This document shows, piece after piece, positions 1-64,000 of a DNA stretch of 64,000 nucleotides. Within the stretch, counting starts at the first letter, position 1; each line of letters begins with the position of its first letter. The notes below the pieces were generated by a model that was not told the DNA's origin, searched no databases, and saw only the letters and a list, made by a program, of their open reading frames with translations. This DNA comes from Sanghuangporus weigelae. Taxonomy: Eukaryota > Basidiomycota > Agaricomycetes > Hymenochaetales > Hymenochaetaceae. Both the position numbers and the translations under genes were made by a program. The stretch lies in assembly GCA_033182465.1 (NCBI GenBank), contig CP137321.1, forward strand, positions 124,001 through 188,000. Reading direction: 5' to 3'.

Positions 1-546
1 TTTCTTCGAATTTTTCATTTGAACGGACACAGCTAGAAACCTCCGTCAGACTCGCACGGAGTATATTCTCGTCAGTGTTGATCACTTTTCGAAGTCGTAG
101 GCTTGACCGGCGAACCAAAATGCATCATCGAAGAAAGTCCCATCACTTAATTTAGCGTCGAGAGACACGAGTGAGCTTCTAACGAGATACCTTGAGCGGC
201 AATCCCAGACAAAAGAAAGTATAGACGAGAAAGCTAATGTGTCAGAGAAAACAGAAAAAAGAGCCCTTCTGGTATGACCGAGTCGATGAACAGTCGAGGC
301 CCAAGGACAGACTTTTGTGCCCAATATCGGCGACGTTTTTTACATAAGGCCCCGACTCGAGGAGTGGGCAGTTTGTGGCGCGTGAGAGAAGAACACCTAA
401 TGATGACTAAGCCAATCAACCATATATGTGCCATTCGATTTCCAAGCCACTACTAGCACTACTCAACATACGATCCTTCTCCAGACAGAGCTTTCGTTCT
501 CTTTTTTCTTTCCTTTTAGCTTTATCATATCCGTAATAGTGTGCCT
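1..546. other. left-edge intergenic DNA, upstream of the first F-box gene
   Basis: I see no supportable gene. Short open frames on both strands have no recognisable domain and no matching splice pattern. The stretch just before position 547 is pyrimidine-rich and is the likely promoter and 5' leader of the F-box gene that follows. Confidence 0.5.
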
Positions 547-2155
547 ATGGCAGCTGGGTTTCAAGCAAAGGACTTACTCAGTGTCGTGTCCTTGTTCGCG
601 AAGGTCGTTCAATCCAACGACGGACCATACCTAAGCCCATCTGAAATTTGGAGTCCGCTAGGCGACGGGCAGTAAGCCTTGAATATCCCAGACCTTTAAT
701 GCGTATCTCTTATGATCCTATTCTAGATGCTCTGATATCGCTCCGGATGACAATCTTACAGTGATGTTCAAGGATCCCCGCGAATATCTCAAGAAGTATG
801 AAAACATGCTTTCGCTCTTTCGCGGATTGACGGCGTCTCTTGAGCACGAGTACACATTGCTCAAGGAACGGCTTGACTCGGTCGTGCGATACTGCGGGAT
901 CAGTAAACTCCCAAATGAGCTCCTGATTATCGTCATGGAATATGTCGTTTCGGAGTTTCGTGATATATTCGCGTTGACACGCGTCTGCTCGCGATTCAGA
1001 TCTTTGGCTATTTCGTCCCCGAAGTTATGGGCTAACTGCGAATTAAAAATGCCTAGTCCGGCAAGGGAGGTCTCCTTGATCGCGGACATGAGCCGGGGAT
1101 TACCTTTGTCGGCTACATTGATGTCGAGCTTCACGCATGAATCCGACCTGCTGGCCACGGAGAGGATATTTTATTATCGCCATTTGCTTGAAACATTGGA
1201 TATTACGCTTGTCGATACGGATGTGGAACGTGAGCAGATGAAGCAGATCCAGCTACCGGTCCTTCGCAACCTAACTCTGACGCATACGGGGTGCTGCCCT
1301 GATGAGCCAACTTCCCAGTTCTACGAGACTTGGGAAATGCCAGAACTTCGGTGCTTGGATACAAACTTCGTTCCACCCAAAACTCTTGGCAAGACTATTA
1401 CCTCATTTACGCTTGACACCGAGTACTCCGATGATTGCCTTTCCGACTTCAACCTCCTCTTGGAGTTCCTTGCATCATGTCCCTCCCTGGAGAACCTCGA
1501 AGTCATATTTCGCCGCTTACGTGACGACGTCTATCCCGAATCAGGGGACACCATTGTGATGCGTAATCTTAAGTCGCTCCGTCTTCAAGTTACGTCAGCC
1601 AAATACTTCAGCTGGCTCGCCCGATTTCTCGAGAGATTGGTTATTGATAACGTGACCGACCTCGGCCTCAGGCTGAAGAAACTACGTCGAAGCTCGCATA
1701 ACCTCGATGTTTTGGCGAGAAGGATAACGCAGTATCAAGAAAGCGAGACGTGGGGACCTGTCATTTTGTCTCGTATCGCGAAAATTCCACACCTTCGGGA
1801 AATGAAATTGCTTATCGAGGATGATCGGATTGGCAAGGAAGGTGAAAAGGGCCCTTCCGAATACCTATCTATTTTGTCGCCGATTTCGGTGGTTCGTGAG
1901 CTTGCTCATACCTTGGAACGATTCATGTCGATAAACCCGCTGTGTCATATCCACATGTACCGGAAGAATATGCACATTCCTGGTGGATGGACGATTCTCG
2001 AAATTGATCACGCAAAGGCTTTGACGCTAGAGCAACTTTTGGTATTAATGAGCTGGACAATAACATCGTCCGGGATACTCTTCCTGCGAGACTGTCCTTC
2101 GATCACGGAGGATGAACTTCGTTCAGCTATCCCAGACTGTATAAAGGTTGGATAA
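547..2155 (+). CDS. F-box protein, subfamily A copy 1
   Basis: Two exons, 547-671 and 727-2155, give 517 residues. The frame is open through the upstream ATG (start MAAGFQAKDLL), and the 55-bp intron has GTAAGC/CTAG ends, so the ATG at 764 is probably not the true start. Residues about 101-145 (KLPNELLIIVMEYVVSEF, then VCSRFRSLA and SPKLWANCEL) form an F-box. F-box proteins are substrate receptors of SCF (Skp1-Cullin-F-box) ubiquitin ligases. The rest resembles a degenerate leucine-rich region with scattered LxxLxxL segments. The core is clearly paralogous to the loci at 34.0, 36.5 and 49.7 kb, sharing CSRF(R/K)S, the SPxxWA segment and SRGxPL. The first 100 residues are helical in appearance and are not shared with those paralogues. 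The substrate is unknown. The exon 1 start is inferred from frame and splice sites only. Confidence 0.8.
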
Positions 2156-3097
2156 CCCGGTTTGAACAAAGTTGACTGCTGGTCAGTTCATTATGATGCA
2201 CTTTATGTCCCGCCTGGCCTCCGATGGACGGATTGAAGTCCGTTACATGAATTCATGGTAGAATCAGAATCAGACTATTTGTATTTCGGTCGGACGATTA
2301 GGATATGATTTAATTTTCTCAATTAGGATTTTGCGTTCAATAACTCTTCCTGAGGGAATGCTGTAAAGGGACGTGAAGTTCCGCTTAGTTAAATGCAGGA
2401 GCAACTGCTTATGTTTTAATTTCCCACGATTATAACACATTAGTATTGTCGTCATTCCCGTCGGTTGTCTCCATCTCTACTAAGTATCTGCGACGTGCTC
2501 AGCACCTAAGCACATCAAACCCGCAACTAGGCGCTTCATGAGCAGAACTGTCTAAACTATGCTGGAGAGAATAGACATTCGAGCAGATTCTGGGACCTCG
2601 GATGAAATAGATTAGGCTTCGTCCAGCTTGAACGTGAGGTGGTGACGTGTTATTACCGCATCTTAACTCATATAGGAGAGCCTCGCTTTAGGCTTGCGAA
2701 AACCTCGTTCTTGACGCAGACCTACACCTACACCTACACCTACACCTACACTTACACCTACACCTACACCTCCTGGTAGAAGTATGAGTTCTTGAACTCC
2801 TTGGGAGCTACATTTACTCACATAACCACACTACTCAACAGGATTCGCAGCATACTTATCCCATCATTCGTGTTCACCCCACTGCTTGTCTCTTAGGACT
2901 ATAAGTCGACAGTGCCAGGGTTTGTTCTCTTTGGTGTCATTCGTTCTGAATCGATGATCTCTTTTCTCTGCGTACATCTAGATCAAGGCCGAAATTACAA
3001 TCCCTCCGGACTGAAGAGTCTCTCCTGATACCTGGTCTTAGACTTAGAGATACTTTGCCGCCGTTACACAGCTAAACCACTTGTGACTTCAGTCAAA
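2156..3097. other. intergenic region between F-box gene and phytase-like gene
   Basis: No gene supported. It holds the 3' flank of the F-box gene, a hexanucleotide microsatellite near 2.72-2.77 kb and the promoter side of the phosphatase gene. An open frame at 2270-2455 on the minus strand has no recognisable features. Confidence 0.5.
2721..2772. repeat. hexanucleotide microsatellite (CCTACA)n
   Basis: Eight to nine copies of CCTACA in tandem with a single interruption (CTTACA). The reverse strand reads TGTAGG. It resembles a telomere-type motif but is not the usual fungal TTAGGG repeat, and it lies in an ordinary intergenic spacer. Confidence 0.9.
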
Positions 3098-4798
3098 ATG
3101 AAGGCGTCGATCTCCACTGCGGAAGCAGAACCTCTTTTAGGTCATCCTCGGGCCGCGCTGGCCAGGCACTCGGCTCGGAGAAAGTGGAACCAGTTTCTCA
3201 CCATACTTGCTGCGATACTGCTTTTCGTGCTTGGCCTTGATCTTCTCTTCTCAGCTTTATGCGAGCTAAGCTACGAGGTCAAACCTGTCTCGCCGAAAAT
3301 TCAGTTGCCAGGTAGTATAAAGCGTTCTTGGGCGCAATATACACCCTACTTCTCTATGTCGGAATACACGAAGCCTCCGAATGACTGCAGAATCACTCAA
3401 GTAAACATTGTAAGTTACCTTCTATTCCTATATATATCCTTCATTGACGGGCATCCAAGCTGCAAAGACATGGTGCTAGATTCCCTGCGTCCAACGAGAA
3501 CGAACCAGAAAGCGTTGAAGCGGCTCTAGCTAGCCTTAAATCAGCGTCCGTATTCCTGGATCCCCGCTTGGAGTTTATCAAGGACTATACGTACAAGCTG
3601 GGAAAAGACGATCTGGTAGCATTTGGGGCTGCTCAGTGAGTAATAAATATCGACGTGATAGAACATTCGTCTAAGCTGAATCTCCCAGATCGTTCGACAC
3701 TGGCCAATACGATTATACAAGGTATAAACACCTCGTATCTAAGCACAGCGTTCCATTTGTCCGAGCATCTGGAGATCAACGAGTCATTGACTCGGCTACA
3801 AACTGGACTTCAGGTGCATACTGTCAAAAGACAATTCCATAGAGCTAGCTGGCTGACGGGATTTGTCAGGATTCGGACACATGAGTCGAGGGAATCCAGC
3901 TCCTTCACTAAATGTTATTATTGAAGAGTCGGTAAGAATTATTATGCAAAGAACGAGTGGATCTCGTGCTGAGCTGAAATTACTAGCCGAATAGTAACAA
4001 CACTCTGAACAATGGAATGTGCCCCAACGCGGGCGATGCAGACAGGCAAATAAGGATCTGGGAAGACACTTATGCGACCAACATCGCAAGTCGGCTCAAT
4101 GCTTCTGCTCTAGGTGCAACTGTCACCGCAGCGGACGTGACCAATCTCATCTCGCTCTGTGCACTTGAAACAGTCGCGAATATCGAGCCCAGTGATTTTT
4201 GCGGCATATTTGATCCATCCGAGTTTGAGAGCTTCGAGTATTATGGAGACTTGAGAAAGTACTACGGAACTGGGTGAGTGAATCATCTTACTATCAATCC
4301 ATATCTAAATGTATTTTCAGCTATGGTCAGGAGCTTGGTCCTATTCAAGGCGTTGGGTATGTGAACGAGCTCATCGCTCGCCTCACTGAGTCCACGGTTC
4401 GAGACAATACACAAACAAATAGAACGCTCGATTCCGATCCGTCGACCTTTCCGCTCAACCGCAAGATATATGCCGACTTCTCTCATGAGAACGAAATAGT
4501 TGCGGTTTACGGCGCTCTGGGCCTGTTCCGTCAGCCAGACGACCTCGATCTGACAAACCCAGATCCTAAACGGACCTGGATTGCTTCGTATCTTGTCCCG
4601 TTCTCCGCCCGATTGGTAACGGAACGTTTAGATTGCTCCGGGACAATATCTGTACGCATGCTTGTGAATGACCATCTTCAACCATTAGAATTCTGCGGTT
4701 CCGGCGACGACGGGATATGCACGCTGGACGCATTTTTACAGAGTCAGGAGTATGCAAGAAATGATGGCAATGGTGACTTCGAGAAGTGCTTTGATTAG
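3098..4798 (+). CDS. membrane-anchored phytase-like histidine acid phosphatase
   Basis: Six exons (3098-3409, 3460-3635, 3689-3813, 3870-3931, 3987-4273, 4321-4798) join in frame to 479 residues. Residues 107-113 read RHGARFP, the phosphate-binding and nucleophile motif of histidine acid phosphatases. The downstream segments SFDTGQYDYTRYKHL, PFVRASGDQRVIDSA and YADFSHENE match fungal phytases, which release phosphate from inositol hexakisphosphate outside the cell. Two things are odd. Instead of a cleavable signal peptide there is a basic cytosolic stretch followed by one hydrophobic segment (about residues 33-54), predicting a type II membrane protein; EAEPLL near residue 12 fits an acidic dileucine sorting motif for vacuole or endosome. 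The usual HD proton-donor pair of fungal phytases is HE here. Activity on phytate is inferred, not shown. The short GTG-begun extension before 3098 is not used. Confidence 0.88.
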
Positions 4799-5782
4799 CA
4801 GATCTGGTTCCGTACTATGAGAATCCTCTCAATCATAAACCACCTTTCTACTTTACGACTCAAGTCAGATTAGTTATTACGAGTGATCATATTGCAATGA
4901 AACCTGTGGATATGAATACAACTCCTAGGAAATTGTAAGCAGGATTTTTTTCTCTCGCATCAGCCGCCTCTCATGATTTATTCATTATACAATAAGGTCT
5001 CAACGTCTCGTGCACTTTTGTTACTTTATGTATACTCTTGCAATGTGATGTGAGCTTCTCGGATATTCCCGATGATGATGAGTAAGCATAGAAAACCCGC
5101 TTACCTACTTTTTCCGAATGGCCGCCGTGGACCAACTTTACATTCATCCTGACCTTTGATGTCTTGGTCATAAGTTCAAGTCTTTGAATATGTGATGTTC
5201 TGGCCAGCGCCGCTGAAAGACATCTCGGACCTTTGGCTTTGATCTTCATGTGAGTATTACTTACTTACTATTATTCAAGGGTTCTCTGCTTAGGTTTCGG
5301 ACTATAACTCATCCAGTCTTGGTCAGCATAATGTTGATGGCTTTTTGGAACGGAGGCACGTCCGTTTCGTTTCGTCTTGAGCGAAAGAAGTATACGTATG
5401 GACTATGGCCAGTTCAGGCAGTGACCTGGAAAGTTTGGCGTCAGATACGATAGTCGAGGATTGCCATTTTTAGTCCTTACAATTACCCCGAATGTCACAA
5501 AGAGACGTTCAACCTCTAAATTTTGTATCAGAAAAAGAAGAGGAGGAATTCGGAATGGCTCAAGGATCATTTCAGATCAATTTTTCAGGCTCGAAAATAA
5601 GTTTCCCCGGTGGAAGACAATCCTCCGGTACGGCACATGTCTTATCGAACATTTCACAGAAACATTACGTCAACAACGCAGGGAAGTCCGACAGATTAAG
5701 AAACAGGCGATATAAATTCATTTCACGGCCACGCACTACTCGATCGACTTTCATACTGTTATCGCAGCTCGGTTCACTTCTC
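4799..5782. other. intergenic region upstream of the ABC transporter
   Basis: No gene supported. An open frame running from 5492 into the transporter start could lengthen its N terminus, but the segment before the methionine at 5783 has no family resemblance. Confidence 0.45.
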
Positions 5783-8700
5783 ATGCCCGAGAATGAGATG
5801 GACGCTTCTGACCATCACTCACCACTTAGACACGACAGCGTTCCGGAACACGCACTAGAAGTAGACATACCTGGCCACCCATACGACGTTCAGCGAGATC
5901 AAGCTCAGGCCGATCAATACGGACAGAAACGAAACGACTCAGACGATAGCACAGTTGTTTCGTTAGGTGAAGCTCTAGGCGCAGATGCGTTCAATTTTGA
6001 GCAGTTTCTGAAGGATATTGTTCGACTGTGATTCTCTTCTTATCGTATCAATTTGAAACACGCTGCTGACATCGATTTTTGACCCAGGAAGAGGAAGAGT
6101 AACGTAAATCTACGGCATTTGGGAATAGTGTTCAAGGACCTCAATGTGCAAGGTCTGGGTACGACAGCGAAGTACCAGCCTACCGTTGGCTCGACGCTGA
6201 ATCCTCTTTCATTCATTGAGAGGATTCGGACCCTAAGACATCCGCCTGTTCGTGATATACTTACTGGTTTCGAGGGAGTTGTAAACCCTGGTGAAATGCT
6301 TTGTATGTACCTTCCGTTATTATATGCGACCGAATAGACTCACGTGTACAGTGGTTCTTGGTCGTCCGGGTGCCGGATGTACTACATTCCTTAAGACGGT
6401 TTCCAACCAGCACGAAGAATTCCGTAGTGTCACTGGGCTCCTTCGCTTCTCGGCTTTCACACCGGAAGAGATACGCAATCATTTCCGAGGGGACGCCATT
6501 TTCGTCCCGGAGGACGATGTTCATTTCCCAACTCTCACGGTCGAACAGACATTGAATTTCGCCGCGCGTACACACATGCCTAGTAGAAATGCTCGTCTGG
6601 AAGGATCTTCGCGTACTCAGTACACAGAGATCATGGTGAATGCTCTTACGACGGTCTTTGGTTTGAAGCATGCAAGGAAAACGAAGATTGGAAATGCCTT
6701 GGTGAGAGGCGTGAGTGGTGGAGAACGAAAGCGTGTCTCGCTCTCTGAAGCACTCGCCATGCGTGCTCGACTTGGAGCCTGGGACAACGCGACACGAGGT
6801 CTGGACTCCTCGACTGCTCTCGAATTCGTGCGCGCGTTACGTACTGCAACGGGCATTTTTGGCCTCACTTCGATAATGTCAGCTTATCAGGCATCGGAGC
6901 TATTGTACGAGCTGTTTGACAAGGTCTGCCTCATCTACGAGGGTCATATGGTTTATTACGGACCCGTGAGTGTTGCGCGACAATACTTCATTGACCAAGG
7001 TTGGCAGCCTGCCAATAGGCAGACAACTCCAGACTTTCTTACTGCCGTCACCGACCCTGGTGCTCGCATCGCGCGTGAAGGTTACGAGAAACGTGTGCCG
7101 CGAACAGCCGAAGAGATGGCTGAAGCCTTTCTACGACACCCGCTTGCGAAGGAGAACAGACATCAAATTGCTTCTTTCCTCGCCACAAACGTGATCATAG
7201 ATCCTAATTTGGTCCAGTTTACGGAGAAACTACCGAGCGTTCCAACTCTGTCAAATGAAGAAAAGGAGCTGAAGCGAAGGTCATATATTGAATCTGCACA
7301 GGCGGAGCGATCGAAGCACATGAGTCCCGAGAGTCCGTATACGATTAGTATTTACAACCAGATATGGGAAGTGATGATTCGGCGCGCGCAAATAGTCCGG
7401 GGAGATTGGCAGTCTCAGGCAATCACAACCATATCTTATGCGATCCAGGCGATCATTATGGGCACAATGTTTTATAACGTTCCAGAGGCAACGCACGCTT
7501 ATTTCTCTCGCGGTGGTGTACTTTTCTTGTGCGTCTCTCATCAGGTATTACAGTCGGAATGGGTTTCGTTGACGTACATTTGACTGGTTGCAGCTCCATT
7601 CTGTTTGATGCGCTTGCAAGCATGGGAGAGATCTCTTCCTTGTATGCGCAAAAACCGATTGTCCACCGGCAGGCTAGCGCTGCTATGTACCGTCCGTTCG
7701 TAGAGGCTGTCGCGCTTACTATAGTGGACATCCCAATCACTGTCACCAGACTTCTCTTGTTTTCGATCATCATATACTTCCTCGTCGGACTTCAACGGAC
7801 CGCGGGTCAGTTCTTGTGCGCATTTTACTGTCATATGGTCGTATCACAAACTAACATTTCCTCGTCATGCAGCACTTTTTATTTGCTCATATTCGTCGTA
7901 TCGCTCCTTATGAAGTCGATATACCGCTCCTCTGCCGCAGGCACGCATCGGGAGGCTTTAGCTCACTCCATCAGTGGTATATCCACTCTAGCTTTGGCTC
8001 TTTATACGGGTTATACCGTCCCGAAAGTGGCTATGATTGGGGCACTCAGATGGTTCACTTACATTAACGTTCGTCAGCGTTTTCGATACATACTCAACAA
8101 ATACTGAAATATTTTTCGTCTCTCAATTCAGCCACTGTTTTACGGCTTCGAAGCGATCATGAGTAACGAGTTTCATACCTTGGATGGGAGGTGTTCGCAG
8201 ATCGTGCCTACCGGGCCAGGTTATGAAAACGTCTCGCTTTCGAATCAAGTGTGCACGACTGTCGGTTCCGTACCAGGCCAGTCAACTGTCGATGGAAATC
8301 GTTACTTGGAAATCTCATATGATTATTCACACTCACATCTTTGGAGAGATTTTGGTATCGTTGTGGTATTCGCCGCGTTTTTCCTCGCTCTTCTGTTGAT
8401 TATCACGGAGTACAGAAATGCGAGTGTGACGCAGTCATCAGCAACACTATACAAGCGCTCCAGTCGGAAAACGCATATTAGCGAGCTGAAGGGAACTGAC
8501 GAGGAGAAAGGTCAGGTCCGAGATGAGGATACCCAACGATCAACACAGGCAATGACTCAGACCGAGAAGGCAACAAAAGCAACGCCTCATACATCCGATA
8601 TCTTCTCATGGCAGAACCTACGGTACACTGTGCTTATTGACAAGGGCGAAACTCGTGTTCTTCTTGACGATGTCTCTGGATATGTCGTCCCGGGCAAATT

Positions 8701-11043
8701 GACAGCACTTATGTAAGAATAGGTTTCATGCATTCGTTTGTTTCATTTCTTGACAAGTTGTTTTGGTTTGTATTCGAAAGGGGAGAATCTGGCGCCGGAA
8801 AGGTACTCGCATGATATATTCAATCCACGCGGCAGAAAGCTGACGTCTTCTTCCATAGACGACTTTGCTCAATGTCCTTTCAGGACGCACAGATGTTGGT
8901 GTGGTGACGGGAGATCGCTTCGTAAATGGACATGGGTTACCCCGAGATTTTGAGGCTCAGACGTATGTTTTATCTTCAACATGCGGATTAACTGTTCTGA
9001 TGAACGATCTAGCGGTTATTGTCAGCAACTGGATACGCATTTGCCTGAGACAACTGTTCGCGAGGCTCTTCTGTTCTCCGCAAGACTTCGTCAGCCGGCT
9101 CATGTCCCACTTGCCGAGAAAGAAGCCTAGTTCGTAGTGCAGTCATACTTTGTCATATGTTACTGATTGATATGCGATTTAGTGTAGAGACCTGTCTGAA
9201 GATGTGCGGGATGGAGGAATACGCCGATGCCATTGTAGGTACTCTTGACGTCGAGCACAGGAAGCGGACAACCATTGGCGTGGAGCTAGCTGCAAAGCCT
9301 AGGTTACTTCTGTTTTTGGATGAACCGACGACCGGCTTAGATGGCCAATCTGCTTGGGCGATTATGTCCTTCCTGCGTGACTTGGCGGACCATGGGCAGG
9401 CGATTCTCTGCACGTAAGTCTTTTTCTGCTTAAGATAATCAAGAGGAACTGTTGATAAACTCTGGTCTGGTGAATAGGATCCATCAGCCTTCCGGTGAAC
9501 TGTTCCAAGTTTTTGACCGTCTCTTGCTACTCCAAAGGGGTGGACAAATGGCCTATTTCGGAGACCTCGGACCAAACTGCTCGACGTTGATTAGCCACTT
9601 CGAGAGGAATGGTGCTCGGAAATGCGAATCCAAAGAGAATCCGTGAGCCTCAATCAACAAGTTAACAATCCTAACTTTCGTTGACTCGTGAGATAGCGCA
9701 GAGTGGATGCTCGATGTCATTGGTGCGGGTGCGACAGCGACCTCGGTGATTGACTGGCACGATGTCTGGGACAGGTCCGACGAGGCCACCAAGTTCAAAA
9801 TCCACCTCCGTGAGATTCATGAAGAAGGACGCAAAATGCCTCCGGTCCGCGAGACATATCGATCTGAATTTGCGGCACCTTGGGCTTTCCAGGCGCACGA
9901 GCTGACAATAAGGGCGAACATAATCTATTGGCGCAATCCGACGTACATCATAGCCAAAGAGTTTCTGAACGCGTCTGCGGGCCTCTTGATCGGATTTACC
10001 TTCTTTAAAGCAAAGTCGACCGTTCAAGGAACACAGGATAAAATATTCGTACGTCGTGGCGGACATGAGTTTCGTGAAGTCCACTGATTTGGAAATGTGA
10101 CAGGCGACCTTCATGCTGATAATCATCGCGGCAGCGCATGCGTACCAAATCCAAAGAATTTACCTGGATTTCCTTAGCGTCTATCAAGTGCGAGAACGCC
10201 CAAGTCGGACGTATAGTTGGACCTCACTAATAGTATCGGCCCTGCTTGTCGAGCTTCCATGGAATATTCTTGGCTCTATTATCTTGTTCTTTTGTTGGTA
10301 CTGGACTGTTGGATTTGATTCCAGCCGAGCCGGATATACGTTCCTTGTGCTTATCGTTTGGTTCCCCCTCTATCTTACGACGATGGCTCAAGCAGTCGGC
10401 ACAATATCGCCAAATCCCTTAATCGACTCGGTCATCACCAGTGTTCTGTATTCTTTTATCATCATCTTGTATGTGTTCGCACTGTTGCTTTGTGTCGACG
10501 CTGACGAATTTTGCCAATCAGTTCCGGTGTCTTGCAGCCTTACTCTCAACTCGGTTGGTGGAAGTGGATGTACCGAGTTTCACCATTTACCTATTTCGTT
10601 GAGGGTGTAGTAGGGCAAGGTCTGTTCCCTAGTACTGCGAATCACTTTTTCGACACTAATCATTAGTGCAACAGCTCTTGGTGGATTCGAGATACGGTGT
10701 TCTCCCTCGGAACTTGCGATCATCGAGCCACCCAATGGCCAGACATGCGGGCAATATTTGCGCAATTTCATTAGTTTTGCGGGAGGATATCTCCAGAACG
10801 CAGATGCAACATCAGGTTGCGAGTTCTGTCCATATGGGTTTACAGACCAGTTCCTGGGAATGTTGTTCGGCATTTTCGATAAGCACCGATGGCGCGACTT
10901 TGGACTTCTCATGGTCTATGTCGGCTTCAACGTGAGCATCCAACTTTTCCGCATTTCTGAGAAAGGCTCTAATCATTCGTCGCACTTAGATTGCTGCAAT
11001 CTTCGTATTGGCTTACATTTTCCGCGTCCGCCTTCGACGCTAA
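5783..11043 (+). CDS. PDR-type (ABCG) ABC transporter
   Basis: Sixteen exons assemble in frame to 1466 residues with the full-size fungal layout NBD1-TMD1-NBD2-TMD2: 5783-6027, 6088-6302, 6352-7528, 7594-7815, 7873-8068, 8132-8712, 8781-8802, 8859-8962, 9013-9129, 9183-9413, 9478-9642, 9697-10048, 10104-10468, 10522-10619, 10675-10931, 10990-11043. NBD1 has the degenerate PDR Walker [10 protein letters not shown] (Cys for Lys) and signature [11 protein letters not shown]2 has the canonical GESGAGKTT, the degenerate signature [10 protein letters not shown] and the Walker B segment [13 protein letters not shown]. This alternation is typical of Pdr5/Cdr1/Snq2 pumps, plasma-membrane exporters of drugs and lipids. 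[10 protein letters not shown] and the extracellular loop before the last helix (SGCEFCPYG) also fit. NBD2 Walker A is built from a 22-nt microexon. The start codon is the least certain part. Substrate unknown. Confidence 0.93.
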
Positions 11044-11352
11044 ATAGCAATAACTTTCACTTCAGACATTACCGGTGTATATAAGAAGGATAGTACATAG
11101 AGTAGTTGTTTATTTATGAATAATGAATAATGAATAATGAATATGAGAGGGTATATTGAATGAATGCAAAGAGGCCTGTTAACCGATTAGATCATCACTC
11201 GCCGTAGCGTCAGTCAAAAGAATGAGCCGAGTACGTCTTTCAGTAGCAAAACAAAAGGTGTCGCGAATGTGTCTCGTTTGTGCACAAAATGTCAGCTGCA
11301 TGCCATCGGTCAGCTGAGTGATAAAGGCAATAAATGCACGTAGCAATGGAAC
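11044..11352. other. convergent 3' region between ABC transporter and F-box gene
   Basis: Tail-to-tail spacer. It contains a small tandem tract of GAATAAT units around 11117-11141 and nothing else I can support. Confidence 0.5.
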
Positions 11353-12624
11353 TCACCGTATCAACTCCTCCTGCAACAAGCGTATGAATTCCTCGTCGAA
11401 GTCAAGGTCACCACTTTCCACGCTATCACGGCGCACAGACGTTTGTTTCACGGTGACGGTCAGACTATCGACGACGGGAGTGAACTTGTACAGGACGTCT
11501 TTCCAGTTGCTCGAAAGATCTTCATTTTCCTTCAAAACAAAGGTACGCAAGCGGGTCAGGTTCATCGGATCCGGCATCTCGTGCAAGATGGAACAAAATC
11601 CCGTCGCGTCAACTTCTAGTGCTTCGATGTTCTGAAATCTTTTCAGGAAAAAGCCCATCGTGTACTGGTCCTCGAGGCAAGGTACGATGATCGAAAGAGA
11701 CGTAACGGTCTGGAGACATTCGATGGCACCTGCCATTGAAAACGACATAGCCCACTCGGCAATATTCTCGTACTCCTTAAAGCACAGAACAAGCTGGATC
11801 TCCTTCGCGTTTGGTAACTTAATGGGCCTGAACAACTGCCCGGCAACGTACGCTAGACATTTATCTCTCACTGCGTCTTGATGAAAGTTGCGCAGCGTGA
11901 AGTTTTTCACAGTCGGGAGTTCCACGACCTGAATAGCGTCAGTGTCCATGGAGAACCCAAAGAGGTTGCTCAAGTCCACGATTAGGTTCTCGAGTCGACG
12001 CAGTTGGCCGAGGAACGTCGGGATCTGCTTTATGAATTCATCGCCCTCGGATACATAAAATGGCAAAATCTCCAGAGAGACGATGTCGACGAAATAACCT
12101 GGCCGGGGAACAGTGTTTATCAGCTTCAGCGCCGTTAGCTTTGGGAACTTCCACGCCGCGAACAGCTCGTCACTGTCGTCCTCAAAGAGCAGGCAAAAGG
12201 CGGCAGTCTCCACTGCCGGAAACTCGATACCAGGAAACTGCCTCGCTACATCTTTTGTCGGCATTACGAACTCCCCGTAGAAAGATTGCCAGCGGTCCTT
12301 GTATGGAAGTATCATTGACAGCTCCTCCTCCCATTCCGAATATGGGGACGATCAAATGAGAGGCGCGGTTTTGGTGCACGCAATGCGGTCTGCGAAATCC
12401 CCCCGACGTATATAGTCATTGGTAATCTACGTCCAAAGAGCCATTGCCGCATTTCGGAAACGTCTTGAGATGCCGCAGAGCTGTTCGATAAGATCATCCA
12501 TCCGTCCCCGCCCGTATTCCTCCTCGCACGCTTCCCGTGAAATGTCAACTATGCGCATCAACGTCTCGTCCGGAAAGGACATTAGGCTGCAATTTGATGA
12601 CATGCTTTGCTTTTCCTCCGACAT
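11353..12624 (-). pseudogene. F-box protein, subfamily B copy 1, with two in-frame stops
   Basis: Reading from 12624 the N terminus (MSFPDETLMRIVDISRE, then QLCGISRRFRNAA) is an F-box homologous to the intact gene at 13070-14377. At the position where that gene has LWTKITNNYI, this copy reads LWT-stop-ITNDYI: a TAG at 12427-12429. The same frame continues with recognisable homology (FADRIACTKTAPL) to a TGA at 12352-12354, then MILPYKDRWQ onward stays open for 320 residues. The flanking homology makes this a decayed gene rather than two genes. A GTAGAT sequence at the first stop could act as a weak splice donor, so rescue by splicing is not excluded but would remove conserved residues. The last codon overlaps a GTGAGT, so a short 3' exon is possible. 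Confidence 0.75.
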
Positions 12625-13069
12625 TGGCGAGGTTAGTTGCTCAGACTCATATGCGACTAACGGGCCCGCACGTTATGAGTCAGTACTTTTCGCACAAGCT
12701 CTTCCGAATGAAAAGCAACTCACCAATCTAGATTCTAGAGGTATGGAAATAACTGGTTAAACCCAGAAAAATGCAGCGACAAACAGATATAACATTATTA
12801 GGTAAGCCATTCTCACGGTGATGCCGCCGTGCAAAAAATATCAATTCTGTGCGCGCAGGAATTGTTCCGAGATATACATGAGCCGAATATGCTCAGAATC
12901 GACGCAGGATTCAGTGAGAAAGGCTAAAATATGAGCAGAAATCTAGGTACGAATTAATGGCTCATGCACAAAGAAATTGTCCTTTTTACGCCAAACGTCA
13001 TCTGTGTTCTAGATTAGTTAGAACGAACCGCTGGATGTGTTTTGATACTCACATAAGATACTAATTCGC
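12625..13069. other. spacer between two tandem F-box genes
   Basis: About 445 bp between the 3' end of copy 2 and the start of copy 1, both on the minus strand. It must hold the promoter of copy 1. No other feature seen. Confidence 0.5.
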
Positions 13070-14377
13070 CTAGAACATGCTAAATGCGTGCTGCCTCCAT
13101 TCTTCTGCATCCGCATCGACTGAAGAGTGGCGATTCGAGGTACGTTCCACCGATACATCAAGGCGATCCACGTTCGGAGTGAGCTTGCTTAAGTCCTGCT
13201 TCCATTCTGTCGGGAGATCCTTCGGTTCTTTCAGAATAAACTTCCGGAGACGCTCGAGAGACACCTGGAATATTGGTAGACTTAGCGTATCGACAAAAGC
13301 CTCCACGTCTACCTCAAGGATCTGGACCCTTCGGAATTGTGAAAGAAAGAGGGCGAGAGCGAAGTGGATTTGTGGAGTAGGTATGGTGAGCGAGAGCGAG
13401 GTTACTGACGAGAGAGTCTCCGGGCGATCAGAGAACATCATGGCCCAGTTAACAATGCTTTCGTGTTTCACGAAGCAGAGGGACAGATTAAGTTCCTTGA
13501 CGTTCGGCAATTTCATGCATTTCAGCAGTCCCCCAATGGGATATGCTGAAATCATCCAATCGACATTCTCTCGATCGCTATTGCGCAAGGTAAAACTCTT
13601 TACCGAGGCGAGCACAATATCGGGAAACATGTCTGGCGCCATGGGAGCAGCGAATAGATTGGATAAATCCAAAAGAAGCCGTTCGAGGTGTCGCAGATGA
13701 GCAAGAAACCTAGGGATCCTCTTCAAGTAGGCATTCGTGAGCTCTTCTTCTACATGAAGACCCCAAATCTCCAATGCGACGATGTGCCCGAACGTACCCG
13801 GAGGAGGGATCGTATTGTATATCTTGAGTGTCTTCAGGTTTGGGAACTTCCATTGCGCGAAAAAAGGGCTGCACTTTTCTTCGCAATCGAAAGTTAGCGC
13901 GGTGGTCACTAAAGTCGGAAACTCGAGGCTAGGGAACGTTTTTGCTATTTGCCTTGATCTGGAGAACACCTCGGCGTAGAGCGTCTGCCAGCGATCTTTA
14001 TAGGGTAGGATAATCGAAAGGATTTGCTTCCATTCGGTGCCCTCATGAAGCATAAGCTCAAGTGAAAGAGGCGCATTTTTGGTACGTGCGATGCGTTCCT
14101 TGAATCCGTCTCGAAGGATATAGTTATTGGTGATTTTTGTCCATAGGGATACGTTCTCCACTACGACAGTACGAAAAAATCTCGACACACCAGAGAGTTG
14201 CACAATGAGCTCGTCCAGCTTTTCACGGCCATACTTCTCTTCGCCTTCAATTTCTTCGCGTAGTATGTCGGTTATCTGCATAAAGGTGTCGGTTGGAAGA
14301 TACGTAATTCCTAGTCCAGAAGAAGAAGGTTTTGCGACATTATCGTTCCACTTGTTGATCTCTTCCTCCATACTCAT
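13070..14377 (-). CDS. F-box protein, subfamily B copy 2
   Basis: Single open frame of 435 residues from MSMEEEINKW. The F-box spans about residues 25-75 (ITYLPTDTFMQITDILRE, QLSGVSRFFRTV, VSLWTKITNNYI). It is followed by a leucine-rich C-terminal region with regularly spaced LxxLxLxx segments, as in many basidiomycete F-box proteins, expected to bind the substrate of an SCF ligase. ILPYKDRWQ and FxxWKFPNLKTL are shared with the copy just downstream (about 1.75 kb away, same strand) and with the gene at 58.8 kb. The tandem arrangement indicates local duplication. No intron is needed. Substrate unknown. Confidence 0.85.
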   Translation of the reverse strand: MSMEEEINKWNDNVAKPSSSGLGITYLPTDTFMQITDILREEIEGEEKYGREKLDELIVQLSGVSRFFRTVVVENVSLWTKITNNYILRDGFKERIARTKNAPLSLELMLHEGTEWKQILSIILPYKDRWQTLYAEVFSRSRQIAKTFPSLEFPTLVTTALTFDCEEKCSPFFAQWKFPNLKTLKIYNTIPPPGTFGHIVALEIWGLHVEEELTNAYLKRIPRFLAHLRHLERLLLDLSNLFAAPMAPDMFPDIVLASVKSFTLRNSDRENVDWMISAYPIGGLLKCMKLPNVKELNLSLCFVKHESIVNWAMMFSDRPETLSSVTSLSLTIPTPQIHFALALFLSQFRRVQILEVDVEAFVDTLSLPIFQVSLERLRKFILKEPKDLPTEWKQDLSKLTPNVDRLDVSVERTSNRHSSVDADAEEWRQHAFSMF

Positions 14378-15178
14378 AGGACTTCTACGGGAATCTGCTT
14401 ATCTAGAGGGGAGAGCAAAAACTTCGTGTCGAATATACTCCCTTGGCTGAGTCTCTAAAACAGCTTAAATCTGGCATCAGAGACGCATAGTTGAATCACA
14501 ATTGCATTTTTACTCACTCGAAGGATCTGGGAGATCAGGACATAAGTACCGTCAGCCACTGGCGAAATTAAGCGGAAAGTGGGTTGATTCAAATTTGGAA
14601 GTCGATTCCCGCGCTCGCCGAATGCCGCGGCACCGTTGAGTTCAAGCTGCTTGGCGCATGCATGATGCTCATTTTCGATTCTTGCTTTCCGCGTGGATCA
14701 CGGAAAAGGCACTAGAGTATTTGCCTGACAATTGAAATCAGGTACTTCCCTGCCCCGCAAGTTGAACGGTGACGATGCCTCAACGATGGATGGCTAAGGC
14801 GGATATCTTCCGGTTACAGTCTCAGAATGCCACGTACAGCAAGGGAAGCTCTTTTTGCTTTCAGCAGATAATACACCTGGGCACTACGCAAAGAGACGAC
14901 TTGATTGAAATCCCCCAAAACAAGATCGGACACGTGATCCTGGGTAAGTGGTCGCGTCGATCACTCCCTTCCTCTGCCTCTGAACGTACGTCTTCAACGT
15001 AAACCACGACTTCGATTTAAGCCTTACTTGGCGTATGGGCATTTTTGCTCACCCGTTACATACATCTTATCCATGAAATTGTGACCATTTCATGCTGAGA
15101 CTTATGTTCAATAACTAGCTCTTGTCTCAACACTAGTACTCGGCATAGTTTGGTTTCGCTTTCAACCCGCATACAGCC
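14378..15178. other. divergent promoter region, F-box gene and histone deacetylase
   Basis: Eight hundred bases between divergently transcribed genes. A CACGTG core lies near 14930. An open frame at 14769-15002 has no recognisable features and is left out. Confidence 0.45.
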
Positions 15179-17031
15179 ATGTCGAAGCGTCGTGTGGCTT
15201 ATTATTATGACAGTCAGCAATCTCTTTCATATGGCCACTAGGCATTTCCTAATCTATCCATTGCCTATAGATGATGTCGGTATGTTTTCATATGGTTACG
15301 GCCACGCCATGAAACCGCAACGAATTCGAATGACACACGACCTGGTCGCAACATACGGCATGCTGGACAAAATGCAAATTTTACGTCCCCGGCGCGCCGA
15401 TGCCACTACGATGACTCGCTTCCATACGGACGAATATATCCATTTTCTGTCCAAAGTGACGCCAGAAACAGCAGAAGAGCTTACTTACCATGGGACACGC
15501 TGTATGTCTGAACTTCTGACCATATCTTGTTTAATACTAACGGACTATAGTCCTTGTAGGAGATGATAATCCTCCATTTGATGGTGTATTCGAGTTCTGC
15601 TCTATCTCAGCTGGGGGGTCTATTGATGCTGCGAAACGCATTGCGTCTGGTGCAACAGACATCGCGATCAACTGGGCGGGAGGTCTGCATCATGCAAAGA
15701 AACGTGAGGCTTCCGGGTTTTGTTACGTCAATGACATTGTCCTGGGTATCCTCGAGCTTTTGCGCACTTTCCCGCGAGTGTTGTATATCGACATTGATTG
15801 CCACCATGGAGATGGTGTCGAGGAGGCATTTTATACGACGGACCGTGTTATGACATGCTCATTCCATAAATTCGGAGAGTATTTTCCAGGGACAGGACAC
15901 GTGGAGGATCATGGCCGGGGGAAAGGCCTTGGATATGCCGTCAATGTCCCTCTGCGGGATGGCCTTACGGATGAAGCCTTCAAGAGTGTTTTTGAGCCCG
16001 TCATCCAGAGAATCCTTGAATGGTTCCAACCCTCCGCTGTGGTACTCCAATGCGGCTCTGACTCGCTTGCGGGAGATAAGCTTGGCTGCTTCAACCTGAC
16101 AATGGAAGGTCACGCAAGTTGCGTCCAATACCTCCGTAAGTCTGGGTTACCGCTCATCCTTTTGGGCGGTGGCGGTTATACCGTCAAGAATGTCTGTCGG
16201 ACATGGGCGTACGAGACAGCGTGTGCGCTGAACATCGAGGACAATATCGATAGGCACTTACCATGGAATAAGTACTTTGAGTGGTTCGGTCCGAGGTATC
16301 GACTGGAGGTCCTTTCGAATAACATGGCCGACATGAATACGAAGGATGATGGATATCTCGATACTTTAAAGGAGACTATCTTTAGGCAGATCTCGAGATT
16401 GCCGTTTGCGCCGTCGATCCAGATGCAGGAAGTCCCTAGCGAGAGTCTCGGAGAGCATCTTGGAATGCCGGAGATGGTGCTCGATGAGAGCAAAGAGAAC
16501 GAAGATCTTGACAAGAAGCTCGGAGGTAAGTCGCCCTCTTCAAACGATACTACACGTGCCTTTTTAACGTGAGCATGTACGACAGAACAATACCGGAGAG
16601 TGTTCGGTCTCATGCGGAACGACTCCTCGTCGAGCGAAGACGACGAACCAGGGTCCATCTATGAGGGTTATGAATCCGAGGAAGGTCGACGCGGGCGCTC
16701 GCGAACGTCTCTAGCACTGCAGCATATGTACCCCCATCAACACGCAAAACGCATGAGCATCTACAATACAAGTCACCCGAGCTCATACTCACATTCACGC
16801 GTTCTGGAAGATTCGCACTCTCGTGCAAGAGGAGGACTCCGCGGCGCACGGCGGTTCTTCCACAGCGATGCGGTCTGGGACCCGGTTCTTAAAACCGTCG
16901 TGCCGAAAGACGGGATCTTGGACGGTGCAGATGGAACTGACCCATTCGATCTCGAGAGAAGGGGACGTACAATTTTGCGGATGAATAACGGTGATCTGGA
17001 CGTGGATAGCACTGCTGTCAGCGTTGAATGA
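15179..17031 (+). CDS. class I histone deacetylase (Rpd3/Hos2 group)
   Basis: Four exons (15179-15212, 15271-15501, 15551-16525, 16586-17031) give 561 residues. The enzyme removes acetyl groups from histone lysines in nuclear corepressor complexes. The N terminus [18 protein letters not shown] is the class I start. Catalytic features are all present: GGLHHAKK (charge-relay histidines), DIDCHHGDG (zinc ligands Asp and His), [11 protein letters not shown] (third zinc ligand) and GGGGYT (catalytic Tyr). Some segments look closer to Rpd3 ([18 protein letters not shown]) and others to Hos2/HDAC3 ([12 protein letters not shown]), so I do not assign an orthologue. About 150 residues after the catalytic domain form an acidic then arginine- and serine-rich tail ([14 protein letters not shown]), probably disordered. 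The first exon is only 34 nt. Confidence 0.93.
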
Positions 17032-17568
17032 ATGGCTGATTAGGACTTGACTTCTTTCTCTGGTTTGGTTACTTGGCTTTTTCTTACTTGTGGAATGTTA
17101 ATATCGTAGATGCCACGACCTATTTCTCTTTTGTTCTCGTCACTTTTCTCCTTTCTGGTCTACTTTATCGCATTATCGCATGTCTGTATGCACTTACGAT
17201 GCTACTGTGTTGCATAATTGTCCATACTGTATATACTCATATCCCTCACTCAAGAAAGAACTTGAAATTCCGTTTCATTTCGATTTCATTATACCCAAAA
17301 GATAGTAAGTTCAAAACACAAGAAAATGGCTTTTCTATCTGTAATCGTACACGTTGTCGCGGAGGTTTAGGAAGGTAGGTTCGTATGCATTAGTTTAGGG
17401 GGAAGAGTTCTCGGTTGAGTGGTGTTTGGGACAAGAAGATGAGTACGCGTCGGTCAGATAAGATACAGAAAGGTGAGAGGATGAAGGGAAGGACCAGAGG
17501 ATGAAGAAAAGCATGTTGTTCACTCTGTCGTTCATCTTCCTTTGATAAGGGGAAGCTTTTATCATAGT
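17032..17568. other. convergent 3' region, histone deacetylase and permease
   Basis: Tail-to-tail spacer, T-rich on the plus strand just after the deacetylase stop. No gene supported. Confidence 0.5.
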
Positions 17569-20017
17569 TCACTGTACGAGCATCTTCGTTCCTTTTGCTT
17601 CAAGGTCATGATCGTGAGGGATCTCTTCGACATCGGGAATATCGTCCTTGATGTCCTCAAGCGATTCTTGCGGGATGATGAGGTTGAGTATGACGGCGAC
17701 GACACCGGAGATAAGGACTGTTAAACGCGTTCATTCAGTCAATCAGCGCATACACACAGTATGAGATGGGTGAGTTGAAACTCACAAGGTGTACTGAGGA
17801 CGATCGTGATCGAGTCGAAAAGACCTTGTAGGCCCTTATTAGGGTTCTCGACACCGTCGAAGAGATGCGTGAAGACCTCTGGCTGCATCAGGGTGCCGAC
17901 ACCGAGTGAGAGGGACGCGGCTAGGATGAAACGGTCACGGCGCGTCCAGCGGAGGTAGCAAAGTACGCGCGCACCGGAGGCCATCACGGATGCGAAGAGG
18001 AAGGTTGTCACGCCGCCGAGGACGGAATTCGGAACTATGAGAGAGAAGGGAAGAGGAGGTTAGGAAAGGGAGTAGCAAAAGGATAGGGGGGATGGACGTA
18101 CTTGCGAGGAAGACACCCGATATCTTTCCCAGTACTCCGAAGAGGATGAGGAAGAAACAGCAGAAACGGCCCGCCGTGCGACTTGCACAGCGAGTGATAG
18201 CGATGACTCCATTATTCTATATCGCAGACGCGAGTGAGGTTTGCGAGTCTGATAATAAAAGAAGATGAATAACAAACCTGAGCGAAACACGATACTGGTG
18301 CGACGGTGAAACAGGCAGACAAGAAACCGCCGATACCATCAGACTAGACATTCAAAACATATCAATGATTGCAGTGGAAAACGACAGAAGAGTAAGAATC
18401 GACATACCAGGATGCCACCTTGGATACGCGAATCGAACTCCCGTCCGTCGACCTCAACGCGCGAAACTTCCGCTGAGGCTGTGATATCGCCAATCGCCTC
18501 CATAGCCAACGAAACTACCGACATCCATTTAGTCAAACACGGGAGTAGGAACTAGAGCGAAGATACTCACTGTACACTGCAAGCATGGGCAGAATCGCAG
18601 GAGGATAGACACGGATCTTGAATGTTTTTACCCTGGACAGGACATCATTAGCTACAAGGAAAGTATGTGGATAGAACGTCGTCGAGGATACATACCAGAG
18701 GAAGGTGATAGCAGGTGCCGTACGAATACTTGAACTATCGATGTATCCAGCAGCGCCTGCGACGATGCAACCGACAGCAAGACCGACGATGATCGAGATA
18801 TTCTTTAAGAACGGGGAGCCAAATAACTCGGTAAGAATGATGGATACAAATGAGAGAAAGCCAAGACCGATGAATTCTGGGGAGCCCCATCTATTCGAAT
18901 CAGAAAACACAGAAACGCAACACCATCAATCCTGAAACAGAACGTCGATGCAAGAGTAAAGACTTACGGCAAGGGTCTCGGGGCATTGATGTTCGGGCAT
19001 AGCTGGAAAATACCGGTGTCAGGACGACTCATACAGTCGTTTGATCCCCCGCCCCAATTTGCCATGCCAGACGCCCCGATAAGAGAGGCTCCGATGAGAA
19101 GAATGACCGTGCCGGTGACCATGGGCGGGAAGATGCGCTGTAGGACGCGCACAGGGACGAAAGCCATGAAGATTTCGAGGAAAGCGCAGATCATGGATGT
19201 GCCTCGAAGAGAATACGCAGATTAGCTTTGTTCTTTGAACGAGACTTGAGTTTGAATGCATACCGAGGACTCGTCCATACGCATCCGGACATGGATCCCT
19301 TGTGAGTGTGCCGTCTGCACTGAGCGTACTTGTGCAGGTTCCATCATTATACAGAGCATCAAATATCTATGTACATGAAGAATGGTAGGTTATTCGGAAC
19401 ATTTACAGAATCGGAATACACGTACGGCAGAAGCGGTACTCAGGGTAGCGAAACTTGTCCCGACAACGGAGAGCAAGCCAGTCCCAAGATAGTATCCTTT
19501 CCTGAGATGCAATCTCGACATCTGGACCAAGCTCAATATACCTGCACACGAGAATCAATACCAAAGTCACAAAATCGCTATCGATACTTGTATGAAATGG
19601 GGAGCACGCGACTCGAAACTCACCACAACTAATCAACGAGGAGCTGATCATATACGCGCTGGTCTCGTTATCCAGACCAAGCGAGCTGGCGAAGATGATC
19701 GGAGGGGTGATGAGACCAGCAAGCATAGCAAGTGCGTGCTGCAGTCCACAAGCGGCTGCGAGGAGCAAAGGCAATTCTCCATGCAAGGAGTAGAACGGCG
19801 GGAGGCGGCGTTGATTCTGTGAGTGTAAAGTGGGGAGAGCGGGCATGCAGAGCCAGGCGTAGTCGTAATCACCGAGCCATCCTTCCCTCGTTGTGAATTT
19901 CTCCTTGTATCGCAGCGCTTTCTCGCGCAAGCGACTTGACCGGGGGGCACCTGGTGCTCCCGTCGACGGAGGCGGAGTCGGCTGTGGTTGTTCCTTGGTT
20001 ATAGAATGCTCCGACAT
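17569..20017 (-). CDS. NCS2/NAT-family purine (nucleobase) permease
   Basis: Eleven exons on the minus strand (20017-19624, 19541-19426, 19366-19264, 19202-18968, 18890-18696, 18632-18571, 18514-18408, 18343-18278, 18216-18102, 18034-17786, 17717-17569) join in frame to 596 residues. The product should be a proton-coupled plasma-membrane importer of xanthine, uric acid or related bases, like Aspergillus UapA/UapC. The family signature QNNGVIAITR is intact. Other family blocks are GLQHALAMLAGLITPPI near the N terminus, LLIGASLIGASG, PWGSPEFIGLGF and AMEAIGDITASAEVS. The C-terminal cytosolic tail is acidic (EDIKDDIPDVEEIPHDHD), as in fungal members. Exact substrate cannot be read from the sequence. 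Confidence 0.92.
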
Positions 20018-21421
20018 GATGGTGTCTTGTTCTCAATCCTCAGCCCGGGAGTCGATAGTGATAGTCGGGAAGAAGAAGGAAGAGGAGGAGGAGGAGGTAG
20101 ACAAGAAGCAGGGAAGGATAACGGTATTTTTGCGGCTTCTTCCTGGTCAATAAATAGCCCTTGCGGAGTCGGGTATTCCGAGACTGATAAAGAAGGAGAC
20201 GCATATTTGATGAATGATACGGGTTGGAGATAAGCAGACCACTGGTGATGATAAGGAGAAAAATTAATTGGCTTAGGAGACCCAGGCACACTCGTCCTAG
20301 TACCTCCCGAGAACAACATCTTATCGCTGTTCGCCTCGTACATGTACAGTCGGGAGTTTGAGGAAGACGTTCGTCGGTAATGGTTTTGTTCAACTTTACT
20401 GAGAGTACAGCTGATAACAAAAAAATTGAATTCAAATTGAGACGCGCGCCGATTTGTGTGGGAAAGTGATCGACATTACCACATTAGGACCGGAGTATTC
20501 AAGCTGCTTCGAATGAAGATAACAAAACGAAAGTAACATTATCAATTCTGTAATGACTGAACCTGGCTAACCACGGCTACAAAGAGGATTTAAAGTTTGA
20601 TCCGAGCCAAGGAAGGCGCCGTACCTGTGCATATCCCGACTAGAAAGAGAGCGTTCCCGACTCTCGTCCCGTCCACCTCGTCCTACAAGAACACCCCGGA
20701 CTCCGCCTCGGACTATGCTCCTTATACACGCATGCGAGCCATTTCCGTCCACCCTGTATCAATCATTGCGGCCGGTGCTCAGAAGTAGATCAGATTCAGC
20801 TGAACGATCTCGGCTCTTTCGTCTTGTTTGAATTATGAGAGGTGGGATCGAGAGCTCCTAGTAGCCGGCGACTTTCTCTCTCATCCTTCCGGCGGCAAGT
20901 CAGAGATGTCCTATCCAATCCTAAATTCCCCACTCTTTTCGGACTTCCGTTGGTTTTGCATCTTTTCATTCGATTTTAAGGAATGTGAAGTGTTCGCAGA
21001 GATGAATTCCAGACTCCGAGTTCGGCTAGTAAACGGAGCTTGTATGGGATACTCCATGCCGCTCCGACGACACACGACAGAACAGAGTGAGTAGCACGGT
21101 CGCTCGTAGTCCTTATATAGAAGTGACCACAAATCAGTGCAAGCGAATTTAAAAGACGGTCATCGTGCAAACACTTACCTCCACGCATAATAAAACGTAC
21201 CTTGACCTTGACGTTTTATACCTCCCTCCAACGCTTGATCTGCATCTCCGACTTATCATCTTGAAGTGTGGTCCTTTTAGATTGAACAAGTCACCAATGT
21301 AGATGAAGCCTCAGACTTTTATATCGTTATTTTTAGCAATGTAGGCATGCTCAGTGATGCTCTGGACAGAGCTGAACGTCGGACTGATGAGTCCCGTACT
21401 TTTTTTCCTGGCTTACAGGGT
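20018..21421. other. intergenic region left of the hAT transposon
   Basis: Upstream side of the permease gene. A GAA/GGA-rich simple tract lies at about 20070-20100. Several small open frames on both strands look like chance. The right end supplies the transposon target site (TCGCCCCA at 21422-21429). Confidence 0.45.
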
Positions 21422-21429
21422 TCGCCCCA

Positions 21430-24400
21430 TAGTGTAGGAGGGAAAACTCAAATGAATGCCACATGTTGTCAACTCGAGTGGTTAACCACGTGGTTAACCA
21501 CTGTGGAAAACTCGGAGCGAAAAATTGGCATGTGGTAAACTCAAACTTAGTGATTTGTAATACAATCATTTGTAAGCGTGCATACATGGTAGAAAGAAAT
21601 TTTCATTGGTGTTTCCTGCTTGTGAACGATGTCCATACATATTTTCTCTCCCCATGAGCTCGAAGATAAGCTTCAGGAGCTCGCACATTTACTCCCATGC
21701 CTTCCCGCTAACATACCAACTGGCAACAAATATTATAATTTCGAATTCTTCGAGCCGGACCCCGTGTTGATCGAGGACTATGGTCTTGACGGGGCTGTGA
21801 ATCACGGATTCGAAATTGTGTTTGCCCCGGAGGGCCGAAGGACGGGAATTACGTTTATGGAGCAGGGACCTGGACTCACGGCAGTAGTGGACGTGCTTCG
21901 AAACTATAATACAAAGTTTCCCGGGCATGCCGTGCTCCAGAAGTGGGTTCTTGATTTACTTGATTCGTCCATCAAAGCCATCGAAGCTGTGCGTCTATCA
22001 TCAAAATTGATTTTGAAAGCACATATTCAGCTGATTGAATAGGTTGAATCTAGTCGTAACATACCTATTGATCCAGTTCTTCTGGATTCAATAGACGGGT
22101 CTCGAAAGCGTAAGCAGACCAGTCCGGATGAGAACACCGAGAAGAAGAAACTTAAGTTTGATGTGGGGATGCCGAAGAAGAAGGGAAGAGGAGGGAGGCC
22201 GGCAGATCCGTTACTGGATAAGCTGAGGATTCTGTACTTCGCGGACCAGACCGAGAAGTACCGTTGTGCTGGAGAGGGTTGCCCCACAGTGTGGGAGAAG
22301 AAGTCAGGATATTGTGACCGTGTCTTCAGGCACGCTGCAAACTGCTTCTACATACCAAAAGATCTGCAGCAACGCGTCAACGGATGCCTTAAAGACCGAT
22401 CCCTCGGTCAATTCTTCGAGGATCAACAGAACTCAGACAAACCGAGCGAGTCACAAACAGCCGAGAACCGAAAAACCGGAACAAGTCTGAAAGCAGTCGC
22501 GGAGCAGTGCGGTCGTGAGCAGCTTATCAAAAAGATTAATTTCGCTGTGCTCAAGGTATGCATGCGTTCGTGTGCAGCTTATCAAAAACTTAAGCATTGC
22601 TGTTCCGAAGGTAATATGCGCGTGTGGCATTCCTCCATCCATTGTCGATAGAAAGGAGTGGAAGGATCTCCTTTGCATTGCAAACCCGAAATACGACCCA
22701 CCGAGTTCAAAAACGTTCACGGATTCTCTCATCCCGGCCGAGCATGCCTTCGTCAAGTCGAAGCAACTCGAGCACCTCCAGACCTGTGAAAACCTAACGA
22801 TCAGCTTTGACGGGGGTACAACGACTGGCCTCCAGTCGATTTATACGGTCCATGTAATCACCCCGCAACGCAGGGCCTTCTTGGTGGAAGGTAGTCAGGC
22901 GAGTCTCGAGTCTCATACTGCTGGTCATTTGTTTGGAGTGCTGAACTCGGTAAGTAATTTCATCATGATATTTCGTTGCACTTCTGTATTTACAACTCGT
23001 GGTATTTCGTTGTACTTCTAATAAAAGGTCATCAAAACCATCGGACCCGAGCGCTTCAGAGGTATTACCTCTGATAATACTGGAAACACTTCCGCCGCAC
23101 GTAGACTGGTTCAGGAAACGTATCCATGGATCATCATCCTTCCTGATCCATGTCATCGCCTTAACTTGCTTTGCAAGGACATCGGGAAGATTGAGGCATT
23201 CAGCGAGGTGAGTTGTGCTGCTGTACATGTTGTGCGTGCTGCAGCATGTGCATACACCAAAGTTCTTCACGCACAAGAGGCGGCGCTCGTGGATGACGTT
23301 CGCACCGATGATCTTGTCATTTGTCTTTGACTCTGGGAGGCTGATGATTCTTTCTCATACAAGGTTATTGCTCAAGTTCAGCGCATCGTTCAATACTTTC
23401 ACAAGTCGACGAATGGTACTTCGCAACTGAAGCTCAGACGACGCGAACTCGGAATTTCTCAAGGTATCAAATCAGTCGGTAAAACTCGCTTCGGAACGGT
23501 TTATTACGCTGCTTTGTCTGTCGAGCGAAACTACGCGGCCCTTGTGGAACTGTTTAAGGATGGCAAGATCAAGTCACCGGACATCGAGAATTATTTTTTA
23601 CCTGGATTTGCGGCGTCATCGTTTTCATTCGGGCTGCAGCGGCTTACGATGGTGCTTTCGCCCGTGGCGAAAGCACTTACTTGTCTTGAATCTTCTCATT
23701 CTACAGTCGCTGATGTTTATCTTTTCTGGCTAGCGGTTTCGTCTGGTATTCACCGTATGCTCTCTCAAGGAGGGCTGTGTGTGGCCGACAGCGAAAAAAT
23801 TCGACGCGCAGTCAATTACAGGTTCAATCAAATGATCAATGATGCCCCCTCTGATGTGTATATCACCGGATTTGTTCTCGATCCCAGTAAGTCACACTCA
23901 AGTCTACGTTCAACAAGTCAATTACTTATACCTTTCATAGGGTTTCGTAAAGTACATGTCCTAAACGATCTCAATCCACTCGAGATACCCAAGGTCAAAA
24001 TACCGGCTCGCGATACCTCTAGCAGACAAGTCTGCCCCAAACCTGACGAGAAGATTCCCCAAACCCTTGTCAGGGTTGGGAATTTTTTATTGTCTCTCCT
24101 TCGCGAACACTACAAGAGTCTCAGCAAAGATATTTCTGGTTTCAAGCAGTCAGAAGCTCGCCTTCGTCTCCCTCGACAGATACTCGAGTATCAAAAGGCC
24201 GAATATCCTTTTAATTCTCGTTTTCGGAGGAATGGTTCAGCTGGAGAATGGTGGGCAAAGCTCGACAAGAATCCCGATGCTCAGCCACTTGCAGTGAGTC
24301 CCAAAATACAACCGTTACACATCGTATACTCACAGTACATTCTCAGAAATTGGCACGTAGCCTTTTCGAGGTCCTTCCGAACTCTATGTCTGACGAGCGA

Positions 24401-25298
24401 ACTGCTTCTACGTTTACCTGGATGAACACACCGCTGCGCAATAAACAAGACGCTGCGACACTGGTCAGGATGGCGACAGTTCGTGAATGGTATAGATTTG
24501 ATCCCAATGTAAGTTTTTTCCGATATTTTCTTACTTTACTCTATTAATATGGGACTAACAAACTTTATAGAAGCGTCCTGAGCCATTTCGTCCGACCGTC
24601 AAGTTTTGCGACATGACGGAATACCTCTTTCGAGGCAAGGCCCCGTCACCTGCCGTTTCAAGCGCTGAACCTCCTCAACCTAACACAACCGACTCCAATG
24701 AAGTAGTATTTGATGCAAAGGAGGTCAATTTCAACAATTTCGTCGAAGGGGATGTTTCCGATGAAAGCGAAATGGACAACAATGCATACAATTTCTCGGG
24801 CGACAAACTTGACCTGGAGAACCAGATAAACATGGAATCTTCGCTTCTCCGCGATGTCCTTTCAGAACAAGGAATCGATCCTAGTATACTGGTAACCGAA
24901 ACTAACACGAACAACACGCAAAATGAAAGTAATGAAGACGATTCCGATGACTTGAAGGATGACGACTTATGGAAGATGGGCTAAAATATTTTTATATATT
25001 TGTTTCTACAATATTTTATGGCTAGTAGTGCTATAAACTATTATACCCTCTAATAAATGATCCCAACTCACTATATAATACTGTACTTGAATTTCTTTTT
25101 CATGAAAATACTTCGACTGCATACAAAAGTAATGAGATGCGCGTTAGTCATCATTTTTGCTTACAAATTTCTATTTTTAGTAATGTGTTCTCACGGAGTT
25201 TACCACATGTTGTCAACATGTGGTAAACTCCGTCATCTACTCTACCGCCTGTTGACAACTTGTGGTAAACTCCGACGAGAGTTTTCCCTCCTACACTA
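21430..25298 (+). mobile_element. complete hAT-superfamily DNA transposon
   Basis: A 3869-bp element. Its ends are inverted repeats beginning TAGTGTAGGAGGGAAAACTC (left), whose reverse complement closes the right end. It is flanked by a perfect 8-bp target duplication TCGCCCCA (21422-21429 and 25299-25306), the hallmark of hAT insertions. Both ends carry subterminal repeats of GTGGTAAACTC and GTGGTTAACCAC, candidate transposase-binding sites. The internal gene encodes a hAT transposase with all exons in frame. Intact ends, perfect duplication and an open gene suggest a recent, possibly still mobile insertion. A deletion derivative of the same element lies at 38675-39159. Confidence 0.93.
21629..24984 (+). 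CDS. hAT transposase with BED-like zinc finger
   Basis: Eight exons (21629-21988, 22043-22555, 22611-22949, 23028-23207, 23364-23886, 23941-24293, 24347-24508, 24571-24984) join in frame to 947 residues with no stop. After a 120-residue N-terminal exon and a basic stretch (PKKKGRGGRP) comes a zinc-finger-like block (YRCAGEGCPTVWEKK then FRHAANC). The catalytic core shows the RNase H-like segments of hAT enzymes: LTISFDGGTT (first Asp), FRGITSDNTGN (second Asp) and PDPCHRLNLLCKD. Near the end, DERTASTFTWMNTPLRNKQDA matches the C-terminal hAT dimerisation region. The tail is acidic. The intron 22556-22610 looks newly made from a 55-bp tandem duplication (see findings). The protein should bind the element ends and catalyse cut-and-paste movement in the nucleus. 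Confidence 0.88.
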
Positions 25299-25306
25299 TC
25301 GCCCCA

Positions 25307-26242
25307 TGAGTTCAATCGGACATCAGTTCCGCGGGAAAAAGTGATCGGCGTTTTGATCGGCGATCTCAGATCGTACTGAAGGAATCATCATCCTTGACTG
25401 AGAGTGCGCATAAGCTGGAAAACATTTAATGGATGTCGGTCGGTGGCACTCTCAATCAGCAGAATTTCCTTTGAGAGCTTAATCATGGTTCTCTTTTAGA
25501 ATTCGAGCCGGTCCACTTTGTTGCCATATAAATGACATGGACATCAATTTCACACAAGGGTTCGGGGAAACATTGGGTGAGAAACTTCCTGGGCAGTACT
25601 ACATATATAGTGGAGCCAAGAATAGCTTGAGATATGTCAGAAATACAACCAGGTCATGGGAAAGAGTGGATACATTGAGTTAGCCCTTTACCCCGGAATA
25701 CCGGTGTGCGCAGGCTGGAGTGCTGGCAGAAGGCAACACCCAGGATTGAAGACAGAGAAGAGAAGAAATCGGGATGAGGTGAGATGGGAAAGGCGAGTGC
25801 TAGCGAGTGCTGTGCATGATTGGGTGACGAAGACAAGACAGGCTGGAATGTGATGCTGTTCAAGTTTGACTGATACGTGATGATGCAAACATTCAATATT
25901 AATATTGAAAAGAAGTGGCTAACATCTACGTGTATGTCCGACAACAAGGTATATATACCAGTAATACGATGCGATTTGAAGAGAGAGAGAGAGTATCTTT
26001 GTGACACAGAGTTTCAACTCAATCCTTAATAAAACGCATAAATATTGATGGGGCAAGAAAGTCTAGAAAGAATTAGTTTGTGACGGAGTACTTCCAAATA
26101 AGGGAATTCTCGCGATTCTCGCGACGGGGATTTGTGCACCAGGTTGGCCGCTTTCCTTTCCTTTCCCAGCTTCCCTCCTTTCGCCTCGTACACGTCCAGT
26201 CCATCACGACACTGTCCCTCCTTTCATCTTGACGTCCACAAC
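25307..26242. other. intergenic region upstream of the chitin synthase
   Basis: No gene supported. A short GA tract (about 25981-25994) lies within it. The last 100 bases before 26243 are strongly pyrimidine-rich, typical of a basidiomycete core promoter and 5' leader. A minus-strand open frame at 25654-26007 is not convincing. Confidence 0.5.
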
Positions 26243-29200
26243 ATGGCGTCGTCTTCGACGTCTTCGTCGCCCGCTGCAAGCTCGGGCGACCTCACAGACC
26301 TCATCGCTTCCACTGGGTCGACGACAGTTTACCCGACCGACGATGCCATCCTCAACGTCCTCCAAGCTCGCTTTCGCGCCGACATGCCATATGCCCGCAT
26401 TAGCGCATCTAATCTGGTTGTTGTCAACCCGCTCAAGACGCTGGCGAATGTGAACGAGGCAAGTGCGAAGGAATATGAGGAGCGCTGTTACAAGGAGACG
26501 AGTGTGCCCACGCCTGGCTCTCCCAGGCCGCCCCAGCCGCACCCTTATGACCTTGCGGCTAAGGTGTATTTACTCATGCGACAACGAAAGCAGTCGCAGG
26601 CAATTCTCTTCAGGTGCGTTCGCCACGCCATTTTCTTAACTTATGTGTTGTTCCCATCTTCCTTACCAATGTTTCCAGGGGAATCACGGGCTCCGGAAAA
26701 ACGGAGACCTCAAAATTACTTGTCAACCAAATTCTCCGACTCTCCGCACGCTCAAAGCGGGAACAAAAGGTGGCGGAGCAAATCAAGGCGCTGCAGATGC
26801 TGCTAGATTCATTTGGAAATGCAAAGACGCTCATTAATCCGAACGCCTCGCGGCACGGTCGTTACTTAGAGTTGCACTTCACCGAGCGCGGGCGCATCGG
26901 TTCGGCTAAGGTACTCACGTACGGGCTGGACAAGACACGTTTGACGAGACTCACACATGAGGAGCGCACGTTCCATGTCTTCTACCAAGTTCTTGCAGGA
27001 GCAACGACGGAGGAGCGTGATCGCCTGAATATGGAGGATCCTTCGGATTATGCTCTGCTTGCCTCATCAGGATGCTACCGTCTACCTGGCGGCCCGTTCA
27101 GTGATGATGCTACGGCAATGACTGAATTGCGTATGGCCATGCGTACGCTGGGCTTCAAGACAAAGCATGTGACTGCCATCTTCAACCTCCTCATCGCTAT
27201 TCTTCTACTCGGTAACCTCGAGTTCGTTGAAGGAGTCTCAAGAGAGGATACCGCGCATGTTGCGAATCCACTCGTCCTCGATCATGTGGCACGCTTGCTC
27301 GGTGTGACTTCTGAAGACCTGGCTCAGGCTCTCACGAACAAGACAAGCTACGTACGAAAGGAATTGTACACTGTCCTTCTAAGCCCGCAACAGAGTGCTA
27401 TGCAGCGCGATCAGCTCGTGCGAGACTTGTACGCCATCTTGTTCTCTTTCGTCGTGGAAACAGCGAACCACAAGCTCGCTCCCAATGCAGCAGATCCGCC
27501 GCCACCCGCGCAGATCGTCCTTCTTGACCAGGCGGGCTTCCAAACTCGTTCGCCATCGGGAACGAACTCGATTGCGCTTACGTCACATGCACCGCTGATC
27601 GCTGCTTATGGTCAGAATGGGTTCCAGGAGTTCTGCATCAACTTTGCCGATGAGCTTCTTCATTCGTATGTCGTCCGGAATACCTTCGAGGATGCGGTAG
27701 GGCACAATGCGCACCTTACGGGTGATGGTGTTTCATTACCGTCCATTGAGACCATGGACAACTCTGGATGTGTCGAGTTGCTACGTGGTGCTCAATTAAG
27801 CGAACGGGCGCACCGTAAACCTGGCGGAATACTCGGTGTTATGAACAAGACCTGCAGTGCGCTCAAGCAGGGAAAGGGAGGCGATAAGCGTGATGAGGAT
27901 ATGTTGCAGGACTTGATAACCAAGTTTGGTGTGCACGCTTCGTTTTCCACAACTCCCTCCTTAGGTGGCGCTGCGTCGGAAAAGTACACATTTGGCATCA
28001 ATCACTATGCTGGACCGTGCTCGTACGATGTGACGCAATTCACTGAGAAAGATACCGATTTGTTGGACGCTGGATTTGTTGCTTTGCTTCGAAACTCGAC
28101 CGAGTCTTTCGTATCGAAACTTGTTTCAGGCCCGAGCTTGGCGACCGAGACTCACCACCAGGATCCGACGATTGTTGTTCAGGCACAGGTGTCTTCCAGA
28201 CCGCTGCGTCATCCTACCGCTATCACTTCCGGGAGCCCCTCGCAGGATGAACCGAATCAGCTTGATCCAGCCAAGACGTACCCCATCACGACACAGCTCA
28301 ATCATACGCTTTCAGAGCTCTTCTTCGCGTTGGATCGCACTCACTTATGGTCTGTCTCGTGTATCCGACCGAATGACTCGGGTTCTCCGAACTCCTTTGA
28401 CAAGCGACGTGTGAAGGCGCAGATTAGGTCATTGTTATTGCCGGACTTCATTGCTCGATGTCGTCTGGACTATGCCGTCGACTTTGAGCAAGAGGAGTTT
28501 TGTGATCGCTATGTACCGACCATGTTAGGCGAGACTCCTTTAAGGATCCGACAATGCGTGCAAAAGAACGGGTTGAAAGAAGGGTCAGATTACGTTCTGG
28601 GTCATCGGTCTATCTTTTTGACGTACGATGCGTGGAAGCTTGTTGAAGATGGTGTGAGAGAGCAGGAGAAAGCTAGTGCGGCCGTTGGAGGTGCGGTCGA
28701 TGATGATAGTTATGTTGACGATGCGGTGACGGAGCATACGCAAGAGGCTAGCAACTTCGGTGGTGGGGACTATTTTAATGAGAGTGTGGATAACCTGTTG
28801 CTTTCAAGGTCGATGTCTGGGTTGAATGCCCTTGAGCCCAATAACGGGAGATACGGGGCCGGTGGTCTCAAATCGCCTGGCATTGAGGCAACGCCAGCTT
28901 ACACCGAGCCTGACGACGGTAGTGCTTGGGGCTCAGAGTGGGACAAGAAAGGCGGCGATCGCAGTCCTCCGCAAGAGACGCTGCCGAAAGAAGCTGGACT
29001 TGTGGTGCACAACGCCCCGAATACCGTCGAGGAGGTACCAACCAGCCGCTCGCGGCGTTTCTGGCTTATCGTCGTCACGATCTGTACATGGTGGATTCCC
29101 GACTTCGTGCTCAAGTACGTCGGTCGGATGAAGCGGCCTGATATCCGTCTTGCGTGGCGCGAAAAACTCACGATCTGCATGCTCATATTCTTCACCTGCG

Positions 29201-32200
29201 CATTCATCTTGTTCTACATCATCCTGTTTGGCAGGCTCCTCTGTCCGAACTTCGACAAGGCGTGGAACCTGGAAGAGGTTTCACAGCATTCGGGCGATAA
29301 TGATTTCTTCGTTGCGATCCAGGGACGTGTATACGACGTGACGGACTTTGTGGGTCACGATCATAGCGACATCACCGGCTCGCCGAGTAATAGTGAGGCG
29401 GTTACAGAGCAGCTCGGCGGGGCAGACATGACGCACTACTTCCCTCCGCCTCTCGCACTTGCGTGTTCCGGAGTGACGAGTGATGAAACGTTGCAGCTCC
29501 AGTACAAGAATTTCTCTGCGGTTTCACCGACTGCGGTTCATACCTCTGGCTCGTCGGCATCTGACCCGAATTCGGCGCTGGCCAATGAGAATTGGTACAC
29601 CGAGACGTTCTTGCCGCGGATCAACAGGTTCTATAAGGGTCCCGTTGTTTACGATAAAGCGGCGATAAAATCTGCGGCTGAGGATGAGAACCAAGAGAAG
29701 TGCGTGTTTCATTCGTTTTCGTTTTCTTTAGTCCTCAACGTTGAGCTTACATTCCTTTTTAGAATCTGGGCCTTCTACCATGGCAGGGTCTATGACTTGA
29801 CGGACTACCTCAACACGCTCGATGTCTTCAACAACGCGGACAACTACAAGTTCTTGGATGATGATATCGTCGATGCGTTCAAGGAGGGTGCCGGGGGCGA
29901 CATCTCGGACGCGCTTGATGAAGTGCTGGCGACTAAGGACGCTGGCACGGCTAATGCGAACATGAACTGCATACGGAACGCATTCTTTGTCGGCGAGAGT
30001 GATTTCAGGAAGTCCGCGCGCTGCAAGGTTCAGAATATCATCCTATTGGCGGCTTCTATCATTCTTGTTGTCATCATTGCGTCGAAGTGTGAGTCCCCGT
30101 ACCTTAGGAATAGGTTTGTAGCCTTGACTGATAAATTTTTGTGGTGTCACACAGTCTTTGCTGCCTTGCAGCTGTCACCGAAGCGTTATCCGGAACTCCA
30201 GGACAAATTCGTCATCTGTCAAGTTCCTTGCTACACGGAAGGTGAAGACTCCTTACGACGTACGATCGATTCGCTTGCGGCTTTGAAATACGACGACAAG
30301 CGGAAGCTCATCTTTGTCATCTGCGACGGGAACATCATTGGTAGTGGGAACGACCGTCCGACTCCTCGTATCGTGCTTGACCTTCTCGGTGTGGACCCGA
30401 AACTTGATCCCGAGCCTCTGTTGTTCAAGTCTATTGGTGAAGGATCGAAACAGCTTAATTACGGGAAGGTTTACTCTGGATTGTACGAATTCGAAGGACA
30501 CGTCGTTCCGTGCGTACATTCTTTTCGTAATGGTGTTATGAAGACCTGATAATCTGAGAATTTAACAGATACATCGTAGTTGTCAAGGTTGGCAAGCCAA
30601 CTGAACGGTCAAAACCAGGCAATCGTGGCAAGCGTGATTCCCAGATTCTTGTGATGCACTACTTGAATCGCGTACACTTCGATGCGCCGATGTCTCCTCT
30701 GGAGCTTGAGATTTATCATCAGATGAGGAATGTCATTGGTATTGATCCTGCATTCTACGAGTACTTGTTCACTGTCGACGCCGACACAGTATGTCTTTCC
30801 TTTGCTCATGATTATGTTGTGGATATTAATGTGTTTTTGAACTAGTCCGTCACCCCCGACTCCCTTAACCGACTTGTTGCGTGCGCTGCTGATGACTCGA
30901 AGATTATCGGAATATGCGGAGAGACGAAGCTTGACAATGAGGAGGGCTCGTGGTGGACAATGATTCAGGTTCGTACGGACTATTCTGTTGTTCCAAATAA
31001 GCAAGTTAATCACGTCTATTAGGTGTACGAGTACTACATTTCCCACCACTTGTCGAAGGCATTTGAGAGTTTGTTCGGCTCCGTAACGTGTCTTCCAGGA
31101 TGTTTCTCGTTGTATCGCATTCGTACGGCAGACAAGGGTCGACCTATTATCATTTCGAACCGCATCATCGATGAATACTCGGATGGCAACGTCGATACGC
31201 TGCACAAGAAGAATCTGTTCTCGCTCGGTGAAGATCGATTCTTGACAACATTGCTGATCAAGCATTTCCCGACGTTCAAGCTCAAATTCAGTCCGGATGC
31301 CGTCGCTCACACCATCGCACCCGAATCGTGGACTGTCTTGCTGTCTCAGAGGCGACGGTGGATCAACTCGACGGTGCATAATTTGTGCGAGCTTATCTTT
31401 ATACCGGAGCTCTGCGGTATTTGTTGTTTCTCGATGCGTTTCGTTGTTTTCATCGATCTTTTGGGAACCATTGTGAGTGGAATCGTCTCTGCTTACAGTT
31501 CTGTGACTCATTGGTCCAAAACAACTTTGTAGATCTTGCCCGCTACTGTTGTCTATGTACGTGGTCACTCAGTCGATAGTGGTCCGAACTCATATCTTCT
31601 CTAGCTCATTTACCTCGTCGTCACTGTTGCAACCGGGTCGGGTGCAATCCCAACGATCTCTCTCATCATGATAGCTGCTGTCTACGGTCTTCAGGTGGGT
31701 ATCGATCATCGCTTCCAAGTCCTTTTGCTCACACTTCCCCTTTATTAGGCACTCATTTTTATTCTCAAACGAGAGTTCATGCTCGTCGGGTGGATGGTTG
31801 TCTATCTTCTTTCGTACGTTCAGACAGTCCATCCTCTCGGGTTTCTGTGACTTATGTTCGGTTCTAGTTACCCAGTCTACAGTTTCTTCCTTCCCATCTA
31901 TTCCTTCTGGTGCATGGATGACTTCAGCTGGGGTAACACGCGTGTTGTCGTAGGCGAGGGTAACAACAAGAAGGTCATTATGGCGGAGGATGAGAAGTTT
32001 GATGATAGTATGATCCCGCTCAAGAAGTTCAGCGGTAAGTGCTTTCATCCCGCAGGATTTTGTGTCTGCGTTCTAATAGATATTTGACGCAGAATACGAA
32101 GCTGAAGCTTGGGAGAATGGATCTCATCGTTCCGATGATACCCGCACAGGATATAACTCTGGGAGCCGCTCCAGGCAAAATGCATCTCCGTCAAGACCTG

Positions 32201-32922
32201 AATCCATCAGGAGCTATCACCAGGCGTCCCAGTCAGGAGACTATTACCGTGACACGAACCTCACTTATAACAACTCGTCGAATCCGAACCTCCGGTTACC
32301 GAATAAGCCGTCTCTCAGCAACATGTCGTACCACACAGGCGTTCAATCTCAGCATACCGGGCGAGGATCTACAGCTGGCTTCAACTCGGGAGCCCCTCAG
32401 CTCGGTCAAATGCCATTTGTTCCATTCGCTGGTGGACCTGTATCTGTCACTGGGTCTGACTACGGGGCAGGCAACTTTATGGGGCCTATGAACGCGGGTA
32501 CGAACTTCGCGACGTCGATGTATGGCATGCCCATGATGAGCACTGGGTCACAGATCGGATTCAACGCTGGGATGCAGCCACCAATGGCTCCAATGGGTAT
32601 GCAGCAACGTCCGGTATCAACGTTCTCTCTGGCAACGACGATGAATCCATTCGCTTCGGGGCCGAGTATGAATGAGAATCCGTCTGATGATGAGCTGTTC
32701 AGTGCTCTGCAGAAGTACTTGCTTACTCAGGATTTGATGACTGTTACGAAAAAGTGAGTACAATTCGGGCGGTTAAAATTTTGATGCTATTTTGCTGACT
32801 TCGCTCTTCTTTGCACCAGGTCTGCGCGTGACGCTATGGCAGCCAAATTCCCTAGAGCTGATCTATCAACACGCAAGGACTTCCTCAACCAATCTATTGA
32901 TAAGATCCTCTCGGAATCATAG
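26243..32922 (+). CDS. chitin synthase with N-terminal myosin motor domain (class V/VII type)
   Basis: Thirteen exons (26243-26613, 26679-29699, 29763-30088, 30155-30509, 30569-30788, 30846-30968, 31023-31472, 31533-31556, 31605-31694, 31749-31813, 31868-32034, 32093-32753, 32820-32922) give 1991 residues. The enzyme polymerises UDP-GlcNAc into chitin at the plasma membrane. Order: myosin-like motor (about 1-780; P-loop GITGSGKTE near 125), membrane helices around 914 and 952, a cytochrome b5-like fold ([17 protein letters not shown], about 1000), then the catalytic domain with VDADT, GEDRFLT and the signature [12 protein letters not shown] (about 1581), further helices including [13 protein letters not shown], and a C-terminal DEK-C-like domain ([13 protein letters not shown]). 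The motor's switch regions are altered (NPNASRHGR for the usual NxxSSRFG; LDQAGFQ for DxxGFE), so it may bind rather than walk on actin. Confidence 0.95.
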
Positions 32923-33995
32923 ACGTTCGGACATTCATTCGTATTTGCAACTCATGAATCATGCCTTCCCCACCCCTCTCTCATGCGAAGTTAGTAGACA
33001 CTACTTCTCTGTCGTTCGTTCTCTGCTTGCCAGCTCCTATCGACGTAATATTGCATAGCACGGTTTGTATTTACAGGACCTCTCTTACGCTCTCTTTCTC
33101 CTCTCTGCATTCTTCTCTCATCGTTCGCTCGCCCTGGACATCTCAGGCTTCACAATCGCATGTCATGGACTATGGACAACTATAACTACTGCTATTTCAA
33201 CTCCCTCCTCTCGCTCTTCTCCCATCCTTTCCTTTCTTCTTCTCTAGTGGTTTCGCCTCGATTAATAACGTCGTCCCTTTTCTTATCTCTGTGTTCGTTG
33301 GACATTAGTATATCTAGTAATGAAATGCTTTGTAGGTTCAGTATTGCGGAGGCGAGAATTGTTCATGTGTCTGCGTAACTAGCATTGTTTCCTACTTCTG
33401 GTCGTCTGAAAATACCTCAAAGCGCATGCACATTCCAGCCCATTTGCTGGTCATTGCAGTTTGGCTGAATAAGAAAGGCAGGAGAAAGGAGTGACTACAT
33501 ACAGTAAGAATACAGCAAAACCTGTGGATAAGAATATCGTTTCTCGAGATTTGTATCTGTCTCTCGACACAGCTTCCCCTTATGGATATCATCATAGAGT
33601 CAAACTAAGTCTACTAGACGATCGATCTAAAAGTTCTGTCTCGAGTTACTTATTTTCGAAAAACCAAATATTCTTATTCACAGGTTTTCTGTATTCTTAG
33701 ACACAGGTTCTACTGTAGTGCTATTTAAGTCGAACAAGACAGGTGGTAGTGGGATTGACGAACAACCAAGATGACTGGAACGCACGGTCAGGATTCAGTA
33801 CATATTACAAATCATTCGGATAGTACATCAGTGGGATATGATGGCAAGGTGAAAGATATGCAAAGCAGCAGACTATCAAAACGATATGATGTATCCCATA
33901 AAAGCCAGTGCACAGCGAGGTCGGAAGTGTCAAACAGAGTTGGTGGCCTCCCTGAGCTTATTTAAGCGAGACAGGACGTCTGTGTCACGGAAGTC
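32923..33995. other. intergenic region, convergent between chitin synthase and F-box cluster
   Basis: Very T/C-rich for the first 350 bases, the chitin synthase 3' flank. The rest shows no gene. Its last 30 bases belong to the duplicated block shared with 36.11-36.22 kb. Confidence 0.5.
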
Positions 33996-35538
33996 TTAGA
34001 AACAGAAGACACAGAGGAGTCCGTACTCACCTGAAATTTGCCTTGTAGAAAAAAGACCCTTTGACATCACTGAAACGTGAGCGTTGGGATAAGCTTCACG
34101 AATCCGGTCCTCGTCGATCTCGCGACACCATATAGCTGAAATCCTCTGTGGCTTCGACGTGCCCCTGCGCGCGTTGTGTATGATGTCGAGAAACGCTTCG
34201 GTCGATATATCTGCCATAAAGATCAAGATGTCCATGGTTTCTGGGTCACGACCACCCTGTTGGTAACTCCATGTAACAGTCATTCTCCCCAGATAAGTCC
34301 ACGTTATGAATTCTCTGAGCTGATTCGAGATGTTCCTTAGCATTGCCGCTATGAAACTATTTACGTCTGGATCGCTTTGTCGACATACAAAAATGAGCTT
34401 TTGCAGTGACAGATAAGTAGAGACTGCACAGGCAATCGCTGACGCTTGGGATTCATGTAAATAATGCTTCGGCAAAAATTTGAGCACACAGATGCGCAGG
34501 GTTGTCAGAGTACGTAGGATCAAGTGCTCCAATAGGGTGGCAATGTAAGGGAAACAATCCTTGTTCACTTTGAGTTCCATCTGTCGGAGGTTTCCCAAGG
34601 TGACCTTTCGATCCGATTGTATGCTCAGGTCTCTATTCAAGAAGACCAATTTATGAACAACGATATTAAGCGAGAGGAGGAGCGGGACCGAAGCAAGAAA
34701 GTCCAACAACCCAGAATAGGTGTCGGTCCCATTCCGTATTTCAAGATGGCAGTCCGTAATCGTGTTGGTCATCATCGGAAGAGGAACAAAGACCGTGCTC
34801 AATCGCACAAGTCGTGGCATCGGAAATTCCATATGAAAGTTCCTCCAATGATCATAGAAGTTCTGGGGTGGATCGATATGTACGTCCCAAAAATGTGCAC
34901 TGTGTCGCAGGAGCTCCTCGGCATCTGAACGTAGCTTTCCGGTCATCAAGCTCAGCCAGCCTTCTCCTTTGAATGAGACCCTAGCTCTAAGCGGAAACCC
35001 TCGACTCCGGTGAACGATTGTCGAGATTTGCTCCTCGCTTAAATCCATCGACAGCTCACATCCGGCCCAGACTGTTGGTGAGGCCGCTATCGATTTGAAT
35101 CGCGAGCAGACGAGTGCCAAATTAACAGCATCGTCGTAACTAGATACCATTTGCTCCATGATTTTCAAAAGTAATTCATCAGGAAGCTTGTGTATTCCCT
35201 GAGACGAATTCTGTGCCATCGTATCGTTGTTTCTGCACGGTTTGACCTGTAGTCGATGCGCTGAAAACAGTACGAGGTAAATCGTCGACTCCTTCTCGAT
35301 GCTGTAATCCGAGAGTGTACGACCATTCTCGAGGTGCTTTCCCTCAAAGATCAAGTAGCGTTGTTGGTCGGGCGGAATGCTACCGGAAGATCAATTTAGA
35401 GCAATAAAATACACGCGCAAAATATCTACGTACCTTGCCTTATCATGAATCTTGTTTTTAACCGTCTCGATGGAGTCGGACGATTCAACCTCAAGGATGG
35501 TCTCGCCAGTCAACGCCTTAACGAAGATCTGCGTGATT
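33996..35538 (-). CDS. ubiquitin-like domain fused to F-box protein (subfamily A copy 2), 5' end unresolved
   Basis: Two exons are clear: 35538-35434 and 35379-33996, with a 54-bp intron. Together they encode a near-canonical ubiquitin fold ([54 protein letters not shown]), then a short linker, then an F-box ([35 protein letters not shown]) and a leucine-rich tail. Lysines matching K6, K27, K29, K33, K48 and K63 are kept; K11 is Glu and one residue beside it is missing. The C-terminal LRLRGG is replaced by [10 protein letters not shown], so there is no diglycine and the module should not be cleaved or conjugated. Ubiquitin-like plus F-box occurs in animal FBXO7; a role in proteasome or SCF binding is inference. 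A further 5' exon ending at 35609 is likely, but no clean start codon was found; a TATAAAA lies on this strand near 35705. Confidence 0.8.
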
Positions 35539-36473
35539 CTGAGAGCGATAAGGAACAGAAGTCAGCCATAGCGACTCCAGAGAGGTCAATAAGACGATAG
35601 ATACTCACATCGGTGGGATCAAAAGTGATTTGAGTTTGTTGCTAAACGATGTTGGATGTGGTCTGAGGGTAAGATAGAGAATCACCACTCATGACGGGGT
35701 TTTTATACTACCGGGTGATCTCTGTTGGAAATTCTCGAGTTCACTACAACTCCTTTATTACTTCAGCGTGAAGAAAAAATCGGCGAATGCATGCATAGTA
35801 TAGAGCATGGTTCTGAGTGAAAGGATAACGAAAAACGGTCCATTATTGTAATTAAAAAACCAGGAAAAAATGTTTTTATATGTATTTCTTGGTATAGATG
35901 GTGGCAAAACAATCCGTTGGTTGGTTTATTCTTGCTCAAATATCATATATAAGCTATTCAAATCCACAATATATCATAAGAGCTTTTTCTGAAACAGAAG
36001 ATGTTGGGCTGAATTGAATTTGACAAAAGACTGCCTATGAGTGAGAAATGGGTGACCGAAAGATCGACTCGCCTCATTTGGAAAAACCTCGGACAAAAAA
36101 AAAGAACGGTCAGAATTCAATACATAGGGACAGGATGTCTGTGTCACGGAAGTCTTAGACTTAGAAACGGAAGACACAGAGGAATCCGTACTCACCTGAA
36201 AGTTGCCTGAAAAGAGCACTATCTGAAGAAGTCAACGGATAACCCCCAGTAGGCAGGAAACCCTCACAATCGCGTGAGGGAGTCTCTATTTTCTGTACAC
36301 CTTTTATACACTACCATACATGTCTCGAATACGTCCATATCTAGTTTAATCTAAATTTCAGTAGCTCCATCACAGTCGTCACGGTCTCGGATCAGCATGA
36401 ACACAAGCTCCAACAATCTGGTATCACTGAAACGTGAGCGTTGGGATAAGCTTCACGACAATTTCAGAACGCA
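35539..36473. other. spacer between two duplicated F-box genes
   Basis: Contains the probable 5' exon (to about 35609) and promoter of the ubiquitin-like/F-box gene. It also contains a copy (about 36115-36200) of the 3' flank of that gene, marking the edge of a segmental duplication. About 190-200 bp at 36230-36425 have no counterpart in the other copy and read as an insertion of unknown type. Confidence 0.55.
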
Positions 36474-38013
36474 TTATAGCTGACAGAACGCATTCAATAT
36501 AGCTGAAATCTCCCGCGGCTTCGACGTGCTCCGGCGCGCGTTATGTATGATGTCGAGAAACGCTTCGGTCGATAGATCTGCCTCACAGATCATCATGTCC
36601 ATGGTTTCTGGGTCGCGACCACCCTGTTGGTAACTCCATGTAACAGCCATTCTCCACGAAAAAAAAATCCACAATTTATAATGTCTGAGGTGATTCGAGA
36701 TGTTCATTAGCATCGCCGCTACGAAACTATTTACGGTCGTGTCTGCTGCAAAAAGATTGGAGAGATTAAGATCTGGGTTACTTTCTGCCATATAATGAAG
36801 ACATTGAGGTTTTGTAGTGACGGATAACAGAAGACTGCATGGGCAATCGCTGACGCCTGAGAATCACGTAAATATTGATCCCGAAAAATCTTGCGGAAGT
36901 AGATGTCCAGGGTGGTCAGAGTATGTGGAATCAAGTGCTCCAGTAGGGTGGCGATGTAAAGGGCACAGTCTATGTTCGCCTCGAGTTTCATCTGACGGAG
37001 ATTTCCTAAGGTAACGTTCCGATCCGATTGTATGCTCAGATCTCTTTCCAAGTAACCCTCCAGTTTAAGAACAATAATATCGAGCGAGAGGAGGAGCGGG
37101 ACTGAAGCAAGAAAATCCAACAACCCAGAATATGTGTCGGTCCCATTCCGTAGTTCAAGACGGCAATCCGTAATCGTGTTGGTCATCATCGGACGAGGAA
37201 CAAAGACCGTGTTCAATCGCACGAGTCGTGGCATCGGAAATTCCATATGAAAGTTCCTCCAATGATCATAGAAGTTCTGGGGTAGATCGATGTGTACGTC
37301 CCAAAAATGTGCACTGTGTCGCAGGATCTTCTCGGCATCTGAAGGTAGCTTTTCGGTCTCCAATCTCAGCCAGCCTTCTCCTTTGAATGAGACCCTAGCT
37401 CTAAGCGGAAACCCTCGACTCCGGTGAACGATAGTCGAGATTTGTTCCTGGCTTAAATCCATCGACAGTTCGCAACTGGCCCAGACCGTTGGCGAGGCCG
37501 CTATCGATTTGAATCGCGAGCAGGCGAGTGCCAAATTAACAGCATCGTCGTAACCAGACACCATTTGCTCCATTATTTTCAAAAGTAGCTCATCAGGAAG
37601 CTTGCGTATCCCCTGAGACGAATTCTGTGCCATCATATCGTTGTTTCTGCACGATTTGACCCCGTGGTACAGGCGCGGTGGTGTATGGATCTTGAACAGC
37701 AATTCCGTCTGAAGCTTGTCAGCTACTGGTATATGACGACGAAACTTCAGGTGGATGTTGACTCACCGTTGGCGTCGCTTGTTGGCGTCGCTTGATGGTT
37801 GATAAGAAAGAAGCACCAATGGTTTTCGCCGGCAATGCCCTTCACTTGTATGTGATTTGAGTCAGAGCTATATTCCGCTGTAACAGGCAATTGCAGTCCA
37901 CACCTAGTCATAATTGTTGCTGCGAGATCTAGCCTGGATCCCGGAGGAAAATTTGGCGCTACAATGAATATTGCTTTGATAGTCGTTTCGTCTGCGGACG
38001 GACTACAATCCAT
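36474..38013 (-). pseudogene. F-box protein, subfamily A copy 3, probably broken
   Basis: Exon 1 (38013-37767) encodes an 82-residue module (MDCSPSADETTIKAIFIVAP...) found nowhere else intact in the window. A 41-bp intron joins it in frame to exon 2 from 37725, which carries the F-box ([16 protein letters not shown]). From CRNND onward it is highly similar to the ubiquitin-like/F-box gene. The frame ends at 36731, and a second frame (36791-36474) carries the rest of the homology ([30 protein letters not shown]). An insertion of roughly 25-30 nt relative to the sister gene shifts the frame, and I found no splice pair that restores it. The C-terminal end is also scrambled. A truncated but expressed protein is possible. 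The outermost nested transposon begins only 66 bp upstream of the start codon. Confidence 0.65.
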
Positions 38014-38674
38014 TCAATCCACACTTTGCATAGTATAGATAACTCATAAAATGTACACTATGTATAGCTGAGACATTACAGCTAGTTGCAAAATTGTTGG
38101 CAATCACGTGATTTCACCACTTTTCTCGCCATGAGAGCCTCAAAACACAGATAAAATCATATCTCACCCAAATCTCAACGGTTTCACATCATCCAAGTCG
38201 CTAAATTCTTCTTTTCGAAAGGGCTTTCGTTTAGGAAAAACGATCGAGAAAATAGAGCAAAAAAGGACCCCAAAATGGCGAAAATCTCGTTTTTTTGCCT
38301 CTTCCTTGTATGTGCATTTTTTTCTGTGATCCATGCTGGTCCAGCACCTCCCCAAAGCTATCCAGAATGATAATATGATTATAAAATGAATTTACAGACT
38401 GAGTTTGAGTTGAATTGTGTACCAGAATGTGCTGCTTTGAGGCATGCCTGAATCACTCAAAACTCATCATTTCCCCCTAGCCTCCCAGGCTGCAGGAAAA
38501 ATTCTTACAGGCCAGATTCATGCATGTAAATTCATTTTAGGTGTAATAGATTAGGTTTGTGCACTAGCTAGGTCCTCAGCATCCACTGGTGAGCTGGGGA
38601 GATGCTGTCTAGAATAGTGCATACAACTAGAAACACTTGTTCAGCCCAGCTCACCAGTGGATGCTGAGGCCCTA

Positions 38675-39159
38675 TAGTGTAGGAGGGGAAACTCAAATGA
38701 ATGCCACATGTTGTCAACTCGAGTGGTTAACCACTGTGGAAAACTCGGAGTGAAAAATTGGCATGTGGTAAACTCAAACTTAGTGATTTATAATACTTTC
38801 GTTTGTAAGCGTAGCATACATGGTAAAGAAATTTTCACTGGTTGTTTCTCCTCATAAATAATGTCTGTAGACATTCTTTCACCTAGTGACCTTGAAGATA
38901 GGCTCCAGGAGCTTGCCAGCCTGCTTCCGTGTCTCCCTGCTAATATCCCGGATGGAAGCAAATATTATAACTTTGGATTTTTCAAGCCGGATCCAAGTAT
39001 TACTATTAGTCATTCATTTCGCTTACAAATATACATATTAGGCAACTCATTCTCAGGAGTTTACCACATGTTGTCAACATGTTGTCAACTCCCTCGTCTA
39101 CCCTACTTCAAGTTGACAACTTGTGGTAAACTACTTCGGGAGTTTCCCCTCCTACACTA
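38675..39159 (+). mobile_element. non-autonomous hAT deletion derivative (485 bp)
   Basis: Starts TAGTGTAGGAGGGGAAACTC and ends with the inverse, flanked by an 8-bp duplication AGGCCCTA (38667-38674 and 39160-39167). Its left 320 bp match the full hAT element at 21430, including the start of the transposase frame (MSVDILSPSDLEDRLQELAS against MSIHIFSPHELEDKLQELAH). Its right 150 bp match the other end. The whole middle is missing. It therefore derives from a relative of the 21.4-kb element by internal deletion and can presumably be moved by that transposase. It sits near the centre of foldback P1. Confidence 0.92.
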
Positions 39160-40548
39160 AGGCCCTAGCTAGTGCACAAACCTAGTCTATTACACCTGAA
39201 ATGAATTTACATGCATGAATCTGGCCTGTAAGAATTTTTCCTGCAGCCTGGGAGGCTAGGGGGAAATGATGAGTTTTGAGTGATTCAGGCATGCCTCAAA
39301 GCAGCACATTCTGGTACACAATTCAACTCAAACTCAGTCTGTAAATTCATTTTATAATCATATTATCATTCTGGATAGCTTTGGGGAGGTGCTGGATCAG
39401 TAGGGATTACAGAAAAAAATGCACATACAAGGAAGAGGCAAAAAACGAGATTTTAGCCATTTTGGGGTCCTTTTTTGCTCTATTTTCTCGATTGTTTTTC
39501 CTAAACGAAAGCCCATTCGAAAAGATGAATTTAGCAACTTAGATGATGTGAAACCGTTGAGATTTGGGTGAGATATGATTTTATCTGTGTTTTGAGGCTC
39601 TCATGGCACAGCGGGCAGCTGTGGAATCACCGTGGGAGATATAACTGTTTATATCCATATGGATATTCAAAGTCTTATTAAGAGTTTCCATTTGGGTATG
39701 CCGAGAGGAGATATTTTAAGTATCATCACATAAGATTCTCAAAATGAAGTTTTAAATATCCAAAAGAGTCTCGGTGGTGTGGATACTCGCAGCTAATATG
39801 GTAATGAATACTTGAAATATCCCAAAAGGTATGGGAGGCTCGGATACGTAGCGTGGATACCATAATATACAGGCAAATACCAGTCCTTTGAACACCCAAT
39901 ACAAATCCATTTGCATAACTAACCGCACACATCTTTCCCTCAATACTGTAACATATTATGATAGCCCTATATAGAGGCTATATGCCTAATTTTTTTCAGG
40001 ATGAGAAATGGCCTCAAAAAATTAATACGAACAGGTGAAAAAAATAGGGACAATGTCACAGAAAACCATTCCTTTGAACACCATGTGACATTACAGATCA
40101 ACTAATCTCGCTTAATCGGGCAACAAACGCCAATCCAATCACAGCAGGCAAACTGTTATTTAAAACTGGAACAAATTCATAACTAGATGACAAACAAAAT
40201 TTAAAGTTTAATAATGCATTTAGTCGCATAATATATTTAATGTTTGTTTCTTGGCCAAATGCTAAACTATATTTGAAATAACAATAGGGATTTAGATTCT
40301 GATTTAGTAAACAAAGAGATTATAAGTAAAGTCATGTGAGAAATGCATAAAGAAATTTGAAATTTCATCCAGGAAAATATGCTTGCATTTCTTCACGTGC
40401 AGAATTTTAAATCATCTCAAGGAAAAAATTTGAAGTATCTTTTGTAATCTCTTCAAAGAAGAAATAAGATGTGCGATCAGCGTGTGCTCAGTGCACGATC
40501 AATGTGCACTCAGTGCCCGCTCCGTGCGCAATCAGCATGTATTATCAT

Positions 40549-43500
40549 GAAGAAGTTCTCCAGTACCAGCGTGAATCCAGTCAGTTGAGTGTGGCACTCG
40601 CAAAGGCTAACGCGACTTGGAGGATTGAGTGAGTTTATTCTCTTTGTGTCCTCAATGGGTCAAGCTCACCGTTTCGGTTAGAGCGGCATTGCATGGCTCA
40701 GGAACAGTACATCATGCACGAGCAACAAGCTCAAAATCTTCAGAAACGAAACCAACAATCTCAGTACACACGTCTGGATATCGCATGCAACTATACTGCC
40801 GAGGATTTGTATCTACTAATACCCAGATCGAGTGATTGCGGAACGAATGCTCCAACCTTCGTGCGGAAAAGAAGACCTGGGAGGTGCATAGCCGTATATT
40901 AACTCATCTTGTGATTCATATTAACTCGAGATGTAGAATGTGCAGACTCGACTAATTGATGAGAATTCTGTCTCTGGAGCGGTCTCGTATGGCGGACTTG
41001 ATTTTTGACGTGCAGAAAATGCACAATGATGCTGGCAAGGTGAATGGAAGTGATACGAGAAGACTGGGAAGATTTGAGTCCCAAATTCATGACCTGGCTG
41101 GCCAAGCATAAGTATTCCTCTATATCGAGTCTACTTTGGCGTAGTAACATTCAATTATGAATGCTCTAGTCAGGATCTTCGAACTCAGCTTTTCCTGCGA
41201 GTGTGACACAGTCCGACAAATTTAACTGCAGAAGGATATCGAAGTTCAGGAACTGATCGCTCCGTAAGTTAGATGGTTCTGAAAATGAACTTGCCACGCT
41301 GAGATGAGCTCGTGCACCGATCAAATGTCCTGCGAGAACGAGATTTGAGAGCAGATGCAGCGTACCAAGGTGGGTCTATTACGATGTCAAGAGCATCAGT
41401 GAACTTACTCGCTGTATAAAGGCCGCTGAAGAGAAATATTCTCGCAAAATCGTCGCTCATGTCTGTTAGGACCAGTGTTTTTAGACGAGGTGGTCAGTCT
41501 AAGCGTACCGGAACAAGTCCCTGCTTATTCCTTCTGATGATAATTGATTGGAGACGGAACGAAGGTTATAGATGTACTACTTTAGAAGCGAGCGATAGGC
41601 TCAAGCTTGACCTCAGTAGTGGAACAGGGTTTCAATCAAAGGGTACAGTTTTCGATTGAGTGTACAAAATAATTTTGCTGAGGGACAATGCCCCGCTCAG
41701 CTGGCCCTTAAATAACCTATTTACTAAATAGTACCGACTACCTATTACTACCGACTACAGCCTTGCTATTGGTCTAGACAATATGTTTTCTCTGACACCA
41801 GTACTCTACTCTGGTGCCAACACCGATACTTTCCTCTAGTGTTGAATCACAATACTTCTACCATATTAGGAGGGTTTGTTTGAGTCCTACTACCCCGATG
41901 CTTCGAGAAGCTTCTTCCGTGCTTCCTCCGATCTGCAATCGTTATCACATGTTAATCTCTCCTTATCTTTACCCCGCGATCCTTCTCCGTTCCCAGACGG
42001 GTTCCTATGATAGTTGCCAAGCTATCGCTTCTCTGGCGCTCCGTTCCCGGGCCGAGCTTCTGCCGCTTAATCCTCGATCATGGGGGAGATAGTGATATCA
42101 GGGTTAGAGATCGGCAGAGCTTGCCGATCTTCTCCCGGCGCATGAGTGTACTCCGCTACACTCCTTCTGTGCCTCGCCGCGACTTCGATGTCCGATAGTT
42201 GTAGTCCTGGGCCCGTGGTTAGCCGTAGCCTCTGTCCAAAGTGCTCGCGGCCATTCCACTCGTCAACTGTAATTACCCCTGGCTCTGACGCTCGCCAAGC
42301 CTGCATCAAGCGTTCTATCGCTTCTTCCGTAAGATGTTCAATGTCCGAAGGTGGCCGCTTGTAAACTGGCCAATCTACTTCCACTGCCGTGTGACTGCAC
42401 AAGGTCTGGTGCCGATGCTGATTGATCCAAGCTCGCACGCCGACCTTTAATGCATAGACATCCCTATCGCTAAGCCATATGGATACCTCATGGTCGTATG
42501 CACTCATTCCGTGGTTCGGTAATGGTTGGTCTTCTGTTCGTTCCGAGGGTCCGGGCTTATGCCGAATCTTGACATCGGCTGCTTCCCTTGACACTAACCG
42601 TTCCGTGAAGTTCTTCATGAGCCATTCCGCAAGTACCCAGCTTCGTTGGTAGGCCAAGTAACAATTGGCGCACACCAAGCTCTCATGTACAAATCTTCTA
42701 GTTGCACCACGCCGATAATGTCTTCGTTGCAGGAGTTCCGTATACCTTGCGATATTCCTTTCTTCCATCGCCGCCAGACTGCGTTCCGGCGGTGGAGTAT
42801 GTCCAATGTGCATATTAGTTAGTCCTAATTGCAAATCATTAGAGTCCTCCGTGTCTTCTCCAGACGATCCGTGGTTTGCTACTCTTGAGTCGCCACCACT
42901 GTTCTGTCGTAGTAGCCTTTCGAAATAGTCTTGATTTGGCATCGCAACTCGGTGTGTAAAATTTAGCCCACGCCGTATTAGATAACCACAATTTTCGTAA
43001 CAATGTCGAGTCGATCAAGATCGTGGATGCTTTCAAGAAGGAGCTCAGCGAGGCACGGGTTTCTCTACGCGAGAAGACAGTTTAAGCTGAGACTGCTCAG
43101 GCGAACTTGACTGCATCGGAAGCTAGTTGGAACCAGCAGCGAGAAGTTCTTAACGAGGAGATTGCAGATCTTACAGCTCGGTAAGCATAGCTGTTCTGTT
43201 CACTTCCTCACACATCCCTAAGCCAGAATATAGTCACACAGACCTTGCAGCACAAAATAGCCTGCTTCACCGGCACCTGGAGTCTCAGTTCACAGGCCTC
43301 TCGAATACATCAAGCTGCGGAATCAAACATGACCGTGCCAGAGTCGGGTGACGGTGATGATGTGGATGGCCGTGTGGTGGAGCTGCGTTCCGTGGTAGCC
43401 TATCTGCGCAAGGAGAAGGAAATCATTGACCTTCAACTGGAGTTCTCCAAGCAGGAGAATGCATGACAAAAGGCACAGATCGACCATCTCAGCCAGGCTC

Positions 43501-44075
43501 TTGAGAAAACAGGGGCAGTGTTGTCAAATGTTCGTCCGCACCGTTCTGCTTATCCTTACAATACATTCTAACTCTTTTGAAAGGAGTGTGAAGAAGTGGC
43601 GAAAGCTATCAGTAATTCTACTGAGCATGCCGAACTGTTGGAAAGGATTAACCAACTCAACATTCTCCGTGAAAGTGATGCCATGCTTCGTGCAGAGATC
43701 TAAGCGCAAGCGCGCAAAGCATGCCAGCTTGAGACGACGCTCAATCACCTCCAATCAGAACTGAATCCGCTTAAAGAAGAAGCGAAGACGCTCCATGCTG
43801 AGCTTGATGCCAAGAATGCTCAGATTTAACGGCTTGAAGACGAGAGCCGTCAATGGAAGGAACAGAATGCTCAGCTTCTTACGAAGGCAAGTTAACTGAT
43901 CTGTATTTAAAGCATTTATACTTGAAAATTTATTGACAACGACTAGTACGATCGTATTGACCCAAACGACGTCCAAGCTCTCAAGGACGAGATCGAAGAC
44001 TTACAGATTGATCTCTGTAAGGCCGAGGAAGAGAAGGCAGCTTACACTGCCGAGAAGGATGCACAGACTAAAGTA
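40549..44075 (+). pseudogene. captured fragment of an Mlp1/TPR-type nucleoporin gene
   Basis: Two blocks (about 40549-41260 and 43010-44075) read as coiled-coil protein in pieces, with intron-like spacers retained, so the source was genomic DNA rather than mRNA. Recognisable segments are RSRMADLIFDVQKMHND, VVELRSVVAYLRKEKEII, ERINQLNILRESDAMLRAEI and YDRIDPNDVQALKDEIEDL, which match the central coiled coil of TPR/Mlp1, the nuclear basket filament protein. In-frame stops lie at 43083, 43464, 43701 and 43827, so it cannot make that protein. The intact source gene is not in this window. The gap between the blocks (about 41460-42960) is a separate insertion. Confidence 0.72.
42067..42942 (-). CDS. 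unrecognised open reading frame (291 residues) within the transposon stack
   Basis: The longest open frame in the nested stack. It starts MPNQDYFERLLRQNSGG and has an acidic N terminus (SSGEDTEDSND), a Cys pair in VCANCYLAYQ, and a central folded-looking region rich in Trp, His and Arg (EVSIWLSDRDVYALKVGVRAW). I do not recognise the family. It lies within a roughly 1.5-kb insertion that splits the nucleoporin fragment, on the opposite strand. It could be the remains of another mobile element or a second captured gene. No intron is needed to keep it open. Confidence 0.4.
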   Translation of the reverse strand: MPNQDYFERLLRQNSGGDSRVANHGSSGEDTEDSNDLQLGLTNMHIGHTPPPERSLAAMEERNIARYTELLQRRHYRRGATRRFVHESLVCANCYLAYQRSWVLAEWLMKNFTERLVSREAADVKIRHKPGPSERTEDQPLPNHGMSAYDHEVSIWLSDRDVYALKVGVRAWINQHRHQTLCSHTAVEVDWPVYKRPPSDIEHLTEEAIERLMQAWRASEPGVITVDEWNGREHFGQRLRLTTGPGLQLSDIEVAARHRRSVAEYTHAPGEDRQALPISNPDITISPMIED

Positions 44076-45086
44076 CGCACTGAGTGCGCACTGAGCGGGC
44101 ACTGAGTGCACATTGATCGTGCACTGAGCGCATGCTGATCGCGCATCTTATTTCTTCTTTGAAGAGATTACAAAAGATACTTCAAATTTTTTCCTTGAGA
44201 TGATTTAAAATTCCGCACATGAAGAAATGCAAGCATATTTTCCTGGATGAAATTTCAAATTTCTTTATGCATTTCTCACATGACTTTACTTATAATCTCT
44301 TTGTTTACTAAATCGGAATCTAAATCCCTATTGTTATTTCAAATATAGTTTAGCATTTGGCCAAGGAACAAACATCAAATATATTATGTGTCTAAATGCA
44401 TTATTAAACTTCAAATTTCGTTTGTCATCTAGTTATGAATTTGTTCCAGTTTTAAATAACAGTTTGCCTGCTGTGAATTATGTAAATGAGTTCTTTATCC
44501 AACTGTCACACTTTTTGCTTGTCCATCTCATATTAATTTATTAAGTGCATGTTTTCCCCTGAAAACTTGCATGAACACAGTATAAATGCTGTATTATTGG
44601 ACAGACTACTTAAATGTGCAAGGAGTGGCAGGACAATTGCCTGAGAATGCCTTTTTAGCTTTAGGTATACCAACCACACCAAAATTTATTGACTGTCCGA
44701 TTTTTACAGCCCCTCAAACTTGTTCGTTTTCTGTGAAATTTTGTACACACATCCACTGATGCATTAACCATCTACCATAATTTTTTTGAGGTGAGAAAGG
44801 AAGAGTTGAGTGAGAAATGCGAGGTGTTCAAAGGAATGGCAGTGTTTAAAGGACCGGTATTTGCCTGTATACTTTAATTATCCAATTAGGTATCAAAGGA
44901 TCGGATATTCATTTCAGATACGCTTATGGATACTTTAAATATCCAAAATGGGGATATCAAAAGGATAATTAGCATATCAACTAACCATATCTGTAAGCAT
45001 ATCCATAAAGATATCCCGAGTTCGGATATTTTCGGAGGATATTTTAAATATTTCCTTTCATATTATTTTGAATATCCACATCTGGG

Positions 45087-45726
45087 CACAGCGGGCAAGT
45101 AAGGCTGGGCATGCGTGAGATATAACAATAGATATTAATAAGGATATTTTAGATATATTTATGCATATTTAATTATGTATCCAGAACAAGGAAATTATAA
45201 ATGTCAGCATGTGAAATACACAAAAGGATATTTGAAATGTCTAAAAGAGTATCCGAGGCTCGGAAATTTATTGCAGATATGATTATAGATATTTAGAATA
45301 TCCTCAAAGGTATCGGTGGCTCAGATATCAGTTGGAGATATGCTTATGGAAATTTTAAATATCCGAAAAAGATATCAAAGGCTCAGATACTCTAATGTAG
45401 CCAATGAGATTCTTTATAATAGAGTATCTGAGCCTCTGATACTTTTTTGGATATTTACAATTTCCATAAGCATATCTCCAACTGATATCTGAGCCACCGA
45501 TACCTTTGAGGATATTCTAAATATCTATAATCATATCTGCAATAAATTTCCGAGCCTCGGATACTCTTTTAGACATTTCAAATATCCTTTTGTGTATTTC
45601 ACATGCTGACATTTATAATTTCCTTGTTCTGGATGCATAATTAAATATGCATAAATATATCCAAAATATCCTTATTAATATCTATTGTTATATCTCACGC
45701 GTGCCCAGCCTTACTTGCCCACTGTG
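45087..45726. mobile_element. element D: 640-bp near-perfect palindrome, same family ends as B
   Basis: Begins CACAGCGGGCAAGTAAGG and ends with the near-inverse, flanked by a 3-bp duplication GGG (45084-45086 and 45727-45729). The two halves are inverted copies of about 300 bp with a short centre near 45410, so the single strand would fold into one long hairpin. Shares the first 11 bases and the GAGATATAAC box with element B but differs elsewhere, making it a sister family nested in B. Confidence 0.88.
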
Positions 45727-45750
45727 GGGGGTCTATGATAATTTACACAC

Positions 45751-45870
45751 CGGGCAAAAACTCATTCCGCGCCCTTAGAAATTTTGATCGGAACAGGTGA
45801 GCTCTCATCCGATTGGCTCTTTTTCCATTCTGGGTAACATTTTCACGGTTCGAAAATGAGTTTTTGCCCG
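45751..45870. repeat. short inverted repeat around an 88-bp loop
   Basis: CGGGCAAAAACTCATT at 45751-45766 is inverted at 45855-45870. It may be a tiny inverted-repeat transposon, but I could not fix target duplications because the flanks also belong to the arm of element B. Confidence 0.5.
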
Positions 45871-45889
45871 GCGTTGTAGACTATCAGAC

Positions 45890-47273
45890 CCTCTTAAGCA
45901 GCGGCGAAGGCGACGGCGTTCGACCACAGAGAGGCGTCGGCGGTGTCAAAGATCGGAGAGGTAAGAAGGGATCCAACTCGTGGCTAGACCTCCTGGACAG
46001 CTCGGTGCCGCGGCGGACAATTCGACCCGGAAGCACTGCTGCCGATCGGGATGCGCGCTCAGTCGTGGGGAGAGCTCAATCGTAAGGGCTATGGTATGGT
46101 CTGCGTATAGAGGGGGCGCGGCCGATAATGTACGAGACAGAGCCGCCGACGAGTCAAGATGTCGGCGTCGCGAATAAGCAGTAGAGCGCCGGCGCTGTCG
46201 AGTCCTGCGAGCGGCGGCGATTACTGGTAGAGCGACGGTACCGCCGATTGCCAGGAGAGCGACGGTGTCGCCGATTACCAGGAGAGCGACGGTGTCGCGG
46301 ATTACCAGGAGAGTGACGGCGTCGCCGATTACCAGGAGAGCGACGGTGTCGCCGATTGTCAAGAGGGCGATGGCGCTGCCGTTTCCCAGGACCGGGGATA
46401 GCTCTGCCGATCACTTGCACAGTGGCGAGTGAGCACGTGCCCCTGTTATTCCCTTAAACGGGGGCGGCGTCTTGTGTCGGCACACGATCTTCGGCGGAGG
46501 CGATAGAGAGCAAAAGGGCTAATAGAGACGAGGGGAGTGCACTGAGATCTATTCTGAACTACTGCTTTTGAACACTACATACATGAGGTCTATATATACT
46601 GGGGAATGCTGGGGAAGAGCGTCACAGAGGCGGCGACAGTGATGGCGCGTCACAGGCGCACAATCGGTGCGGACCCGAAGATCGGGGCGCGCCGCGAAGC
46701 TGCCAAGACACGGGCGCGCGCTGATCGGGCTGGTGGTGATTGGCGCGGCGCATCATCATCGGGCGCGCTCGGATCGCTAAGTGGTCGCACCACACGAATA
46801 TGAAACGTCAGGGGAGGCAATAATACTAAAAGGGGAATACGCGAGTGGCCGCCGCGTCCGACAATCGGACTCGGCGCACGAAGCAGCATAGTATGAACAT
46901 GAAACGTGGTACCTGGGACCTTGTAAAACCACTACCCGACGTCGGATAAGCCAATAAACAGGAGCCGACGAATATTCCATCGGCTATACGGTTCGATATC
47001 CTTCCGCCGCCGTAGCCGATACATCCGCTGCAACGTTCCAGGCGCCCGTGTATCAGAAAGTGCGGCTGGCCAAGCGTACTCGGTTTGGGAAGTCTTCGAA
47101 GGACGGGGGGCGGCGGACGTATTGGTTGAGCCGCGAATCAAAGAGCGGCAGTTTGGAGGGTCTTAAGGAGCGGCGGAGGTGTATCGATCGGCGCACGATG
47201 GTATACTGTACAGAGTACTGAGGGGCCTGTACCGACGTACCGGTACAGGCAAGTGCGGCGCACTACAGCGTGT
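45890..47273. other. GC-rich block of unknown origin inside element B
   Basis: Sharply more GC-rich than the AT-rich arms on either side. It includes the 27-bp minisatellite, a TATATATA near 46592 and a 26-bp near-palindrome around 47227 (GCCTGTACCG...CGGTACAGGC). No gene or transposon protein is recognisable. Open frames on both strands follow the repeat periodicity and are probably not coding. Confidence 0.4.
46216..46377. repeat. 27-bp minisatellite, six units
   Basis: Tandem units of 27 bp, consensus about GCCGATTACCAGGAGAGCGA then CGGTGTC, starting at 46216, 46243, 46270, 46297, 46324 and 46351. The first and last are the most diverged. Because 27 is a multiple of three, all frames stay open across it, which explains the repetitive open frames here. 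Confidence 0.9.
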
Positions 47274-47275
47274 TA

Positions 47276-47620
47276 GTCACGTGATTTTTGGCTCCCAAAA
47301 CACAATAAATCATATCTTTATAAATACTCAACCGTTTTGCATGATCTAAGTTGATTAATTCATCATTAAACCTCTGCTTTTATACTCCAAGAGAAAGATC
47401 AAGAAATGGTCCCAGAACAAACTGATTTTATATGTTGTCTGAACCTGCATGCCAATCCTTTGCGATGTTCTGGGACCATTTCTTGATCTTTCTCTCTCAT
47501 TCAACTTGGAGTATAAAAGCAGAGGTTTAACGATGAATTAATCAACTTAGATCATGCAAAACGGTTGAGTATTTATAAAGATATGATTTATTGTGTTTTG
47601 GGAGCCAAAAATCCCATGAC
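47276..47620. mobile_element. element E: 345-bp foldback related to P
   Basis: Inverted arms GTCACGTGATTTTTGGCTCC and AGCCAAAAATCCCATGAC, with TA on both sides (47274-47275, 47621-47622). The arm sequence shares an order of blocks with P (GCTCCCAAAACACA against GCCTCAAAACACA; ATCATATCT; CAACCGTTTTGCAT against CAACGGTTTCGCAT; ATCTAAGTTG), so E looks like a shorter, diverged cousin of P. Confidence 0.78.
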
Positions 47621-47992
47621 TAAATTATCATGGAATCCCAGATGTGGATATTCAAAATAATATGAAAGGAAATATTTAAAATATCCTCCGAAAATATCTG
47701 AACTCGGGATACCTTTATGGATATGCTTACAGATATGGTTAGTTGATATGCTAATTATCCTTTTGATATTCCCATTTTGGATATTTAAAGTATCCATAAG
47801 CATATCTGAAATGAATATCCGATCCTTTGATACCTAATTGGATAATTAAAGTATATATTATGGTATCCACGCTATGTATCCGAGCCTCCCATACCTTTTG
47901 GGATATTTCAAGTATTCATTACCATATTAGCTGTGAGTATCCACACCACCGAGACTCTTTTGGATATTTAAAACTTCATTTTGGGAATCTTA

Positions 47993-49064
47993 CAGCTAGT
48001 TGCAAAATTGTTGGCAATCACGTGATTTTACCACTTTTCTCGCCATGAGAGCCTCAAAACACAGATAAAATCATATCTCACCCAAATCACAACGGTTTCG
48101 CATCATCTAAGTTGCTAAATTCATCTTTTCGAAAGGGCTTTCGTTTAGGAGAAACGATCGAGAAAATAGAGCAAAAAAGGACCCCAAAATGGCGAAAATA
48201 TCGTTTTTTGCCTCTTCCTTGCATGTGCATTTTTTTCTGTGATCCCTGCTGGTCCAGCACCTCCCCAAAGCTATCCAGAATGATAATATGATTATAAAAT
48301 GAATTTACAGACTGAGTTTGAGTTGAATTGTGTACCAGAATGTGCTGCTTTGAGGCATGCCTGAATTACTCAAAACTCATCATTTCCCCCTAGCCTCCCA
48401 GGCTCCAGGAAAATTTCTTACAGGCCAGATTCATGCATGTAAATTCATTTTAGGTGTAATAGACTAGGTTTGTGCACTAGCTAGGTCCTCAGCATCCACT
48501 GGTGAGCTGGGAAGATGCTGTCTAAAATGATGCATACAACCAGAATCTCATGTTCAGGCCAGCTTACTAGTGGATGCTGAGGACCTAGCTAGCACATAAA
48601 CCTAGTCTATTATATCTAAAATGAATTTACATGCATGAATCTGGCCTGTAAGAATTTTTCCTGGAGCCTGGGAGGCTAGGGGGAAATGATGAGTTTTGAG
48701 TGATTCAGGCATGCCTCAAAGCAGCACATTCTGGTACACAATTCAACTCAAACTCAGTCTGTAAATTCATTTATCATCATATTATCATTCTGGATAGCTT
48801 TGGACCAGCAGGGATTACAGAAAAAATTGCACATGCAAGGAAGAGGCAAAAACCGATATTTTCGCCATTTTAGGGTCATTTTTCGCTGTATTTTCTCTAC
48901 AGTTTTCTTTAAGCGAAAGCCCTTTCGAAAAGATGAATTTAACAACTTAGATGATGTGAAACCGTTGAGATTTGGGTGAGATATGATTTTATCTGTGTTT
49001 TGAGGCTCTCATGGCGAGAAAAGTGGTGAAATCACGTGATTCTCATTACTTTTGCAAACGGCTG
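47993..49064. mobile_element. foldback transposon P2, second copy of P, inside element B
   Basis: 1072 bp, begins CAGCTAGTTGCAAAATTGTT, flanked by TA (47991-47992, 49065-49066). Arms and central loop match P1 closely. The right-most 40 bases diverge (TCTCATTACTTTTGCAAACG instead of the inverse of the left end). It interrupts the right arm of B. P is thus present both outside and inside B. Confidence 0.87.
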
Positions 49065-49229
49065 TAAAATATCTCCTCTCGGCATACCCAAATGGAAACT
49101 CTTAATAATACTTTGAATATCCATATGGATATAAACAGTTATATCTCCCACGGTGATTCCACAGCCGCCCGCTGTGTGGCGAGAAAAGTGGTGAAATCAC
49201 GTGATTGCCAACAATTTTGCAACTAGCTG

Positions 49230-49677
49230 TAAATTTACTTGAATAATCCAAAATTCAGTCCTGAATATGTGGTCTTATATTAGAAATCATTAGAACTCCC
49301 GAATAGAGAGTTGTATGTATCAGCAAGGAGAACAAAGATGGTTGCGATTTGACCGATTTGACGATTAGTAGGAGATTGCTCTTATAACTGAATCTATTAT
49401 TGCTGCTTCGCGTACTGGTCCTGCCAATTATGTAATTTATTGACAGTCTACAAATGACCCTGACTACTTGATTAAGACGAGTCTATTCTTGCATAGTATT
49501 GCTATAGTATTGTAATCCAGAATTCAGAAGTGTTCTCCTGCTTTTATGGCAATACAATACGGTCTGATGAGCACCGAACTCGTCAGACCGGAAAAACAAA
49601 ATCATACCGACAAGCTTGAATAGCCATAGGACAAAAAGATAAGAGCCCTTCTATAGGATTCATGAAACCATATCTTA
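49230..49677. other. spacer between nested transposons and F-box copy 4
   Basis: AT-rich, begins with the TA that flanks P1. No gene or repeat recognised. It holds the 3' flank of the F-box gene to its right. Confidence 0.5.
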
Positions 49678-50801
49678 TCAATCTCGGGACATACTTTGGA
49701 AAAAGTATACGCGAGCTTTGTCACAAAGGTGAAGCGAACTGATGATGATTTTGACCACAGTGTCCGATGATAGGCGGTTCGAGTCAATGATACTGACGTC
49801 AAGGGAGTCTGAAGAACCTCGACCGCCTCGGTGGTATCGCCAAACGACTCTTCTTGTCTGCGTACGAGAGTCTAGAGCATCCGTTTTGGGGTTGCTTGAG
49901 GGCGAGATTATATTGGAAGGGAAAACATCTGGACGTTGAGTGTCTTTCGGAGGATGTCCCATCTCAAGCTGGAGTGTCTGCAAAGAACGGAATTTGGGGA
50001 CTGCACGGGCAATTTCGCCTATTTCCAGTGCAGATTGATCTCCTCGGAAAATTGATATAGAGAGGCTCGCGAGCATGTCGAGGACTAAGCTGCCCAAAAG
50101 GCTGGCAGCGTCGGAAATGTGTTTTTCATCCACACCGAGTTCCATTTCGCGGAGGTTCCTCAACACGACTGTCTTATTTGAGCGGTTTTTAACCTCCTTG
50201 ACTTCCATTTCCATGATAGTAATCTTGAAAGAATGTAGCGCGGGGACTGAAGCGAGAAAGTCTAGCAGTTCTGATTGTGTCTCGTAGCCAGCGATTAGCT
50301 TGAGGACGCACTGAGTAACCATGTTGAATGGCATCGGTCGAGGAATAAAAGATGTTTCCAGACGTAGGAGTCGTGGCATCGGATGATCACTAAAGACGTT
50401 CCTCCACGAGTAGATAGACAGTTGGTGGTACAAATCGATATGCACTTCCTTGAAAAGCGAGCTGTGCCGAAGGACATGAGATGCGCTCGAAGGGCATTCT
50501 CCGGCACTTGATTCCCGAAACACATCCTGTATCCGAAGACTATGCTAGCTCTGAGCAGTGCTCCACGACTTTCACGGACGATGTCCTCGATGCCCACACC
50601 ACAGTCCACTGTTAGCCAGCATTTCGACCAAACTGCTGGAGAGCATACTATCGATTTGAATCGTGGACGGACGTTAGCCAGTATAATCATATCGCCATAC
50701 TTGGAGACGTAGTACTGCGCGATAATTAGAAGAACTTCATCTGGCAGTTTAGTATATATTCCATTACGTGGAATGCGTATCATCCTGTTGTCGCAGTGCA
50801 T
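49678..50801 (-). pseudogene. F-box protein, subfamily A copy 4, frameshifted
   Basis: An N-terminal frame from 50801 has the F-box (TKLPDEVLLIIAQYYVSKY, RPRFKSIVCSPAVWSKC). Homology then jumps to another frame from about 50520 ([48 protein letters not shown]), which runs to 49678. A single frameshift near 50520 explains this; no convincing intron bridges it. A possible first exon upstream (MSAENVDHDQFCAILF, about 50970-50908) resembles the N-terminal module of copy 3 but stops just before its splice donor. It is most similar in layout to the copies at 34.0 and 36.5 kb and lies on the same strand. Confidence 0.68.
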
Positions 50802-51621
50802 GATTTGGTCAGCGATAGGCGTTGGTCGCTACACAGATGGTTCGATTTTTTGCAGGCTGAGTAAAAAACATCCAGAGGTGAAGATTCACGTTGGATGCTG
50901 ACTTACAGCTCAGTTTGTGGACACGAAAAGAATCGCGCAAAATTGATCGTGATCGACATTTTCAGCTGACATCGCGAGTTAGTTTATGTAAGCACTTACT
51001 AGTAATTATCTTTGTTTGTGTTTGTTAAAACCCTTGTCTACATCATCTTGGCGATCAAGTTCAAGCTGTCTAGCACGCTACGCTGTGTAAAGCGTCAAGA
51101 CTCAGATAAGTGAGATGCTAGAATTCATAGAGGCTGGCTTACTGTTGATTTGCCGTAGTTTGGACTCTAATTGACTTCTGGCTCGTCCGGTTAGCAACGG
51201 ACTTTATGATTGCATCGACGACAAATTACTAGTTATTCGAATTACATGAACACTTGGAGATCGTGTATGGCAGTACAAAAAAGGCTGAGTAAGGAGGATT
51301 CAAGAAACGAAAGAATGAGGCTGAAGAGCAAAGAGGAAGCGGTGAAGAATGCCTTGAGAGAGTAAAGGAAAGGATATTTGACGTATACAACCGAATTTAA
51401 AAGCGTGAGGACCAAATGACGTTCAAGCAAGGCAATCCGGCAGGGCAAGGCTTAAATGCTAAGCCTTTCCGATGCACCTCTAGCGGGCACACTCTACAAA
51501 AAGAAACGAAGCGAGCCAATCAAAATTAGATGCCACGAATCTGTGTCATGAAGTATCAATGCTAGCGGATTGCCAAAAGCAATTGCCAGAAATAGCACTC
51601 GCCATCAGGATGATCAACTCA
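50802..51621. other. spacer between F-box copy 4 and a membrane-anchored protein gene
   Basis: Contains the remains of a 5' exon for the F-box gene and the 3' flank of the gene to the right. Nothing else supported. Confidence 0.45.
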
Positions 51622-52978
51622 TCAGTGGCGCGGCGAGGTCGGTGGCGCACTAAATTCGCTCCAGCTTTCGTCACTAAAGCCGCCACTCGAGCCAACATCT
51701 CCGGAAGCTTCACTCAGAGAATCACTCAGCTCGTCGTGAGCTCGTTCATTTCCAGTGGAAAATGGATTGCCAACGACAAACGTAAGTCCATCGTTATTAC
51801 CTCGACCACGTTCTTCCCCTGGAGCAGCGAAGACAGGAAGCGACTCGTTGGAGTCTGAACGAGAAGGAAGGGAATACATGTCTTCATCGCCTGAGAAAGT
51901 GAAAGTTTCGGAGAAGGGCGAGGTTGGTTCTGTAGGCGGGAAAGAGCGGAAGTCGGTTGAAGGGGACTGAGCAGTAACGAAGGAAGCGGACATGCCGCCG
52001 GTTGTTGTCCTAGAGATTGGCGGTGCATATACAGATAAATCTGGATGCAATTCATGCGAAGTTGTCTCCGGCGAAAGAGCTGCTGAACTTGCTGAGGGAG
52101 TCGACAACCGAGAATACGTTGATGCGAATTGAGGTGGTTCACCTGATTCGAAAGGGTCATGGTGGGTTTCTGGAGATGAAGGTGCCATAATTTCGACATC
52201 ACTATCGGATGGCGTGGGCAGCTGAATGCGAGGCAACGCTGCTGGTGACGCGAGTGAATCACTGAGGGAAGCATTGTCAGACTTTGGTGACGAAAGAGTC
52301 ATAGGAGACTCCGAGCCAAGTTCAAATGGAGACCGCGAAGGCGAGAGCGTCGGCGAACGCGGCGCCTGGACGCTTGACCATGGGCTCGGCTCTGGAGCGA
52401 GCGGTGTGATCGGGATATTGTTATCATTCGGCTAACGAGTGTCTGAATGTTATCGCAATCAAGAGATTCAGGTAGCTCAACATACGATATCGATAAGACC
52501 CGAGCCTTGCACAGCTACATCTTCAACGTTTGATGGTTCCGCGTTACTACGCCTCATTCTAATGCCTGAACTTGTGGTAGTCGGGAAGTTTCTGGTTGAG
52601 CTACTTGACTCGGTCGCCGACCTTCCCAAATCCTCCATCTCGTGTATCGATGAGGATCCGCTCATAGACCCAGTAGCAGCTGCCTCGTGCGTCGTGTGAG
52701 GCGAAACAGGTTGGCGCCGGCGTCTATTGGCTTCGCGGCGCGCCCTCGTTTCCTCTCGCCATTGTGCGAGGTGCGGCCTCACAAATGGGTCGAAGACAAA
52801 CTAAGCATGCGACGCGAAAAGGATCCGATGAGCAAAGTCAGCAAGTTATTGAGAAGCAAAGGATATGAGCTCGTGCAATATGTAATTATCAACAGCATCA
52901 GTGACTTACCTCTTTCAATGCGAAGCCGACTACAGCTGCACCGACAATTGCGACAACATACACGGCTGGTCCTGGCAT
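51622..52978 (-). CDS. small membrane-anchored, mostly disordered protein of unknown function
   Basis: Three exons (52978-52910, 52800-52486, 52431-51622) join in frame to 397 residues. The first exon alone is a hydrophobic N-terminal segment (VYVVAIVGAAVVGFALKE), which could be a signal anchor. It is followed at once by a basic cytosolic stretch (REETRARREANRRRRQP). The remaining 300 residues are rich in Ser, Pro, Thr and acidic residues with repeated SP/TP sites and no recognisable fold. The layout (one tail anchor plus a long phosphorylatable tail) suits an adaptor on the ER or mitochondrial surface, but that is a guess. Homologues would be expected in other agaricomycetes; I do not recognise it. 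Confidence 0.7.
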
Positions 52979-53500
52979 CGTTGATGATCCCTAACAAACT
53001 GTCTCTGAAGAATTGGTCTCAAGTACCCGCAGTGCACTACAGGTCGTGGTTGCAGTGCAGCACGACTGACAATCACATCGGCAATCCGGCAACCCATAAG
53101 CTTTGCAAATTACATAATATATCGGCACATGCCGAGGAACCTGCTAGCGAAACTAAACGCCCAACATATCCATGACCTTTGAATCATCTGCGGCAAAGAA
53201 CGAAGCAGATTATGATCCGCAGCTAAATTAATCCAGATGTGTTTCAGGAAAAGCATCAGTCGACGGATTCCACAATAAGGAGTCCGGTGTGGCGAAGTCT
53301 CAACTGTAGTGACTTTGAATCCGCAAAGTGAATAAGATTATTACGACATAGAGATCTCCTAGGTACGGCATAAAGCCTTTAAAGAAGTGCGTTCCTGACT
53401 TACTCTGAGCCCGGATTCTGCAAACTCGATCCAGATCTCCTCTTGTCTACTTTATCTTCAGCAAAACGGAGTCAGGTCGGAGTCCTGTTGACAAGCGTCG
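52979..53500. other. divergent promoter region, membrane-anchored protein and kinase
   Basis: About 520 bp shared by two divergent genes. No other feature supported. Confidence 0.5.
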
Positions 53501-55415
53501 ATGGTCCAGCTGTCGGATGAGGTGGAAAGATACGCGGACCACGATGTGATCAATGTATTTGATGTTCTTCAGCCCCTTTCTTCCGTCAAGAAGAGGCAAT
53601 ACCAAATTCAAGGAGCTCCAATCCTGGGAAGGGGATCTTATGGCACAGTCATAGTAGGTCGTTTCTCCTGTATGATGAACATGAATGCTCAAGTACCATG
53701 ACTTCATCCCAGCATGCTATTTGGCACTGTCCCTTTCACCCCTCTGAAACAAGGCAGACTGCTCTCAAAATAATAAGCAAAGAACCTCCGGGCTATATTC
53801 AAAGGGAAATCCCCGAGCATCCTCCTTCTAGAGAGGGGAAGTCCAGGGAAGAGTATATGGAGAAGCAGCAAGCGAAGGTAGAGAGAAATCAAGCTATACA
53901 GAAATGGAATCGCGCTAGAAGTATACATAAGCTGAGGGTGCGCAATGAAATTGCAATACTTGGAGAAATGAGCCATAAGAACATCGTAAGCTACCCATGC
54001 ATGTCCCAAACATTCTCTTGGACAATTTGAGATATACTGACTCGAACGTAAATCGCACAAGGTCAAGTTCTACGATTATTTTGAGTCTAGAGCGAATTTT
54101 TACATCTCTACCGAGCTCCTGTACGGCGAAGAGCTCTATGACAGACTCCTGAGGTTGAAATATTTCCGAGAGAACGACGCAAGAAAAGATACGAGGTAAT
54201 TGTTATCAAGCATAACTGGAGGTGTTGACGTATGAATAATGAATCGAAAGATCCATTTTAGAGGGAGTAGCGTATCTTCATTCGAAGGATATTATCCATA
54301 TGGACCTCAGGTGGGATACCGTTTTTATTTCCATCATATGGCTTGTCATTGATCCTCAGTCGAATTCACAGACCAGAAAACATAAAATATCGAGACATCC
54401 GCCGATCGTCAGAACTAGTCATTATAGACTTGGGTTTGTATGTTCAACATCACACGTCCAGCCAAGAATACTCTCTGATTTTTGCGCACCATAACTTGCA
54501 GTGCAAGGAAGGTTGATGAAACGAGGGATCTCGGATATCCGACAAAAGGCTTATATGTTGCACCAGAAATCCTTTATCGAATGAAACATAGTGCGCCGAT
54601 TACATGTCAGCCGTCAGCGGATATCTGGTCGGTCGGGTATGTCTATAGCACAAGCTCTAGATTATTTCAGAAGAAAGATGCTGATGCTAACTCTGAATTC
54701 GGCAAAGTGTCATAGTTCATTTGATGTTAACGGGAGTCTACCCTTTCGCGCCCGGGAAAGGCGACGACGCGGATCAAGTATACTGTGACAATGTCATCTA
54801 CGGTGGAAATATTGATTACAATGGAGAGCATTGGAGAAACGTGTCCAATACGGGTGAGTAAACGCGTCAGTTTCGACTCTGGCCAAAAGATGCGAGTGTA
54901 TATGTAGCGAAGGAATTCATGCGTTCCTTACTTCACAAGAGTCGAAGAAAAAGAACCACGGCATCCCTAGGCCTTGACCACGAGGTCTGTACTGCGTAAT
55001 CATTTTCTTCCATTTCCCCGGTTGCTAATTTGCATCTTAGTGGCTCAACGACAGATTCGTTCCACCTCAAGATACACATCATTCAGCACAACGCAGGAAT
55101 GCACAGCGAGGAAGAGCAGATCATCAAGCCTTAGACCGAACCGCCGGAGGACTGCAAGACGAAGTTCACAGACCTAATCCCGATAGAACTCGTGCAAGAC
55201 CTATCAGGAATAGCAACGTTACAAGAAGCAGAAGAGAAAGAGGTGCCTCGCATCAAAATGAGAACGGCGAGCCGCCGAGAAAAAGGAGATCGTCAATGTT
55301 TTCTTTCTTTGAGAGGTTGAGCAGGAGCCGAGAAAAGGGTAAAGGAAATGGGGGAGAGGGTAAGGAGACCAGTGGTCATCGCAGGAAGTTGCAAAAAAAG
55401 TCACGGTCTCGATAA
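53501..55415 (+). CDS. protein kinase, CAMK-like, with altered catalytic motifs
   Basis: Nine exons (53501-53653, 53713-53985, 54062-54195, 54251-54310, 54372-54437, 54502-54636, 54708-54853, 54908-54984, 55041-55415) give 472 residues. Kinase landmarks in order: Gly loop GRGSYGTV (43-50), ATP lysine in TALKII (K70), RVRNEIAIL (alpha-C Glu), then HMDLRPEN at 203-210 where most kinases have HRDLKPEN, DLGFAR at 226 in place of DFG, VAPEIL, and SADIWSVGVIVHLML. The catalytic Asp (205), Asn (210) and metal-binding Asp (226) are kept, but the HRD Arg is Met and the catalytic-loop Lys is Arg. A 30-residue insert between K70 and the alpha-C helix is highly charged. The C-terminal 130 residues are basic and disordered (RSRRERG, PPRKRRSS), suggesting nuclear location. 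Starting exon 2 at 53713 restores the beta2-beta3 segment. Confidence 0.85.
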
Positions 55416-55693
55416 GACAGCAGCGTTAGTCAGCTGCGCAGATTCCGGAACGGTAGACAATGTAATTTGAGACTCTATAGCCTTAGAGAAGCAAAATAAT
55501 GAGTCTTCCGAGAGTTCTTGCTGACTGTAAAAGATTGCCAGCTAGTAAGTCCGTAGAAAATAGACTTTCCAAATTTGTGGAATCTTCGTGTATCACGTGC
55601 TTGCAACGCGTGGTTTGGCGTTGTTTATTTTCACACATTCATCGGCGATCGCGTGGGTCCAGGAGACCGACCGAGCGTTACCGGCCGACCATC

Positions 55694-58403
55694 ATGGCCT
55701 CTGATCCACCGCAACTAGACCTCAACGACCTACTCTTAAATATTGATAGCAGTCTTAGCTCACAGCCTGCTAATGGCCCTCTCGACGCATCCGTTGCAGC
55801 CGTTACAGGCACTGGTGAGGTGTCGAGGAGTATGTCTCCGGAGCCGCCTGATGAGCAGGAACTGTTCGCTATGCGTCTTCGAGCTCTTTCAATCCGAGAC
55901 TCGAAGGGGAAAGAGAGAGAGGACTCGCCCGGGAATGAGCTAATCGAAATGGTCCTGCGACTGACTGCTGCTGTACCCGCTCGCGCGCAGATTCTGGAAC
56001 AAGCGGCTGTTATTCGACGTTTATCAGTACAGCTAGATTTTCTACTGACGCGGATGAACGACGATCGGGCCAGGTGGGAAGCTGAGAAGAATTGCATGCA
56101 ACGGGTCTGTGAAGCGCTCATTCTACAGGCGAATTTTGCTTCGCATAACGTGTATAAGGACCAGGTCAGCATTTCTTGGTTATCTATATGTGAAATAATC
56201 ATATAGCCCCTAGGATGGTGCAAGGAAACCCGCGATTCTCGAGGCAGAGAATACTTCTCTGCGACAAAAGGTACGCATCACTAGGATCTTATCCTCGTCG
56301 GCTGTCTAAAAATAGCCATAGCTTGCCGATACTCAAAGCAGGGCGAACTCACTCGAGGCTGAATTGGCGCAGCTCCGTCCTTTATTGCTAATGCAGCCAA
56401 GCGCTATTGCATCTTCTAAGGGTTTGACATTAAGTCCAGGCAAGTCTGGAAAGAAAGAAGAGGATGGTGTCGTAGAGAACGTCGAGAGTAGGAGCTATTA
56501 CCGGGCACGGGTAGAGAAGGCTGCTGCTGCAACTAGTTCACCAAAGTCTAAGAAGAAGAAGGCGACTGCCTATTTCAAACATGCTCCCACGGTTGCCGAT
56601 GCTCGTTCCGAGCATTTATTACTTGCGATGCGAAAGCTCGGAAAGGAACGCGCTACCATACTCAGCCAGTCCATGTACCGCACCACAGATCCATCATACC
56701 CTCCTGGCACTACTCCAAACCAAAATGTTTCGATGCATATAAAAGCCAACGGGAATCAGCCTAGACCGATGATGTCTCCGGCTGTATGGCCGGCACATCT
56801 TCAACCGGCTGTGCCAACCGGACAACAGACGAGTCAACAATCAAAACCGCAACAAGGGCAACTAGCTGGGAGTCTCTCTCCCGCCAAGGGCCAGCAGAAT
56901 CCACCATTTTCGCAATATGGACCTCCCGCCGGTGCTCATTTCCAGCACTACTTTGTTCCTTCTGGTTCCGTCCCGAGGCCACCGGGAGCACCTATGCCTC
57001 CGCCTGCGTTCTACCATGCCGGACCACCTCGCGGTTATATACCAGGTCCAGCGTGGCCATACTATGCACCTGGTCCATATGCATTTGGTCAACCAATTCC
57101 AGTACAAAATCCTTCCCGAGGCACAAATGTGTCGTCGTCCCAACCGCGACCCGCGAACAGTCGGCCTGTCGCTGGGCCGTCACGTACTCCTGTGCTATCG
57201 GCTTCGCAAAGTAACTCCGCATCGCCCTCTACTCAAGGCACAGGCAATGCAAATCAATCAAACGTGAAGTCGCCGAGACAAGGTCAACAGGCACGAGGGC
57301 CGAGAACACCGCAATCGAAGTCAACTTCAACACCTACAAACAGAAATACGCCCATGGATAACTTGCTCTCAGCCGCGCAGAGTGTTTTCTCTCCGTCCGC
57401 CCCACGTGCAAGTAGCAGAGATGCTACACCTGATAACATTGGAAGTCCATCACCGAAGAAACGCAGGCGTGTTGATCAGCAGGATCAGGCAAAGAACCAA
57501 TCCAAAGGCAAGCAACCAGTAGGTAGCGTCGACAGACGTACGTCTGCTCTAGATGTACTTGCGGACCAAGCTGCTGGCGTCGTCCCCTCCGCTCAGCCTC
57601 CAGGGAGCGGCACTGTAAACCGAGGCGCAGAATCAGCGTTGCCCTCAAGCGCCTCCGCGTCTCAGCAGAGCACAGACTTCGGGGATGTATTCATCGCCGG
57701 AAGCTCCAAGGCGTCTGGTGGTCCGTCTACTAACGAGAGCATGCGTCGAGCCCCCTCAGTTCGTAAAGGTAAACGGCGACCTGGACGAGCATCTTCAACC
57801 ACTCCTACATCGACAGTACCTTCATCATCTCTTGTACCACTAATAACGACACAGCGTGCTGCAAGTGAGGATCGTGCACCGTCGATTTCTAGTACCTCGC
57901 AAGTATCAATCGAATCATTCAAATTGCGACCTGTCCAAGACGAAACGTTTCCTGACAAGAATAGTACTGCAACTCGTTCTGCACGGTCCGGATCGCTACC
58001 CCGGAATATTGGGCCACCTTCAAAACGAGGAAGCTCTGCTGCTGGACGTGGACTACAACCAAACGGACGCGCGTTGACACCTCTGGGTCATGGCTCGAAT
58101 AGACGATCACGCCCAATCTCTTCTCGGAGGCCCGACGTTGATGCAGGAGAAGCCGAAATTGAGTCTGAAGATGAACCTGATGTTGACACTGAAGTTGACC
58201 AGCTTAACGAAGACGACATGTCTTTGCGAAGAGGTACAGACGCACCTGTAAAAGCCCACGCAGGTATAAACTCGGGTGAGACCCATGCTACCGGAGAAGA
58301 TATGAACAGCAGACGATGGTTAGAGATTCTAGGTGAGTCTCTGCCCCGACTACTTCTTGAACTTCGGTATATCTTATTCCTTCCAGGACGTAAAGAATCG
58401 TAG
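55694..58403 (+). CDS. large disordered protein with N-terminal coiled coil, probably nuclear
   Basis: Four exons (55694-56164, 56214-56270, 56322-58332, 58387-58403) give 851 residues. Residues about 85-195 are predicted helical coiled coil (QAAVIRRLSVQLDFLLTRM, then LEAENTSLRQK and ANSLEAELAQLRPLL). The rest is low complexity: a Pro/Gly/Tyr/Gln-rich stretch (PPGAPMPPPAFYHAGPPRGY), many SP and TP sites, and basic clusters such as SPKKRRRVD that fit nuclear localisation. Near the end is an acidic block (EIESEDEPDVDTEVDQLNED) before WLEILGRKES. No catalytic domain. The layout suggests a transcription or chromatin cofactor, but I do not recognise the family. The last exon is only 17 nt. It lies 278 bp after the kinase gene on the same strand. 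Confidence 0.8.
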
Positions 58404-58758
58404 TACATGCTTCATAATCATGTAAATTATTGTCGATTCCGTCTTTTCATCTGCATCTCTCTTGTCTTTTGGATTACTTCTATCAGCTGGGCAATCGCAA
58501 TCTATCTCGCTGTGGTCACCTAATTTGAATTTTGTATTGATATTATATTGCAAGAGGGTATTCATTTCAGTCACGTGTGATCTATATCGGAGGCTTGAGT
58601 ACAATTGTAATCAGAGGCTCAGATTTGCTCTCTTTTCTTCAGACTCTCACCGCCAGTATGTCGCTATCACATCTTCCTTTCTTCATATACTAATGGTGAA
58701 AACGTAGGCACTTAGTCCCTGTTGTTCTTTCGCTTGGTACCAAAGAAAGAAGGAAGAA
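58404..58758. other. spacer before F-box gene
   Basis: About 355 bp holding the 3' flank of the preceding gene and the promoter of the F-box gene. No other feature seen. Confidence 0.5.
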
Positions 58759-60006
58759 ATGCAAGGCTCTCCGGCATCTCTGGATAACTCACATCGACAA
58801 GGAGTCCTATCGCTTCCTTTCGACTTACTCATCTGTATAATTGCTCTTATCGCGGAAGACCGCCTATCGTGTTATAAACGCTCTGAGCTCTCTCCGCTTG
58901 TTGAGACGCTTTCGATGGTCTGTCACGCGTTTAGGAATGCCGTCTTGCATACCGTTTCGCTCTGGACGAAGATTGACGAGCGTTATTGCCTTCGGGACGA
59001 TTTCAAGTACCTGATGGCGCGTAGCAGATCCGCACCCCTTCAGATAGACGTCAGTTTGTCGAAGAGCGATTGGGAACAGATCTTGTCACGTGTTGTACCT
59101 TACGCAGATCGTTGGCAGGAACTTACGATCAGGTCCTGCCAATCACGGTTGGAGGATGTAATGAGAGTTTTCCCGGACGTCGAATTTCCTTGTCTGAAGA
59201 GGATCGATGTAAGATTTGGATTTGACGAGGTAGATCACGACAAATTTTTCGATCAGTGGAAGTTTCCGGGGCTTGATTTGTTGTGGCTAAACGACGCAGT
59301 CCCTCCTTTGAGCTGTTTACCTATCTTACGGGAATTCCATTTGCTCATAATCAACCTGGACACAGACGACAAGGCTGAAGCTCTCCTTGGGAAGCTCATG
59401 GACTTTCTGGATTGCACGCGGACACTGGAGGTGCTTCATCTCGAGGCGACCGGTATCGATACTACTGTGCCAGAGCACTTACGCGTCGTAGAACTTCCTA
59501 ACATCAAGGAGCTCGTGATTGGTAACTTTGAAAATTCCGACAGCAATTTCCACGATTGGTTTGTTCCTCCTGCGATGAGTCGGTTCATCAGATCAATCCG
59601 GGTGCCGAATGTTCGGGAATACCGTCTCTACCTTAGGATCGAGCGTGAGAGGGAAGTTATTCCGGAGTGGATTGCATCGTTTGCATCGAGTCCAGATGTT
59701 CTGCACTCTGTGACCTATCTATTTGTTTCATCCGATTTTTCGTTTGATAATGCAACGATGGTCGAATTTTTCGCGCTGTTCCCCAACCTCAAGGAGTTGA
59801 TCGTAGATGTTCCAGGATTCGGTGAAAACATGCTGTATTCTGACAGCCAATTGAACCTTGAACGTCTATGGTCTCTGGCACTCATGAAGGAAACCAAAGA
59901 GTTCTTTCAAATCGGTCCCAGGCTGGTGTTGAATCAACTTGCTGCGAATCCGCGTAACTTTGCCGTCGAATTGGATCCTAACGTGTATGGTTACTTGTCC
60001 GACTAA
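58759..60006 (+). CDS. F-box protein, subfamily B copy 3
   Basis: Single open frame of 415 residues starting MQGSPASLDN. The F-box is at about residues 15-75 (LSLPFDLLICIIALIAED, LSMVCHAFRNAVLHTVSLWT). TVSLWTKIDERYCLRDDFKYLMARSRSAPL aligns along its length with the gene at 13.1-14.4 kb, and VVPYADRWQEL and QWKFPGLDLLWL match its later blocks. It is therefore a dispersed third member of that subfamily, 44 kb from the tandem pair and on the other strand. The C-terminal half is a degenerate leucine-rich region expected to bind substrate. No stops or frameshifts, no intron needed. Substrate unknown. Confidence 0.85.
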   Translation: MQGSPASLDNSHRQGVLSLPFDLLICIIALIAEDRLSCYKRSELSPLVETLSMVCHAFRNAVLHTVSLWTKIDERYCLRDDFKYLMARSRSAPLQIDVSLSKSDWEQILSRVVPYADRWQELTIRSCQSRLEDVMRVFPDVEFPCLKRIDVRFGFDEVDHDKFFDQWKFPGLDLLWLNDAVPPLSCLPILREFHLLIINLDTDDKAEALLGKLMDFLDCTRTLEVLHLEATGIDTTVPEHLRVVELPNIKELVIGNFENSDSNFHDWFVPPAMSRFIRSIRVPNVREYRLYLRIEREREVIPEWIASFASSPDVLHSVTYLFVSSDFSFDNATMVEFFALFPNLKELIVDVPGFGENMLYSDSQLNLERLWSLALMKETKEFFQIGPRLVLNQLAANPRNFAVELDPNVYGYLSD

Positions 60007-60534
60007 CGCTGAGTCCCGCATGCCGAAACGACAATACGTCCTCTCGATCTCAATGGATTTCAACCCAGCAGCACCGCTGTAAATTTGGAGAGGGTATTTA
60101 CATTTTACCTTGATCTTCCAAAGCCAATTGTAAACGTCATTTCATCTTCGTTTTGTCTTGTTACAGAATCTTCAAGAAACACAAAGAATTCTCAGTAGTT
60201 AGAGTTTGATGCAAACAAGTAATAACCACTTTTAAATTGCATTTTTAACGCACGTCTGTACTAGTAGAAGGACAAGTGCGCGGCAGAAGGCCCGTAGCTC
60301 TCTACTTGGGTGCGGGAGGTCCCAAATACGATGCGGAAATATCAGTAGACGGCATGATCAAAGTCTGCTTTCGAATCGGAACTGTATTCTATGAAACGGA
60401 ATCGGTCGATCAAAGCACGAAGAAGCACGAAGAAGCAAAGGACATCGTAATTGCTTTGGGTAAGATCAAACAACTACACTATTGTATTGTTCGTAGGTAT
60501 CTAAGTGCACGTATACATTGTATATAATGCATGC
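60007..60534. other. convergent 3' region between F-box and TMEM135-like genes
   Basis: Tail-to-tail spacer. A short open frame at 60276-60527 on the plus strand has no recognisable features. Confidence 0.5.
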
Positions 60535-62657
60535 TCAGTTGGGTCCAATAAACTGATACAGGATGCGGCGAACAAGGCCTGAGAGGTGCTGTGGTTCGTG
60601 CTGTTCGAGGTAGCAACAGGAGTCAGCATCCCATCTGGCAGAGCTAGATGGGAGAACCATACCTGATACGTGTTCATCACCATTCCAATTCCAATTGCGC
60701 AGAGCTACACGAGAAGTAGGTATTCATTAGTAGAGATAGAGGGAAGGAAACGTCAACACATACAATTGCATCACCATACGGTCCTGCGGGGAACACCAAC
60801 CCTCGACCTCTCGCCATCTTCCACGCGCTCTCCAAACCTTTTGGAAGCACATACATCGCCAACTCCCCCCTTCTTCTCTTCGCTTCTACGAAAAGCGATA
60901 ACCCGGAGAGTAGCCCGCCGAGCCAAAAGGAAGGCTTCGAAATAAGGATGTCGATCCATTCTTTGCGCAGTTTGAGCGGGGAACGAGGGGAGGAGAGGTA
61001 TTGATGAATGTTGTGCTTCAGACAGAAGAACGCTGTAAATGTTGATTAGTCTCCGACTGAATTTGTGAAAATAGGAAGGTTTAAAAGTTATGACTAACTC
61101 TGGTAGATGACGACGAACACGCCCAGAAATGCGGAGCTTCGGGCAGTTCCGAGCCCAGCACGGATCAGTACGCGCGACGGATCGTCTAGAAAGCGTTTCC
61201 ATTTGAATAAGACGGCAGGTACTAAATGCAGGGCTCCGTAAATGGGGAACATCCATTTCGCGACAGAAAAGAAGCGGTCAACAGGAACGGCCATGCAGGA
61301 GTCCAGCCATGGATGGACGACCTCGCAGGGTGCGTAGCGCGGACCGAATTCATCGAATGCTTCTGCACTCAATAGACGTGCAGCGATACGGGCACGGTTG
61401 TTTGGAGTTGTATATTCATCAGCAATGAGGGTGAGGAAGTCAGTTGTGTCGAAGAGACCATCTCGAACAAGAGTGCGGTTTGTTCTGACAGCTTGGGGAG
61501 GTACCTTGGAAGCGTTTTGGATCCTGAAAATTCGTGAGCCTAAAATAAATTGGATTGTTAATAATTATAAGCTTACCACGAGTTGTACGATGAAGGGATA
61601 GTATCTGGTCTCAACAAGAAGCCGTACATAATCTGCCCGCAACAGAATGAAAATAAAAGAACATCTCCATGAGGAAACTTAAAATTATGTCGAGTGCTCA
61701 ACGCATTATACGAGCCCTGCAACCCTCGGACAAACATTTGCTGAGCGATAGTCACACGTCTACCTTTCTTTTCGAAAAGTAGTGGAAGACCGCCAGATAA
61801 TGCACCAGCAACGACTGCATGCCAGCGCCGTGTCTTCTTTCGTATCCACATTTCGTGCGCCTCAGCACGAAAAGATAAACGTCCACGCCGTCGTTCCGAG
61901 CGCGTTGGAGCCATCGTGACGGGCAGTTCCTCGTCAAACGGCGTTGACGGGGAGTCGGACGGAGAGGTTGGAGTATGGCGCTTTCGAGGGAAGAGGATAG
62001 GTAGAGCATTCAGAAGAAACTTGTATACTCCAGCGAAGCTTCCTAAAAATCAAACTGGTTGATAGACTATGGAGGATGGGAAAACTAAGAATTACCGAGC
62101 ATTGCAGCAAATCTAAGCGAGTCTTCGCCAAAGATGGCCTTTCGGATGAGCGAAAACCGGAATTGACTGAGCCAGTACATTGTCGGAAGGAAGTCATGTT
62201 TTACGAGACAAATACGGTGACGACCTACCGAGGCATTCTTGAAATGCGGAATAGCAGAACAAAGATATTAAACCCAGATCTCAGAGCGAATCCGAGTGTA
62301 CCGGCACCTAACACAAGTACAGTATGCATCGACAACTTCTAACTAAACTTAGTGATGAAAAAGGGACTTACGAATACCGCCGCGCCCAGCATGTTCAAGG
62401 CACTCCATCAAAGTATGCAACTCTATGGCAGGTTCACCTCTATCCCTCCATACCATCTTTCGAGCGTCTCTCAACGCTTCCTGGTAATTTGCTAGGACAA
62501 CCAGATTCTATATGATAAGTCCAATGAGTGAAGTTCCTCTACAAATAAGAACACTTGTGATAGGCAAACACACCTCAAAGGAAGTCATGACCTTGCTCCT
62601 CGATGGCATTCTAGATAGCCGCCCTTTCGAACTACCCTCCTCTAGATCCTCGGTCAT
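60535..62657 (-). CDS. TMEM135-like integral membrane protein
   Basis: Nine exons (62657-62574, 62507-62372, 62307-62229, 62166-62096, 62042-61577, 61523-61099, 61032-60764, 60704-60663, 60588-60535) join in frame to 541 residues. Family blocks are clear: YNALSTRHNFKFPHGDVLLF, GQIMYGFLLRPDTIPSSYNSW, IQNASKVPPQAV, AMYVLPKGLESAWKMARGRG, IGIGMVMNTYQ and the C-terminal LSGLVRRILYQFIGPN. In animals TMEM135 sits on mitochondria and peroxisomes and affects lipid metabolism and mitochondrial dynamics; the role in fungi is not established. A basic segment (RSERRRGRLSFRAEAHEMW) separates the two conserved halves. The N-terminal 75 residues (two exons) are the least certain part; the start at 62657 was chosen as the first in-frame ATG. 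Confidence 0.88.
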
Positions 62658-63669
62658 TTCTGCGTCGCTAAACCTGCCGTCTTATAAAATTGCGAAAGAA
62701 TGTAATGAAGGGCAGACGCGTTGGGGATTGGGAAAGGTGGAAAAAGACGCGTGCCGAGCAGCCAAGTAGAAAGCAGACGAAAACACGTGCCGCCGGGAGC
62801 GGGGAAAAACACGCGATAACAACACAAAAAATAAAATAAAATAACGCTCTTTCTTTCCCTCCTTATGGTCGGAAACAATTCAGTCCAAATGCATGCACTT
62901 GTGACTATCGGTACGTGATAAGTTTCTGTGTTCTGTAATGCTCTTAGACACTGCAGTATCGGAGGAAATGCGCAGTGAAGTTGGAAACGCCCTGCGGACT
63001 TGAATCAAAGCAAAATTTGTCTTTAACCCTTCATGCAATCATACTTTCATTCACTACATGCTGTGGTATAGTTATGGCTGGTCTTGTTTATTTCTTATCG
63101 TTCAGTGACTCGGATTTCTGCGGAAGGCGCCGAACCGTGAGCTCGAAATCAATTCGAGATGGGTGCATCAAGACGGAATCAAGCTCGGGAACCCAAGGAC
63201 TCCATTCAACCATATATCTAAACGTTGATTATCAGACGGAGTCACAGACCTTGTCCATGCACTCTAATGACTCTCTAGCTCTCCGTTCAGCATGATTTCT
63301 CGCCTTTAGCTGTGTCAATTCTTTACTTTTGCCCGATTTTGATTGCCGAAGTTATTGCCCAAGAGCCAGTGGCGATCGATTTACACGAAGCTCCCGCCTG
63401 CGCTAGTTGAATTACATTTCTTCCCTAATTCGACAGTAATCATGTTCTTTCCAGTCATACATCTCTGTTATTCTAATTGATATTGATAGACTGCTCTTCT
63501 AGCAAGCGCTAGCGAGATATATGTTACTCATGTGACGAAGGTCGAACTTGGAAGGAAGCAGATCTGCCTCCTGATAAGCATAGGGACATCACCATGCACC
63601 CGTACGACAACCGTTTTGTGTGTAGACCAACGAATTCACAGGAACGATTACTGAGCTGTCTCTTATCAG
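62658..63669. other. intergenic region near right edge
   Basis: Holds the promoter side of the TMEM135-like gene and an A-rich simple tract near 62826-62843. Open frames at 62975-63295 and 63594-63791 have no recognisable features; the second overlaps the partial exon that follows and may hold its upstream exon in another frame. Confidence 0.4.
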
Positions 63670-64000
63670 GCTTTGCTCTCAACTCTCGATGGCATCATCT
63701 ATCGAACATCCGATCAGGCCATGACATGGCAGACCGTTGTACCACCTGCGCCTCCGTCATCTTACCGGAACCACTTTGCCTTCCACTTTAAAGTACCTGG
63801 AGTCGCAATCTTCGATGGAAAACGATGTGTACCTTCACAGCGCTGGCCCGGGGAAGAAATCTGCCACACAGACTACTATATCACTCGAGATTCTTCTGAA
63901 CCAACTCTCCTCTTACGCGATGCTCAGATGTGTCTTTTCGCGAGTTCTCTCAAAGATATCGCTGACAAGGAGCATCCTGATCTCATTCTCTGCGTGGTCA
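63670..64000 (+). CDS. partial gene running off the right edge, unrecognised
   Basis: After an acceptor-like CTCTTATCAG ending at 63669 the frame stays open to the window end for 110 codons. It includes ALLSTLDGIIYRTSD, YRNHFAFHFKVPGVAIFDGK, ICHTDYYITRDSSE and LILCVV. The composition is that of a real folded protein rather than a chance frame, but I do not recognise the family. The 5' exon(s) and the 3' end are not determined. Confidence 0.35.

Follow-up and report, generated by a model that had tools for sequence, protein, structure and literature searches.

A candidate chimeric gene joining the core promoter and first repeat of polyubiquitin to an F-box gene in Sanghuangporus weigelae

A window of 64,000 nucleotides (contig C4, positions 124001-188000) from the genome of Sanghuangporus weigelae (33.87 Mb in 13 contigs) was found to contain what is, as read from its sequence, a chimeric gene formed by DNA duplication, whose 5′ part, with introns and core promoter, comes from one gene and whose body comes from another. 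In it, the polyubiquitin TATA box, leader, leader intron and truncated repeat 1 stand directly before an F-box gene. In the reading that we prefer, the copied core promoter and leader intron would now drive transcription of that gene. The 407-aa F-box protein, translated from its own AUG, would be a substrate receptor of the usual kind in an SCF ubiquitin ligase, and the ubiquitin stretch would be mainly a relic carried in the leader, hardly translated, if at all, after the change of its ATG to ACG; while the ATG was still in place, the gene may have produced a true ubiquitin-F-box fusion protein. We hold this reading, in which a captured promoter and leader drive an F-box protein and the ubiquitin part is mostly leader, with about even confidence. 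The ubiquitin part may accordingly be only a borrowed switch and not a working ubiquitin-like part.

Structure of the locus and source of its parts

It was observed that a minus-strand ORF (35390-33996) leads from ubiquitin sequence to an F-box with no intervening stop codon, and that splicing of a 54-nt GT-AG intron (35433-35380) adds the first half of ubiquitin in frame with it. In the Pfam scan, the spliced ubiquitin domain scored 71.2 bits against PF00240 (cut-off 25.4), and it matched PDB ubiquitins across residues 2-71; the F-box reached 34.3 bits against PF12937 (cut-off 24.3) and 30.1 bits against PF00646 (cut-off 20.5), and the ubiquitin and F-box models both passed their cut-offs within the ORF itself. 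An earlier note on this DNA, which described a ubiquitin-like stretch in frame with an F-box between 33996 and 35538, was therefore confirmed at the DNA level, although the homology in fact extends further upstream, past the leader intron to the TATA box at 35707. The features are as follows, in window coordinates.

35609-35707, minus strand: TATA box and leader exon 1 of the polyubiquitin copy; 7 differences in 94 aligned bases relative to the polyubiquitin locus L049; last exon base 35609
35539-35608, minus strand: leader intron of the polyubiquitin copy (GTGAGT...CTCAG); 5 differences in 74 aligned bases, which include 4 bases of the start of exon 2; splice-site sequences conserved
35434-35538, minus strand: exon 2, the first ~35 codons of ubiquitin, codon 1 being ACG (35534-35532) as against ATG in the donor
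35380-35433, minus strand: intron within the ubiquitin domain, at the site of the intron of repeat 1 in the polyubiquitin gene; 8 differences over 50 aligned bases and one 4-nt indel
35269-35379, minus strand: exon 3, ubiquitin part to codon 71 (LVL); 14 differences in 108 aligned bases and one 3-nt insertion
35220-35261, minus strand: former F-box leader, now an in-frame linker; identical to the leader of the tandem paralogue in 34 of 41 columns, and to the corresponding leader at C4:66588 in 32 of 44
33996-35219, minus strand: intact 407-aa frame of the F-box protein, opened by its own ATG (MAQNSS...); the Pfam F-box lies at 35067-35195
35165-35326, minus strand: out-of-frame AUG (35326) in strong context (AGA AUG G) with its ORF, which closes 55 nt after the F-box AUG begins
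36422-37661, minus strand: tandem F-box paralogue with an old-type leader upstream; 83% DNA identity to the F-box part of the fusion; two 1-nt indels break the frame in the compared part

The segment 35707-35269 aligned at 87% identity to the polyubiquitin gene on contig C1 (L049, 939-1368), in an alignment spanning the TATA box, the leader exon, the leader intron, and the exons and intron of repeat 1 as far as codon 71. A genome-wide DNA search with 35760-35240 returned six places, namely the query itself, three polyubiquitin repeats and two other ubiquitin genes, the last two at 70% and 67% identity. The best donor match (87%, E=2e-146) was the only one to include TATA box, leader and leader intron, and its E-value excludes a chance match. 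The donor is thus repeat 1 of the genome's own polyubiquitin gene, and the earlier suggestion of a recent fusion with a ubiquitin gene is strongly supported. Upstream of the TATA box, no match to the polyubiquitin upstream region rose above shuffles. Since the introns were retained, the segment was copied as DNA and not through mRNA, which rules out a retrocopy; the TATA box and the four splice-site sequences of both introns are kept in the fusion. An ancient ubiquitin-like (UBL) domain, or an orthologue of FBXO7, was likewise ruled out, the DNA being an 87% copy of the genome's own polyubiquitin. The comparison with FBXO7 drawn before is one of architecture only. Within the donor array, the second exons of repeats 1 and 2 (L049 1261-1384 and 1541-1664) agree in all of their 124 nt, a sign of recent gene conversion or duplication inside the array.

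The F-box part has two paralogues, the tandem copy (37661-36422) and a more distant one (C4:66588-67746), and the F-box AUG is common to all three copies. Between the two paralogues, homology of the leaders extends across about 400 nt (260 of 406 columns; score 216 against a shuffle maximum of 38). The match of the fusion leader to the tandem leader was limited to the last ~42 nt (34 of 41 columns, score 51, shuffle maximum 27), a stretch that also matched the C4:66588 paralogue (32 of 44 columns, score 37, shuffle maximum 29), while the 340 nt preceding the last 60 of the fusion leader scored 28 against the tandem leader, below the shuffle maximum of 35. With homology left only in these final ~42 nt, the promoter and most of the leader of the F-box gene must have been swapped out. 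Because the copy ends at codon 71 and the paralogues share the old leader, the residues FSAHRLQ, which had been described as replacing RLRGG, are largely former F-box leader; the loss of RLRGG stands, but its replacement by mutation is ruled out. As a separate observation, the stretch 36224-36400, just 3′ of the tandem copy, recurs at C13:472022-472196 (84%) and C5:170799-170959 (81%), and is possibly a dispersed repeat.

Translation of the ubiquitin part and selection on it

In the fusion, the first ubiquitin codon is ACG (ACG CAG ATC TTC) where the donor has ATG, so that there is no AUG-initiated MQIFVK. No in-frame AUG was found upstream of the F-box AUG (35219) in the three splice forms examined, which leaves the idea of an in-frame AUG gained by intron retention without support. 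Once the transcript is fully spliced, 115 open codons without an AUG lie upstream of the F-box AUG in its frame; counted from the ACG at 35534, which has an A at -3, the frame stays open through the F-box for 494 codons. The out-of-frame AUG at 35326 opens an ORF that extends across the F-box AUG and would be expected to hinder scanning ribosomes from reaching it. Both routes to a protein therefore face difficulty, since an obstructive AUG precedes that of the F-box and the ubiquitin frame depends on initiation at a near-cognate codon. In Cryptococcus, strong-context upstream ORFs repress translation and promote NMD, and ACG initiation is reported for the mitochondrial LeuRS (PMC7049704); in Neurospora, the N-terminal extension of cpc-1, which has no AUG, counts ACG among its near-cognate codons (PMC5487733). 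With such fungal precedents, translation of the fusion from ACG is possible.

The first alternative to the leader-relic reading follows from this. A 494-aa UBL-F-box protein would be made now from the ACG or another near-cognate codon, with an uncleavable head that could bind ubiquitin receptors or the proteasome and an F-box that could bind Skp1; we regard it as conceivable, but doubtful. It would make use of the long open frame, of the A at -3 and of the two ACG precedents, and a ribosome initiating in the ubiquitin frame would bypass the obstructive AUG at 35326. It must nevertheless accommodate the loss of the ubiquitin ATG, ACG being usually a weak start codon. The ubiquitin part differs from donor repeat 1 by 11 synonymous codon changes and 13 nonsynonymous ones, M1T among them, with one codon deleted (a Thr near residue 14) and one inserted (a Tyr between R42 and L43). 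The inserted Tyr falls in what we take to be strand 3 of ubiquitin and may disturb the fold, a point against a present-day protein. In its favour, L8, I44, V70, K48 and K63 are retained; K11 is Glu. The alignment thus bore out the earlier assignments at K11, K48 and K63. The description of a near-complete ubiquitin had missed the ACG, the Thr deletion and the Tyr insertion.

The pattern of divergence gave signals in both directions. The coding DNA (25 differences in 209) is conserved no better than the copy's own leader and introns (20 in 218; Fisher p=0.43), which argues against a translated ubiquitin part. On the other side, both coding indels are of 3 nt (noncoding indels: 3, 2 and 4), and the replacements were conservative beyond random expectation (BLOSUM62 sum 7, p 0.03-0.05). 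The presumed core positions, a list not derived from a structure, took 1 of 12 replacements where 2.4 were expected (p about 0.25). The neutral probability of an open ubiquitin frame was 0.04-0.34, given 13-24 substitutions and 1-3 expected indels, which are assumptions and not estimates.

The branch omega of the ubiquitin part depended on the reference chosen. With a single outgroup, it was 0.30 with R2 (p=0.007), and not significantly below 1 with R3 (0.32, p=0.155), L40 (0.32, p=0.257) or S27a (0.50, p=0.635); a seven-taxon tree, which left out the last codons of R4, gave 0.28 (p=0.005). The R2 and seven-taxon values, although they favour translation at face value, were discounted because the 124-nt identity of repeats 1 and 2 suggests gene conversion, which would place synonymous changes on the branch of the copy. 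Without an outgroup, omega was 0.67 (p=0.36) if donor and copy evolve at equal pace as under a clock, 0.50 (p=0.119) if the donor evolves at half the pace and 0.42 (p=0.050) at a quarter; it fell to 0.34 (p=0.016), again in favour of translation, if the donor has hardly changed. On sequence grounds, the case for the ubiquitin part being, or having been, protein is thus weak and mixed, and the data are compatible with a relic that bears weak signs of past or present translation.

The earlier proposal of a non-cleavable ubiquitin mimic built into an SCF receptor is therefore doubtful, given the ACG start, the lack of an in-frame AUG before the F-box AUG and a coding part that diverged no less than leader and introns, although translation from ACG is possible. 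Its fullest form would be a new type of SCF receptor, in which repeat 1 and the core promoter of polyubiquitin were fused in frame to an F-box gene and the uncleavable, ACG-translated product, kept at low dose by its weak start codon, used its head to dock the ligase to ubiquitin receptors or the proteasome; from the sequence, we judge this unlikely.

State of the F-box gene and splicing of the leader

Among the three F-box copies compared, only that of the fusion keeps an unbroken frame, its 407 codons being free of stops and frameshifts. Where the alignment is good, the two indels assigned to the fusion lineage have lengths divisible by three (6 and 36), and the frame acquired no stop codon (P 0.04-0.14, with 50-80 neutral substitutions assumed). 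The omega of the F-box part, calculated on 386 of 395 codons (365 of them with the C4:66588 copy) after removal of every codon that was gapped in the fusion or the tandem copy or was a stop in any row, was 0.53 for the fusion (p=0.34, indistinguishable from 1), 1.02 for the tandem copy (p=0.97) and 0.36 for the distant copy (p<0.0001). By halves, the fusion gave 0.25 (p=0.18) in codons 1-183 and 0.76 (p=0.75) thereafter. At their 3′ ends, the fusion and tandem copies showed unaligned blocks of 181 and 11 columns. The data favour a living F-box gene without proving it, and the element that remained intact is the F-box frame, the ubiquitin part not clearly so.

A second alternative is that the whole chimeric gene is decaying to a pseudogene, as the tandem copy is, so that neither domain matters now. 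The frameshifts and the omega of 1.02 in the tandem copy are in line with such decay, as are an omega in the fusion not significantly below 1, the lost ubiquitin start codon and the obstructive upstream AUG. We nevertheless think it rather improbable, since the 407-codon frame has stayed intact at a divergence that gave the tandem copy two frameshifts, and the TATA box and all four splice-site sequences are preserved.

The conserved splice sites also weigh on a third proposal, namely that the leader exon is spliced to a new acceptor at the junction (TTTTCAG, ~35261), leaving a clean short leader before the F-box AUG. The junction CCTCGTACTGTTTTCAG resembles, by eye, a pyrimidine-rich acceptor, and such skipping would remove the obstructive AUG, but it would need an intron of ~350 nt that bypasses two conserved splice pairs, when the four repeat introns of polyubiquitin measure 50-52 nt, and is very unlikely. 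As it is a sub-case of the preferred promoter-capture reading, the confidences of the two overlap.

At the other end of the gene, the 3′ ends of both tandem F-box copies (36129-36208 and 33970-34043) are conserved and contain, immediately ahead of the stop codon, CAG/GTGAGTACGG, which resembles a strong splice donor; one more exon may exist on the 3′ side.

Comparison with known systems and other F-box loci

The locus resembles the animal F-box proteins FBXO7/Nutcracker in that an N-terminal ubiquitin-like stretch and an F-box share one frame, as described for FBXO7 (PMC3814724), although the fusion is read from DNA and its UBL lacks an AUG. FBXO7 also has an FP (PI31-like) domain and a proline-rich tail, whereas in the fusion only ubiquitin-type and F-box families passed the Pfam cut-offs; when the 464-aa ORF was scanned, no FP/PI31-like domain came up at E<=1 (most matches above 0.1 are discarded by the HMMER filters). 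Unlike that of FBXO7, the ubiquitin part of the fusion is a recent, AUG-less copy of the genome's own polyubiquitin, and its origin is independent. Ubiquitin also heads a longer frame in polyubiquitin and in the ubiquitin-ribosomal protein fusions (eL40, eS31), and the fusion keeps its intron where the polyubiquitin donor has it. In contrast to all of these, it is truncated at codon 71, without Gly-Gly and without an AUG; with the Gly-Gly absent and the ubiquitin cut short, it offers no deubiquitinase cleavage site.

As to mode of formation, the locus resembles chimeric genes that arose by partial duplication, for instance in Drosophila yakuba, where the 5′ end of one gene came to stand on the body of another and regulatory elements were shuffled (PMC5460883). 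In the present case, by contrast, a ubiquitin gene on another contig served as donor and an F-box gene as acceptor, and two parts of one pathway were thereby joined. As to the leader, cpc-1 of Neurospora also has a long AUG-less in-frame leader with near-cognate codons, ACG included, and other upstream ORFs; in cpc-1, however, the extension occurs in 100 homologues and at least four near-cognate codons initiate in vitro (PMC5487733), whereas initiation at the ACG of the fusion is hypothetical. An F-box protein with the role of an SCF receptor is suggested by the F-box domain, and Skp1 binding is predicted.

Chimeric genes with shuffled regulation (PMC5460883) and the combination of UBL and F-box in FBXO7 (PMC3814724) are thus already known, and what appears new is a polyubiquitin/F-box pairing caught this early. 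In so young a chimeric gene, donor, junction and old leader are all readable, which makes the steps of domain gain traceable, from promoter capture through in-frame joining via the former leader to loss of the start codon. The case bears on the route by which UBL domains become fused to parts of ubiquitin ligases, and warns that a "UBL-F-box protein" deduced from DNA may in truth reflect the capture of a promoter. Were the ubiquitin part translated from ACG, it would be a natural linear fusion of ubiquitin to an SCF receptor.

Literature searches showed no fungal ubiquitin-F-box fusion among the titles and abstract openings listed, which is not proof of absence. Within the genome, 26 ubiquitin-family places were found, and a single one, the fusion locus, lies within 5 kb of a listed F-box-like or F-box match; the next nearest among the listed matches is 18.9 kb away. 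These lists are lower bounds, with at least 99 F-box-like places (150 of 185 candidates scored) and at least 30 F-box places. F-box genes are numerous in mushroom fungi, with 210 annotated in Flammulina filiformis, 80 of them developmentally expressed (PMC7567395).

Two more F-box family genes lie in the window (716-2155 and 49678-50807); this part of C4 holds several. Many F-box genes and a chitin synthase with a myosin head make up a gene content in keeping with a fungus. On C8, at ~2.03-2.16 Mb, pairs of F-box matches with equal scores stand ~108 kb apart (2048308/2156510 and 2029493/2137778), which suggests a large duplication on that contig. The window also contains, at 26563-30549, a chitin synthase with myosin head and cytochrome b5 domains, of which the stretch 32080-32757 is, by its resemblance, presumably the C-terminal end (26563-32757 in all).
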